A stretch of DNA of 64,000 nt from Lepidurus packardi. Lineage: Eukaryota; Arthropoda; Branchiopoda; Notostraca; Triopsidae. Every line of letters starts with the position of its first letter. The stretch's first letter is position 1. The DNA lies in assembly GCA_023053545.1 (NCBI GenBank), contig JAKZAN010000007.1, positions 8,928,001 through 8,992,000 of the forward strand, in the 5' to 3' direction. A program made the translations under genes and the position numbers. The notes under the pieces are model-generated. The model saw only the letters and a list, made by a program, of their open reading frames with translations, was not told where the DNA came from and did no database searches. Of the stretch, positions 1-64,000 are shown piece by piece.

Positions 1-732
1 ATATCGTATCTTGTTTTGCATTTTACATCCAACCTTGCCTGGATCTAATGGCAAGTCACATTCATGTACTTTTGATGTACGCGTATAGGATAAGCAATGG
101 TTGGTCCACGGCGGTAATCCCCGTTGTCTCGATGCCGACCTGGCACGAAAGGAACTCTTCGTGTCCACCTGCAATGAAAACGCCGATACCCAGAAGTGGG
201 TTTTTGAACATTTCAACCGTACAGCATTACTGCTCTTTGATTCTTCAGGGCCTGATGTCTAAATTTTTTGCCATAGTAGGCCACAAATATTATTTTTTAA
301 AGTTTTTATTATTATTGTTGTTGTTTTATCCCGGGAGCGGCCAGTTGTAAACTTTTGGCCGTTGACTTTTTAAAAAGACATTATAATGTAGCATTCCGTT
401 TTTAACCAAAACTGCAGTGGCACTAAGCTTTTGTTATGATTTGCGTGTGATGAAACTTGTGCCATGGCTCACAAAGATGGTATTACCACGTTTGAATTGA
501 GAATAATTGTTTTTCTTTGTAATTTAAGTTGATTCATGGTGCCTTATTGTAAAGGAAACTGGGATTGCGTTCTTTACCTTGAACTGATTGGGGTTGGGGT
601 GTAGTAAAAACGTTTTGGTCACAAAGTGTGTGGCAGAAATGCCAAGGCAATCGATCCTTTCTCCAGTGCCAGTAGTTGATTTTGCCTCATGTTTGTGATA
701 CACGAACCCACATGTTCACTTGACTCAAATTC
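1..732. other. Non-coding flank, nothing recognised
   Basis: No reading frame with protein-like composition, no RNA gene and no clear repeat is seen. It lies about 2.9 kb beyond the stop codon of the minus-strand E78 gene, so it is probably intergenic. Confidence 0.5.
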
Positions 733-1145
733 ATCGTCCATTTACACATTTACGCATTTACGATAGACAGAATCAGAGTTCTAGTATCACTTGGAATTTG
801 TACCAGTTTTCCAGTCTTGGGACTCTTCTCGGGAATTCTTGGGAATCTTCTCGACGCGTTTATAATTCCGTACAACAGCATAATCATCCGCACTCTTACA
901 AGTACTAACGTAACACTGTAAAAGCGTTCAAATTCGCTATTTAAGTACATTTCACATTTACACATTTACGACAGAATCATTCTAGAATCGTTCTAGTATC
1001 CACTTGGGATTTGTACCAGTTTTCCAGTCTTGGGATTCTATCTTCTCGACGCGTTTATAATTCCGTACAACAGCATAATCACCCGCACTCTTACAAGTAC
1101 TAATGTAACACTGTAAAAGCGTTTCAAATTCGCAATTTAAGTTTA
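733..1145. repeat. Two-copy tandem duplication, ~205-220 bp unit
   Basis: The first copy runs from about 733 to 955 and the second from about 956 to 1145. Both contain the strings ttgtaccagttttccagtct and gacgcgtttataattccgta and end with a run around gtaacactgtaaaagcg. The copies differ by small indels, for example an extra gggaattctt segment in copy 1. No coding potential is seen. Confidence 0.85.
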
Positions 1146-1667
1146 GTAGAAAGTTTGGGTAGTATGAGTTTATTTTGAATTTTAGCGCCACTCTAGCGGC
1201 AAGTTTTGGTACTATATTGGCTGTTATGGTGCATGGATTGAAACACGTAAGACGTGTTGCTTTGTGATCAATTGTGAGGTGAGTTTCTCTGTGTTTAGTT
1301 CCTGAAGCCTTTAGTGTGTATCATGTGTGTTTGTCCGAAACTCCGGTGTAGAATTCATGTGTTTAAAATGGAGTGATATGCTTTTGATTGAGCTCTGGTA
1401 TGTAACTTAGAATCTTAGCTGTCATTGGAAAGCTTAACATGTGTCTTCTAATGTTGTTTTGACGATAAGCAACTTAGGGAAAACAGCACTTACCAACTGC
1501 TTTCCACTATACATGGTTCGCTCTCTATTCGATCGAAATGGAACTTTCACAAGCTTCTGCAGTTTGGAGTTCCTTATTGTACGTTATTCATTGTTGAATC
1601 TCGTTGGATTTCAAGCCAACATCAAAAGGTTTTGTAAGCACGGGAGTCTCTGTTACTTATGATTAGT

Positions 1668-1966
1668 AATGCTACCTATTATTGTTAGTACTTATGATTA
1701 GTAATGCTAATGCTGATTAGTTTTGAGATAGAATGCAAAAGTCTTTCTTGTGAGAAAAAGAAAAATGGCGATGGAAGAACACGTTTCACGGGTCGAAGCT
1801 CGTGCTACCTATTATTATTAGTACTTATGATTAGTAATAGTACTAGTAATGTTATTTATGATTAGTAATGCTAATGCTGATTAGTTTTGCATTAGAATGC
1901 AAAAGTCTTTCTTGGGAGAAAAAGAAAAATGGCGATGGAAGAACACGTGTCACGGGTCGAAGCACG
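1668..1966. repeat. Two-copy tandem duplication, ~150 bp unit
   Basis: Both copies contain gattagtaatgctaatgctg, then aaaagaaaaatggcgatgga and cacgggtcgaagc. The second copy has an internal expansion of the gattagtaat motif. It is AT-rich and non-coding. Confidence 0.8.
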
Positions 1967-3593
1967 TGGCTTCACGTTATTATGATTTTACGCCATCTTG
2001 CGTCATAAATAGTATGTTTTAGGATCCCTTCAAGTGCGATTCCTTCCCCAGGGGCTTATTTTCGCTCGGTTTGGCTCCAAGTTTTATGTACAATCATGTT
2101 TGTTGGGAGTTTAGGATTTTTGCACGATTCTCAGAATTCAGTGACGGGAAAGAGGGGATAAAAGATTGAACATTGAACGGAACGAGGCTTTTTCCTTGAG
2201 GCGGAGTCAAAGTTCAAATGGTCGAAAATAATCAATTGGACCCAATCTGTCCAAAACTTCCTAACAGACTTCAGGGAAGAAGAATGTAAACCGTAAAAAG
2301 GACCCAAACTGTTGAAAGCAATATGCATTAGACTCTCAATTCTTGGAATGGGAACTTGATGGATGATGGATCAAACGTCGGATGCACAAGTAAAAGCTCC
2401 GTCCAAGTCTTGAAATTGTTTATTTTTTGATTTCTTGGAAAAAAGAATGATCCTCTTAGTGGGCGGGGTGTTTTTCTTTGCAAGAATATATCCCTTTTTC
2501 AACTTTTTTCTCCCTTAAAATTGGATGTCTTGTACATTTTAGTAAGTTTTTAAGGTTTGTCTTTAAACGACCTCCTGGTTGTGTTTCTTTGTCCCAAATC
2601 CCATAGCCAACAATAGGTAAAAAAAAAAAATCTATCCTGGAAAGAACAAATCCTTTGCTTGCATAAAGTCACGCCAACAATTCACCACACGTGACAACAA
2701 ATTTGCAAAGATACTAGGTACACACAACAACACTGTTGTCCCCAAATGAACTGGGAACTGACTTTATGGTTATATAAATAAAGGAGTATAACAAATAGAG
2801 CTTGACTATTTACAAGAGGGCGCCACGTGCAACTATGTCTGTATAACGAGAACTCTGCCAACACTAACTGTATATTTTGTTACCCAAGTTCAAACGCTGA
2901 AAAAAGTAAAAAAAAAAAAAAAAATAGACAAGACACAGAATTTACTGTAAAAACACGAGCTTTACAGAAAAAGGCGAGTTAAGGCTGTTATCCACAAGGC
3001 AACTCGGTTTTCCATTTGCATATAGGCTTAAGTTTGGTTTCTACACTTTGTCAATCCCTCCATGAATCTAGCTCCAGATTTTCGCAAGTACGTTTTTTAT
3101 GATTTTTTCTTCCCCGCCTCTCACCCTGAAGGCCGATACCAGAGAAATTCAAGAAAAACACTTGAAAACGGGGCAGAAATGGGTTTCCAGCTTCTCTTAT
3201 TTGGCCCCCGTAGGCCGGAAATCCATTTAGAGTGTTTGGTTGTCACTCATTGCTTAGGCAATGGAAACTCTTGTTTTCTCTTCAACCCTTTTGCACGATA
3301 AATTAATAAATAAAAATATTTTGCTTCCGCCAGAAATATTTTTTTTGTGGATCAGGTCCATAAACGTAATGTAAACACAAGTTTCGGAACATTGCCATCT
3401 GGCGGAAGTTATAAATGGCCACAGGAATTTTTTTTCTCTTGAGGTTCTTTTTGCTGGGGTTAAAAGGGGGAGAAGTTTAGGTGAAGAAGGCACTTGCATT
3501 AATGACGAAGGAGTTTTGGGTGTTCACCGCCCCAAATGACGTGACAATGGGACTTCTGACCCCATTATTGCTTTATTGCTGCAGAAATGGTGG
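1967..3593. other. 3' flank and probable 3' UTR of E78
   Basis: This stretch is downstream of the E78 stop codon on the minus strand. A minus-strand AATAAA lies at 3572-3577, only 17 nt past the stop, and may be too close to be the one used. Poly-A and poly-T runs occur near 2617 and 2910. No other gene is recognised. Confidence 0.4.
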
Positions 3594-6500
3594 TCAAAGT
3601 AGGTCTTCTTCGCTTTTGGGCACGTCGAACATCTCTGCGAAAAGAGGAGGCAAACGCAAGAGTGGCCAGCGACGTCGATACCAATCTAATAAAGCTGCAT
3701 GACGAGAGCCCATGGATCGAAGCTCGGCCAGGCGCGAAAGAAGCGTGCCTATTAGGCCCGGATCACTCGCGTGGTTGCGAACCAACTAGAAATAAAGGGA
3801 AATGGTCAATACAAAACAATACACGAACGATACAGGAGCCAGTTCCCGCTCGTAGCGTTGCTTACTTGTAAACGTAAAGCCTCTAATAGTTTCTCTTGAT
3901 GTAAACTAATCGTTTTGGAGTCCGTTAAGCCCGGACGGTCTGGACTGAGGAGAACAATGGCCGACACCAGCGCCATTTCTGTGTCGTTTAAAGCTATCGT
4001 TGCCACGCCGGAGATGAATGTAAATATCGCGTTGGCGTAGTCCGGCTGCAGAAATAACCGAACAAGAGAAATTAAGATTTCATAAAATTCAAACTTTTTT
4101 CAAATTTTTTTCTTTCGATTTCTGAAGATTTTTCTTTCGGATTTTTTTTTATTCGTAACAATTTTCTATTTTGGAAATCACTTTTTGTTAGGCAAGACTT
4201 CTTATTTCTGGATGGCTTATTGTGATTTAAGATTTATTTTAGCTGATACTTTGTTTTTTATTTCTATCCCTATTTCTGGAGTTTTTTATTTCTGATTTTT
4301 TTTATTTCTAGCGATTTCTTTTTTCTGATTTTTTTTATTATCCAAGGCTTCTTACTTCTGGATTTCTTATTCTGGAACTTTTAGTTTTAGCTGATATTTT
4401 ATTATTATTTCTTTTCTCCTATTTCTTAAGGTTTTTATTTCTGAAGATTTATTTCTGATTTTTTTATTTCTAGCGATTTCTTCTTTCTGATTTTTTTATT
4501 ATGCAAGGGTTCTTATTTCTGGATGTCTTATTCTGGAACTTTTAGTTTTAGCTGATATTTTATTATTATTTCTTTTCTCCTATTTCTTAAGATTTTTATT
4601 TCTGAAGATTTATTTCTGATTTTTTTTATTCGTAACAATTTTCTGTTTTGGAAATTATTTTATTAGGCAAGACTTCTTATTTCTCGATGTCTTATTGTGA
4701 CTTAAGATTTATTTTAGCTGATACTTTGTTTTTTATTTCTATCCCTATTTCTTGAGTTTTCTATTTCTTATTTTTTTTTACTTTTGATGCTTTTTATTTC
4801 TGATTTTTTTTATTTCTAGCGATTTTTTTTATTATCCAAAGGTTTCTTACTTCTGAATTTCTTATTCTAGAAGTTTCAGTTTTAGCTGATATTTTATTAT
4901 TATTTCTTTTCTCATATTTCTTAAGATTTTTATTTCTTTAAGATTTATTTCTGATTTTTTTATTCGTAACACTTTTCTATTTTGGAAATTACTTTTTATT
5001 AGGCAAGACTTCTTATTTCTGGATGTCTCATTGTAATTTAAGATTTATTTTAGCTGATACTTGGTTTTTTTATTTCTATCCCTATTTCTTGAGTTTTTTA
5101 TTTCTGATTTTTTTTTATTGTCCAAGGCTTCTTACTTCTGGATTTCTTATTCTGGAAGTTTTAGTTTTAGCTGATATTTTATTATTATTTCTTTTCTCCT
5201 ATTTCTTAAGATTTTTATTTCTGAAGATTTATTTCTGATTTTTTTTATTCGTAACAATTTTCTGTTTTGGAAATTATTTTATTAGGCAAGACTTCTTATT
5301 TCTCGATGTCTTATTGTGACTTAAGATTTATTTTAGCTGATACCTTGTTTTTTATTTCTATCCCTATTTCTTGAGTTTTCTATTTCTTATTTTTTTTTTT
5401 ACTTTTGATGCTTTTTATTTCTGATTTTTTTTATTTCTAGCGATTTTTTTTATTATCCAAAGGTTTCTTACTTCTGAATTTCTTATTCTGGAAGTTTCAG
5501 TTTTAGCTGATATTTTATTATTATTTCTTTTCTCCTATTTCTGAAGATTTATTTCTGATTTTTTTTTATCCGTAACAATTTTGTTTTGGAAAGTTTTTTA
5601 TTAGGCAAGACTTCTTATTTCTGGATGTCTTATTGTGATTTAAGATTTATTTTAGCTGATACTTTGTGTTTTATTTCTATCCCTATTTCTTGAGTTTGTT
5701 ATTTCTTATTTTTTTTACTTTTGACGGTTTTTTATTTCTGATTTTTTTTTATTTCTAGCGATTTCGTATTCTGGAAGGTTTAGTTTTAGCTGATATTTAA
5801 TTATTATTTCCTTTCTCCTATTACTTAAGATTTTTATTTCTGAAAAGTATTTCTGATTTTTTATTTCTAACGATTTCCGCTTTCTGAATATTTTTTTTAT
5901 TATCCAAGCCTTCTTATATCTGTATTTCTTATTCCGGAAGATTAAGCTGATGTTTTATTTATGATTTTATGTTCTATTTATGATTTTAGCTGATGTTTTA
6001 TTTATGATTTGTTTGTGTTTGTTTCGGAGAGTTTTGAATTTCGTGTAAAAAGTATGACTTACGTCGAACATAGTTTCCACTTGCTGTCGTGTGACAGAGG
6101 TGCCATCTGAGAAGGTGAGCATTTGTTCAGCCGTTGTCCTGGTCACGTGACTGAGCCAAACTTCAAAGAAGCCCACTTTGATGAGAATTAATTGGTCGTC
6201 TTGGGACAGTTCAGAGAAACCTAGATTTACCATAGAGAGCATCTATGAGTTTCGAGTTTTCTTCCAGTGTCTCCGTGTTTCCGTTAGAATCCGTTAAGGT
6301 TTCAAAAATAGTTCCCTACCTGGTACTCTCTTGGCGAATTCCACCACTTGTTGAATAGAAGGAGTCATATGAGAAGCAAAGGACGTCCATAGAGCCACTC
6401 TGTGTCCGTCCGCTGCGTCAATGGATGCGTTGGCAACGCCGGGAACTAGAGGATTGCTGTCCTCTAGCGGTTCCTTTAAGAACGTTCGAGCGATTAGTCA

Positions 6501-9500
6501 AATCAGAACTCCCTTAGAAGGTTAAATTGTGAAAAATAACTGCTTGAAGGATTTAACTCACGATTTTCATGGGTATTCTCACCAGGCCACGGGTTTTTTC
6601 TTCAGTGTAGGAGCAGTTGGCGTGGTAAGCTTGGGAGATGGTTAGAATGGTATCGTAGATCGCCAGTTGTCGGGTTTCAGGGTCTCGCGATAATCCAGCT
6701 AACGGAGTGTGGGGAGCGCTTCCTGGACTGCCGGCGTCGTTGGGTCCATCGGAACCTAAAGAACTGCTCCGGCCGTCTTCCACGGCAGAATTACGTTCTC
6801 GGGATCGTTTGGGTACACGTCCGTACCGAACAGCTTTTCGGGCAAAACCAGAAGAAATGTAGGAGAAAGGGAGAAACAATGTTTAAAAATAGAGACGGAA
6901 AAGAAAAAAAAGATCAGGTCTTTTAGGCTTACAATCTCGAGACATTCCTACTGCGAGGCATTTCTTGAAGCGGCAGTACTGGCAGCGATTCCGGTTAAGT
7001 CGGATCACTAGGCACTTGCCATCGCGTAAACATCGGTATTCGATCTGTTTTTGAATGCTTCGCCGGAAGAAACCCTTCAGAAGTAGAAAAGAAACGGTGG
7101 ACATAACGTTAGGAAAATATGCTGGACATAAACACTCGATGTTCTGGTCGCCTTGCTTACTTTGCATCCTTCGCAAGAAGTGACGCCGTAGTGGTAGCCG
7201 GATGCTTTATCGCCACAGACTTTGCAAGGCACAAAGGATTTGTTGGGAGAAGAGTTAGAGTCCGCTGGCGAAAAGTTTTGTTCTGCAAGAAAAACAATTT
7301 ATTTAATCTCCCTAGTTCTTTAGGATTTAAGCGCAGTTGAATCAATTCTGTGCTTTGTTTATCGAGTTAGTTATATTTAGCACCACTAGATGACTCAGTT
7401 TATGGTTTCCAAGGCGTGAACAGATTGTACTTGGGTTTGATTGTAGATTACGTAAGTAATTAGCAAGCCAAGAAATGTAAGAAAATTCCCTAATAATCTA
7501 CATGCACGCGTTTTTATTTCCTATTTATGTTTATGTTCTTGTTTAGATTTGTACTTGGGTTACTTTGTTTATGGATTTAGTTATATTTAGCGCCACTAGA
7601 TGACTCAGTTTATGGTTTTCCAAGGCGTGAACAGATTGTACTTGGGTTTGATTGTAGATTACGTAAGTAATTAGCAAGCCAAGAAATGTAAGAAAATTCC
7701 CTAATAATCTACATGCACGGGTTTGTATTTCCTGTTTGTGTTTATGTTCTTGTTTAGATTGTTACTCACTTTAATAATGAAGTTCTGACTCTTATTAAAG
7801 CCAGTAAATTGCAGGGTGTAGATGATATAAGAATATGACTTAAGTATGACTTAAGCTTCTAGCTAGGTTAGAGATTATCCGTTTGTTTATGTGTTGCTCT
7901 AATCCTGCGCATAAAGACCCCTGGGGGGTTGAATCACTAGAGAGCCGTTTTCTTTAGCACAGCGTTGCACTTTTCTGGTTGTATGTGGTTGTAAGGGCGT
8001 GTTTGGGTTGGTTCCTTTTTTCTTTTTACGCAAAACTTTCTCACCAAATCCCGTTTTAAATGCTGACAACCCTCTTCGTATTTTCTCTTTTTTTTTTTTT
8101 AAAAAAAAAAAGGCTTGTACGCCGCAAAATAGGGGCGTGGGTTTTAGGGTGAATTGGCGGTTGTAATTCGAACTTGAAGCGTAGCAGGATACCGCAAGAA
8201 AAGTTACTATTGCACTTAACGAGCGTCTCGAGCCAAAGGAAATGACTGCAACGGGACTTGTTGAGTTGCATCTCCACACATTTGGGTCTGCGATATTTTT
8301 ATTTTAGCTTTCGCTTCCCAAGTTAACGGTACGCATCGAAATAGAGAGTTATGTGTATAACCGAACCGCCCTTTATGTTTTTTTTACCACCTCTGACTCG
8401 TGCTTTGTCCGTCAAGAAGCGAAGCGCCACGGTTCATGGAACAAAGTAATTCTAACGGTTTAACGCGTGAAAACTTGCTCCAGGAAGTCAATTTACGGAG
8501 TCGCCGAGCAATCGTAGAAGTGTTTGCAAACATAAACAAATTGTCAGGCTTTATTCTTGCGTAACAACAGTTACATACTATCTGGCTTATTATACTTCAC
8601 GGCTTACTTTAATTGGAATAGATTAAGAGATTAAAATCTTGTGAAAGAACTTGTTCAAAGCTAAACTGGTTTTGTATAAACTGATAAGCAACTTTTCCTT
8701 GTCACTGGCGGATTAAAGGGGAGATATATTTGCAGTATTCAGTGTTGCGTAATTACAGTTAAAATATTTACTGCACGTTGTTCGGCTTTCTGACTTTAAA
8801 CAACTCGATATCGTGTTAAGTAATCGATTAGATTGTATCTTCGATTAACTTAACATCGTCTAATCGAACAGATAACATTGAATTTACATTGGTTTTGGAT
8901 AAACTAATAAGCAACTTTTCCTTGTCACTGGCGGATTAAAGGGGAGATATATTTGCAGTATTCAGTGTTGCGTAGTTACAGTTCAAATAGTTACTGTACG
9001 TTGTTCGGCTTTACGCCTTAAAACAAATCGATATCGTGTTAAGTAATCCATTAGATTGTAGTATCTTCGATTAACTTAACATCGTCTAATCAAACAGATA
9101 ACATTGAATTTACATTGTTTTGTGTAAACTAATAAGCAACTTTTCCTTGTCACTGGCGGATGAAAGGCGAGATATATTTGCAGTATTCAGTGTTGCGTAA
9201 TTACAGTTACAATATTTACTGTACGTTGTTTGGCTTTACGCCTTAAAACAACTCGATATCGTGTTAAGTAATCGATTAGATTGTAGTATCTTCGATTAAC
9301 TTAACATCGTCTAATCGAACAGATAACATTGAATTTACATTGGTTTTGGATAAACTAATAAGCAACTTTTCCTTGTCACTAGCGGATGAAAGGCGAGATA
9401 TATTTGCAGTATTCAGTGTTGCGTAATTACAGTTCAAATATTGACTGTACGTTGTTCGGCTTTACACCTTAAAACAACTCGATATCGTGTTAAGTAATCG

Positions 9501-12500
9501 ATTAGATTGTAGTATCTTCGATTAACTTAGCATCGTCTAATCGAACAGATAACATTGAATTTACATTGTTTTGTGTAAACTAATAAGCAACTTTTCTTGT
9601 CACTTGCGGATGAAAGGCGAGATATATTTGCAGTATTCAGTGTTGCGTAGTTACAGTTAAAATATTGACTGTACGTTGTTCGGCTTTACACCTTAAAACA
9701 ACTCGATATCGTGTTAAGTAATCGATTAGATTGTAGTATCTTCGATTAACTTAACATCGTCTCGTCGAACAGATAACATTGAATTTACATTGTTTTGTGT
9801 AAACTAATAAGCAACTTTTCTTGTCACTTGCGGATGAAAGGCGAGATATATTTGCAGTATTCAGTGTTGCGTAGTTACAGTTAAAATATTGACTGTACGT
9901 TGTTCGGCTTTACACCTTAAAACAACTCGATATCGTGTTAAGTAATCGATTAGATTGTAGTATCTTCGATTAACTTAACATCGTCTAATCGAACAGATAA
10001 CATTGAATTTACCCATCGATTTATATCGATTTATTTAAGAGTGAGTTTAATCGATTCGATGTTGATTAAAACTTGATAAAATCGTAAATAAGCACGGATT
10101 TAAGTACTATTATTAAAAAGCGGAAGATCACATAAAATTGAGCATAACAAAACTTTACACTCGAAATAAGCATTCGTCAAGTTGGAATATAAAACAATTG
10201 GGACTATAAATAAATAATTCAATAAGTTAACAACTAGAGATTGTTTCGTGTAATCGATTAAAGTTAAGCTGCACTTTGAAATCGACTATTAGCATCGATT
10301 AGTTCAATTGGTTACTCCAAGTGTACTGCTAATTTGATTTTCATAAATTTGATTCAGTATTGAAGCATTTCCATGCTTTCATCGCTGTGTAGCGGTTCTT
10401 TGCCAGTCGACGGAGTTTACTTCTTAATCTAACTGTAACTCTTGTTTTTTTCCTTTTCTCCTCCTTGTCAAAAAAGGGGCGGAAAAAGCCATATGGGGTG
10501 AAAGAAGAGTACACAGAGCTAAGAGATGTTGCCAAGGAAGTTTGTAAAGTCCCTTGCGGTTTGGCGTGATTGCTATTACCTGATTCCTAACGGGACTTTG
10601 GAGGTCATCAACCCAAAACGCTTGTATTCCCACTTTTCTTTAGAGGAAGGGGGGTGGGGTGGGTACGGCTCTCTTCTGTACTTCATTTCGTTTTCCAAGC
10701 CCGACATAAAATATTCCAACTTGCCAAACCGCGAATCCAACGGATTCTTCCTATTCTTCTTGCGTACGTGAGTGTGCGAAAAAAGAAAGAATTTTCACAA
10801 CTAGAGACTAACTGACATGAAATATCTTCGAGTGACATGAAAAGACGGATGTTAGAAACAGATTGTATGTTCCAAAGTTACATGCAAGTTTTTTAGTTAT
10901 TTTGTAGCTTTGGCTTGGGTTGATGGTAGGGAAGAGGAATGGATGGTAGATGACGATAAACATTTTTCCATAGTCTGATGCAGACACTTGCATGTCAGGC
11001 AACGGCATTGGCATTGGCTTTGGCATTGGTACTTTTTCTATGGCGTCTTGGAGTTTCGGGCACAGGTTATTGAACTTTCGCTAGCTTGGCAAGCCCCAAC
11101 AACGCCAACTACCTTCCTTGGGCTACTTCCTGAACCTGACCGTGAAAAGTTGCCTTCAGCTTTCCCAACACAAGAAGCTCCCTTTTTTTAACTTTTTTTT
11201 CGGTTAGTAAAGAAGGAAATTTTTTCCAGAATTTTTCGACCAGACTGATTCTACCTGAGTCATTGAATGATATTGGATTTCCGTTTTGATAAGCATGACA
11301 GAGCTGCACCTCTTTGGGCTCGATAACCATCCCTCACCGAATCCCTGAACCAGTTTCTTTTCGCTGTGATCGAGCAGGTTTGAACACAACACGTTTTCTT
11401 TCCTTTGGGGTCTACTATTTATAACTGCAGCCACAATTGCATGTACGTGAAAGTGGAAGACTGGTGGCAGTTTTTGTTTCATTGTTGGGTTGGAAGCGAA
11501 GATTAGCTTCTTCGGCGTCTTCCCATTTGGAAGAAAAACGGGTTGGCCAAAGGAAGAACGACGGTTTGGGTCGTTGCTCCTTTCAACCAGCAAAACACCT
11601 CATTTGTTTAACAGTGTCATCTCTTGAAAGCGACCAGACGTACCAGACACGAACCTTACTTCCCTTATGACCCTCACTTGCATAGGAAGAGTTAGTTTTC
11701 CTCCCAGAGCTTTTCAGGTCTGAGGACCGCCAAGTCGCTGTTTAAGTCTGACTTGAACTTTGAGCAAATGTTTCAGTTTGTTTGGTCTATAGTTTGGTCT
11801 ATAATAGTGTATAGAAAGAAAAAAGAAGAACCATCACCAGCTTACGGGCATTCCACTCCTCAGTATGGCATGCAAGTTCTCGTGTGAGTTAGTTTTTACC
11901 TGTTTTAATGAGAAGTGAATTAGGAGGCTGGAGGTTTTTGTTGATAATGGATCCTGTGCGGTTCGGCGTGTAGAGCGGGGCGGGTTTGGGGCCTGTCACG
12001 TTCAAAGGGAGGAGCGTGGTAGGGGAGGCGTTACTCGGCGGACACAAACCGCCCAGGTTGTTGAAGTTAGGATTAGGCGGACTGTACTTCTCCTGGAACT
12101 CGCGATTGGGCTCGTACTCTGTCTTGATACGGATGGGACTCTGCTGAGTCGTCGCGGACTTGGACGCCGAACCCGCGGTGCCAGGGCGCTGGTTCGGGTC
12201 CGGAGTCACGGCTGGGGACGGTGGCGTCACGGGTGGCGGGCTGAATAAGTTTTCGGCGCGGCACAAAGCATGATTGAATGACAAGCCACAAGCGTTGTTC
12301 TGTGAAGGGGGTCGATCTTCGTAGTCGTCTTTGCGATGGTGCAGATCCGAGCCGGATGGAGTGGGCGAACTGGAGTGTTCGAAGAAACTGAGGTTGAAAT
12401 CCGAGGTGGTATCAAAGGTGACTTCAGTGGTCACTTTGCCCGAGATGCCAGCATCGGTAGGGACACTTCCGAGAGCGCCGAGGGATTGGTCAATCTTGAA

Positions 12501-12509
12501 CACGTCCAT
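3594..12509 (-). CDS. E78-type nuclear receptor (NR1E family), 8 coding exons
   Basis: This is a ligand-regulated or orphan transcription factor of the ecdysone cascade that acts in the nucleus. Coding exons on the minus strand are 12509-11900, 7282-7161, 7074-6933, 6833-6562, 6473-6320, 6220-6063, 4045-3866 and 3785-3594. All junctions are GT-AG and in phase, giving about 609 aa. Residues 1-203 form a Ser/Pro-rich A/B region. The DNA-binding domain (about 221-290) has zinc-finger cysteines 223, 226, 240, 243 and 259, 265, 275, 278, with P-box CEGCKG. It is followed by [13 protein letters not shown], whose first Ser codon is made by the exon 3/4 splice. The ligand-binding domain (about 383-609) includes [19 protein letters not shown] and ends with an AF-2-like LFAEMF helix near the C-terminus. 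The finger sequence [10 protein letters not shown] favours E78 over its paralogue E75. The ATG at 12509 sits in ccaaaccATGG. Upstream UTR exons or other isoforms are possible. Introns 1 (4.6 kb) and 6 (2.0 kb) are swollen by repeats; the others are 80-99 nt. Confidence 0.93.
4080..5965. repeat. T-rich degenerate tandem repeat in E78 intron 6
   Basis: The intron is filled by imperfect copies of a long T-rich unit. The landmark ggcaagacttcttatttct occurs near 4192, 4667, 5001, 5284 and 5604, so the spacing varies from about 280 to 475 bp. Shorter phrases (tttagctgatattttatta, tatttctagcgattt) recur inside. The strong strand asymmetry puts A-runs in the transcribed RNA. No coding potential is seen. 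Confidence 0.85.
7374..7765. repeat. Two-copy tandem repeat, ~209 bp unit, E78 intron 1
   Basis: Copies start near 7374 and 7583. Shared strings include ccactagatgactcagttta and gtgaacagattgtacttggg. Copy 2 differs by a few substitutions. The tgactca core is an AP-1-like sequence present once per unit, probably incidental. Confidence 0.85.
8678..10012. repeat. Six-copy satellite, 223-226 bp unit, E78 intron 1
   Basis: Units begin at about 8678, 8901, 9126, 9352, 9577 and 9801 with aaactaataagcaactttt. Each contains ctcgatatcgtgttaagtaa and then cttcgattaacttaacatcg. The pair gttaagtaatcga / tcgattaacttaac forms an inverted repeat within each unit. Copies 3-6 are more alike than copies 1-2. 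The array lies inside the 4.6-kb intron between the N-terminal exon and the first zinc-finger exon of E78. Confidence 0.92.
10013..11899. other. Remainder of E78 intron 1
   Basis: From 10013 to about 10320 the sequence is rich in TCGATT/AATCGA words that resemble the decayed edge of the adjacent satellite. From 10320 to 11899 there are scattered short open frames on both strands, but none is protein-like and no repeat array is seen. Confidence 0.5.
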
Positions 12510-14160
12510 GGTTTGGCCTTTTTTTCTCTTTCCTTACGAAGCACTTTTGCAGAAAGCGAAACGAAAACGTTTAGCCAAAGTCCGTGAATCCCTCGAGAGG
12601 AGCAATCCAAAAGATTACACCGAGGATTCTTCCTTGTCACTCGGGAATGTCTGTAAGCACTAACACTGATTGTTTCCGTAGGCTATTGGCTGCATGTATC
12701 GACATCTCTAATGTCAGGTACGAGATTCATACAATTAGAACATACTAGCCGTACTATGTAAGCAATATAAACTAGAGGTAATGGTAAATTGTCGAAGGAA
12801 TGGCTCGGTAGTCAAAACAAGTTCCAAACATTATAGGGAGTCCTTGGTTTAACAGGCTGAATGCTTGATGCTTGTTTGCAGGTTAAGGTAAAGAATAAAA
12901 AAAAAAGAGCTTCATTAATGTGAATCAAAGTAGTTGGGCGAAAAGTGATTCCCTGTCTGGTTGAAAACCGTTTCCAACATGGCGCTGCCGGGTCAACGGC
13001 CCCTTCGGACTGGTCTTGGAGCGCCGTAGAAGTTAAGTTGAGGAGCTTTTTACGAAAGCGCACTCAGCATCAGAAAACAGGCCAACAGAGGTAGATAAAC
13101 TTAAAAGAGCCGTGCTTAAACCTTAAACATTTTGACATGGTCAGCAAAGTGCATCTTTCTGTTAGATCTTTTCTCCCACAGAGAAATGAACCCCGAACAG
13201 GAAATAAACCGCGGACTGCTTAGCATAACAATGAATGTTGCACAACGTAATGCTTACGCTGCAACTGCTTAACTGTGACTTTTTAAAATTACGAGCCTGG
13301 CGATTGTTTAAGCTTGTTCCCGATATTGCGCTAAGGTTTTTTAAGCTCCCCTAAAGAGGTTCATTGCATGCAAAAGAACCTGGAAAGAAAAGACGTAACG
13401 CTACTTTCTCTTCGAACGAACTTGCCACTTGGTCGTGGACTTGAACTTGGCCTCAAAAGCAAGCTAAGTTACATTACCAACCAAGGTTTGCTCGCAACGA
13501 GGTAATACAATACTAGCTGGAGTAGTTTTGCGTAAGTTTCATTAGGAGTAGTTTTGCGTAAGAAACATGTGGTTAAGTTGACGGAAGCCAATTAAGGAAT
13601 GTAAGGGTAGAATTGAAGCGAATTGAAGGAATTGAAGGATTTTTGATATTCTTTTGAGAAGTTTTATTATGAACTGTAAGAGGTTTGATTGAAGGTAATA
13701 TCAGGCCTCTTTTGAGGTGCACGCGAGCCAAACTGGGCTGGGAGCCAAGGTCAATGGCCCTTTTTGCCGTTTGCCTCATGGGCTTTGCGAGAGTTGGACA
13801 CTATTGCCACGCTCTTGCTCCATACCTTTTTTTATTAGGAAAGTTTATCTATTAACCCTGTTATTATTGTGACAGAGTACAAGAGAAGTCGGAGATAAGG
13901 ACCTGCGAGGACGAATCTCTCATCCTTCTCAGAATTGAAGCAATAAGCAAATCTCAAGATTACGTCCACAAAAGTGCATACGAACTTTCGCTATCCCTTA
14001 GGGAAAGTGGTACCAAATCAATTTGGGATTCAATGGGAATCAACTGGACACTATTTGACTACGAGCCGTTTCTAACGCATGTCTAATTAATGCTAACCGT
14101 AAGGCTTACTTTCTTTCAGGAATGAACGTAGTTAATCCAAATTGGAAATGATTCAGAACG
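12510..14160. other. E78 5' flank, no gene recognised
   Basis: It should hold the E78 promoter and any 5' UTR exons, but no unambiguous splice site or TATA box could be assigned. A plus-strand open frame at 12331-12663 is largely the antisense of E78 exon 1. A 24-bp phrase, gagtagttttgcgtaag, occurs twice near 13520-13561. Confidence 0.4.
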
Positions 14161-14169
14161 TAAACAAAA

Positions 14170-14275
14170 TTGTTCAAGATCACTTTGTAAACTTTGTATA
14201 ATTTGTAAACTTTGTATACTTTGTAAACTTAGTATACTTTGTAAACTTTGTATACTTTGTGAACTTTGTAAAGTC
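14170..14275. repeat. Short minisatellite (actttgtaaactttgtat)n
   Basis: About six imperfect copies of an 18-bp unit built from actttgtaaa and ctttgtatac. It is non-coding. Confidence 0.85.
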
Positions 14276-15382
14276 TTGGTAGTCAATATGATTCAGTCAA
14301 TCACCAGACGACCCCCTGAAATACTTGTTACTTCACGTTCACCTTCCGCTCGACTAACAGTCTGGTAAAAGAAACATCTTCCTGATCGGCCCCAACAAAG
14401 TTACCACCACCACGTTCTTCTAGTTCCGGGCTCTGGCATACACCTGAACCAGGCATCGAGTATTGCGTTGCCTTGCGTCTCGAGATTCTCTCAACTCCGC
14501 CTTGGCACCACCATTCCCTGTCTTACCTACCGGTAAACTTAACTAGCCAAAACACCGAAAAAGCCCCTGGCAGGCATTTCTCACCTGTTTCGTTTAGGAC
14601 AAGGGGCTCCAGGATAGGAAACGAAAACGAGTGGATCTCTTGTCAGGTGAGTTGAATCCAATCCTCTCCCCCCTTTTTTTTATCCTTGCAATGTTATAAA
14701 CCTTTTACTCAAATGTAATTTATATTTTTTCTTTTTTTTTCTGAGGGGATTTTCTTATCGCGCTTACCTTTCTCCTTCTTTTCTATGTAATGCTGTAATA
14801 TACCCCTAAGAGTCGTAAGAGGAAAATCGATTTATGAGCCACCGTGTCGTAAATTTATGTTTGTCTTGTGGGATGAAGAAGGAAGAAAACCAAAAGGGGA
14901 AAAAGTGGGAACGTTCATTAGGGTGTGTAACGCCTTTTTTTTTTTTATTTTACTAATTTCAAGTTTAGCCAACAAACATGTTCTCTCTCGCTATACGGTT
15001 AGGAACTCCGTAGAGCCTGATTTGTTATGCTCTCTCATCGTCTGCTGAACGAACCAAGGATTTCGCTTGTCGAGGTCTATGACCGTCTACGCTTTTTTTT
15101 TTTTTTTTTTTTGGTGTTGCCCATCTTGGAATCCTAACGCCCATTGCAATGCGTTGTTTTGCTTTCAATTGAAAACCCAAGCAAGGGTGTGCGTGAGTAA
15201 ATCCAAATTGTAGACCTGCTTTTTCCTATTCTATTTTTTTTTCGCTAAATAGACAACAGAGTATCCTTCAGGTGGTTGGTAATCGTTGGGGTGCATTGAC
15301 AAATGTAAAGTTCTAAGAAAATGTAAAGTTTAAGAAAGAAAATACTTTTTTAAATTAATTTAATTCTGATTTTTTGAAATCA
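14276..15382. other. Intergenic, nothing recognised
   Basis: It contains poly-T runs near 14740, 14935 and 15095. No gene-like open frame or RNA gene is seen. Confidence 0.4.
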
Positions 15383-15675
15383 GAGCAGTTTTCGCACTCA
15401 ATTAAAGCGAGTTTTGCTATTGAGGTTTAATTTTTATGAATGTGCTATTAAGGTACTAAATTGATTTCATTGGTAGCTCTTAAGGTGGTATAATTATCAC
15501 CAAATGGGCGGTCCAAGTTTCACAACGGAGCAGTTTTCGCACTCAATTAAAGCGAGTTTTGCTATTGAGGTTTAATTTTTATGAATGTGCTATTAAGGTA
15601 CTAAATTGATTTCGTTGGTAACTCTTAAGGTGGTATAATTATCACCAAATTGGCGGTCCAAGTTTAACAACGGAA
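15383..15675. repeat. Two-copy tandem repeat, ~145 bp unit
   Basis: Copies at about 15383-15526 and 15528-15675 share gagcagttttcgcactcaat and taaggtggtataattatcac and are nearly identical, suggesting a recent duplication. A short ggtaat/aagtacgggtacgg repeat follows to about 15755. Confidence 0.9.
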
Positions 15676-15755
15676 ATGGTAATAATAATGGTAATGGTAA
15701 AGAAGTACGGGTACGGTAATGGTAAAGAAGTACGGGTACGGAAATAGTAAAGAAG

Positions 15756-17440
15756 CTGCAATTTAGGTGACGTCATCACGGGAGCATGTACATGGAATGC
15801 GAGTTGTGACGTATAGAGCGGCTTGTCCTTTTTTCTGGACCAAAAGTGGAAAAATTAGGGCTTTTTGTGTATCTTCTATGCTCTAGTGATTGCCGACGCG
15901 AGGGTAGTTCCCAACCAACCAACCCTGACCAACCTTACGTCGACTGTGTTATGCTGGACACACGCTGTAAACATGTGTGTACGTCACCCGAAAGATCTTG
16001 GAACAAGTTAGGGGAGGGTTCGGATTCGGGTACTTTTATCTCCGTTGGAGGCTTTTACGGCGTATTAAATCAGGATAGATTAGAAAAGACAATAAAGAAA
16101 AGCAGAAACTAAAAGATGGGAAAAGTCAACCTTGAATAAGAGGCCCAGGAGCGCCGCGCCGCTGAAGTTAAGGATTCCTTATGCAAGACGTGTATATACC
16201 TCTAAGGTGTGTATAGACATAGAGGAGGAGAAGCATGCACATCTCCTGTTAAAAGTTGGCAGGTCGATGAACCGAGATTCAAAACTATAGAGCGTTTGGA
16301 AGCGATATTAAAAAGAGAAACATTAAAAAATGGTGAAGCTCATCAAGCCTAGACCCCGTTTTGGAATTTGGGTATTTAAAATATGAAATAAAAATTGCAG
16401 CATAAGGTTCTGTTAGAGGAAAGGAAAGACTTTAAGAGTTCCAATGTTTCGAATGCCCAGGCAAAACCACGAAATTACGAACAGGTTGCTCTTCCTTCAT
16501 TTTTTTTTCTTTTCGTATTTCCCTCGTTAGAAATACGATTAGTTGCCCTAAAAGAGTTAGCGAGAGAGTTTAGGAAGGGATGAGGGATGAAAGTTTAAGG
16601 TTTGAACCTTTTGCCTTCGATAGTATATGTAGTTAGATCATTTTAATTGCCTTTTCGTGTGGTATCAGTAAAACGACTACCAGTATTCCAAGCTAGTCCA
16701 GTACTCGCGAGCGAATTACGAGAGAGTATTTTTGGCATTTTTTGAGTGTCAAGTATTTTCATTTCCATGGCCATTTACGGTAGTTGGTAGTTGAGAACGT
16801 GGGGATACGGTGTTAGCGTTAAGGTCGATGAACTAAAACGTCATAGCCGTTATACAGCCAGACAGTCATTTGATCAAGTGAAGAGACTCCCGTTTTTATT
16901 TATTTTATTTTTTTTTAATGTGTACGTAGCTTTAGGGTTTAATCATAATTTGTTCTTTTTTAGTTTCCTTGTAGCGTTAGGTTTCAGATTGTAATCCGTT
17001 GTTTTTAACTTAATTTCCAAGTAAAACTGTGAAAAGTTTTTTCACGATGGATGAATGGATAAATACATAAAAAATAAAATTAAAAATTGATAAATGGATT
17101 CAAAATAGAACATATTGGTAAACATAATTTAGAATTTCACAATTTAATCACGGGCGTATTTACGAATTGTTTCATGACAGTTAAATCCAAATTTGGATAC
17201 TGTTGATGCTAAAAGAAGTTTTTTTTTTGGAAGATCGCCCTAAATGTCTTACGTTTAGAATAATAACCCAAAATATAATTTTGGAATTTAATATCTGCGT
17301 AGTTATCATAACCATTGTTTCAGTACAGTTTCCTATAATTTTCTTAATAGAAATAGTTAGAATAGTTAGATACTTTAACTCTACATAGTAGAGTAAGTTT
17401 TTTCGCTTTCGTAGGCTTGAAGGCCTCTTGCCAACTTATT
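15756..17440. other. Intergenic, nothing recognised
   Basis: No gene is supported. Short open frames here (for example 15846-16112 plus) have no recognisable domain and no splice context. Confidence 0.4.
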
Positions 17441-17449
17441 TATTAGCCA

Positions 17450-18260
17450 ATTATTTACATTAATTTACAATTATTTTTACAATTAATTTACAATTATTTT
17501 TACAATTAATTTACAATTAATTTTACAATTAATTTACAATTATTTTTACATTAATTTACAATTATTTTTACAATTAATTTACAATTATTTTTACAATTAA
17601 TTTAGAATTATTTTTACAATTAATTTACAATTAATTTTACCATTAATTTACAATTATTTTTACAATTAATTTACAATTATTTTTACAATTAATTTACAAT
17701 TATTTTTACAATTAATTTACAATTATTTTTACAATTAATTTACAATTAATTTTACAATTAATTTACAATTAATTTTACAATTAATTTACAATTATTTTTA
17801 CAATTAATTTAGAATTATTTTTACAATTAATTTACAATTAATTTTACCATTAATTTACAATTATTTTTACAATTAATTTACAATTATTTTTACAATTAAT
17901 TTACAATTATTTTTACAATTAATTTAGAATTATTTTTACAATTAATTTACAATAATTTACAATTGTTTTTACAATTATTTTTACAATTAATTTACAATAA
18001 TTTACAATTGTTTTTACAATTATTTTTACAATTAATTTACAATAATTTACAATTATTTTTACAATTAATTTACAATTATTTTTACAATTAATTTACAATT
18101 ATTTTTACAATTAATTTACAATTATTTTTACAATTAATTTACAATTATTTTTACAATTAATTTACAATTATTTTTACAATTATTTTTACAATTAATTTAC
18201 AATTATTTTTACAATGAATTTACAATTATTTTTACAATTAATTTACAATAATTTCTAATT
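17450..18260. repeat. AT-rich minisatellite, ~22-bp unit, ~800 bp
   Basis: About 36 copies of a unit combining aatttacaattatttttac and its variant aatttacaattaattttac. Interspersed variants (gaatta, taccatt, aatttacaataa) mark internal higher-order copying: the block with tagaattattt and taccattaa appears twice, near 17602-17648 and 17810-17850. Confidence 0.95.
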
Positions 18261-18769
18261 ATTTAGTCTTAAAAACTTAACGGATTGGGAGGGGGGGATT
18301 TGGAAGCTATTGCTTGTTAGCTGAATACAAAATGAAAGAAACAGGATTCCAAATGTCGCAGTAAGGAATGCTCCGAATTTGTTTTTGACTCAATTCAGAA
18401 TCGTGAAAATATTTGTATAAGAAAACAGTAAGTTAGAGCCCTGGAAATGGATCATTAATTGACTGTAAAATTTCTAAAAATATGAAAACACAATAATAGA
18501 TCAAATACAATTATAATACAATTTATTGTATATTTACAATAATGCTCTGCAATCTAGAGTTTTTTTTATAGTTTATAATGCAGTCAAAATTGCAGTTAAA
18601 AGTTCCAGATTTCCAGATTTTTTTTTCAAATTGCAGTCAAAATTGCCGTTAAAATGCAGTCAAAACATACCGTACAGAGCAATGACACTGAAAAATTTGC
18701 AAGTTTTTCGAGTCATTCATAAGTTGCGTTACATTGCTAAGAAGGTAAGAAGGTTAGGTTATTATTACG

Positions 18770-18912
18770 CTATATTATATTATATTATTATATTATATTA
18801 TATTATTATATTATATTATTATATTATATTATATTATATTATTATATTATATTATATTATATTATTATATTATATTATATTATATTATATTATTATTATA
18901 TTATTATGCTAT
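18770..18912. repeat. (TATTATAT)-type microsatellite
   Basis: Pure A/T tract alternating tatta and tatat blocks for about 140 bp. It produces a spurious Tyr/Ile/Leu-rich open frame on the plus strand. Confidence 0.95.
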
Positions 18913-21840
18913 TATTACGAGGGTCTAGGCTATAATATAAACTCTTTAAAAAAAATCCGAATTTTTAAAAGCATAACTTTTTTGCTCTTGTTTTGGTTTT
19001 CTTTTGTTTTCGTTTTGATGTTTATAGAAGATACCTGAAAGATAACAAGCTTTAACATGGGATAGTCGTGCATTCCTAATTTGGGACGTGGAAAATCCTA
19101 ACGGGAGTTATCCTTGGCATGGCAGTACTTTCCATTAAATGGCGCACATAAAGTCATCCGAACTTGTCATCTTCTTACGTGTTACATATAGCGGTACCTT
19201 GGGTATTTATCTTTTTTCCTTTCTTTCTTTATTTTTTTATTTTTTTTTAAGAATAAATATATAGGAGTTATAAAAGGAAAAGGGAGGAAAAAGTGTTCTT
19301 CTTTTACCTTTTTTTTATAGTGTATACCGTAACGATGTGACTGGGATAAATGTTGACTTTTTTGTTGCCGTTAGGAATTTTAATTTTTATTTTTATTTTT
19401 ATTTAGTTTACACGAGCAACAGACGTGGCGGAAATGACAGTAAAATCCTTCCTTGTTCAATAGCTTGTGAAATAGAAAAGGGGGGGGGGGGAGGGTAGTC
19501 ATCAATGTATTATTGACCTTGCGGTATATTGGGCATTTGCGGCCAAGGAACTTGTAATGAAGTATATAGCGAGACCTCCAGTGATTTCCCGTCATTGAGG
19601 CGGAGAAAAAAAAAAGAAAATAATGAGATTTGGATATGTTAAGAGTGGTATACGTGCATGTAGACTGACAGTGAACTGTAGTGTAACCTAATGAAGCTTT
19701 GAAACCCCCCACGGCCCCAACCCATGTACTGTGTACCCCAAGGGTTCAACACTGAGGCCTAAAACATGTCCTTAATTCTTTCTTTGATGAGAGAGAGACC
19801 AAAAGGAGCACTAAAGCTAGAGAACTATGGGGTTTGGATGGGAAATTGAAGTCAAAATATTGTACAAAAATATGTACTTACGGCGCAGCATTTGCAGTGC
19901 CATGTACATGGGAGTAGGGTGGTGCAAGCAAGGCCAGACTTCGCCAGCATATGGAAGCATATATCTGCAAGACGAGAAAGAGGTGAGTGGACATGCAGTC
20001 AATGTTCACAGGCGCAAATAGAAATTCCCCCCAAAAATTTCTACCAAAATATTTCTTCTTTAGCATTGGAGCTTACATTGGTTGGTCATACATGGCTCTG
20101 ACAGCGTTTCGGTCTCACTAAGCATTTACAAACTTGCCTCTTTGAGCGACGGATTGACACAAAACTTATCCTTAGGAGCAGCGAACTACTTTGGTTAGAG
20201 CCACTAATTTATCTCGTCCGGAATGGTGTAACCAATCATGAAAGCCTGTGTAGGGGGCCGGGCATAGGCTTGCTCCCGTTCTATCTTGAGACAAACATTT
20301 TCTTTATTTTTTTTATCGGGTTTTTATATCGCCACTCAGGGCGATAAGAACTTGTTGTGTTAGCATAAATGGAGTGTCATGTTTAGACACATTTAGAAAA
20401 TCCAATAAAAATAAGATGAAAAGAATAGAAAAAATAAGATGAAAAGAATAGAAATCTTCTCTTTTTTTGTTAGTTGAGTTTGTTTGGAGCTACTGTAGTT
20501 ATCTATTATCGATATGCGTCAACTTCGTGGCACGGGATTCTCATACTGATTACGACATAACGACGTCCAGTTGCATCTTCCTTTTTATCTAAAGGACGAA
20601 TTCTTGGTTCGCTGTATTTAGCCTTCAAGTTCAACGGACAGAACGAACTGGAACTGTACTGAAACCTTATCCGTTACAGGCACGTGTCAGGATATCAACA
20701 CACTGCTTAAGTTGGTCCAAACTTTCATTGTTACCTTAGATTCGTCAAACGTCCCTGGAGTGTGGGAGCGGAACGAAACGAAACGGCTGACTCCAACAAT
20801 GAATTGAAAGACTGTGTACCGGTAATTCCAGGTTGTTATGGGTTGAAGAGGGTTGTTGAGATGAGTGGATGGTATACTTAGTAACCCGTTGAAAAAAAAA
20901 TCCCGTTGCACCATATGGAGGAACACTACGCCAAAGGAAGCGTACAAATCATTCAAGTACAGCAGTAATGGGTACATGTGCGTAGTACACGCGCATGACC
21001 TCTTTTGACATACCTTTATAGCCCAAAGGAGAATGTGTCGGCAACCTCGGGTTGGCTCCTGGCTTTCCTTGACGTCAAAGGCACGCTATTATTATATATT
21101 GAACCGTGGTTTCTTGCAGCTTTGAGGGAGGGGGGGAATCAATGAAAACGCTAAGTTTCATTACGTAGCGCACGTGGAAACCCTCCTTGATATTCTTCTT
21201 GGCTGGATTGGTCATTTAAGTAGCACACGAAAAAGAGTTCTGTTTGTTTGTTTTTTTCCTATTATTTGAAAGATGGTCGTAAATGGGGGTAAAAAATAAC
21301 AGGAAAATGACAATTTTTGTTGGTACAAAATCGATGATTTTTTTTATTAAGAGTTTTGTAAGGTTCACAAAGCTTTGTCCCGAGTAGGATCACTGAATTC
21401 GTTATGTCAAGAAATAAAAATAGAAAAGAAGAGGAAGCCAAGAATGTAGAACTGTGATGTGTAGGCGAGATGACCGTGAGGACACTATTGTTGTTGGATG
21501 TTGCATAGCGGCTGGATTCTCTTCTATGTCAACAAAACGAAATATAAATAAACAATTATTGGTAAATTAACTCTTAAAAACGAAGTCATAGATTTTAAAA
21601 AATTGACACAAATTTGAATAATTTTAAACCGTAGATAGCATTTTAAATTATTTTAAAAATAGATATACATTTTAGATCATTTAATAAATAGATAGAATTA
21701 ATTTAGGAGAATTCTTTTTGGGAAATTCATTTAGGAAATTATTTATTTATTTAAGGAATTTATTTATTTTTTTTGTTTAAGGAATTTTGTAAAAAAAGAT
21801 GAAAGTTTTAAAGAATTTTTTTAAACCTTTTAAGTTTTTG
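18913..21840. other. Intergenic between E78 and the dpr-like gene
   Basis: No gene is recognised. A two-copy 23-bp motif (ataagatgaaaagaatagaa) lies near 20410-20452. From about 21590 to 21730 the sequence is AT-rich and resembles 22380-22500 on the other side of the foldback element (shared aaaaatagat and aattaatttagg). Confidence 0.4.
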
Positions 21841-21858
21841 GAAACCATTCTTTGGAGT

Positions 21859-22123
21859 AAACAAGTCTTTAGGTACTTTAGTTAATTCACAAGCTCGATC
21901 AAAACAACGTGAGCGCATAGTCGGAACCGCCTCGTGCGGTCCCATTGCCAGGGGATGCCTCTCAAGTGCGAAGCCGGCCCAAAGCTTGTCCAAAGGCTCT
22001 CAGTCGCGGGTCTCGACCCAGCAGGACGGCAAGCTAGCGCGACTGCTTGATGCCGCGAAGAAAAAGAATTTTTTTTTGTGATCGAGCTTGTAAATTAACC
22101 AAAGCACCTAGACTTGTTTTTGC
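21859..22123. mobile_element. Foldback/MITE-like element with a GC-rich core
   Basis: An imperfect inverted repeat of about 45 bp flanks a GC-rich core in AT-rich surroundings. The left arm (21859-21903) contains aattcacaagctcgatca. The right arm (22080-22123) contains tgatcgagcttgtaaatt followed by the complement of the rest. The core holds a second inverted pair, cagtcgcg (22001-22008) with cgcgactg (22038-22045), and the small palindrome gggtctcgaccc. A weaker extension of the arms reaches ccatt on the left and aatgg on the right. No target-site duplication could be fixed. It may be a nonautonomous DNA transposon or a structured RNA locus. Confidence 0.65.
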
Positions 22124-22488
22124 ACTCAAAAGAAAGGTAATGGCGCCATCCGTATGAATCGAAGGTCCGATTTTGAATGCGCTAATAGGTAAAGGCGCTA
22201 ACTGTCCCCCTTGTTGTAAGAATAGGAGAATTTGAATTTGGCGGAAAGGGGCGGGGCTTAAACCGCTAAATAATTAATTACTCGGTTAATATGCATAATT
22301 GACATAGGGGTTCTTAAGCCAGAACATGTAGTTTGGTCTCTTCTATAACATGTATTTTTTAAATAAAAAATAGGCATACAGTTCCAATAATTTTGTAAAA
22401 ATAGATCAAGATTTTAAATAGTTTTTAAAAATAGATACAAATTTTAAATAATTTTTAAAAATAGATCAAATTAATTTAGGGAGATTAT

Positions 22489-25400
22489 TTAAGAATTTTT
22501 GTCACCGTTTATAATATGGACGGTAACACTAGCCATTACGTAATCTTCGACGGAGCATTTGTAGATGCCAGAATCACTGAGAGTGAGCTTGGCAACGTTG
22601 AGAACGCTGAAGGCTTCTGATGAACCGACTTGTGTCTTGATACTAAAAAAAGCAGAAAGGAACCCGAATGGTAATAATAGTTATTATTATAGACCGAAAA
22701 CATGAAAGGATTGAAAGCACATTCACCTGTACCCGCCACGTCTGGAGTCGAAATGGAGCGATTTGGTTCCCAAGAACCATGTTATCCGTAGGGGTCGGTT
22801 ATAGGTTTTATTTACGTGGCATGTTAATTCAATAGCACTTCCAGTTTTGTAGTATTGATCATCTTCTAACAGATTGTCTTTGGCATCCACCAAAGTCACC
22901 CCCGGATCTGGAACTGACTAAGGCGATTCGAACACGGCCTCAGAAAATTTATGTCTCAAGAATAGAGAAAAAAACTTACATTCATCTGCAGAGAAATCCG
23001 TTGAAAACTCCCCAAATTTGAATAGCAAAATATCCAAATTAAAATCCGTTGAAAACTCCCCAAATTTGAATAGCAAAATTTCCAAATTAAAATCGCGAAA
23101 CTTAGAGAGAAAAGCTAACAATCTTTAAAGTACCACGTTTTCTAAAAAGACAGTCGGTTTTTTAAAAAACAAAATCACCTGAGACGTTGAGACTGATTTC
23201 CGTTGTGGTGGGCGGTTCAGTGGCCACGTGGCAGATGTAAGTTCCGGAGTCGTTGAAGCCCACGAGGTCTATGCGGAGCCGCCATTGATTGGGGTAAACG
23301 AAATCCAAACTTATTCGGCTATCACTGGTATAAGAGGAATGACCCAAGGTTAATAAATGCAAGCTGTCTTCGGATTTCTTGAGCCAAGATACCTGTACGA
23401 AAAGAAACCTTCTAGTATGACAACAATGAATATATTGCCTATACACCAGCAAAGGAAAACTATTAGCCTGGTAGGAAGAGACTTGATGAGCTTGCAATGT
23501 GAACTCCACTTAACCCAGTGTTTACCTTTGCAATAGAACTATATTTTATTAGAAGATAGTTATGGAATATATACATAGAAAGAGGCAACAGCTTCCGTGG
23601 TGTACACCAGCTTTCCGGAGTTGCAGTTAGAAAGGGGTTTAAGCCTGGGATTCCATTTCACGGTTGCCAAGATACCTGTATGAAAAGAAACCTTCTAATA
23701 TGACAACAATGAATTACCTATACACCAGCAAAGGAAAACTATTAGCCTGGTAGGAAGAGACTTGAAGAGCTTGTAATGTGAACTCCAGTTAACCCAGTGT
23801 TTACCTTTGCAATAGAACTCTATTTTATTAGATGATAGTTATGGATTATATAAACATAAAGATGCGAAAGATTCCGTGGTGTACACCAGCTTTCCGGAAT
23901 TGCAGTTAGAAAGGGGTTTGAGCCTGGGATTCCATTTTCACGGTTAGTTAAATTTCCGTATTGTATCCATTGTAGACGTGGAAAAACAAAAAGGGACAAT
24001 AACACAACAGCGAATGCAATTCGTGAGCTCCATGAATAAAAACTTAGCAAAGGATCCAAAGGATTACACAAAAGAAAAAGCAAGTATGTCGATATCCTTT
24101 TTGTAGTTCCTTTGGCGTGTTTTTCTCCTAAAGTATTTTTGTTTGGTTTATTTTCAGGAGAAATAAATGGGATTTTTTGTGGGCGATCCACACTGATTAA
24201 GAGATGTACTGTGTATAGCAAGTGGGCAATGAATTGCGCCACGTGAAGACAAACGGTACAATCAACGGTAAATTACTTGCAATTTGTTATCTACTTTTTC
24301 TCGTTCTCGTTAACCAACTATTGTAAAAACGACGGTTTTCGGATTTGGATTAGGGCGAGAGTGTTGGGAAGTTTGAAGGTGGAAAGGTGTTGGAAATGTT
24401 TAAAGACTTACCAGCTTGTGTCGGAGATTATCCACCGTGCAGGGTAAAAAGGCGGTCGTACCCACGTATGCTGACACGTCGGACTCGAGGGAAGTTTGTA
24501 GAAAAACAGGAGCGTGAGCAGACCCATGTTGATGATTGTCCTCTTCCTCTAAATCTCCCTGATACAACCCATGCAATATGGGAAGCACTGGCTTGGACGC
24601 GTTCTTTTGGCCTGTATAAGTAAAAAATTAAGTGTGGTAGTGTAGAAGCAAAACGTTGGCTTGTTGGGAGCGATATACATAATGATGCGACATCTCTTGG
24701 TATGCCGTGTAAATTCCGGTTATTTCCCCCAAACAGGATTGAAGCAATTAACTTGACATTTCTGGGAGTTTCGAATGAAATTCTGTTTCGAATTTCGAAC
24801 AGAATGAATGTCATATTTAAAATTTTAAACGTGAACTTTCTAGAAGTTTTGAAACCTTGTAATAATCTTTTAAGTCAAGTTAACTATTCTTAAAAACACT
24901 AAGTTATCTTTCAAGAATTAAGTTGAATGGCCGAGATTATAAAAACAGGATACTTTTAGAAGATGAAAGAATTAGTTACGTGATTTATTTACGTGAATTA
25001 GTTACGTAGTTTGCTGTAAGGAAAAGTATATTTAGCCTAGTAGGAAGAGGTTTGGCGAGCTTGCAATTTTGAGCTCGCCGTTGTAACAGTGTTTATCTTT
25101 TTAATGTAAGTGATTTGACTAGATAATAGGTATCGAAATATTTACCATTCATTTCATAGTTATGATAGTTATAAACATTCAAATAATTCACTACACGCGC
25201 CACAAGTAGTAACTAAAACTAAAAAGTGTACTAACCTCGTAGTGTTAGCCTAGTAGGAAGAGGTTTGGAAAGCTTGCAATCCCCAGTGTTTATCTTTTTA
25301 ATATAACTATTTCTATTAGGTAAGAGTTACCGAAATAATTACCCTTCAATTCATAGTCATCAAATCTTAAAATAATTAAATAATGCGCGGTACAGTATAG

Positions 25401-28400
25401 TAACTGAAAAGTATATATTAACCGTAGTATTAGCCTAGTAGGAAGAGGCTTGGAGAGCTTGCAGTTTGTGTTCGAGTTATCCCGTGTTTACCTTTTTAGT
25501 ATAACTATTTTCAGTAGGCAAGAGCTAATAGGTATCAAAATAGATACTATTCAATTCATAGTTATTTTGAATAGTTACCAAACATATTAATTCACTACAC
25601 GCGCTACAAGCCAAAGTAATGGTAGAAAGTCTTAAGTTTAGCCTAGTGAGAACAAGCTTGGAATGCTTGTAATTTGAGTGTTAATTGTTAATTATCTCCA
25701 TATGTATCTTCTTAGCTGAAGTTTCTCTTTAGTTTGTTTGGATTTTCTTTATCAAATTCAGTAGAACAACAATCCTTTTTCGTAAGCAATCAGGACAAAA
25801 CTTGTTTATAAAGTGATCCCTTAGGTATTCAGCAGTTCTCAAGCCAAGATTAGGGAGGCCGGTCGAATCTTTCAAAATCGTCTGACAGGCTTTAAAATGG
25901 TCTCAAAAAATCCGTGATTTTTTTGTAAGATTTATAGTGGAAAAACTAAGAAAATCGGACAGATAGTTTTTGAGATAAAGCACTTTATATGGTCATTTTT
26001 GAGGGGGAAAACGTCCGCATTTCCTGTGTTAAAAGAAAAATCAGAAGTCGTCGAGGTCAGAGTTGGCTGTGCTAGCAAGCTATTCCCTGAGCAACCCCAC
26101 TCCACCCAGTTTTACCACCCCCTGCTACTCTTTTCCGTCCCTGTTCGCTCTAATCCCCTTAATTTGTCCAAATTGGTTAAAGAACAAGCGGTGTGTTCTA
26201 ATGTACTTTATATTAACCTGTGAACTAATAAGCCACTTCACTAGTACGTATAAATATTACTATTATGCTTTATTTACTTACAGCTTCAACTGTCTTAAAC
26301 ATGGTGTGTTTAGAACCCGCATTCTCGAACCGCGAACTCGGTTTCAGTTTGGTGCAGTTGCCGCGAACAGATGTTTGTTACCGGTGTTCTAGATCTTTTT
26401 AAACAAATTAGGCCGAGAAGCCAGCTTGCAAGTGTTTCAACTTTTCCGTTTTGCAAATCGAAGACAGCGTTTATAAATATAGGAAAAATACCCATAGCTA
26501 GCTCAGATATTCTTCTTCCAGTGTCAAATGTTCAATCGGTATATATCGGGCTAATAATATTTATTTTTAAAAAATCATCCGCACTAGCTGACCAGCGCAC
26601 GGCTGTCGAGCCCACTGCAATGGCCGAAAAGCCAGCTTGCAAGTGTTTCAACTTTTCCGTTTTGCAAATCGAAGACAGCGTTTATAAATATAGGAAAAAT
26701 ACCCATAGCTAGCTCAGATATTCTTCTTTCAGTGTCAAATGTTCAATCGGTATATATCGGGCTAAGAATATTTATTTTTAAAAAATCATCCGCCCTAGCT
26801 GACCAGCGCAACACGGCTGTTGAGCCTACAGCAATGGCCGAGAAGCCAGCTTGCAAGTGTTTCAACTTTTCCGTTTTGCAAATCGAAGACAGCGTTTATA
26901 AATATAGGAAAAATACCCATAGCTAGCTCAGATATTCTTCTTCCAGTGTCAAATGTTCAATCGGTATATATCGGGCTAAGAATATTTATTTTTAAAAAAT
27001 CATCCGCCCTAGCTGACCAGCGCAACACGGCTGTTGAGCCTACAGCAATGGCCGAGAAGCCAGCTTGCAAGTGTTTCAACTTTTCCGTTTTGCAAATCGA
27101 AGACAGCGTTTATAAATATAGGAAAAATACCCATAGCTAGCTCAGATATTCTTCTTCCAGTGTCAAATGTTCAATCGGTATATATCGGGCTAAGAATATT
27201 TATTTTTAAAAAATCATCCGCACTAGCTGACCAGCGCACGGCTGTCGAGCCTACAGCAATGGCCGAGAAGCCAGCTTTCAACTTTTTCAACTTTTCAGTT
27301 TAATAATTCGAAGATAGCAGTTATAAAATAGAGCTATCTACTAAGGGCCTTGGTAGATATAGCTCTGATTATTTGCTTCAATAATAAAGTGCTAGTTCGA
27401 AATCGCGAATTAATTATATTTAAAACATTCTAACATTAACAGCCGTGTATAATAACGCACAGTAGGGAAACCTCTCTCAATTTTGTATTTTCGTAAGAAA
27501 TGTTTTGCTAAAAAAAACAATCAACTAAAACACTTACGCCTTAGAATATAAATGCAATAAGGCAGACCATTGTAAATTATACAATAGAAGTCGCTTTTTT
27601 ATGCCCACCGCTGTGCTGCTTACCATTAACATTGATTAAGCGGCACTTGTTCGGCAACGTAGGAAAGGGAAGGATAAGCTACCTGCAGGCAAAGTGGGCG
27701 AACAAGATGGCCGAACAAGCCCCACCTTCTGGGATATTGACTTCAGGACAAAATCAAGTGTGGTCTACAATTTTTTTTTTTGCAAATCGGAGGTAAGAGA
27801 TAAAATTCTGAAAAAAATTACTTTGGAACAAAGGAACGTGTCTAGTTATCCACAGTATAATCTGGTGATTTAATTTTTATTTAAACACTATACTTTTTAC
27901 AAAAATGTCGTTTTAACTGTAAAATATATTGTACATTAACAGTTATTTCAGTGAAGAACATTTGTGACGGTTGCCTTGTTCAACATTCTACAAAATAGAA
28001 AAAGAACGGTTTAGTTACGTGAACGCATGGATTTGCAAAAATTAAAATTCTAAAAAACACCCGATTGCGAGCCGTAATGGACAAAAAGTGAAAGGTCGAC
28101 CGGCCTCCCTACCAAGATCATCTAGGGAGTTGGCTGGAATCTCTACGTTACCCAGCGTGAGCATAAACTTCAACCTCAGAGTCGACTAAATGGAAATATT
28201 AGGCCGAAACAGCTCGCGCTCTATAAGCTAGACCGAAGGTGGTTGCACCTTATATTGGTAGCAGCAATAACATACAACGCTATAGCACTCTGGAGTAATG
28301 AATTACAGCTGTGCCAGAGTTAATGCTAATTTATGACTTGATTCTTTTTTTAGACTCCCTTCAAAAGTACAGTTTCCCATCTAAACTCCAGTCTATACCA

Positions 28401-28770
28401 ACTACTCGATTCACTGTGAAAGTGAATTTGCTATGAAAGTGATAAATGACTTGGAAAAACAAATGGCAAGTTGCGAAGTTCTTTATATCAGCTTACTTTT
28501 ACCATTTTTATTTCTTTTTATTTTGGGGGGCGAATTCATTTACAACTTCTCTTACTGCTCACTTCCCACCAGAGAAATAAACAAAGAAATAAACAAAATT
28601 GGAAGAAATAAAAGGAAGATGAAGAAAAGGAGCAGAATGAAATTAGTATTCATGCAAAACTTACCCGTTGAAGAAGCTTTTTGAAGAATAGCGTCTTGGA
28701 GACATGCCACTACCACAACATGCACAATTACCATCAACATCATTTCACGGCGGTAGAGCGAGTGGTCCAT
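22489..28770 (-). CDS. Dpr-like cell-surface/secreted protein, two Ig domains, 5 exons
   Basis: This looks like a Defective-proboscis-response (Dpr) family protein; the family acts in neuronal cell recognition by binding DIP partners. Exons on the minus strand are 28770-28665, 24611-24412, 23392-23179, 22913-22727 and 22642-22489, all GT-AG and in phase, giving 286 aa. Residues 10-22 are a strongly hydrophobic signal peptide (MMLMVIVHVVVVACL). Ig1 has Cys93, Trp105 and Cys156 with the family phrases VSWLKK, HLLTLG and DSGTYICHVAT. Ig2 has Cys205, Trp219 and Cys265 with DSGIYKCSVED. The chain ends in VTVHIING plus DKNS and lacks the hydrophobic tail that many Dprs carry, so it is secreted or a further 3' exon was missed. 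An out-of-frame ATG 11 nt upstream of the start opens an overlapping uORF. Family membership is firm; the exact orthologue is not. Confidence 0.85.
22985..23095. repeat. Two-copy 58-bp repeat in a dpr-like intron
   Basis: The phrase aaatccgttgaaaactcccc followed by aaatttgaatagcaaaat occurs twice in a row. It lies in the intron between the exons ending at 23179 and starting at 22913. Confidence 0.8.
23383..23945. repeat. Tandem duplication carrying a copied 3' splice site, dpr-like intron 2
   Basis: A unit of about 280 bp is present twice, 23383-23668 and 23669-23945. Shared strings include gccaagatacctgta, aaactattagcctggtagga and gtgtacaccagctttccgga. On the minus strand the copy carries the acceptor of exon 3 plus its first 10 nt, so a decoy acceptor lies about 285 bp upstream of the real one. 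The agcctggtaggaagag core links it to the diverged repeats at 25035-25690. Confidence 0.85.
25035..25690. repeat. Diverged tandem repeats (~180-215 bp) in dpr-like intron 1
   Basis: Units begin with agcctagtaggaagaggttt near 25035, 25248, 25431 and, more weakly, 25640. Each continues with agcttgcaat, a gtgtttatctttttaat phrase and a ttcactacacgcg phrase. They are older relatives of the 23383-23945 duplication. Confidence 0.8.
25851..28111. mobile_element. Nonautonomous TIR element with 7-bp target-site duplication
   Basis: The ends are inverted copies of tagggaggccggtcga: forward at 25851, reverse complement ending at 28111. Similarity continues weakly (ctttca) for a few bases. The 7-bp direct repeat ccaagat flanks both ends (25844-25850 and 28112-28118), which fits a target-site duplication. 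The element is 2261 bp and contains a 214-bp tandem array. No transposase-like frame is visible, so it would need enzyme in trans. TIRs starting TAGGG recall hAT, but hAT makes 8-bp duplications, so the superfamily is left open. It sits in intron 1 of the dpr-like gene. Confidence 0.72.
26412..27300. repeat. 4.2-copy tandem repeat, 210-214 bp unit, inside the TIR element
   Basis: Units start with ggccgagaagccagcttgca near 26412, 26622, 26836 and 27050, with a partial unit at 27264. Shared strings include ttttgcaaatcgaagacagc and tcaatcggtatatatcgggc. Copies are nearly identical, so the expansion is recent. Open frames through it shift between units and are not a gene. Confidence 0.95.
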
Positions 28771-29957
28771 GATGTCCTCATGTATGACAGAAAGCTATGA
28801 AGCGGAAACACTATAGTTTAATCTGGGAGTATGGTTGGGCTTTTCAAGAGCGTGTCACTTTGAAAATTGTGTCACTAGCTTTTGAAATTCTCGGCTGGAG
28901 CTTCTTCTTTTTGAACACTATGCACTACACAGCAGCTTAAAGCTAGAAGAGGCGCAGCAATTTGAAGAAATTCGACTGGAAGTGCTAGGGACACAGTGGA
29001 GATAATGAATCTGGTACGAAGAATCATTAGACAAGTCCTGTCGTAGAGGAATTTTTCAACTTAGGAGATAAATGAGTGCGAAAGTTTTGAGACAATTTCC
29101 ACTGCCGGTTTTTTTTTACCACAATTTTATTTTGCCTCCCGTGTAGAATACTTTTTCAGTGGCATCTACAACAAACTGAACTTCCTTCCGACGTTTTCCC
29201 CGAAGGCTAACCACCCCTCGAACAGAAATAAAATTTTTTTAAAAAAGCCTAAAGCTGGAACACAACAGTTTTGCACCACGTTCTTGCACTACGTACGTGG
29301 AAAGAAGAAATACTGTCAGGGAGGAAGGAAGATATCCCAAAATCCACACTTTTTCCCTGAAAAGTAGAGGCCAAACGGGAGTTTGGTGTTGGGAAGAGAA
29401 ATGTTATTTCTTTCCTTATTTCTTGGGGTTTTTTTCTGTGATAACTTTCTTATTCCTGGCTCAAATGCTGCGTTATGGAAATGAGGCTGAAGTGGAACGA
29501 AGGCGACATAAAAAGAAGCAGTTGCCGCGTGCCGGATACAACAGACTCACACCTTACGTCCCACAGCAGTAATGAGCCAGCCATAGTGAACCAACTTGGT
29601 GGGAGCACTTTCTAGCGCCAAGAAAAGTTCGTCCGGAAGGCGAAATAGGGCTATTTCTTTGCGATTTTTGTCTTTTACCGTCTGTTAGAGTAAGCTTTTA
29701 TCGAGGGCTACAGAGTGTCAAAGGGGGACGATCCACCCAAGTCTGCCACTGCCAGCGTCTTCTGCAGAACTGACGACCAGGCGTCGTCGTCGCAGCAATC
29801 TTGGTCAGATCTTTGCTTCGCTTCCGCCGTGCCAGCTTTGTAGTTTCTACACACAGCCATATACATATCCCCCAAACTGTCCCTGTTTACCCTCTCGCCC
29901 TTTCTTAGGACAGGCACCGCATTGAGTTACTTTATCAGACCTTGCTCTTGCGTAAGT
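28771..29957. other. 5' flank of the dpr-like gene
   Basis: It should contain the promoter and 5' UTR of the minus-strand dpr-like gene. No TATA box or further coding exon is recognised. A 69-codon minus-strand frame at 29708-29917 is unsupported. Confidence 0.4.
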
Positions 29958-30660
29958 CTGCAGAAATGCGTAGAAATCATCTGAACGATGTTTGTGAAAC
30001 TAATGGAAGTGGTAAAAGATCCTTTTCCCGATGGAGAAGTTCAACGTAAGGTATCATAACGTAAGGATACTTTACGGTTGCGTAATTCTGCAGAAATGCG
30101 TATAAATCATCTGAACGATGTTTGTAACCCTAATTGAGGTCGTAAAGATCGTTCAACGTAATATATGATAGTAGGTCATCCATTGGGGGCAGCGAAGGAA
30201 AGGACTGCTATTGCGCAATTCTGCAGAAATGTGTACAAATCATCTGAACGATGTTTGAAACTCCTAACGGACGGTGTAAAAGATCCTTTTCCTGGATGGA
30301 AAAGTTTAATGTAAGGTTACTTTATCAGGCCTTATTACTGCGTAATTCTGCAGAAATGCGTACAAATCATCTGAACGATGTTTGTAACCCTAATTGAGGT
30401 CGTAAAGATCGTTCAACGTAATATGATAGTAGATCATCCATTGGGGGAAACGAAGGAAAGGGCTGCTATTGCGCAATTCTGCAGAAATGCGTAGAAATCA
30501 TCTGAACGATGTTTGAAACCCTAACGGATATACCCTAACCCTAATATACTTTCCCTTAATGGAAAAGTTCAACGTAAGGTTACTTTGTCAGGCCTTATTA
30601 CTGCGTAATTCTGTAGAAATGCGTAGATCGTTTAGCGTAAGGTATCATTAGTAGGTCATC
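29958..30660. repeat. Dimeric higher-order repeat: ~130-bp monomers, ~259-bp period
   Basis: The landmark ctgcagaaatgcgtagaaat occurs near 29958, 30088, 30221, 30348, 30479 and, as ctgtag, 30611. Monomers alternate between a type followed by gtaaaagatccttttcc and a type followed by ccctaattgaggtcgtaaag and catccattggggg. Like types recur every 258-263 bp. Confidence 0.9.
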
Positions 30661-30950
30661 CACTGGGGGGCGCGAACGAAAGGACGGCTCCTAGCTGCCT
30701 AATTCATGAGCAAGGAGGAGGCATATACGGTCGCATCACATCAAAAGCGACTTAACCTTCTGCATTTGCGATTTCACTTGCTGCAGACGTGAGGCGCGAG
30801 TCGAGCAGCAAGTACACGGAGTACGGCTCGAATTGGAGCTCTGTTAGGGCTTTCTTTTTTACCCCTCCCGAGTTTTTATGGAGCTTCCACACATCCAACG
30901 CCTTATTTGGGATTCAAACAACCTATTTACATAATGAGTTCACATTGAAC

Positions 30951-33170
30951 TACATAGCTTATGTCGTACTTGTACAGCATGTAGTAATTTAGGCTTCTTT
31001 TGGCGTACCGAGTTTTGGTGAAAGGATGAGAGCTACACAGAAATTGGTTTCGATTTAGCTCAGTGAGGAGCTAGTTGAACTTCCACCGCTAAGGAACCAG
31101 AATTGACAGGTTGGAGATAATGGTTTCACATTGAGATTTCCTAGCTTATGTCGTACTTGCATGGCATACAGTAATTTAGGCTTCTTTGGGCGTACCGAGG
31201 GGCAGAAATCTTGCGAAGAGTATGAGAGCTGCACAGAAATTGGTTTCGATTAGCTCAGTGAGGAAAAGTTCGATTAGCTAGTTGAACGTATACTGCTAAG
31301 GAGCCGGAATTGACAAGCTGGAGATAACGGTTTCACATTGAGACTTCCTAGCTTATGTCGTACTTGCATGGCATAAAGTAATTTAGGCTTCTTTTGGCGT
31401 ACCAAGTGGCAGAAATCTTGCGAGAAGGATGAGAACTACACAGAAATTGGTTTCGATTTAGCTCAGTGAGGAGCTAGCTGAACTTCCACTGCTAAGGAGC
31501 CAGAATTGACAAGGTGGAGATACTGGTTTCACATTGAGACTTCCTAGCTTATGTCGTACTTGCATGGCGTAAAGTAATTTAGGCTTCTTGCGGCGTACCG
31601 AGTGGCAGAAATCTTGCGAAAAGGATGAGAACTACACAGAAATTGGTTTCGATTAGCTCAGTAATGGAAAGTTCGATTAGCTAGTTGAACGTATACTGCT
31701 AAGGAGCCGGAATTGAGAGGTTGGGGATAACGGTTTCACATTGAGACTTCCTAGCTTATGTCGTACTTGCATGGCGTAAAGTAATTTAGGCTTCTTGCGG
31801 CGTACCGAGTGGCAGAAATCTTGCGAAAAGGATGAGAACTACACAGAAATTGGTTTCGATTAGCTCAGTAATGGAAAGTTCGATTAGCTAGTTGAACGTA
31901 TACTGCTAAGGAGCCGGAATTGAGAGGTTGGGGATAACGGTTTCACATTGAGACTTCCTAGCTTATGTCGTACTTGCATGGCGTAAAGTAATTTAGGCTT
32001 CTTGCGGCGTACCGAGTGGCAGAAATCTTGCGAAAAGTGTAAGAGCTGCACAGAAATTGGTTTCGATTAGCTCAGTGATGGAAAGTTCGATTAGCTAGTT
32101 GAACGTATACTGCTAAGGAGCCGGAATTGACAGGTTGGAGATAATGGTTTCACATTGAGACTTCCTAGCTTATGTCGTACTTGCATGGCGTAAAGTAATT
32201 TAGGCTTCTTGCGGCGTACCGAGTGGCAGAAATCTTGCGAAAAGGATGAGAACTACACAGAAATTGGTTTCGATTAGCTCAGTGGGGAAAAGTTCGATTA
32301 GCTAGTTGAACGTATACTGCTAAGGAGCCGGAATTGAGAGGTTGGGGATAACGGTTTCACATTGAGACTTCCTAGCTTATGTCGTACTTGCATGGCGTAA
32401 AGTAATTTAGGCTTCTTGCGGCGTACCGAGTGGCAGAAATCTTGCGAAAAGGATGAGAACTACACAGAAATTGGTTTCGATTAGCTCAGTAATGGAAAGT
32501 TCGATTAGCTAGTTGAACGTATACTGCTAAGGAGCCGGAATTGAGAGGTTGGGGATAACGGTTTCACATTGAGACTTCCTAGCTTATGTCGTACTTGCAT
32601 GGCGTAAAGTAATTTAGGCTTCTTGCGGCGTACCGAGTGGCAGAAATCTTGCGAAAAGGATGAGAACTACACAGAAATTGGTTTCGATTAGCTCAGTAAT
32701 GGAAAGTTCGATTAGCTAGTTGAACGTATACTGCTAAGGAGCCGGAATTGAGAGGTTGGGGATAACGGTTTCACATTGAGACTTCCTAGCTTATGTCGTA
32801 CTTGCATGGCGTAAAGTAATTTAGGCTTCTTGCGGCGTACCGAGTGGCAGAAATCTTGCGAAAAGTGTAAGAGCTGCACAGAAATTGGTTTCGATTAGCT
32901 CAGTGATGGAAAGTTCGATTAGCTAGTTGAACGTATACTGCTAAGGAGCCGGAATTGACAGGTTGGAGATAATGGTTTCACATTGAGACTTCCTAGCTTA
33001 TGTCGTACTTGCATGGCGTAAAGTAATTTAGGCTTCTTGCGGCGTACCGAGTGGCAGAAATCTTGCGAAAAGGATGAGAACTACACAGAAATTGGTTTCG
33101 ATTAGCTCAGTGGGGAAAAGTTCGATTAGCTAGTTGAACGTATACTGCTAAGGAGCCGGTATTGACAAGG
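30951..33170. repeat. 207-bp satellite, 11 units, with 828-bp higher-order period
   Basis: Units start with agcttatgtcgtacttg at 30956, 31143, 31350, 31546, 31753, 31960, 32167, 32374, 32581, 32788 and 32995. From 31546 onward the period is exactly 207 bp. Unit variants (cagtaatgg, cagtaatgg, cagtgatgg with gtgtaagagc, cagtggggaaaag) recur in the same order, so a four-unit 828-bp block is repeated with no difference noticed up to about 33157. Each unit holds the near-palindrome gttcgattagctagttgaac. The three leftmost units are more diverged. Confidence 0.95.
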
Positions 33171-34735
33171 TGGAGCTGCTCGGATTGTGTTCGAATGGGA
33201 ATGCTAGAGCAATAAAGCGAATGGTGAAAAGAGGCAGTGAAGACAGGAAGAAGATGTATTGAAAAGACGTGGGAATCCTCTCGGCTCCTTTACGTAGCCT
33301 TGCAGTAGATGGATGAGGCTGTCTCATTTGTCATAGACGTCTCAAGCAGTCGCTGTTCTTGTACGTTGGTAGCGTCGACGCCTTCAGTCCCTCGGCGTGA
33401 CATCCTTCACCACCACCATGCTCTTCTATTTTGAAAGTGACGTACAAATCTTCGGCGTGGGTTATCTGACAGCTCTCTTTTTGACAGGATTAGCTTGGAT
33501 TTTCCCAGCAACTCAAATCCATCAACTTTTCAGTCGAAACTTTTGTTTTTGAAGGCTTTAGGTAATTAACGTTTTCCTAATTAGTTATAGCCTGTGCTCT
33601 GATCTCTAATTAGCAAGTTTAGCGTTTCTTGAAGTGTAGCCCTAAAAAAAACAATTTTGATTTTCTTCTCAAGAGGCAAGGATATATGCTATTACTTTCT
33701 TAACAGTTTCCTAATTCAAAACCTGCTCCAAGATGTACTATCTCTATAGTAATGGCGTTCATGCGTAGAGAAGGGAAGTTCATGTTCATAGTTTCGCTTT
33801 CCGAAGCAATTCATTCATTTTTCGTAAGAGTCCTGGCTTTGAAGCTAGGATCACTTTACAGATAGATAGTCGTCGCCTTGCGTGCGGTTTCTGGGGGTTA
33901 TTGGGTTCTTGAATGCGAAGGAAAAACGAAGAAAAACGAAATGGAAGAAAGAAGTACATTTCTGCGTGGGGGAGAACGCCAAAGGGAAGATGGAAGATGT
34001 ACAATACCCTCCTCGTCAGTCTACAATGTACGGTTTGAGTGTAGACGGTGCACTGTTTGTTTAATGAACCCAAAACTAGCTTCAAAGAGCTCTCATTAAC
34101 ACACCATCATCCGCTGACATGCTGACCAACTTTATCGCAGTGAACCAAGTTGCTTTGTGCCCTCCTGGTTTGCACGGGGTAACTCACTACCTGCCCTATA
34201 GTACGGTACTCAACTGTACCTCCAGTGAACCGTAGAGTTTCATTGTTGAGATTCTTGTGATTCTCTTGTGATTCACTTGTATTGCTTCAATGCGTTTCCA
34301 GTTAGAATAATTGGGAGAATCGGAGTAACTTCCTTAATGTCATCTATTTCTGTCTTATTTTGGTCAGTTTTGGAAGAGCAAGTTAGAAAGGGACATAGAC
34401 ATGTGTATTAGACATTAGAAAGGGACAGACAGAAGGACTGCGAACACAGACTTAAGGACGACAATACAATAGAACTTCACAACGACACTATTCATAAACA
34501 GAGACTAGCTGGTGAACTTAGAAAAATATTGCCCTTTTGTCGGCATGGGTATTCTTAATTAACAATTAGCTTCAGATTTTTGACTTCAGACTTCCAGTCG
34601 TCATTCCTTGCGTCTTACCTACTTACCTAAAGAAAGTTTGTACAAAAATTTCGATCCAACGCCGATGTCCATAGCGCTAGCGATTATTGTCGTCCTAGTA
34701 AAAGAGTCCGTCGTCCTTAAGTCGGGGTTTGTAGT
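33171..34735. other. Intergenic, nothing recognised
   Basis: It is mostly unique sequence. Overlapping short frames on both strands at 33786-34099 show no recognisable domain. A small repeat of tgtgattctcttgtgattc occurs near 34257. Confidence 0.4.
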
Positions 34736-34739
34736 CCTT

Positions 34740-35905
34740 AAGTCGGGGTGGCATTGCGACGCAAGGACGACTCAACAAAAGGACTCCGTGTCCCCGACGC
34801 ATGGACGCCGGGCCCCGACACAAGGACGCCGGGCCCCGACAGAAGGACGCCAGGTCCATAATCTTTTAAGGGACCAATATAAATTTCTAGTTCAAACAGT
34901 CTCTCCTCATTGGTTAACCGCCAACACGATTAGAAAGTGCTTAAGCCGTATTAAAAAATACGTCACAACGTTAGGTTAGGTTTGCTTAGGCTTGGTTCGG
35001 TTCGGTTAGGTTACGCGTCCTTCTGTCGGGGTCCAAGTCCGTTTGTCAAGTCGTCGTTGTGTCTACTTTCGGTCGGGCTTTGTAGTCCTTAAGTCGGGGT
35101 CCATCGTCCAACGTACGCAGTACGGTTAGGTTTGTTTAGGCTTGGTTAGGTCAGGTTAGGTTACGCGTCCTTCTGTCGGGGTCCAAGTCCTTAAGTTGGG
35201 GTCCATCGCCCTTGTGACGTAATTTATAATACGGCTTAAGGCTCCCGTATTCCTTAGCTTCTTGATGGGAAAAAGTCACAGATGGCACTGATGTTTGTTA
35301 TTGTTTTGCGAAAGCCAGGCGTAAGCAAAGAAATAGATAGCTAATTGCCGGCAAAGTTTCTGCTCTTGTTTCTCTTCTGAAAAGAACAATTTGTCACCAC
35401 AGTTTGCTGCAGCAGCGCAATGTCTGAAATCGAGTCGCCAAACATTCGGAACCAGATTTCTTGAAAACGGCTCGTCAGATTTGAAAGCCAACTAAAACGA
35501 AAGTTTTCTTTTATTGGCAGCTAGTGCAGATTTCTATTTAACGTATTTCTCATGATACAAACTTCATTTTCATATTGCTAATTTATTACTCATTACAAAA
35601 AATTGTGCATTGGTTGTACCCTACATGTTAGCAAGCTCAAGATTGCTGTCAAAGAATTTCTTCATTAAAAGCACTGGTTTTCTCAAAACGTTGTTCCGAA
35701 TTCCTCATGCTAACCGTCTATACCGAGCTAAGCTACACGGGAGAGCCTTAATCACTTTTAACCTCGTTGGCGCTTAACCAATGAAGAGACTTTTTGAACT
35801 CGAAATGCTATTGGTCCCTTAAAATATTCTAGAGCTGTCGTTCTTGTGTCGAGGTCCGTAGTCCTTGCGTCGGGTACAGCCTAGTCCTTGTGTCGCATTG
35901 CCTTT
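34740..35905. mobile_element. Foldback element with GTCCTTNNGTCGGGG subterminal repeats
   Basis: Two long imperfect inverted arms face each other. The left arm contains, in order, ggcattgcgacgcaaggac, several ccccgacacaaggac-type repeats, ttttaagggaccaat, ttggttaaccgccaac (34858-34935) and gcttaagccgtattaa (34940 onward). The right arm shows the complements in reverse order: gacgtaatttataatacggc, then (after an insertion) ggcgcttaaccaatgaagag, attggtcccttaaaat and gtccttgtgtcgcattgcc. Between the arms, a block reading ggttacgcgtccttctgtcg occurs twice (near 35009 and 35158). No transposase is seen. The right arm is split by the MITE at 35240-35747. Confidence 0.75.
35240..35747. mobile_element. 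508-bp MITE with TTAA target-site duplication (piggyBac-like)
   Basis: TTAA lies on each side (35236-35239 and 35748-35751). The left end reads ggctcccgtattccttagct; the reverse complement of the right end reads ggctctcccgtgtagcttag, so the terminal inverted repeats match apart from a 2-nt gap and a few mismatches. The left arm of the host foldback keeps the uninterrupted site (gcttaagc within its complement), which shows that this segment is an insertion. TTAA specificity is typical of the piggyBac superfamily and also of Kolobok. It has no coding capacity. Confidence 0.83.
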
Positions 35906-35959
35906 AGAGAAGGTTGTTATGTCGTGATCCCGCGAACCAAATCTTGTTCCAAAAACGAT

Positions 35960-36095
35960 GCTGTCGCAAGCAATGTATTACTAGTACTGCAATGCACTGT
36001 ACTCAATGTATTACTAGTACTGTACTCAATGTATTACTAGTACTGTATTACTGTACTCAATGTATTACTAGTACTGCAATGCACTGTACAATGCA
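35960..36095. repeat. Short tandem repeat (actcaatgtattactagtactgt)n
   Basis: About four copies of a 24-38 bp motif containing caatgtattactagtactg. Related ctagtaatgctag words continue to about 36270. Confidence 0.85.
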
Positions 36096-36279
36096 GCTCT
36101 ACCTGAGCTGCAAGAATTGTAAAGCAAAAAGTTGTTATCCCTTTTTGCCCCTTGGGGCATTCCAGCATTCTATTTTCGAACGTTTGGTACCACGTGGCGT
36201 AATGTAGTGCGGTCTAGATTACTACCGCGTGCTAGTAATGCTAGCACTCGCTAGCTAGTAGTAGTGCTAGAAAAACGTG

Positions 36280-37584
36280 TTGGCAGATGAAATTAGCCGA
36301 CGTAAGCCAGCTGTCCCAAAAAGCATAGTTGTACTAGTACTGCCCAAAGTGTGCAGCCTCTTATAGAAAAGATCGAAATCTGGAAGGATTGAGGGTACCC
36401 GTTTTGGAAGGCTAATACAAGGCATTTTGTTCTTTCCTTATTGCTGCAGAACTTTAGCTGTATACGGGAAGGCGAAATGCGGAAATCCGTTTTACTTTGT
36501 TGGGCTTAGTTTTTTTCTTCTTTTTTCTTTTTCTTCGCACGGAAGTAATTTCCTCCCTTTTTCCAAGTCATATGAGAAAAAGATTGGTTGTCCGGAACGG
36601 TGCGGTGCGCTTTGCTGGCGTTCCAAAAGACCTTTCAGAATGTATATGTGTTTATAAGGTTGAAAGCATCAAAGAATGTCTTTAATGTTTGGGTGTTTAG
36701 CTGGTCAGCAAACTGTGAAGATGGTGACTACCGCTGGACTGGACTTGGACCTGACGAGCATTGAAAAACCGTCGCTATATATATCAACGTTTCATGAGCT
36801 TAGCTGGTGTGGAAGCAAAATTACATGCCAAGCCTCGGCAACCACATGGTTCTCTTGCTCAATTTCAGTTCAACTCGCTTCGAACACATGGCTTCGCATG
36901 AGGCGCACACAAAAAATACCTACCAATTGACTCTTTCATTTCTATTTTTTTTTATTTTTCTCTTTGGACGGCTGGTACTGTATTACCGTCACAGTACACC
37001 GTTTGTAGATGATGGATCCAGTATTTGCCTTAAATATTTATTAATAAATGAAGTTGCGGTAGTAAAATGCTCAGATATTTTTGAATAATGAGTAGTGTGT
37101 AATGTATTTTGGGTAATGCGTGTAGTTTTGAGTAATGACTGTTAGGATTGGTACAGCACAGGGTACTCTAAAAGCAATCCAAGTGCTTGTGTAATCTTAC
37201 TAAGTAGGATTAGCTTCCCTTTTTTTGGAAGCCGTGTAGTGTTCTGCGACTATTCCATGCAGTAGCCAAATGGAAGGATTTAACTTGCGTTCGAGCTTTA
37301 GCAGTTGGGAATTCTTGAACCGGGAATCGATAATCCATAGTTGTTTTTTTGGCGTCTAACGTCCCGTGATAGATTAGCTGTGAGAGCGATACTGCTTGCG
37401 TCGCTTTTTGTTTTAGTTTGTTTGGGTTTTTCCCGTGTGGGTGACTTGATAAGAAGGGAGAAGAGATAAGTGCTACACCGAAGGGTCTTTGAAGAGAATC
37501 AATTGTTAGGGGTGAATGACAGGCGCATTACCTGAATGGATGTTTGGTTGTCTGGTTTGTAAATCACGAAAAGGGCAACAGACA
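36280..37584. other. Intergenic, nothing recognised
   Basis: Short plus-strand frames at 36427-37088 have no recognisable domain or consistent splice sites. Confidence 0.4.
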
Positions 37585-37613
37585 ACCCTAATCACCGTAT
37601 TGGTGATTAGGGT
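37585..37613. other. Perfect 12-bp hairpin
   Basis: accctaatcacc (37585-37596) and ggtgattagggt (37602-37613) are exact complements around a 5-nt loop. The stem lies 140 bp from the larger hairpin at 37756. No U-tract follows, and a transcription terminator is not implied in a eukaryote. Confidence 0.9.
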
Positions 37614-37755
37614 AATCCCATAAATAATCATAAATAATCCTAATACGTTAGTGTAATGAATTCTTCTAGTCTAACTTAGTTAAAGGATAATTCAATTTGT
37701 TCCAATCGTTTTGGAGTAGCCGTTCACGAGTTATCTGCATGCAAAAGTTTGGCCG

Positions 37756-37791
37756 CCACGACACGTCCGTGACGACACGGACGTGTCGTGG
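37756..37791. other. Perfect 16-bp GC-rich hairpin
   Basis: ccacgacacgtccgtg (37756-37771) is exactly complementary to cacggacgtgtcgtgg (37776-37791) with the 4-nt loop acga. Upstream lies gttcacgagttatctgcatg. An exact stem of this length in AT-rich intergenic DNA suggests a recent foldback event, a cruciform site or a protein target. Confidence 0.95.
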
Positions 37792-37799
37792 TGAAGACG

Positions 37800-40710
37800 C
37801 TTTTTGCTCCAGTCTACTGCCAAGTTTATAAAAACAGTCAAAAAAGGTGTAGGATACCAGGGCTTACTGATACGTCCACTTGAATCCGTGTAAATTCTAT
37901 TGTACTTAAATTTAACTCTTTTACTTAGAATCTAAGGGTTTTGAGTTGTCGAATCCCAACGAAATTCTTTTGTTAGCAACGTGTTTATTTAAACCAACAA
38001 GCAGCTTTTAGCGTAAACAAACCCATTTGGAGTCCCCGAGGAAGCAAAAAGGAAGCTTGGAATAGTAAAAAGAATTGAAAGTCGCGAACAATTTTGTTAC
38101 TTACTTAGGCATAGCGTATCTCCCACTTCTCTGTCGGGAACCCCAAGTGGCACGCCAGCCTTTTTCCAAGTTGAAAGCCACTCACTGGTTTGAAAGGCCA
38201 GGATAATAATTCCAATTCTACAATAACCCTGAGTTTTCTAGAAAGCATTTGGCAAAACGAAGTAAAAGAAAAGAATAAAGGAAGTTTACTAAATAAAAGA
38301 AAAAACTTACAAAAGCTACCAACATCTCTTTTGTACCAACATCTCTTTTGCCAGAAGTTGGTAGCCTTGTCGCCGACAATTCATTCTTGCCATGCAATGG
38401 ACCAATAATGAATACTGTCTTGCTTTATTTTTTCTGTATTGTTTTTCCCTTCAAACTCTGTCCTATTTATCTTTCTCCTTTTAAAATGTGTAGAAATGTC
38501 ATCGAGGTTTTTTCATCACACTGTTTGTATTTTTCCTTCATATCCTAATTTTGGCTTCAAACACTAACGCAACAAAACAAAACTGACTAATTTTAAGAAG
38601 TCTCTCCCTTATTGTCAGCCATGTTGTTATTCCCCGTAATTAAATTAAGGTGGTTCGTTGTCGCAATTTACACCCTTCGCAGCCCACGCGTTCCCACACG
38701 TGACGAAGATACCCAAGTGCAAGCTTGAGAAAATTTTGGCAGACGGGTGGGAAAGGAAAAAGAATCGTTTGGCTCCGCTTCACTAGTCAAACTGCACAAA
38801 AACTTGGAACATCGGGTACGGGGCTCGGTTTCTATCGAACCTCAAACTAATCCCTCCCTGTGCTGATACTTTTATCCCCCCAAATTAGCATGTTTATACT
38901 TGCGTAGGCCTATGTTTGACAAGCTAAACACTCTGGTTCAGGTTTCCTAAGCAGCTCCTCGCTTAATAGAAGCTTCTCGTGCTGAATAGGTAATCTGTGA
39001 ACTTCTGCTTAAAAATGAAGAAAACAGCCGTGTAAAGCTCTCTATAGGGAGTAGCAGGGTTGTTTCTCCAGTTCAATGCTAAGATTGATGGGGTAATCCA
39101 AGTTTCCTGCTGATCGTGACAACATGAAACACATTCTCCCCCGTTCCCTCATTGAATTATGAGCGTTGTCCCGGGTTGCGAGCCTTTCCCGTTATGGCGC
39201 GCCTGTAGCCCGCCTCCAGCGCGCCGCGGCTCGTATATTGGAAAAGGGGTTAAGCTGAGCATATATTGAGCAACAGGATCACATTGTTAGGAAGCAGGCA
39301 ATAACTACTCATCTTTTTTCATCGTTGAGCACTTTGGAAAATGATGGACGATATCCGAGAACATAATCGATGCCTCCAAACGGGGTCTATGAAATGGGTA
39401 TTTATGAGTTTTTCCTTTTTCTTCCTTCCCTTCTCATATCTTTATCCTCTTCAGCAGCAGGAATCTCTACCACGGGATTGAGAGAAAGGACAGAATTTCC
39501 GCCAATTTTGTGGGTAATGGAAAGTCCTTGTTGCTGCACTCGAGGAAGAGCACGGGTAATTAAGTGGAAAGTTTGCACTGGAGTATCAATATTGGCAGAA
39601 ATATAGCTAACACTAACGTAGTCGTACAGATAAACGCCTTGTAGCCGTTTGGCATGCTATCGGTTTTACAATCGTTATTTTTTCCAGAAAATGTAATAGA
39701 AAATGTAAAAAAAATAAATAAAAAAAGCTTTCAATATTGCGTAGCCCGTTTATAGCTAATTGAAAAAGGAGGCACAAAGATCCTTTTTGCATGTACTAGA
39801 TGTAAAGGCCAGCACGAAAAAGCGTCTGACACCCGGACCTATTTCCCGAGGAACGTAAAACCTAAAGAAGGTTTATTTCTGCAATGATGAATCTTTTCAT
39901 TAATCAGCTTCATAGATCATAACACCCGAGGTGACTGGGAACGCCACCCAGTTCTGGAAAGCCAAGTCAGGACAGAAAAGATTTTCTTTTTCTTTGCCGG
40001 CAGTAATGACTTTCTCGCTTTGCTAAGGGCGTTGCAAAGACAGACGCAGAAAGGGTAAAATGTCTGCAGAGGCGCACAGGCTCGTGTAGCTAGCAATGCG
40101 GGCCGAGTTTTTCTTTTTACTTAGAAATTAAGAAATTTCAGAAAGAAGAACGTTTCTTAGCTAATTTTCTTCTAAAAAGTCCCAAGTCTTGGGCATAACG
40201 AAGTTCTCCAAGCACACCGCCAGTACTCACCCTTAGACTGCTCTAAGTGCCCTAAAGGGACAAGCTCGTCCAGTAGCATCATTTCTGCGTGGCGTTTGGC
40301 TGTTCCGGGGTTCCGGTCAAAGTTGACTTCTCCTGTGTCAGGCTTTTAATTGTGTTCGTTAGTGGAAAGGCCAGGAAGCAAGTATGCAGTAACAATGTGC
40401 CTTTTGAGAGGATTCCCCCAAAATAAATGTGAATCCAATCAAGAAGAAAGTTGGACAATCTTATTACTGCAGCCATGATACAAACAATCGAAAAGCCCCC
40501 AAAATACGCTTCCTTGACATCAAAGAGCCATCAAGAATGAAGCAACTTTTCCCAAGTTGTTTGCAATCAAGGTTCTTTCCGTTTTTATACCATGAATGTA
40601 AATTTGATTAAACGACCGCCTGGGGGGAGGCCATCCGAAACCCAAACCTTGAGGTTTTGTATCGATTGCTTCGTGTTTCTTCAATTATCGGTACGAGAGC
40701 CTTAGGCAAT
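37800..40710. other. Intergenic, one GC-rich patch
   Basis: No gene is recognised. A GC-rich patch at about 39178-39230 contains an inverted pair ggcgcgc/gcgcgcc, followed by the TATA-like cgtatattgg. It could be a promoter, but no credible downstream exon was found. Confidence 0.35.
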
Positions 40711-40714
40711 TCCC

Positions 40715-40852
40715 CTGGGGCAATGTATTGCCGTACGACAGGTTCAGGCAATACTGCTGAATCTTAATCTTATGGCCAATGTATTGGCCAATGTATTGCC
40801 GTACGACAGGTTCAGGCAATACTGCTGAATCTTAATTTTATGGCCTTTTGTT
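40715..40852. repeat. Two-copy tandem repeat, ~76 bp unit
   Basis: caatgtattgccgtacgaca followed by ggttcaggcaatactgctga occurs twice. The copies are separated by ggccaatgtattggcc, itself nearly palindromic. Confidence 0.9.
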
Positions 40853-41119
40853 TAGCACTGCAGTATTCGTACTTTCCCTTTCTGGTGTTAATTCTTTGGG
40901 CGGAGAACTTATGTTTCTTGTTCTCTGACTTTGGAACTTAGTTCCAGTGATTTCGGTACTGCGGCACCGCGTAAATCCCCTGAGATTGCATTCGTTTCTA
41001 GTACGTATATCAGAAATCCAATAGCATATAGCACAAACCTAACCGTTCCAAACCACAGCGTTGCCAGATCGTGTCAAAATAAGTTGAGGTCTATGGAAAA
41101 AGCGGGGAAATTAAAAATG

Positions 41120-41171
41120 TTAGGTTAGGTTAGGTTAGCTAGGTTAGGTTAGGTTAAGTTAGGTTAGGTTA
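41120..41171. repeat. Interstitial telomere-like (TTAGG)n tract
   Basis: Around nine near-perfect TTAGG units with two interruptions (ttagct, ttaagtt). TTAGG is the ancestral arthropod telomere repeat. Shorter TTAGG-like runs occur near 34973 and 35133. Confidence 0.9.
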
Positions 41172-43300
41172 TACTAGTTTTAGTAGTCAGAAAAGCATAA
41201 TTATCTTAGCACACTAAAGGCCTTACTCTTATAAGCACCCATTTTGTCATCACGTGGCAACGCTGTAAGAACTTTTGAATTTTCCCCATGCTATTTCCCC
41301 TATGCTGCTTTGTACAGGTTGGGTTTTGGCTATATGCAATCCGATACGCTTCCATAACCTGGGTAAAAGGTCTGAGACTCTGGGAGCGAAGGATCATGCA
41401 GTGAAGCAGCAATGTGACGCTAAAAGAAGAAATAATAGCTATGGAGAAAAGTAAGAAATTTACTGACCCCTTGGCTGATAGGCAAAAGACGTATAACCGC
41501 CGTCATCTGCAGCATGTATAATAGACGTTGATCGATAATCAGATTGCTTCTTGTGTAAGTTTTTCCACGCTAGTTTTCGTGCTGGTTCACATTTTTACAT
41601 GTAAAAGGATCTCCGGCTGGTCGCGGCGGTCATGACAACGAAATGGCTTTCCATTTTTCGTGGATGAGGACGCATTGAACATTTTAATTTTCTTCTACCT
41701 TTCGGATTTTTTTCTTTTTTTTTTTTTAACTGAAATCCTCCCAGAAGGACGTCTGTGGAAACTAATCGATCCTTACATTGAGGGGAAGGAAATATTTTTT
41801 TCATTTTTTTTTCCTCTCTTTTGGTTGGTAATTTACGTTTTATACTGTCATCAAGAGCGTGTGTGCCCCAGCGGGAGAGCATAAGCTTTATTTTTCCCTT
41901 GTCTTTCTTAGCTATATATATATACTGTATGTACTGGGCTTTTTGCCGTCCTGGAAGCTAGGACATCCAAAAGTGTGAAAGGATGTGTCGGCAAGACTGG
42001 AGGAGGTTGTAACAAAAAGCTTGGACCATAAGTTGGCAAGAAGTCGACGTAACAGTCGTTGGACATCAAAGAAGTAAAAACGGAAGGAATAAAGGACGAG
42101 TTATTGTCTACAATTTGACTGGGTACTGTAGACACGGTTGTCGGAAATTCAGAAAAACATTTGTATATTTGACTGCGGAATTTCGGCAAGGATTATTGTC
42201 TTAGTTGGGATTAATTTTTGGGCTGATGGGGGGAATTAATGGGGCAGGGTTTTCGTTCCATGATGGATATGAGGTGGTCTTATAACAGGATGTTATGACC
42301 CGTGCAGGACTTTTTTCATTATTGTCCATTAAGGCGGCAGCGTTAGCCGTATAGCACATTTGCGTTCGCAGTTCAGCAGCTGTAATAGACGCATGATTTC
42401 TAGCGTTATGAATTGCAGTTACTCCTCCGACACTGGGAACTCATGAATCTTATGAGCCGTACAGTTTATCAAAATTGGTTCCAAGTGTTGTGTTCGAACT
42501 GGGGAATGTCCAGGACAAGGAATACTTGATGTTGGGACCAGGTCCCAAAACATGTTTTACGACAAGCTTGCTTTCCATCATTAGCTAGAATGAAAGATGA
42601 AGAGAGGTCGTTACTTAAGACTCGGGACGTGGCACAAGCCGGGGTTAACTTGCGAAAAGACAAAAGCGAAAGGGGTTATATACTGGCTACTACTACTGTT
42701 TTGCCTGAGATTTGTTTTGACACTCTTCGAGATTAATGACAGCTCCACTGGGGACGTTTTTTCTTTGACACAGGCGTCACTGAACAATAGACCCTGCCAA
42801 AAATGTACCCGAAAACTTTCCCTTTACACAATCCCGGTGTGTTTTGAACACTTCAGACTTCCTTTCTCACTCACAACTTGAGCTAATTCTCCAGCATTCA
42901 ATTGCAATTTCTAAATTACAATGCTGTCGACTAGACTAAACAAGAATTTGTTCTATTTTAAAAGTTTATTTAACTACTCAGATTGTAGCTATACTGTGCA
43001 CCCGAAGAAGGTTAATTTCATTAAAACTATCGTTTTGATTATTGTTCATTGCATTCATTTCATTGCAGTAGATATTTGTATCAGAAATATCCCAGTTATG
43101 GTCTAAAGGTTCTGCTAGTCAAAGAGCGTAGCTGTAATAAAATTTGCATATATTTAGATTAGCTTTCCTGTAAGCTAAAAGATGCCAAAAGATACATTAG
43201 ATTCCCAGATAAGCTAATAGCGGCTTAGTCTTTTACAAAGTTCCTATTACTGCTGCAAATCGCAGCAATTCAGATTCTTTTCATCTTACTTTTCATCAAC
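41172..43300. other. Intergenic upstream of LARS1, one unsupported ORF
   Basis: No gene is recognised. A minus-strand frame of 93 codons at 41908-42189 starts with ATG and is Pro/Ser/Leu-rich (contains LLQPPPVLPTHPF). It shows no known domain and no obvious splice partners, so its reality is open. Confidence 0.35.
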
Positions 43301-43435
43301 AGCAATAGATGGCGAAAGTGTCACTTTTCGATAGATTCCCATTTGTTTTGTCATTCGCGTCTCTGCCTTGTTGGATGGCTCGTAGTAACTGTTTATTTTA
43401 CTGCTTTGCTAAAGCAAAACACGTGCAAGACGAAG

Positions 43436-43558
43436 GTAATCTTCGTGGTTTTATTTATTAAATTATTCCAATCTCTCTGCTCTTCTGAATTAGGTAATCT
43501 ACGTCTATCTTGTATACATTCCCATATAGAAACTAACATTTTTTTTGCGTTCGTTTAG
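43436..43558 (+). other. Predicted 5' UTR intron of LARS1
   Basis: A donor (gacgaag|gtaatc) at 43436 and an acceptor (cgttcgtttag|gtg) ending at 43558 lie just upstream of the LARS1 ATG at 43579. This is predicted from splice-site consensus only. Confidence 0.45.
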
Positions 43559-43578
43559 GTGAATAGTAGTAAAACATA

Positions 43579-46500
43579 ATGGCCAAAGCTGATGTAACGA
43601 CGTCGACTGAAAGGAAGGGAAGGTTTAAAGTCGACTTCCTTTTGAATCTGGAGAAGGAAATCCAAGCCAAATGGGAGGCAGAAGGTGTCTTTGAAGAAGA
43701 CGCTCCCAACAATGAACAGAAAGAAAAGTATTTCGTGACTTTTCCTTACCCTTACATGAATGGACGCTTGCATTTGGGTCACACGTTTACTATCTCTAAA
43801 TGCGAGGTACAGTAAGCAAGAAAAATGAGTCGTTTTGAAGAGCTGTCAATGATACTGTACTTTTTCCCCTTTTTTCTGCAGTTTGCGGTCGGTTTCCAGC
43901 GACTGCAAGGCAAAAGTTGTCTCTTTCCTTTTGGCATGCATTGCACTGGCATGCCAATCAAAGCTTGCGCTGATAAGTTGAAAAGGGAAATGGAAGACTT
44001 TGGCTACCCGCCCAACTTCCCTAAAATCAGTGAAGTTGAAGCACCAGACACAAAAGATGAGCCAGCTGAAGGCAAAGATAAAGCCAAAGGCAAAAAGGTA
44101 ACAAACAGCTTTTGCTTTTCCCCATCCCGACATCTGATTAATAAAGGATTTTCTCTTTTCCTAGAGCAAAGTTATCGCCAAGACGGGTACCGCTAAGTAT
44201 CAGTGGCAAATTATGCAAAGTTTAGGCTTGCAAGACGAAGAAATTCGCAAGTTTGCGGACGCGAATTACTGGCTTGAGTATTTCCCTCCTTTGACCGTCT
44301 CCGATCTGAAACGAATGGGTCTGCACGTAAATATAAATACCATTGTCTTATGGAAGATTCCAAGTTATTGAATATGTAATCTAAGTTATTTAATGTTATT
44401 TCAAGTTATTTTCAAGTGATTTAATTCCAAGTTATTTAATATGTAATCTAAGTTATTAAATTTAATTTCAAGTTATTTTCAAGTTATTTAATTCCAAGTT
44501 ATTTAATATGTAATCTAAGTTATCTAATGTTATTTCAAGTTATTTTCAAGTTGTTTAATTCCAAGTTATTTAATATGTAATCTAAGTTGTTTAATGTTAT
44601 TTCAAGTTATTTTCAAGTTATTTAATTCCAAGTTATTTAATATGTTATCTAATGTCTGCTAAAACTTGGTTTATTGCAAAGGTGGATTGGCGTCGCTCCT
44701 TTATCACCACTGACGTGAATCCATTCTATGATTCCTTTGTTCGCTGGCAATTCATCCGGCTGAAGGAAAAAGGCAAAATCCAATACGGGAAACGATACAC
44801 AATCTTCTCCCCCAAGGATAACCAGCCCTGTATGGATCACGACCGTGCCTCTGGAGAAGGAGTTGGACCGCAAGAGTACACTCTGGTCAAAATGAAGGCA
44901 TTGGAGCCGCTCCCCAAAGCACTTGCGTAAATCCTCTTACAAATCAACCCAGCCATCGTTTCCTTAATTTGCATCTATTTTTGTAGGAGTTTTAAAGGAC
45001 AGCCCATTTTCCTGGTGGCTGCCACTCTCCGTCCAGAGACCATGTATGGGCAAACCAATTGCTGGGTACGACCTGACATGAAGTACATTGCTTTCCGTAC
45101 TGTGAATAAGGAGATTTTCGTTTGCACTCAAAGAGCTGCCAGGAATATGTCCTACCAAGGGTTTACGCTTGAAGATGGCAAAGTGGAGATCATCAAGGAA
45201 CTGCTTGGAGAAGTAAATTCACGATTCCAATTTTTCCCTATTTAAGATTCAAAATAATTAGGATTTTTGCTAGAAAATTCAAAATTAATTCAAAATATTT
45301 CAAAATTAATTCAGAATATTTCAAAATTAATTCAAAATATTTCAAAATTAAATTGAAAAATAAATTTTTCCAAATAAATTTCAAAGAAAATTCGAAAATA
45401 AACAAGGTTTTCGAAAAAAATCAATATAATTGCGATTTTTACCCTATTTCTGAATAGTTTTCTAGTACCTTTTAATAATTTTTAGTAACTAACAGTTTTT
45501 GGAAAATTCAAAATAATCCTAAAAAAATCTACTAGAAATTACTAGAATTACTAGAAAAATAAAAAATATTTCAAAATTAATACAAAATATTTCAAAATTC
45601 AATGCAAAGAAGATCAAGGATAAATTCAAAATTAATTCAAAATATTTCAAAGAAAATTCAAAAAGGTAGGCGGTTTTCTAGAAAATTCAAAATATTGCGA
45701 TATTACCCTATTTCTGAATAGTTTCTAATACCTTCTAACGAAATTCAAATAAAATTTAAGTAAATAGAGAACTTAATAGAAGGAAATTTTGACGTTTCAT
45801 TTTTCCTATTTTAAAAGGATTTGCTGGGATTGGGGTTAAAGTCGCCCTTAACGAAATATGACGTCATTTATACATTGCCGATGATGACCATCAAAGAGGA
45901 CAAAGGTACTGGCGTTGTAACGAGCGTCCCGTCAGATTCCCCTGATGATTATGCTGCGCTACGAGACTTGAAGAAAAAGGCAGCTATGCGTGAGAAGTAT
46001 AACATTCGGGATGATATGGTGCTTCCCTTTGATCCAGTAAATTAAGCTCTATGACCTAAGATCCAAGCGTGGGGAGCTAGCTGGCTATTTACAATGTCCA
46101 TTTTCCATAGGTGCCTATTGTGGACGTGCCCGAGTTGGGGAACTTGAGTGCTGTCACTGCTTGTGACATGTTTAAAATCCAGAGCCAGAACGACAAGGAG
46201 AAACTGCAGGAAGCCAAAGAATTAGTTTACTTGAAAGGATTTTACGACGGCGTGCTCTTGGTGGGACCCCATGCAGGAATGAAAATACAAGACGTCAAGA
46301 AAGTCATCCAGAAAGATTTGGTCGAGAAAAAGGAGGGCGTTGTTTACATGGAACCCGAGAAACAAGTCATTTCGAGGTAAGATTAAGCGGAATTTAGAAA
46401 AAGGAGACAAGACATTCCTTTTTAACTGGTCTGTTTTGTTTATTCAAATTAGATCTGGGGATGAATGCGTTGTCGCGCTATGCAATCAATGGTATTTGGA

Positions 46501-49500
46501 CTACGGCGAGACCCAATGGAGACAACAGGCACATCAAGCCCTGGATCAGATGGAAACGTACCATGATGAAGTCCGGAAGAATTTCTTGGCAACTTTGAAT
46601 TGGCTGCGTGAACATGCGTGCTCTCGAACGTACGGTTTAGGTAAATTACAATAATGACTGAATTTTTACCCTATTTCTTACTTTCTTAGAATTTTAGAAA
46701 TAGGGTAAAATTTCTAGAATTTTCTCTACTATTTACCCTATTTCTTACACCTTTTGGTAATTTTTGAGTAAGCTAGTAGTTTCTAGAAAACTCAAAAGAT
46801 ACGCAAAAATGAATTCAAAGGATTTTAAATTAAATTCAAAAGATTTTAAATTAAATTCAAAGAAAATTCAAAAATAATTCAAGATATATCAAAGAAAATT
46901 CAAAGAAAATTCAAAATTCAATTCAAGGAAAATTCAAAAATAATTCAAAATTAAATTCAAAGAAAATTAAAAAATAATTCAAAAGAAAATTCAAAGAAAA
47001 TTCAAAAAGAATTCAAAATTAAATTCAAAGAAAATTCAAAAATAATTCAAAATTAAATTCAAAAATAATTCAAAATATATCAAAATTAAATTCAAAGAAA
47101 ATTCAAAATTAAATTCAAGGAAAATTCAAAAATAATTCAAAATTAAATTCAAAGAAAATTAAAAAATAATTCAAAATATATCAAAATTAAATTCAAAGAA
47201 AATTTTTCAAAAATACGATTTTTTAGAAAATTCAACATAATTACGATTTTTTACTGTATTTTCTTTTTTATTCTTTTCTAAAAATTCAAACTAATTACGA
47301 TTTTTACCCTATTTGTGAATAGTTCGTAACATCTTCTAGTTTCTAGAAATTTCCAAATTAATCAAAAATTTTTGTGGTCTTAGGAACGAAACTTCCATGG
47401 GATCCTCAGTATTTTAAATTAAATTAAAAGAGAATTCAAAAATAATTCGAAATATTTCAAAATTAAATTCAAAATAAAAATTAAATAAATAAAAAAAAAT
47501 TAAATTAAATTCAAAGAATTTTTTTTAAAATACAATTTTCTAGAAAATTCAATATAATTACGATTTTTTTACTGTATTTTTCTATTTTTTCTTTTTTTTA
47601 TTATTTTCTAAAATTCAAACTAATTACGATTTTTACCCTATTTCTGAATAGTTCGTACATCTATTTCTGAATTGTTCGTACAGTTACCCTAATAGTTACA
47701 TCTTCTAGTTTCTAGAAAATTCCAAATTAATTACAATTTTTTGTGGTCTTAGGAACGAAACTTCCATGGGATCCTCAGTGGTTGATTGAATCCTTGTCGG
47801 ATTCCACGATCTATATGGCGTACTACACGGTAGCTCATCTACTCCAAGGAGGAACTTTAAATGGGAAAGGCAGTAGTCCATTGAATATCAAGTGAGTTCA
47901 AATAAGCGTTTTTTAGTGAAATGAAATTCTAATTTTGTGAGGTTTTTTTTCAAGAGCGGAGGAGATGACACCCGAAGTTTGGGATTACATCTTCTTTACC
48001 AAGTCTCCTGCACCGAAAACAAACATTTGTCAAGCTAGTCTGGATAAACTTCGACGCGAATTTCAGTATTGGTACCCGGTGGATCTGCGAGTGTCAGGCA
48101 AAGATCTGATTCCCAACCATCTGACGTACTACTTGTACAACCACTGCGCTATTTGGCCTGAAGAACCCAAGAAATGGCCTCAAAGTGTGCGAGCCAATGG
48201 ACACTTGCTCCTGAACTCAGAAAAGGTGAATTTCGAAACTTTCTGTCACCAAATTATCGAATTAAGTAATGTATACATACGTAAATAAGTTTTTAAATAT
48301 GTAAATAAGTTTTTAAATACGTAAATAAGTTTTTAAATATGTAAATACGTTTTTAAATATGTAAATAAGTTTTTAAATATGTAAATAAGTTGTTAAATAT
48401 GTAAATAAGTTGTTAAATATGTAAATAAGTTGTTAAATGTATTTTTTTCGATAGATGTCAAAATCTACGGGCAACTTTATGACTTTAACTGAAGCTATTG
48501 AGAAATTTAGCGCTGATGGAATGCGTTTGGCCCTGGCTGATGCTGGAGATTCCATCGAGGACGCTAATTTTGTAGAAGCCATGGCTGATGCTGGTAATTT
48601 ACACTATTTTCTTAACTTTTCATTATCGAAGTTTGAATTTATTTTATTTTAAGGATTGCATTTATTTAAGTATTTTTATTTATTTTTTACTTTTTTTATT
48701 TATTTTTATTTTAGGAATTTTGCGTTTGTATACGTTGATTGAATGGGTGAAGGATTGCATCAATTCCCTGGACACGTTGAGACAAGGGGAGTTGAACTTT
48801 AATGATCGGGTTTTCAAGAAGTACGTACTTTGCATCAATTTTCATCTTTCATCAACTTTCTATGTTTTGATTGTCATGTTCTGTCGTTTCAGTGAGATGG
48901 AATTCCAGGTTGAGGAAACGAGACAACATTACGAGCGTATGAATTTCAAAGAGGCTTTGAAGTCGGGCTTCTTTGAGTTCCAAGCATTACGAGATCAGTA
49001 CCGAGAGTTCGTTATGGGTGACATGCACCGCCGGTTGATTTTGGAGTACATCGAGCGCCAAGCGTTAATTTTGTCTCCCATTTGTCCTCATGTTGCCGAG
49101 CATGTTTGGACGCTTCTAGGAAAGGTACAGTTGGATTTTGTTTACTTTCAGAAGCTGAATAACATTTTTTTTCCACGTTTAGAAGGAAAGTGTGTTGCGG
49201 TCAGCGTGGCCCAAGGTTATAGCAGCGGATCCTGTTCTTCTGAAAGCGGGATCATACTTGAACGACGCTGCTCACGATTTCCGACTTCGTTTAAAGACGT
49301 ATTTGAACTCGCTGACTGCCAAAGCGACTAAAAAGGGAGCAGCGGCTCTCCCACCAGCGCAAAAACCGACCCATGCCAGCATTTGGATTGCTAAAACGTA
49401 CCCGAAATGGCAGTCGATCATATTAACTACGTTGAAAGAGAAATATGAGGTAGTTCCATTACTTTCAAGGCAAAATTGAGACAATTTCTTTGATTTTCTG

Positions 49501-50296
49501 TGTGATATTGAAGAGCTTGGGTACTACGCCTGATAATAAGTTGCTGTCGGTGGAGTTATCCCAGAAACCCGAGTTAAAAAAGTACATGAAGAAGGTCATG
49601 CCCTTTGTTCAGGCTGTAAAAGAGAATGTGAGCAAGAAAGGATTGGGCGCTTTGAATCTTACGATGGATTTTGATGAAAAAGAGATACTGGAATTGAACC
49701 TGTCGTACTTGTGTCATACCTTGGAGGTAAGACGAGTTTGTTTGATTGGCTTTGAGTAAACTTGATTGTGTTTTGATATAGTTGGAAGGGATGAATGTGA
49801 TGTACTCCGATGATCCTAAAGCGGAAGAGAAAATCCGCGAAGATTGCGTCCCTGGTGTTCCGTACGTTACGTTTTACGTCCAGCCCAGTGTGCTGGTTAA
49901 GTTTGTAAACCCACAGCCTTCGAGTGGGTGTTTTGAAGTCAGCTTGCCTGTTATGGAGGGAGACAATACTAGGAAACTGGCTGTAAGATTGGCAAAACAG
50001 GAAAAAAACGTTAAAGGTATGAATCTAAACTGGAATCTTAGATGTTTAGAATCTTCTTAGATGTTTGGTTCAATTTTGGAATATTTGTAGATGGAAGGAG
50101 AGTCAAGATTTATCGCTATGAAGATCCGGTTTTGGGACCTCGGAAGATACCAGCGTTTGGACAGCCTGAAGAGGGCAAAATCGAAATTAAAGATAGTGAA
50201 ACCATTGAAGTTGACATTGAATCGCGCAAAGTGTGGGTACGAGCGAATGGGACGAAAGTAGATGCGGGATTGCAATTAGCTTATGTACTGTCATGA
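43579..50296 (+). CDS. Cytoplasmic leucyl-tRNA synthetase, 17 coding exons
   Basis: It charges tRNA-Leu with leucine in the cytosol; in animals it is also part of the multisynthetase complex. Exons: 43579-43806, 43882-44097, 44165-44326, 44682-44926, 44987-45212, 45818-46036, 46111-46376, 46453-46640, 47753-47891, 47955-48225, 48455-48593, 48715-48820, 48893-49124, 49183-49449, 49514-49726, 49782-50016 and 50091-50296. All are GT-AG and in phase, giving 1185 aa, close to the roughly 1176 aa of the human protein. The HIGH signature is HLGH (65-68) after YPYMNGRL. The editing domain contains [12 protein letters not shown] and [15 protein letters not shown]. The KMSKS loop (720-724) is split exactly after its Lys by intron 10. 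The tRNA-binding region has [13 protein letters not shown]. Introns are mostly 55-76 nt, but introns 3, 5, 8 and 10 are swollen by minisatellites. A variant poly-A signal ATTAAA lies at 50421-50426. Confidence 0.97.
44355..44655. repeat. ~67-bp tandem repeat in LARS1 intron 3
   Basis: About 4.4 copies of a unit containing ccaagttatttaatatgtaa and ttatttcaagttattttcaa. Confidence 0.9.
45240..45810. repeat. AT-rich degenerate repeat filling LARS1 intron 5
   Basis: Repeated attcaaaatatttcaaaatt words over about 500 bp. The words resemble those in intron 8. Confidence 0.75.
46650..47750. repeat. Repeat-filled LARS1 intron 8 with a partial copy of exon 9
   Basis: From about 46800 to 47220 the intron repeats aattcaaaaataattcaaaa and aaattcaaagaaaattc words. 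A larger duplication then joins about 47215-47410 with about 47520-47779. It includes the 3' splice site and the first 27 nt of exon 9: 47384-47410 equals 47753-47779. Using the upstream copy would add a short out-of-family peptide and reach a stop codon within about five codons of the copied part. Confidence 0.85.
48279..48438. repeat. 20-bp minisatellite in LARS1 intron 10
   Basis: About eight copies of gtaaataagtttttaaatat, with a ttgttaaatat variant in the last three. It lies just before the exon starting with MSKS. Confidence 0.95.
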
Positions 50297-50735
50297 CCTT
50301 CTGGGAAGTGAAATCTGGGGGAATTACATATTGACAAATACACTGTCAACATTACTTTGTTTAGGCTTGATTTTGTGTATTGATTATTCTTATTCAGGCG
50401 AGAATTGTTTTTTTGTGTGGATTAAATTCACAAGTGTTCATAATTTTTTGGTTCATAGTTAGTTTTGAGTTAGTTATTTGTATGGCCATTTGTGACGAAT
50501 GGAACGTTTTAGATCCCGACAAAAGGTTTGCAGAAAACCTGTGATACATATCTTGGCCGTTCGAATTTGGCGCCCACCGGATTGTTTATATTTGCTCCTA
50601 GACGCAGTTACTGGAAGTGACTGTCAGTTAACTTTCCAATCCGTAGTGACCATAGGTTTCGAAATCGAAATCTGTACACTGGCTCAGTCCATAGTTAGTA
50701 CTATTTATAGGTGTTCCAACGAATTTTAAATATAA
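50297..50735. other. LARS1 3' UTR and flank
   Basis: It contains the ATTAAA at 50421-50426. Nothing else is recognised. Confidence 0.5.
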
Positions 50736-50806
50736 GCCCATGACCGCGTGGATAACACGCACGACTGGGGACCCAAAGGTCCACGGTTCGATTCCCGGTC
50801 GAGGCA
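50736..50806 (+). pseudogene. Degenerate tRNA-like sequence, probable tRNA-derived SINE head
   Basis: A perfect RNA polymerase III B-box (ggttcgattcc, 50785-50795) follows a weaker A-box-like tgaccgcgtgg (50741-50751). The 71-nt segment ends with gaggcac. In a cloverleaf, only three of five T-stem pairs and about four of seven acceptor pairs form, so it is not a functional tRNA. It is immediately followed by a foldback sequence, which fits a tRNA-derived SINE or a mobilised pseudogene. Confidence 0.6.
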
Positions 50807-50838
50807 CTTTATTTCGTCAAAAAAACTAAATATTAAAT

Positions 50839-50982
50839 GGCTCCCTTTCCCTGTACCATATGGCTTCCCGGCAAGGTTCCTATTCTCATATTCGAAATTG
50901 TGATGCTTCGGCATTACGAGCTCGAATATCGTCAATAGGAAACCGAGCAGGGGAGTTGGGAACAGGGAAAAGGGGCGAGGCT
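50839..50982. repeat. Imperfect ~144-bp foldback
   Basis: The left arm (ctccctttccctgt, aaggttcctatt, catattcga) and the right arm (tcgaatatcg, caataggaaacc, aacagggaaaagg) are imperfect inverted copies about 58 nt long around a loop near 50905. It starts 32 bp beyond the tRNA-like segment and may belong to the same element. Confidence 0.7.
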
Positions 50983-50989
50983 CTCAATT

Positions 50990-51969
50990 TTTGACGATTT
51001 TTCAAGGGGACCCCCTTGATACAGCATTATTCCTTATGGAGAAAAGCCCTGAAAAAGCTTTCCCAGCTCGAAAAGGAGCCACGCCCCCTTTTTGGTCCAA
51101 TCCACCAATAGGATTCGTCCATTTCGGAAACCACGCCTTCTTTTCTAGCGGCTTTTTTGAAAAATCACGCAGAAATATGAAAAATTTTCATTTTTATTGC
51201 AAAAATTTCAAATAATATATAAAAGGACATTTTTGGAAACGAGATTTTACGGGAAACTTTTTGGTACAACAAATAAGGAATTCCGCCAGGAAGCAAAACA
51301 TCTCATTTGCAGAATTTTACAATCTAATTTTCGGAGCTAAGAACAAAAAAGTCACAGAACCAAAATTCCAACGGATTTCTAAAACTGAGTGCTAATAAAG
51401 TAAACAAAAATGTATTTAAGTCAAGACTTTTATTTTTCATTTACCTCTCAAACGCACGGAAGGCTACGAAAGGACCCTGGTGTTTTTTTTTTCACTTCGT
51501 TGGAATGTCTTTTAAAATAAGAGTAAAGCTAAAGCGCTACATGTATAAGGCAAGAGAGACAAGTTAGTCCTAACAAGGATCGTATCACTGAAAAGCGCAA
51601 CAAAACTCGGCACGTTTTTTCTTTTTCACGATAGAAATGGAATGACAGAATTTTGGTTGGTTTGGGAAGAAGAATGTAGCACCCTAGTTCATCATTATTG
51701 TTTTGGTCCGAGTATTAGGATTAATGTTGCTACGCTACCTTTACCCCCCGTACAAGTAGAATGAGATTATGTTTGTCATGATTAAAGCTAATCCTAACCA
51801 TAAGTAAGGCTAGGGATAAGCCTCTAAAAAGATATGCGAGAGTCCGAACTTAACCCTACATTCGAAATGTTTATATATTATGTGGTTAATGCCCGGCTAA
51901 AGCTTGTCCTCTTTCTTTTTCTTTACTGCGCTCCCGATTCCCGCTTACGTAGCTGTGAAAAGAATCACG
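50990..51969. other. 3' UTR/flank of the TNFAIP8-like gene
   Basis: A minus-strand AATAAA lies at 51429-51434, about 540 bp beyond the minus-strand stop. A plus-strand AATAAA is at 51394-51399. No coding sequence is recognised. Confidence 0.45.
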
Positions 51970-52643
51970 TCACATATCTCCCGCATCCAACAACGTATGC
52001 ATGTCCTGAACAATGCGGCACATTAATTCGTGATGTTCTGATGGCCTCTTAAAAATGGCATCCAAGAATGCCGGTTGGCCAAAGAAGGAGAAAACTAGGT
52101 CAATGCGACCTAGGCTTTTATCCGTCAAGTGACGCTGAACCAGCTGCTTTAATAAAGACCGACAATCGGTAACCAACTATAGTAAAAAGGGCTATGATAC
52201 CAAATCCAAAGAAATTTCAATTAAAATAAAATTTTTACTTGTAGAATAAATTTTTGGTCATAGGAAAAATCCACTTCATGAAACGAAATGACTGTCATGG
52301 CGGTGGTATGAAACTTGCTTCGAAACTGATCTGCAATTTTTAAATCTTCAGGCGAAAATTGGTCATTTTTAGCCAAAATTCCAACCTTCACCACAATTTT
52401 AATGATATTCTTGACCACTTTCTCAGATTCTTTCCGATTTTGTGCCTAAAACGATTTTTTTTATTGAGAATTTGAATACTAAGTAAGACTTACGTAAGCT
52501 TTACAGATCCTGTAGACATTATCTAATAAATTTGCGGAAGTTTCGTCGATAAAAACCTTTGCCACCCCCTTTGTGGACACTCGACTTAGGAACTTTTTCT
52601 GAGCTTTAAGGCCAATATCTTTTGCCCGAAATGTGTCCCCCAT
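51970..52643 (-). CDS. TNFAIP8-like (TIPE family) protein, 3 coding exons
   Basis: It belongs to the TIPE family of small cytosolic all-helical proteins that bind phosphoinositide-type lipids and modulate death and inflammatory signalling. Coding exons on the minus strand are 52643-52494, 52445-52239 and 52176-51970, in phase, giving 187 aa, the usual length for the family. The N-terminus has FRAKDIGLKAQKKFLSR. The middle has the AMTVISFHEVDFSYDQKF segment. The C-terminal part has QRHLTDKSLGRIDLVFSFF. The ATG at 52643 was chosen because it follows a good acceptor (ataattag|gggg) only 4 nt upstream. A matching donor after gcaacag at 52731 predicts a 5' UTR intron at 52648-52730. It is divergent from AMACR. 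Confidence 0.92.
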
Positions 52644-52789
52644 CCCCCTAATTATCATCACCAAGAGAATAAAAAGTAAATCAGCTTTGCGTAACCTAAC
52701 TCACTGTACTGAATTATTTATATTTTTTACCTGTTGCTTCGCCAACGGCTTCGATCACACAACAACACAGGAAACGGAACTCGGAACTC

Positions 52790-53130
52790 GTTCCCATCAG
52801 CCAGCAAAGTAACCGCCAAGCCGCGGTTGTAGCCGAACCGCGAACCGCGATAACAAACAGCTGTTTATTGCGTTGCAAAGTTTAACCGCGGTAGAGCAAA
52901 CTTCCAAACCCTTTTTCTGCAACAAATACGATTCCTTTTTAGCTACTAACTTAATGATTACTTAATCTTCACTCTAAAAAATTATATTTATTTAAAAGTA
53001 TACAATTAACCGTTGCTTACTTGTTATAGCAGGCTTGTCGAGCAATAAAGCCCGTTCGTTTAGTCGTAATTAGACACAAATTCCGTATTACAAGTATTCT
53101 AATTACGCTATTAATTAAATTCAGGTGAAC
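52790..53130. promoter_or_regulatory. Candidate bidirectional promoter, TNFAIP8-like/AMACR
   Basis: The region separates two head-to-head genes. It contains the inverted pair ccgcggtt (52821-52828) and aaccgcgg (52884-52891), two aaccgcga words between them, and the perfect 12-bp palindrome aaacagctgttt (52855-52866), an E-box. No TATA box is evident. That it drives both genes is inferred from layout. Confidence 0.4.
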
Positions 53131-53146
53131 AACAATCGCACAATCA

Positions 53147-54467
53147 ATGGCTCTAAAAGGAATCAGAGTCATAGAAATGGCAGGGTTAGCTCCTGCACCG
53201 TTTTGTGGAATGATTTTGTCCGATTTCGGGGCTTCGGTCATCCGCGTCGATAAAGTAAGCCACATTTAAACTAAAAAAATTACGTTCTTGTATGAAGTTA
53301 CACACCTTAGCTAGACAGCGTTCCTATGGATCGACTCGGCCGCGGCAAACGCTCCATCGCAATAGATTTGAAAAGTCAGAATGGACTCGAAATCGTTCGG
53401 CAACTGTGCGGCAAAGCGGATATCCTGATTGAGCCCTTCCGACCTGGTAACTTGAAACACATTCAAATTCTTTCCCTTAATTCCATTCTCGTTTCGCTTT
53501 CCTTTGCAGGAGTCATGGAGAAGATAGGTCTGGGTCCCCAAATCCTCACCAAAGAGAATCCGCGTTTAATCTATGCTCGATTAACCGGATTCGGCCAGAA
53601 CGGTCCTTTTTCGCAAATGGCGGGTCATGATATAAACTACGTAGCTTTATCGGGAATGCTTTCCATGCTAGGACGCACCCCTGCTAACCCCATAGCTCCG
53701 CAGAACCTCTTGGCCGATTTTGCAGGCGGAGGCTTATTGTGTGCTTTAGCAGTAGTTATGGCTCTCTATGAAAGATCCCAATCAAGTTTGGGACAAGTGA
53801 TTGATGCCTCCATGGTCGAAGGAGCAGCCTACGTTGGCTCTTGGTTGTACAAGTCACGTGACTTGCCAGTATGGGGTGCCGGTCGCGGCCAAACTTGGTA
53901 AACCAATTCAAATCTCGTATCCTCCCAGACGTTTTAAGTGACAAATTCGTTAGGTTTGATGGCGGACTCCATTTCTATGAGACGTACGCAACCCAAGATG
54001 GGAAACACATGTCTGTTGGAGCAATTGAGCCCAAGTTCTACGCCGAGCTCGTAACGGTGATCAACCAACACACAAGCACACCTTTTGATTACCCGCAATT
54101 TCCGGAGGATCCTAACCAAGCCAAAGCAGATTTAGCAGCCATTTTTGCGCAAAAAACGCGAAAGGAATGGAGCGATATTTTCGCAAAAGCAGACGCATGC
54201 GTCGTGCCAGTGCTGTCGCTAGACGAAGCGCCTGTACACGCCCATAATGTGGAAAGAGATTCGTTTGTTTATAACGAGAAAAACGAAAACTATGAACCAA
54301 ATCCTGCTCCGATCTTCTCGAGAACGCCTGGCAAGTGTTCCTTGGCAGAGCCCGTTATCGGGCAGCATTCGGTTGAGATTTTGAGAGAATTCGGGTACAA
54401 GGAAGGAGAAATCCGAGATTTGGTTGGCAAAAGAGTTATTTCAAAAATTCAAAATGCCAAACTGTAA
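53147..54467 (+). CDS. Alpha-methylacyl-CoA racemase, 4 exons
   Basis: It interconverts (2R)- and (2S)-methylacyl-CoAs so that branched-chain fatty acids and bile-acid-type side chains can enter beta-oxidation. It belongs to the CoA-transferase family III fold. Exons are 53147-53254, 53311-53446, 53510-53897 and 53954-54467, in phase, giving 381 aa (human protein 382). Family phrases include [35 protein letters not shown] and [14 protein letters not shown]. His121 (in GHDINY) and Asp151 (in LLADF) align with the human catalytic pair His122/Asp152. The C-terminus ends in AKL, a variant type-1 peroxisomal signal, so a peroxisomal location is expected. Exon 2 starts at the upstream of two adjacent acceptors (cttag|ctagac), the one that keeps phase. 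Confidence 0.95.
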
Positions 54468-54531
54468 AGATGCAATCTCAGAACCGTTTAAAAAAGCTTC
54501 TATTACAGTGCAATATAGATAGACGAGGTTA

Positions 54532-54537
54532 AATAAA
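54532..54537 (+). terminator. AATAAA poly-A signal of AMACR
   Basis: The canonical hexamer lies 65 nt past the AMACR stop and 86 nt before the DCP2 stop on the other strand. The convergent 3' ends are therefore within about 155 bp and may overlap. Confidence 0.7.
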
Positions 54538-54622
54538 ATTAAGTTATATCACCAGCTCTTCGCTCGTGATGTATACGGACTGAGTTTGTACCGAAAATAC
54601 ACGATAAATGGGAAAATTAGGC

Positions 54623-56013
54623 TTAGCACCGGATGCAATCTAAAAGAGCTTTCCTATCCAGTCTGAAAGACGTCCAGGAAGGTGCAGACATCACAATTTC
54701 CGTTTCAGCTTTATCTGCACGAAAAGAAATACCAGAATGCGACGCAATTCAGACATTTAAGACGAAATTGGGGGGAAATTAGACAATTTTACCTTGGAAA
54801 AGCTGTTTGCGAGGCAAAGATTTGGGCTTTGCTGCCATGCCAGGGCTGGGCAAGTTCTGTGCTTGTATCATTTGGGTTTTGCGTTGCCGCATGGCCATAA
54901 ATGAAGCTTGTTCTTCCTCTATGGCCTTGATAAAGTTTTGCTGACCTCTTTTCCTGGCACTGGCTGCCATTTCCATTTCTTTGTTCCTTATTTTGCTTAA
55001 ATGAGCTTTCTGCTGCCTAGCAGCGATCCAATTTCGAATTAATCTAGTATGATTGAGTTTGAAAGTCATGAATCTGGAGCTCGTAACACAACGCTTACTT
55101 GACAAAAGGGAAAACTAAGAAGAAGCAATTGGAGCTGAGTCCTAGCTTCACTTTGGGCGTGTTATCCTTCTTGGAGAGCGGAAGATCTTGGACAGGAAAC
55201 CACTGAATGGAGCGGATTTCATTACGAGTGCGAGGAGTAAACTTGGTTGCATGTGGAACTCCACTGACCACGTATAAGCGAGTTAACTGGTCATGGACGG
55301 TGGTTTCCAGGTAATCGTTAGGGTCCATAAGATGGGACATGTCAAAGTTTGTCTCCTCAAAAACCTACAAACCAGAAGACTTTTAGAGATTCTCAAGAAA
55401 TGTGTTGTTTTGAAGAAGTAAAGAAATTACCTCTCGAGCAGCACACTTGGCTGGATCTTCTCCTTCATTAACTTTGCCTTTAGGAAAGCCCCAGGAGGAC
55501 TTGGACCAAAAACCTTGCACTAATAAAACATGGGTCATCTCTTCGTTGATCAAAATAGCTCCAAAAGTCGGAACAGCTTGTTTGTACTCTCGCCATTTTA
55601 CGAGCACCAAGTCCAAAGACGGAGCGTGAAATTGAAGGAATGACACGTGCTGAAAGAATAAACAGTTTCTTAAGTAGTAGTTTCTTAAGACCTTAAGTAG
55701 TAAGAATTATGTTTTGAATTTGTCTTAAAAACGAAGTGTGTAACGCATCACTTACTTTAAAGATGTTTAAAGCGAATTCCTTGAAGCCACAGGCTTTTAA
55801 AGTGGACTTTTCTTCGGAGCAGTAATAATCTAAATAGAACCAATGCGCTAATTCCACTTGGAAACAAACTCGGACGAGATCTTTGCGTTCTTCTTCTGGG
55901 ACATTGATAATGAAGCGACTACTCAATGAATAATTAACACATCTTTATATATACAGTTTGATCATTTACCTTCCTAGATCGTCGAGAATATCTGAGGGAA
56001 TTTTATACTCCAT
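54623..56013 (-). CDS. mRNA-decapping enzyme DCP2, 6 exons
   Basis: It removes the 5' cap from mRNA in the cytoplasm and P-bodies. Minus-strand exons are 56013-55970, 55918-55756, 55649-55431, 55364-55099, 55043-54793 and 54714-54623, giving 344 aa, shorter than the 420-aa human protein. The N-terminal regulatory domain has [12 protein letters not shown] and [11 protein letters not shown]. The Nudix domain follows; its box starts at Gly127 (GKVNEGE) and continues REVFEE (141-146), the catalytic glutamates. Box B includes the helix [11 protein letters not shown], reached by splicing out a 55-nt intron (55098-55044). The chain ends with a short conserved motif, [16 protein letters not shown], at the C-terminus. 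Acceptor tag|tcgc for exon 2 was preferred; using the site 3 nt earlier would add one Ser. Confidence 0.93.
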
Positions 56014-56019
56014 TTCACA

Positions 56020-56868
56020 ACTTCCATACCGGTCTATTTACCAAAAGTTACGACAAAGATTATGACGCCATCTAACGATCAATCAGGCCTTAAACGCCGT
56101 TTTTACCGCCCAAACTTTAAAAAGTCCGTTAGGACAATGCTTTTTAGCAAAATAAACTGAGGCTAATTCCTTTCAAACAATGTAATTTTTCAGCCTTGGA
56201 TAACAAAACATAGCAAGCACGAACTGGGCCATAAGAAGCCCGTTAAACTTCTGGATTGTGTACTCTTCCTGCATTTTATAGTTTGATATACAAATAAAAA
56301 CTTGAAATATTGGGAGATCTCAGTCTGAAAATCCCCCATCGTTTGATTTCCTCCCTAAAGCAGCATTCTAGTTCCACCACAAATATAGTTTTGCCATGAT
56401 AAAAAGTGCAGTTAACTAAATTTGTAAGACTGCTTTTGCTCTGAATTTTTCCAAAATAAAGCTTCGCAACTAGGGGCACAAGCCATAAGGCACTTTGAAA
56501 CGCATCGGACTTTGGGCACAAAACCACAGCAACGGCATTAAAAATGACAAGAAACACAAATCAAACCAAAATACAAAGAAAAAACAGCCCTGATTATAAT
56601 GCCTGGGTAAACAAATAGAACAAACAAATAAACAAAATTCGGGCAAGAAAAGCAATCTTAAATTTTCGCTTTCCTCTCTCTTTTCTTGAGAGGGTTAAAA
56701 TTGTTGACTTGAGGTACATGAGCCCAGACGCCACACTACAATTTCTAAGGTAAACGTCTATGGAATGATCAACTGAGGATAAGCAGTAAATTCCCAAAAA
56801 ACTTAAAGCATTGGACGCCAAACCTGCCTTTTCCTACGTCTTCTTTTCTCCTTTCTTTTTTAGCTTTT
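56020..56868. other. DCP2 5' flank and CERT 3' UTR
   Basis: Both flanking genes are on the minus strand. No coding exon is recognised, and no minus-strand AATAAA was found close to the CERT stop. Confidence 0.4.
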
Positions 56869-59237
56869 TCAAAACTGGATAGGTTGGTCTTTGCACTTAT
56901 CGATGACGTACTGGGTAAACCTCTTGAGAAACTTGGGATATTCCCGCTTGTATACAGCACGAAGGGCCGACGTAGGAGCCCAGCCCCCAGGATTCACTAC
57001 AAGAAACACCCATTAAGATGGAACCAAATTACCAAAAAAACGTGGGAAAGTAACGTACCAACAGCACAGTAAGTAATCTTGCAGGTGAGCCTGTCTCGGG
57101 TGAGAGCTTCTCCTTCAGCAGGCGGGTCTAAGAACGTTTGACAGACCAAACAAGCCGTTAATCCCACCCGCACACACTTATTAGCGCCAGCCTGCCAAAT
57201 GAAAACGCAATAAAACTCGGTCCAATCGGTAATCTTCAACCCGACTTCTGCAATACTTACAGGCGCCTCTGAATGCGACGTGGAGTTATTGCAGACAATC
57301 CAAATGTCATGTCCATCCCTGTCCTGCTCATTAGGCACACGACGTACATGGGACCAGAACAATGAATCACGTTGGGAAGCTGGCCAAATCCGTTTATGGA
57401 TTTGGAAAACGACGTGCGTGTCCTCCGCGACAGTTTCCAGTACTTTCAAGTTCTCCACCGTGCCTATGCAAACCATAAAACATTAGCATAAGACTTGTAG
57501 AACTAATAAATTAACACAAGATTGGGCTTTACGAACAATCATTGCCAGAAGTGATTTACAAGAGTTAGAAGCCGCGTTCGTTTTGAACCTTCACTAGTCA
57601 GACTTCCTTGACTTACACTTATAAGCGTTCGTTGTAGCCTAAACTTGGAAATTTTACATGTCGACTTGTAAAGTCTCGAGTTTAAAATGAACGCTTATAA
57701 GCATACGTTTACAATTGCTCCACCCATGGGGCGGTGCTTGAAGAAAGTAAACAAAAGCAATATAGGAATTGTTCGATATCGACTAAAGAGATAAGTAAAC
57801 AAAGGGGCGGGGTTAAGTTTAAGTCTGGGCACTAGAGTCTTGCCTGACTTGAGACCAAAACTAAAAGTCAACTTTAAAGAAAACTCTAATATGCCCAAAG
57901 TCTGGCAAAGTCCACCTATCTCGAACGCTTAAAAGCGCGAAGCAGACTTTTAAAAGTCGGCTTAAACTTTCGTCGAAACGCGACTACATTGAGCAGCTTT
58001 CTAGCTAAAAACTTACTTTCCCATTCTAGTCGGACTGAAGGATCGTAAAAGTAATGACAAAGTTCCCTTCCAGTGACTCCTTTCACAGTATGAACTGCTT
58101 TCAAAGGATCTACAGCGAGTCCATTCACCTCTTCTTCGCGCTTATACATTCGCATTTCACCATCTTCCGCGAACAGTTGCCACACGCCGTCTTCTACCCC
58201 TTTTAAGGCATATTCCAATTGTTCGTGTGAAACGCGATCGATCTGGTTCACGGTACAAAACAGTTATAAAAGTTGTAAAAATCTAGGTCACAACCCCACA
58301 AATTTTAAAATTGATTGTTTACCTCCTTCCACAAGGGATGCGCAGAGGATTTCGAGTTGAATTTCGTTCCCTGCTTGGCACGGAGACGCTCGTAAAACTC
58401 TTGTTCTTCTTCGAGTTTATCCAAGCCTGTTTCAACTGCGTCATAAAACTCTTCTTCTCCGATCGTACTGTGCGGCCCTTCCTAAGAACGGATATGGCCC
58501 AACAATGAATTAGAATGCGTTAGTACCTTGAAACAACATCGCAACAGCTGTTCAGTCAAAATAAACTGTCATAAAAGCTACGTAACACAACAGTTAAAAA
58601 GGAGTAATAGGGAAACGAAACAACAATGAATCTAAATGAAAAAGATTACTTTACTGCGTTATAATTCGATTATCACGACCGCGATTCTACTTGCCCTACA
58701 TAAAAGTCATATTACCCGTTTTTTCCTCCAGCAATTTGTCAACGAGCCACCAACTTTCCACGTTAATGCTTTACGCGGCATTATTTTCCCATGAATGCCT
58801 AAAGGCTCTTCAACCAAATTCTCGTTTGCTCTCAACGCTTTTCTCCCTTTGACCTTTTATCTCCGATATACTGTACACCGAAACCCAACACCATAGGGCG
58901 CTACTCAAAGCCCTCAGGCACTTTGACCCATGTAATGCGGGATGAAGGAAAGTGAACTTTTAAAAGCGAACGTTGAGCTAGATTCGAACTTGGAAATGCG
59001 TAAAATTGCGGTAAAAAAAGTAAAAAAAAGTAAACAAAAATTCGAACTTGGAAATGGTGCGTAAAATTGCGGTAAAAGAAGTAAAAAAAAAAAATTCGAA
59101 CTTAGAAATGGTGCGTAAAATTGCAGTAAAAAAAGTAAAAAAAAGTATTAAAAAAAAAAAAAAAAAAAAAAAAGTAAAAAAAAAATTCGAACTTGGAAAT
59201 GGTGCGTAAAATTGCAGTAAAAAAAGTAAAAAAAAAA

Positions 59238-59268
<31 letters not shown>

Positions 59269-60752
59269 TCGAACTTGGAAATGGTGCGTAAAATTGCGGT
59301 AAAAAAAGTAAAAAAAAAAAAAAAGTAAAAAAAAAATCATGCCATGTGGGTAGGAAAAAAGGAGAAAGAAAGAAAGGGTTCAAAGAGAAGGTGGTAATTT
59401 ACCTCGTAATCGGGACCAACCCGTACAATGACTTTTTGCGAGGAGTTTTGAGCTACTGCCAAGGCACGGTGATGCAATTCCTCAAGTTTCTTCCGTTTCT
59501 CCACTTCACGCTCCAATCGCTTTTTCCAAGCTTCTTCTCGCTGGCCCATCAGATCCAAGTAATGTTGCAAGGTGGTCAACAAACCGCTGGTGGTGGCCTT
59601 AAACGTGAGCGACTCACCCCGGAAATCCAAGGCATGGGCCCCATGTTGTAAAAGCAAGTCTCGCGAAACTTTTTCCAAGGCAACACCTGCTCAAAACGTG
59701 TTTTCACTTGTACACTTTATATAGTAGGACAGAGACGAATTACGAGTATGCTCTGAGGAGGTGTCGGTTTCAATGTCATCCGAATCTTCGTCCAAATCCT
59801 CCAAGGAACCTGTTTCAGCAATATATAAACAGAATATACATAAAAAATAGATAAATAGGAATTGAAAATAGAAAAGAAATAGAAATAGAAATCAATAGAA
59901 AAATAGAAATTGATCAAAATGTCAAAAAGGTCTAAGAAAGTCAGTTGTTACCATTGGGCAGGGGTTTCATGGCCGCTGTGGCTTGAACACAGGCATCGAA
60001 GTAGCTTTGAAGGGTATCCACTTGCCGCACAAGTATGTCACGGTAAGTTTCCATTTCGCAAAGTTTCTCCCTCAGGCCTTTAATAGTTGAGGAAGAAAAA
60101 GAATAACAGAAATTTTAAATTCTTATCGAAAAACCACAAGATAAGAACGAGTACCTCTTCCTCTCCGGAAACTCGACCCTGACGCGGTGGAAATATTGTT
60201 GGATGTCAGGGATACGCTGCTGCCATATCTCCTTAGGCCTTCGCTTTCTTCGTACATTGACTGTCGTACATAACGCATACAAATATAGCATTATTTAGAT
60301 TTTTTGAAAAAAATACATTAAAAAAAATGAAATATACCTTGTGAGTTTCCAGAACATCCAGCCACCGCTGCTTTTCTTCAGGCGTTTGGGCTCGTAGATA
60401 CCACACACAGTCGCTAACGGATACATCGAATCGGCACTCGTCAAATTCATGAGCCTAGAATGTAGAAATTGCCAAAGAATATCAATGAATGTTTGTTTAG
60501 TACTTAGATAATAGAATAGTTTACCTTTATTGCAGCCTTAAGTATGCTGACCGATCCACGGCATCCAAAACCAGTTTCTAACTCGGACTTGTAATAAGCA
60601 AGTGTGCCGTCTTTGATGACAATATAGCGATCTTGCCAGCCATGGATATAATTGGTCCATTTGCATAACGTTCCACTGAAATCCGGCGCTGAACTCTGGT
60701 TTTCAATCTCGTCTTCTTCGTCACTCAAGTCCCCACTATGGTTGTCTGACAT
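56869..60752 (-). CDS. Ceramide transfer protein CERT (STARD11/GPBP), 11 coding exons
   Basis: It carries ceramide from the ER to the trans-Golgi for sphingomyelin synthesis. Minus-strand coding exons are 60752-60525, 60454-60338, 60260-60155, 60077-59952, 59809-59744, 59686-59403, 58481-58323, 58242-58017, 57463-57261, 57191-57059 and 56996-56869, in phase, giving 591 aa (human short form 598). The PH domain (about 17-115) has [20 protein letters not shown] and would bind Golgi PI4P. A Ser-rich motif ([10 protein letters not shown]) follows; it is the phospho-regulated region in the family. A helical middle region contains [20 protein letters not shown]. The FFAT motif EFYDA (320-324) would bind VAP at the ER. 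The START domain (about 365-591) has [11 protein letters not shown] and [17 protein letters not shown]. The ATG at 60752 (aaacATGtc) is preferred. A 75-nt 5' UTR intron (60858-60784) is predicted. Confidence 0.95.
57618..57701. other. ~84-nt imperfect hairpin in CERT intron 8
   Basis: cttataagcgttc (57618-57630) pairs exactly with gaacgcttataag (57689-57701). Inside, aaact pairs with agttt and tttaca with tgtaaa around the loop tgtcgac-like centre. The size and shape recall a microRNA precursor, but it could equally be a small foldback element. Confidence 0.6.
58975..59335. repeat. ~65-bp A-rich tandem repeat in CERT intron 6
   Basis: Five copies of aattcgaacttggaaatggt and gcgtaaaattgcagtaaaaa separated by A-runs of variable length (up to about 26). 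This swells a typical short intron to 921 bp. Confidence 0.95.
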
Positions 60753-60784
60753 GTTTCCCACTCACCAGTCAGATTAGGAATGCC

Positions 60785-61434
60785 TGGGAGAAAAGGATTA
60801 ACGTAATGCCAACGGGTTCGAGTGAAGGCAAGACTGTATATGCATAATAAGTACTTACAAAGTTTACAGGTGTTCCCAAATGCTAATTATTTTTGAGGCG
60901 AACAATGTCGTAATACAGTAAAGGGAATGCGGAAATGATAATTGGTTCAGTGACGGGAGCAGGAACAGCCGCAGTCTTACGTACGTTTTATGACTCACTC
61001 ATATCAGGCGGATTGTTTACTAATTATGCGACATTGTTGTTTTTACTGACATCGTTGTTTTGAAGGGAATTTTTGATCGATTTACTTTACAAAACAAACC
61101 GGTTTACCAACGATACCGATAATGAAGCGTAAAGGTATCGTAAAGGTGATACTTAGTATATTTGTGTTCGGGAAAGCCGGGGAAGGCTTTCCTTAAGCTT
61201 AATATCGATGTTTAGAACAGCGTTTAGATAGTGAAGGTGATTTGAAGTCAAAGTTTGATCGATAATCAAGCCATGACATTCTTGATTCACGATACCTATA
61301 TCGAGCCAGCCTCCAATCGATACTTGAGCGTCTGCGAGGCTGTAGAGCGTTTGTTATCACCGATTTTTGTTTGTTTCGCGTTCCATTGCAAGGCTTTTAT
61401 TAGTTAGCACATCAGAAACTCATTTTGAGCCAAA
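60785..61434. promoter_or_regulatory. Divergent promoter region, CERT/ENSA
   Basis: The ATGs of the two head-to-head genes are 682 bp apart. A donor (aaacttt|gtaagt, 60859/60858 minus) marks a CERT 5' UTR exon, leaving about 500 bp for both promoters. No TATA box was identified. Confidence 0.4.
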
Positions 61435-61976
61435 ATGGCGACTGAACACAAGTTTGCCGTTCCCCAAGAACCTCGCGAGGAGCCAGAAGGGAGTGAACAG
61501 CATGACAATGACTCGGCTGCACGAGAAACTCAACAAAGTGCCAAGGTAATTTTAGTTTCAAACTTAAAGAGACCACGTTGAACTCCGACTAACCTTTTTC
61601 CTTAGGATCTTGAAAAGCAAGAAGAAGCCAAACTTAAGGCCAAGTTGGCCCAAGGAAGACCCTTAGCTGGTCAATCTGCATTTCTGCAAAAACGCTTAAA
61701 CAAAGGGGTAATTTTGTCATTTTTTTCCGCAATCTTTGAACGATAACGGCTTGAAACTTATATATCCTGCTTTCCCACTTGCAGCAAAAGTATTTTGACT
61801 CGGGAGATTACCAAATGGCCAAGCAGAAAGTGCCTACTACCGGCCAAATCCAGCCCGCACGTCCTTCGCCTGTTGGCCTCCCCCAATCTACTGGAGAAAC
61901 TATTCCCACGCCAGATTCTATGCCTATCCGGAAAACGTCTATCGTTCAAAGCAAACTTGCCAGCCCTGCTATGTAA
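61435..61976 (+). CDS. Endosulfine/ARPP19 family PP2A-B55 inhibitor, 3 exons
   Basis: When phosphorylated by Greatwall kinase, this small disordered protein inhibits PP2A-B55 and so permits mitotic entry. Exons are 61435-61545, 61606-61707 and 61785-61976, in phase, giving 134 aa. The diagnostic core KYFDSGDYQMAK holds the Greatwall site Ser77. The preceding segment LAQGRPLAGQSAFLQKRL is the conserved N-terminal helix region. The C-terminus has RKTSIVQSKLA, a PKA-type site at Ser123. The start at caaaATGG has a good context. Confidence 0.96.
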
Positions 61977-62563
61977 AACCTTTTTGCTGCCTGCTTTCGA
62001 GAAACCTGTGCAAGAATTACAAAAACCTTAAACAAACAAAAAAACACACATTTGGTGAGCACTAGGAACGCAAGGATGTCAGCATGGATTTGATACTAAA
62101 ACTAAAACACAGAAAAAAACTCTTGCTAGAAAACTTTTAAATTCCTTCGTGGTATCTATTTAATCGTATTGTGTCCCTTTACTGTTCAATTGGAAGGTTT
62201 TGGCTCCATATTACTATATTTTTTGGTCCAATTCTCTCAATTTACTGCACACTAACCCCGACATAGTAAAAAAAAAAAAAAAAAAAAAAAACTTTTTTTT
62301 TCCCGATTTTTTTCTTTCAAGCCTCTTTGGTACTTGCGGGCCCTAGTTATTATTGTACAGGAATATTAATAGCTGGTGCGGTGTGGCGCTATAATACATC
62401 AAATTCTTTTTCACTTCAGAATTTCTTTTCCTTCTCTTGGTTGTCGGCTTTGTACAGTAATTACAATTGGAAGTAATGGAAACATGACCACAACGTGAGT
62501 CAATAAGGTCACGTTTGACTGCATGGGACAGGGAACAAAATGCCCTGCGGGTTCGGTAGAACC
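61977..62563. other. Convergent 3' UTRs of ENSA and DET1
   Basis: The stop codons of the two genes face each other 587 bp apart. A 27-nt A-run followed by a T-run lies at about 62269-62300. No canonical AATAAA is seen near the ENSA stop. Confidence 0.5.
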
Positions 62564-64000
62564 TTACGAGCTTACGTGTCTTACATGAAGATTCACAACA
62601 TACTCTGCGTTGGTACGTTGAACACTAATAGCGAAAGGATCCGTAGGGTGAAATGTAAAAGCCACGAGTCTTCTAGCGGTGGGAGGTGCATTTCTGCCTA
62701 GCACGCCAGCATGGATGCAGAACTTGAGCAGCCCCGAGTCGCGAGCGTAGAACCTGTAAGAAAAAGAAAACGAAGAAAATGAAGAAACGGTTAAAAATAC
62801 AAGGATGAGAAGTTGGTCGTATCGCTTTTAGACACAAGAAGTGGGAGGGCTGGAAATACCGTATAGGATGCTCTCCAGATGCTTTGGGTCGTTCCATGAC
62901 CGAAATCCACTTTTCGTCGTAGGAAAAGAGTGCCAAGTCCAGATAAGGTGAACTCGAGTAAGACTGCGCTGAGATGGGCAATTGTGCTAAAAGACGCTTG
63001 GTTGCTTCCAAGGGTCCACCAAATCGAGCGCTGACAATGGTCTGTTTAAAGCGCTCGTGCAAAACCCTGGCGAGAAGTACAAAAAGAAAAGGTAAACAAG
63101 TTTACAACTAGTCCAAGAATACACCATTCTTAAAATCAACAAGCGAGCAGAGGATAGGTAGGGGTTCACTATCTAAAGATAGTTTGCTCCATTCGCAATT
63201 CAATCATATGATCCTTTAAAATCGTTCATAGGCCACACCCTGACACTTCAGCTACGTCACGATATAATTTTTGTGGATTAACTCGTGAATTGTATGTCAG
63301 AAAAATGGGAAATTCATTGTTTATTCTGAGAATAAGTTAGACTATAAAAGTGTTTCTAAATGCCAGTTCTATGGGCGATTTTGGGAGATTGTTATTTTGT
63401 TATCCTTCAACTAGTGTTAGTCACGACCGGTAGATGCTACCAAATCCTTCATGAGATAAAAAGACCCTTCTACTACCTCACAATGAAAATTTTGTAGATC
63501 AATAAGCGCGTGAACTGTACTTCATAAATTTTGAAACTTAGTTCTTTGCTAGGAGTATAATTTAAGCTGTAAGAAACTAATATATCTAAATGTCATTTCA
63601 GTAGGCATTGTGGCAACTGTTATCCTTTAACTAGTGTTAACTAGTGCTAGCGATGACCGGTAGATGCTTCCAAGTCCCTTTATTAGCCAATCCATTTCTT
63701 ACCTGGCGTAAATATTGCTGGAGGGCGAACAGGTATATTGGTTCTCAGTATGGAGGCCAGCATTGCGGAAATAATCGCAGAAATTCTCAAAGAGCTCTAG
63801 AAACTCTGCAGAAGAATTCTCATAAACGTTGAGAACTTGAGACGTCTCCATGTTGTACACAACAAAGAACGATGGCTGGGTATTGGGCTCTTGCGACCGT
63901 AGAGTGACGACATCTTCACTCGCGTACTTGATCAACAAATGTACTTCGTCCAGTAATTGCATTTTCCACATTCTTAGCGATCGAAAGTGTTCGAAATGCA
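62564..64000 (-). CDS. DET1 homologue, C-terminal part (gene continues beyond window)
   Basis: De-etiolated-1 is a substrate-side component of CUL4-DDB1 ubiquitin ligases with COP1 and DDA1. Three minus-strand exons are visible: 64000-63703 (entering from outside the window), 63066-62860 and 62753-62564, in phase. Recognisable segments are [81 protein letters not shown] and [14 protein letters not shown] near the stop. About 230 residues of a protein usually near 550 aa are present. The 636-nt intron between the first two visible exons contains a diverged two-copy repeat (cgaccggtagatgct near 63425 and 63655). Confidence 0.93.

Follow-up and report, generated by a model that had tools for sequence, protein, structure and literature searches.

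The TTAA-flanked element and its empty site

The window, by which we mean the whole 64,000-nucleotide stretch of the Lepidurus packardi assembly that was analysed (contig JAKZAN010000007.1, positions 8,928,001 to 8,992,000), holds a short element within the right arm of an inverted repeat, together with pieces of several genes farther along, namely a tRNA-ligase anticodon-binding domain (48588-49331), a CoA-transferase family III piece (53326-54467) and a START domain (56997-57476). Read directly from the window sequence, two TTAA tetranucleotides enclose 508 bp, or a segment of 516 bp when both are included, as in the original prediction of a 508-bp segment with a TTAA on each side. None of the six open reading frames of at least 150 aa in the window overlaps the element. 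The features of the locus, with the evidence for each in brackets, are:

34758..34968, + strand: left arm of the host foldback repeat (inverted-repeat list, genome search)
34941..34944, + strand: single TTAA in the left arm, the preserved empty site (window sequence, arm alignment, paralogous arms)
34969..35211, + strand: loop between the arms (inverted-repeat list)
35212..35235, - strand: right arm on the inner side of the insertion, paired with 34940-34968 as inverted repeat I5 (inverted-repeat list, arm alignment)
35236..35239, no strand: left TTAA target-site duplication (window sequence, arm alignment)
35240..35747, + strand: 508-bp non-autonomous element (MITE), very probably of KolobokE type (alignment, family consensus)
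35240..35259, + strand: 5' terminal inverted repeat, one mismatch against the consensus GGCTCCCGTATACCTTAGCT (consensus comparison)
35726..35747, - strand: 3' terminal inverted repeat with a 2-bp insertion (consensus comparison)
35748..35751, no strand: right TTAA target-site duplication (window sequence, arm alignment)
35752..35878, - strand: right arm on the outer side of the insertion, covered by inverted repeats I1, I2 and I4 (inverted-repeat list, arm alignment)

The left end of the element reads GGCTCCCGTATTCCTTAGCT (20 bp), and its right end, read inward on the other strand, is GGCTCTCCCGTGTAGCTTAGCT (22 bp), which carries two differences from the family consensus besides the inserted 2 bp. 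Over its whole length, both TTAAs counted, the element is 87.4% identical to that consensus, at a distance of 0.103 outside CpG. The imperfect terminal repeats noted in the original prediction are a property of this decayed copy and not of the family, whose consensus ends are perfect.

When the element is excised in silico, the right arm aligns to the left through ...AAAGTG(C/A)TTAAGCCGTATTA..., with one TTAA in place of two, which indicates that the TTAA was truly duplicated and does not merely happen to lie on both sides. A TTAA-flanked MITE nested in a foldback element, with its empty site retained in the opposite arm, is thus what the locus contains, as had been proposed. The host repeat fits the foldback type, its arms being inverted and multi-copy, and its loop carries a 67-nt direct repeat twice (34974-35040 and 35124-35190; 94%).

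Further copies of the arm were sought with positions 34600-35235 as query, and the best 40 of 345 candidate places were scored (93 rows). An inverted second arm lies at most 1.2 kb away in 11 of the 40 scored places, the window included (61 of the 93 rows used), and 11 of the 40 matches end exactly at the position equivalent to 34968, all of them starting within 34758-34763. An arm was counted as uninterrupted where the match started before query position 330, ended at 357 or beyond and differed in length by less than 40. By this test the TTAA position was crossed without interruption in 40/40 scored places, the window's left arm among them, although these, as the best scorers of the 345, are biased towards uninterrupted arms. 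Eleven paralogous arms from the best-scoring matches were read; none holds an insert at the junction, and five have the TTAA there (counted by eye). An arm without the insert exists, then, both elsewhere in the genome and opposite the element in the window itself.

Because every scored arm place is uninterrupted at the site, the simplest reading of these alignments is that the empty state is the older one and that insertion into the right arm followed the formation of the arm repeat. In the converse order the insert would already have been present when the arm was duplicated in inverted orientation, and the left arm would have lost it later by exact excision. The picture would be the same, and piggyBac-type TTAA transposases can excise without a footprint. 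We regard this order as very unlikely in view of the uninterrupted places and the insert-free paralogous arms described above, both sets being drawn from the best-scoring matches (40 of 345 candidates). The original prediction took the opposite arm as ordering the two insertions in time; this order is supported by the 39 other uninterrupted arm places, but to call it proved would be slightly too strong, since exact loss of the element from the left arm would give the same result.

A MITE family across the genome

Comparison of the 516-bp segment with the 108.6-Mb genome, in which the best 40 of 887 candidates were scored, gave 42 matches: that of the window, 39 to other copies (78-82% identity) and two to short pieces (89%). 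A 25-base end pattern allowing up to three mismatches matched 1,038 places in the genome (about 100 of which were listed individually) and none when reversed as a control. Short, non-coding, bounded by 20-bp terminal inverted repeats and present in high copy number according to these end matches, the family has the characteristics of a MITE family.

A consensus was built from the 40 best-matching loci, using one copy each and leaving out the extra short matches in two of them (L004 and L027). It measures 529 bp between the TTAAs and has perfect 20-bp inverted ends, GGCTCCCGTATACCTTAGCT. An exact TTAA adjoins the left end in 24 of the 40 copies, the right end in 25 and both ends in 14, the latter two counts including the window copy, which was read directly because its 2-bp insertion shifts the alignment columns. 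With TTAA occupying 0.8% of window positions, about 0.003 of 40 copies would be expected to have it on both sides by chance. In the other 26 copies the TTAA is not exact on one side or both, which we attribute to age. Outside CpG, the 40 copies lie on average 0.097 (9.7%) away from the consensus, which is not a value for the whole family since these are the copies that most resemble the one in the window. The search for other TTAA-flanked copies that the original prediction had recommended has therefore yielded a numerous family, with boundaries that coincide with TTAA sites far more often than chance would allow, and the refuting outcome named there (a lone copy, or boundaries away from TTAA) did not arise.

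The ends of the family were also searched for in other contexts. An exact-end search for places not continuing into the MITE returned seven places, all of which by eye still read as MITE continuation, and a looser search returned 31 places against one for the reversed control, of which 11 were read. Three MITE-type ends (G000:C1:6752762, C3:3813472 and C4:7282820) run into one similar, non-MITE sequence (TTAGCTCAGNGRTTC), which may mark a separate subfamily or an insertion that they share. Tandem arrays of MITE 5' parts occur in locus L082 (G000:C1:1391700-1399000) and locus L083 (1406000-1409000), and also in loci L081 and L084; many of their units start with TTAAG, and in L082 they are spaced about 180-280 bp apart.

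A probable partner element encoding a transposase and an exonuclease

An element with the same ends, the likely partner of the MITE (hereafter the partner), lies on the minus strand at 259-5095 of locus L076 (G000:C5:9609315-9619215) and is 4,837 bp long when both TTAAs are counted. Over 24 bp, of which TTAA forms part, its ends are the same as those of the MITE consensus, and its 5' end was one of the places that matched the genome-wide end pattern exactly. It lies 4.3 kb from one of the 11 places read in the looser end search. Farther inward, the last 353 bp of the consensus are matched at 88% (310/354 columns) by the 3' end, and the first 95-97 bp at 78% (76/97 columns) by the 5' end; the partner has nothing that significantly matches the middle of the consensus (about 96-184). 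A Pao-type retrotransposon frame (Peptidase_A17, integrase zinc finger) lies beside it, at 5999-8680 (-) of the same locus.

The partner encodes one intact frame of 976 codons from ATG (protein P0001). A Pfam scan up to E 1 listed three families for this protein, the transposase domain PF20700 (residues 174-544, E 6.2e-78), YqaJ (PF09588, residues 743-893, E 1.1e-20) and PF01771 (E 1.3e-9), and neither a THAP nor a piggyBac domain (PF13843 included). The YqaJ part matches exonucleases in the PDB, 3syy at E 6.1e-14 and lambda exonuclease 1avq at E 9.3e-5, and scores 49.7 bits against the NCBIfam lambda-exonuclease model TIGR03033, below the curated cut-off of 68.05. A candidate catalytic triad, picked by motif and not from an alignment, is formed by D350, D444 and E596. 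Following the first D as so assigned is a CCHC finger (C389, C392, H405 or H406, C407); a CxxH motif follows the second (CSNH, 469-472), and a candidate zinc finger picked by eye comprises H534/C535/H540/C543. The nuclease motif consists of PD at 826-827 and ExK at 837-839.

Four further copies of the partner, 99% identical to the element in L076, are present in the genome; together with that element, the five copies are:

C5:9609573-9614409: full-length copy, the query
C2:12029840-12034721: full-length copy
C2:1349402-1353883: copy without the last 400 bp
C5:9329093-9333416 and 9324836-9329093: two copies, short by 558 and 624 bp at their 3' ends, that face each other tail to tail as a palindrome

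All five contain a 981-codon stop-to-stop frame without an internal stop, and TTAA adjoins each of the seven ends that were read (five 5' ends and two 3' ends). Since the further copies are nearly identical and lie in other places, the partner lineage has moved recently; with five intact-frame copies, two of them full-length, it is a candidate for a functional test. The surroundings of the copies differ, save for a 9-bp word next to the TTAA that is common to one 5' and one 3' flank. This word, GGGGCTTTC, follows the TTAA in the 3' flank of the L076 copy and in the 5' flank of the copy in L089, and both copies possibly lie in one repeat family. The palindrome itself (G000:C5:9324836-9333416; loci L089, L090 and L091) spans 8.6 kb, with the 5' ends and their TTAAs facing outward on both sides, and could be real or an artefact of assembly.

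The pairing of a MITE family with an element that has identical 24-bp ends and encodes, in the same genome, a transposase fused to an exonuclease points to the superfamily Kolobok. Kolobok is supported and piggyBac is not, as judged from ends, target sites and predicted protein; more specifically, the window MITE and its partner fit the lineage KolobokE described by Kojima and Bao in 2022 (PMC9587614). According to the parts of that paper available to us, Kolobok termini are of the 5'-RR/YY-3' type, unlike those of piggyBac; in the Kolobok transposase a C/DxxH motif follows the second D, with a zinc finger between it and the final E; KolobokP, E, D and 5 and a few solitary families have a CCHC finger downstream of the first D; and KolobokE carries a lambda exonuclease-like nuclease with a PD-(D/E)xK motif downstream of the transposase domain. 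The duplication of TTAA (seen in the filled and empty sites of the window, in the 40 MITE copies and at the partner ends), the GG...CC ends of both the MITE consensus and the partner (RR/YY), and the CCHC finger and downstream nuclease of P0001 all resemble the lineage as it is characterized there; the CxxH motif after the candidate second D would agree as well. No difference was found in the features compared, the comparison being with the published description. The MITE family and the partner would accordingly fit as newly found members of an already published lineage.

Two other superfamilies were weighed as the source of the element. PiggyBac also duplicates TTAA, as seen at the window site, and a piggyBac transposase could in that respect have moved the element. 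We consider this extremely unlikely, because what lies between identical ends in the partner is a gene for a PF20700-YqaJ protein, for which the scan up to E 1 listed no piggyBac domain, and because GG...CC termini are of the type given for Kolobok as opposed to piggyBac in the accessible text of PMC9587614. PF13843 had zero candidates in the genome, yet it was silent in all 14 control genomes too, so that this search alone shows little. Of the two kinds of transposase with matching ends that the original prediction had proposed to look for, it is thus the Kolobok type, in the 4.8-kb partner, that was found, and not piggyBac. A Mutator (MuDR/MULE) transposon is suggested by the Pfam name of PF20700, Mutator-like transposase. 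To this reading we give almost no credence: the duplication in the window is the 4-bp TTAA and all partner ends read adjoin TTAA, whereas MULEs make duplications of 8-11 bp as summarized in the portion of PMC6446971 at hand (the corresponding portion of PMC13359780, on arthropod MULEs, states no length). The Pfam name is in this respect a label. We also considered that a Mutator transposase with YqaJ might define a new TTAA superfamily, since among the papers searched none names PF20700 and none joins YqaJ, transposase and Kolobok; this reading was dropped, given that PMC9587614, in the sections available, describes KolobokE as having a lambda exonuclease-like nuclease.

Assignment to KolobokE can be set beside three further published systems, each taken from the available part of its source. 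KolobokP belongs to the same superfamily and has the CCHC finger (PMC9587614). The Xenopus T2-MITE (Xmix; PMC6004289), likewise a TTAA-flanked MITE family assigned to Kolobok with purines at its 5' end, is the nearest MITE parallel found, but T2 ends are AGGRR and Xenopus Kolobok transposases usually bear a THAP domain, which was not listed for P0001. ISL2EU of the PHIS superfamily (PMC4482050) is a eukaryotic DNA transposon with a YqaJ exonuclease domain; there, however, YqaJ occupies a separate ORF, the transposase bears THAP and the duplications are AT, whereas the partner has TTAA and YqaJ in one frame with the transposase.

Origin of the window copy and related transposases in the genome

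As a whole, the locus is best explained by 35240-35747 being an old non-autonomous copy of a cut-and-paste DNA transposon of KolobokE type, a reading that we hold to be very probable from the sequence comparisons. It links a MITE family to a probable source lineage in one genome, and the window also supplies an empty-site control. The MITE shares with the partner identical 24-bp ends, the last 353 bp at 88% and, less closely, the first 97 bp at 78%, and thus has the appearance of an internally deleted relative. A transposase of the P0001 type would bind the GGCTCCCGTATACCTTAGCT ends and move the MITE in trans, cutting and joining at TTAA with a 4-bp stagger that would leave the TTAA duplicated. 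The exonuclease domain may trim or process DNA ends in transposition or repair, and the insertion would have hit the right arm once the arm repeat had formed. As the partner has no significant match to the middle of the MITE and resembles its 5' part over a short length, a sister of the partner element may be the ancestor of the MITE. Today's partner copies are probably not those that spread the MITE, as they are 99% alike and look too young compared with MITE copies 9.7% from their consensus; the spread was probably the work of an older member of the lineage.

The tail-to-tail partner palindrome and the tandem arrays of MITE heads allow one more speculative reading, namely that the exonuclease fused to the transposase in these KolobokE elements contributes to inverted and tandem duplication of the elements' own ends. 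We think this unlikely; if true, the lineage itself would breed transposable foldbacks.

PF20700 and YqaJ are frequently joined in this genome. PF20700 has 68 matches (69 candidates, all scored) and is matched in none of 14 control genomes, and YqaJ has 80 matches (82 candidates, all scored) and is matched in two of the 14. In 56 of the 68 PF20700 matches YqaJ lies within 1.2 kb downstream on the same strand, in 42 of them in the same open frame, and 38 of the 39 PF20700 frames of at least 800 aa are fused to YqaJ. Two other such families are present in highly similar copies, one of 864 aa in 14 places (99-100% over 1.5 kb) and one of 930 aa in nine (98-100%). Upstream sequences of 1,558 bp for the former (L094, G000:C2:774143-775700) and 1,500 bp for the latter (L095, C5:9182560-9184059) served as queries, and the matches extended up to the query's distal end in 15 of 16 places and in most of 43 rows, respectively. 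As the matches of both families extend past these queries, short of the element ends, TTAA is shown for one PF20700 family, that of the partner. We suggest that PF20700 ("Mutator") proteins joined to YqaJ include TTAA-targeting KolobokE-like elements, in which case annotation by Pfam name could misfile the superfamily of such elements.

The 864-aa family has a 176-aa frame upstream on the opposite strand. Elsewhere in the genome, one contig (L065, G000:C200:1-2000) starts with a telomere-like run of CCCCAA repeats, with 43 CCCCAA words in 2 kb.
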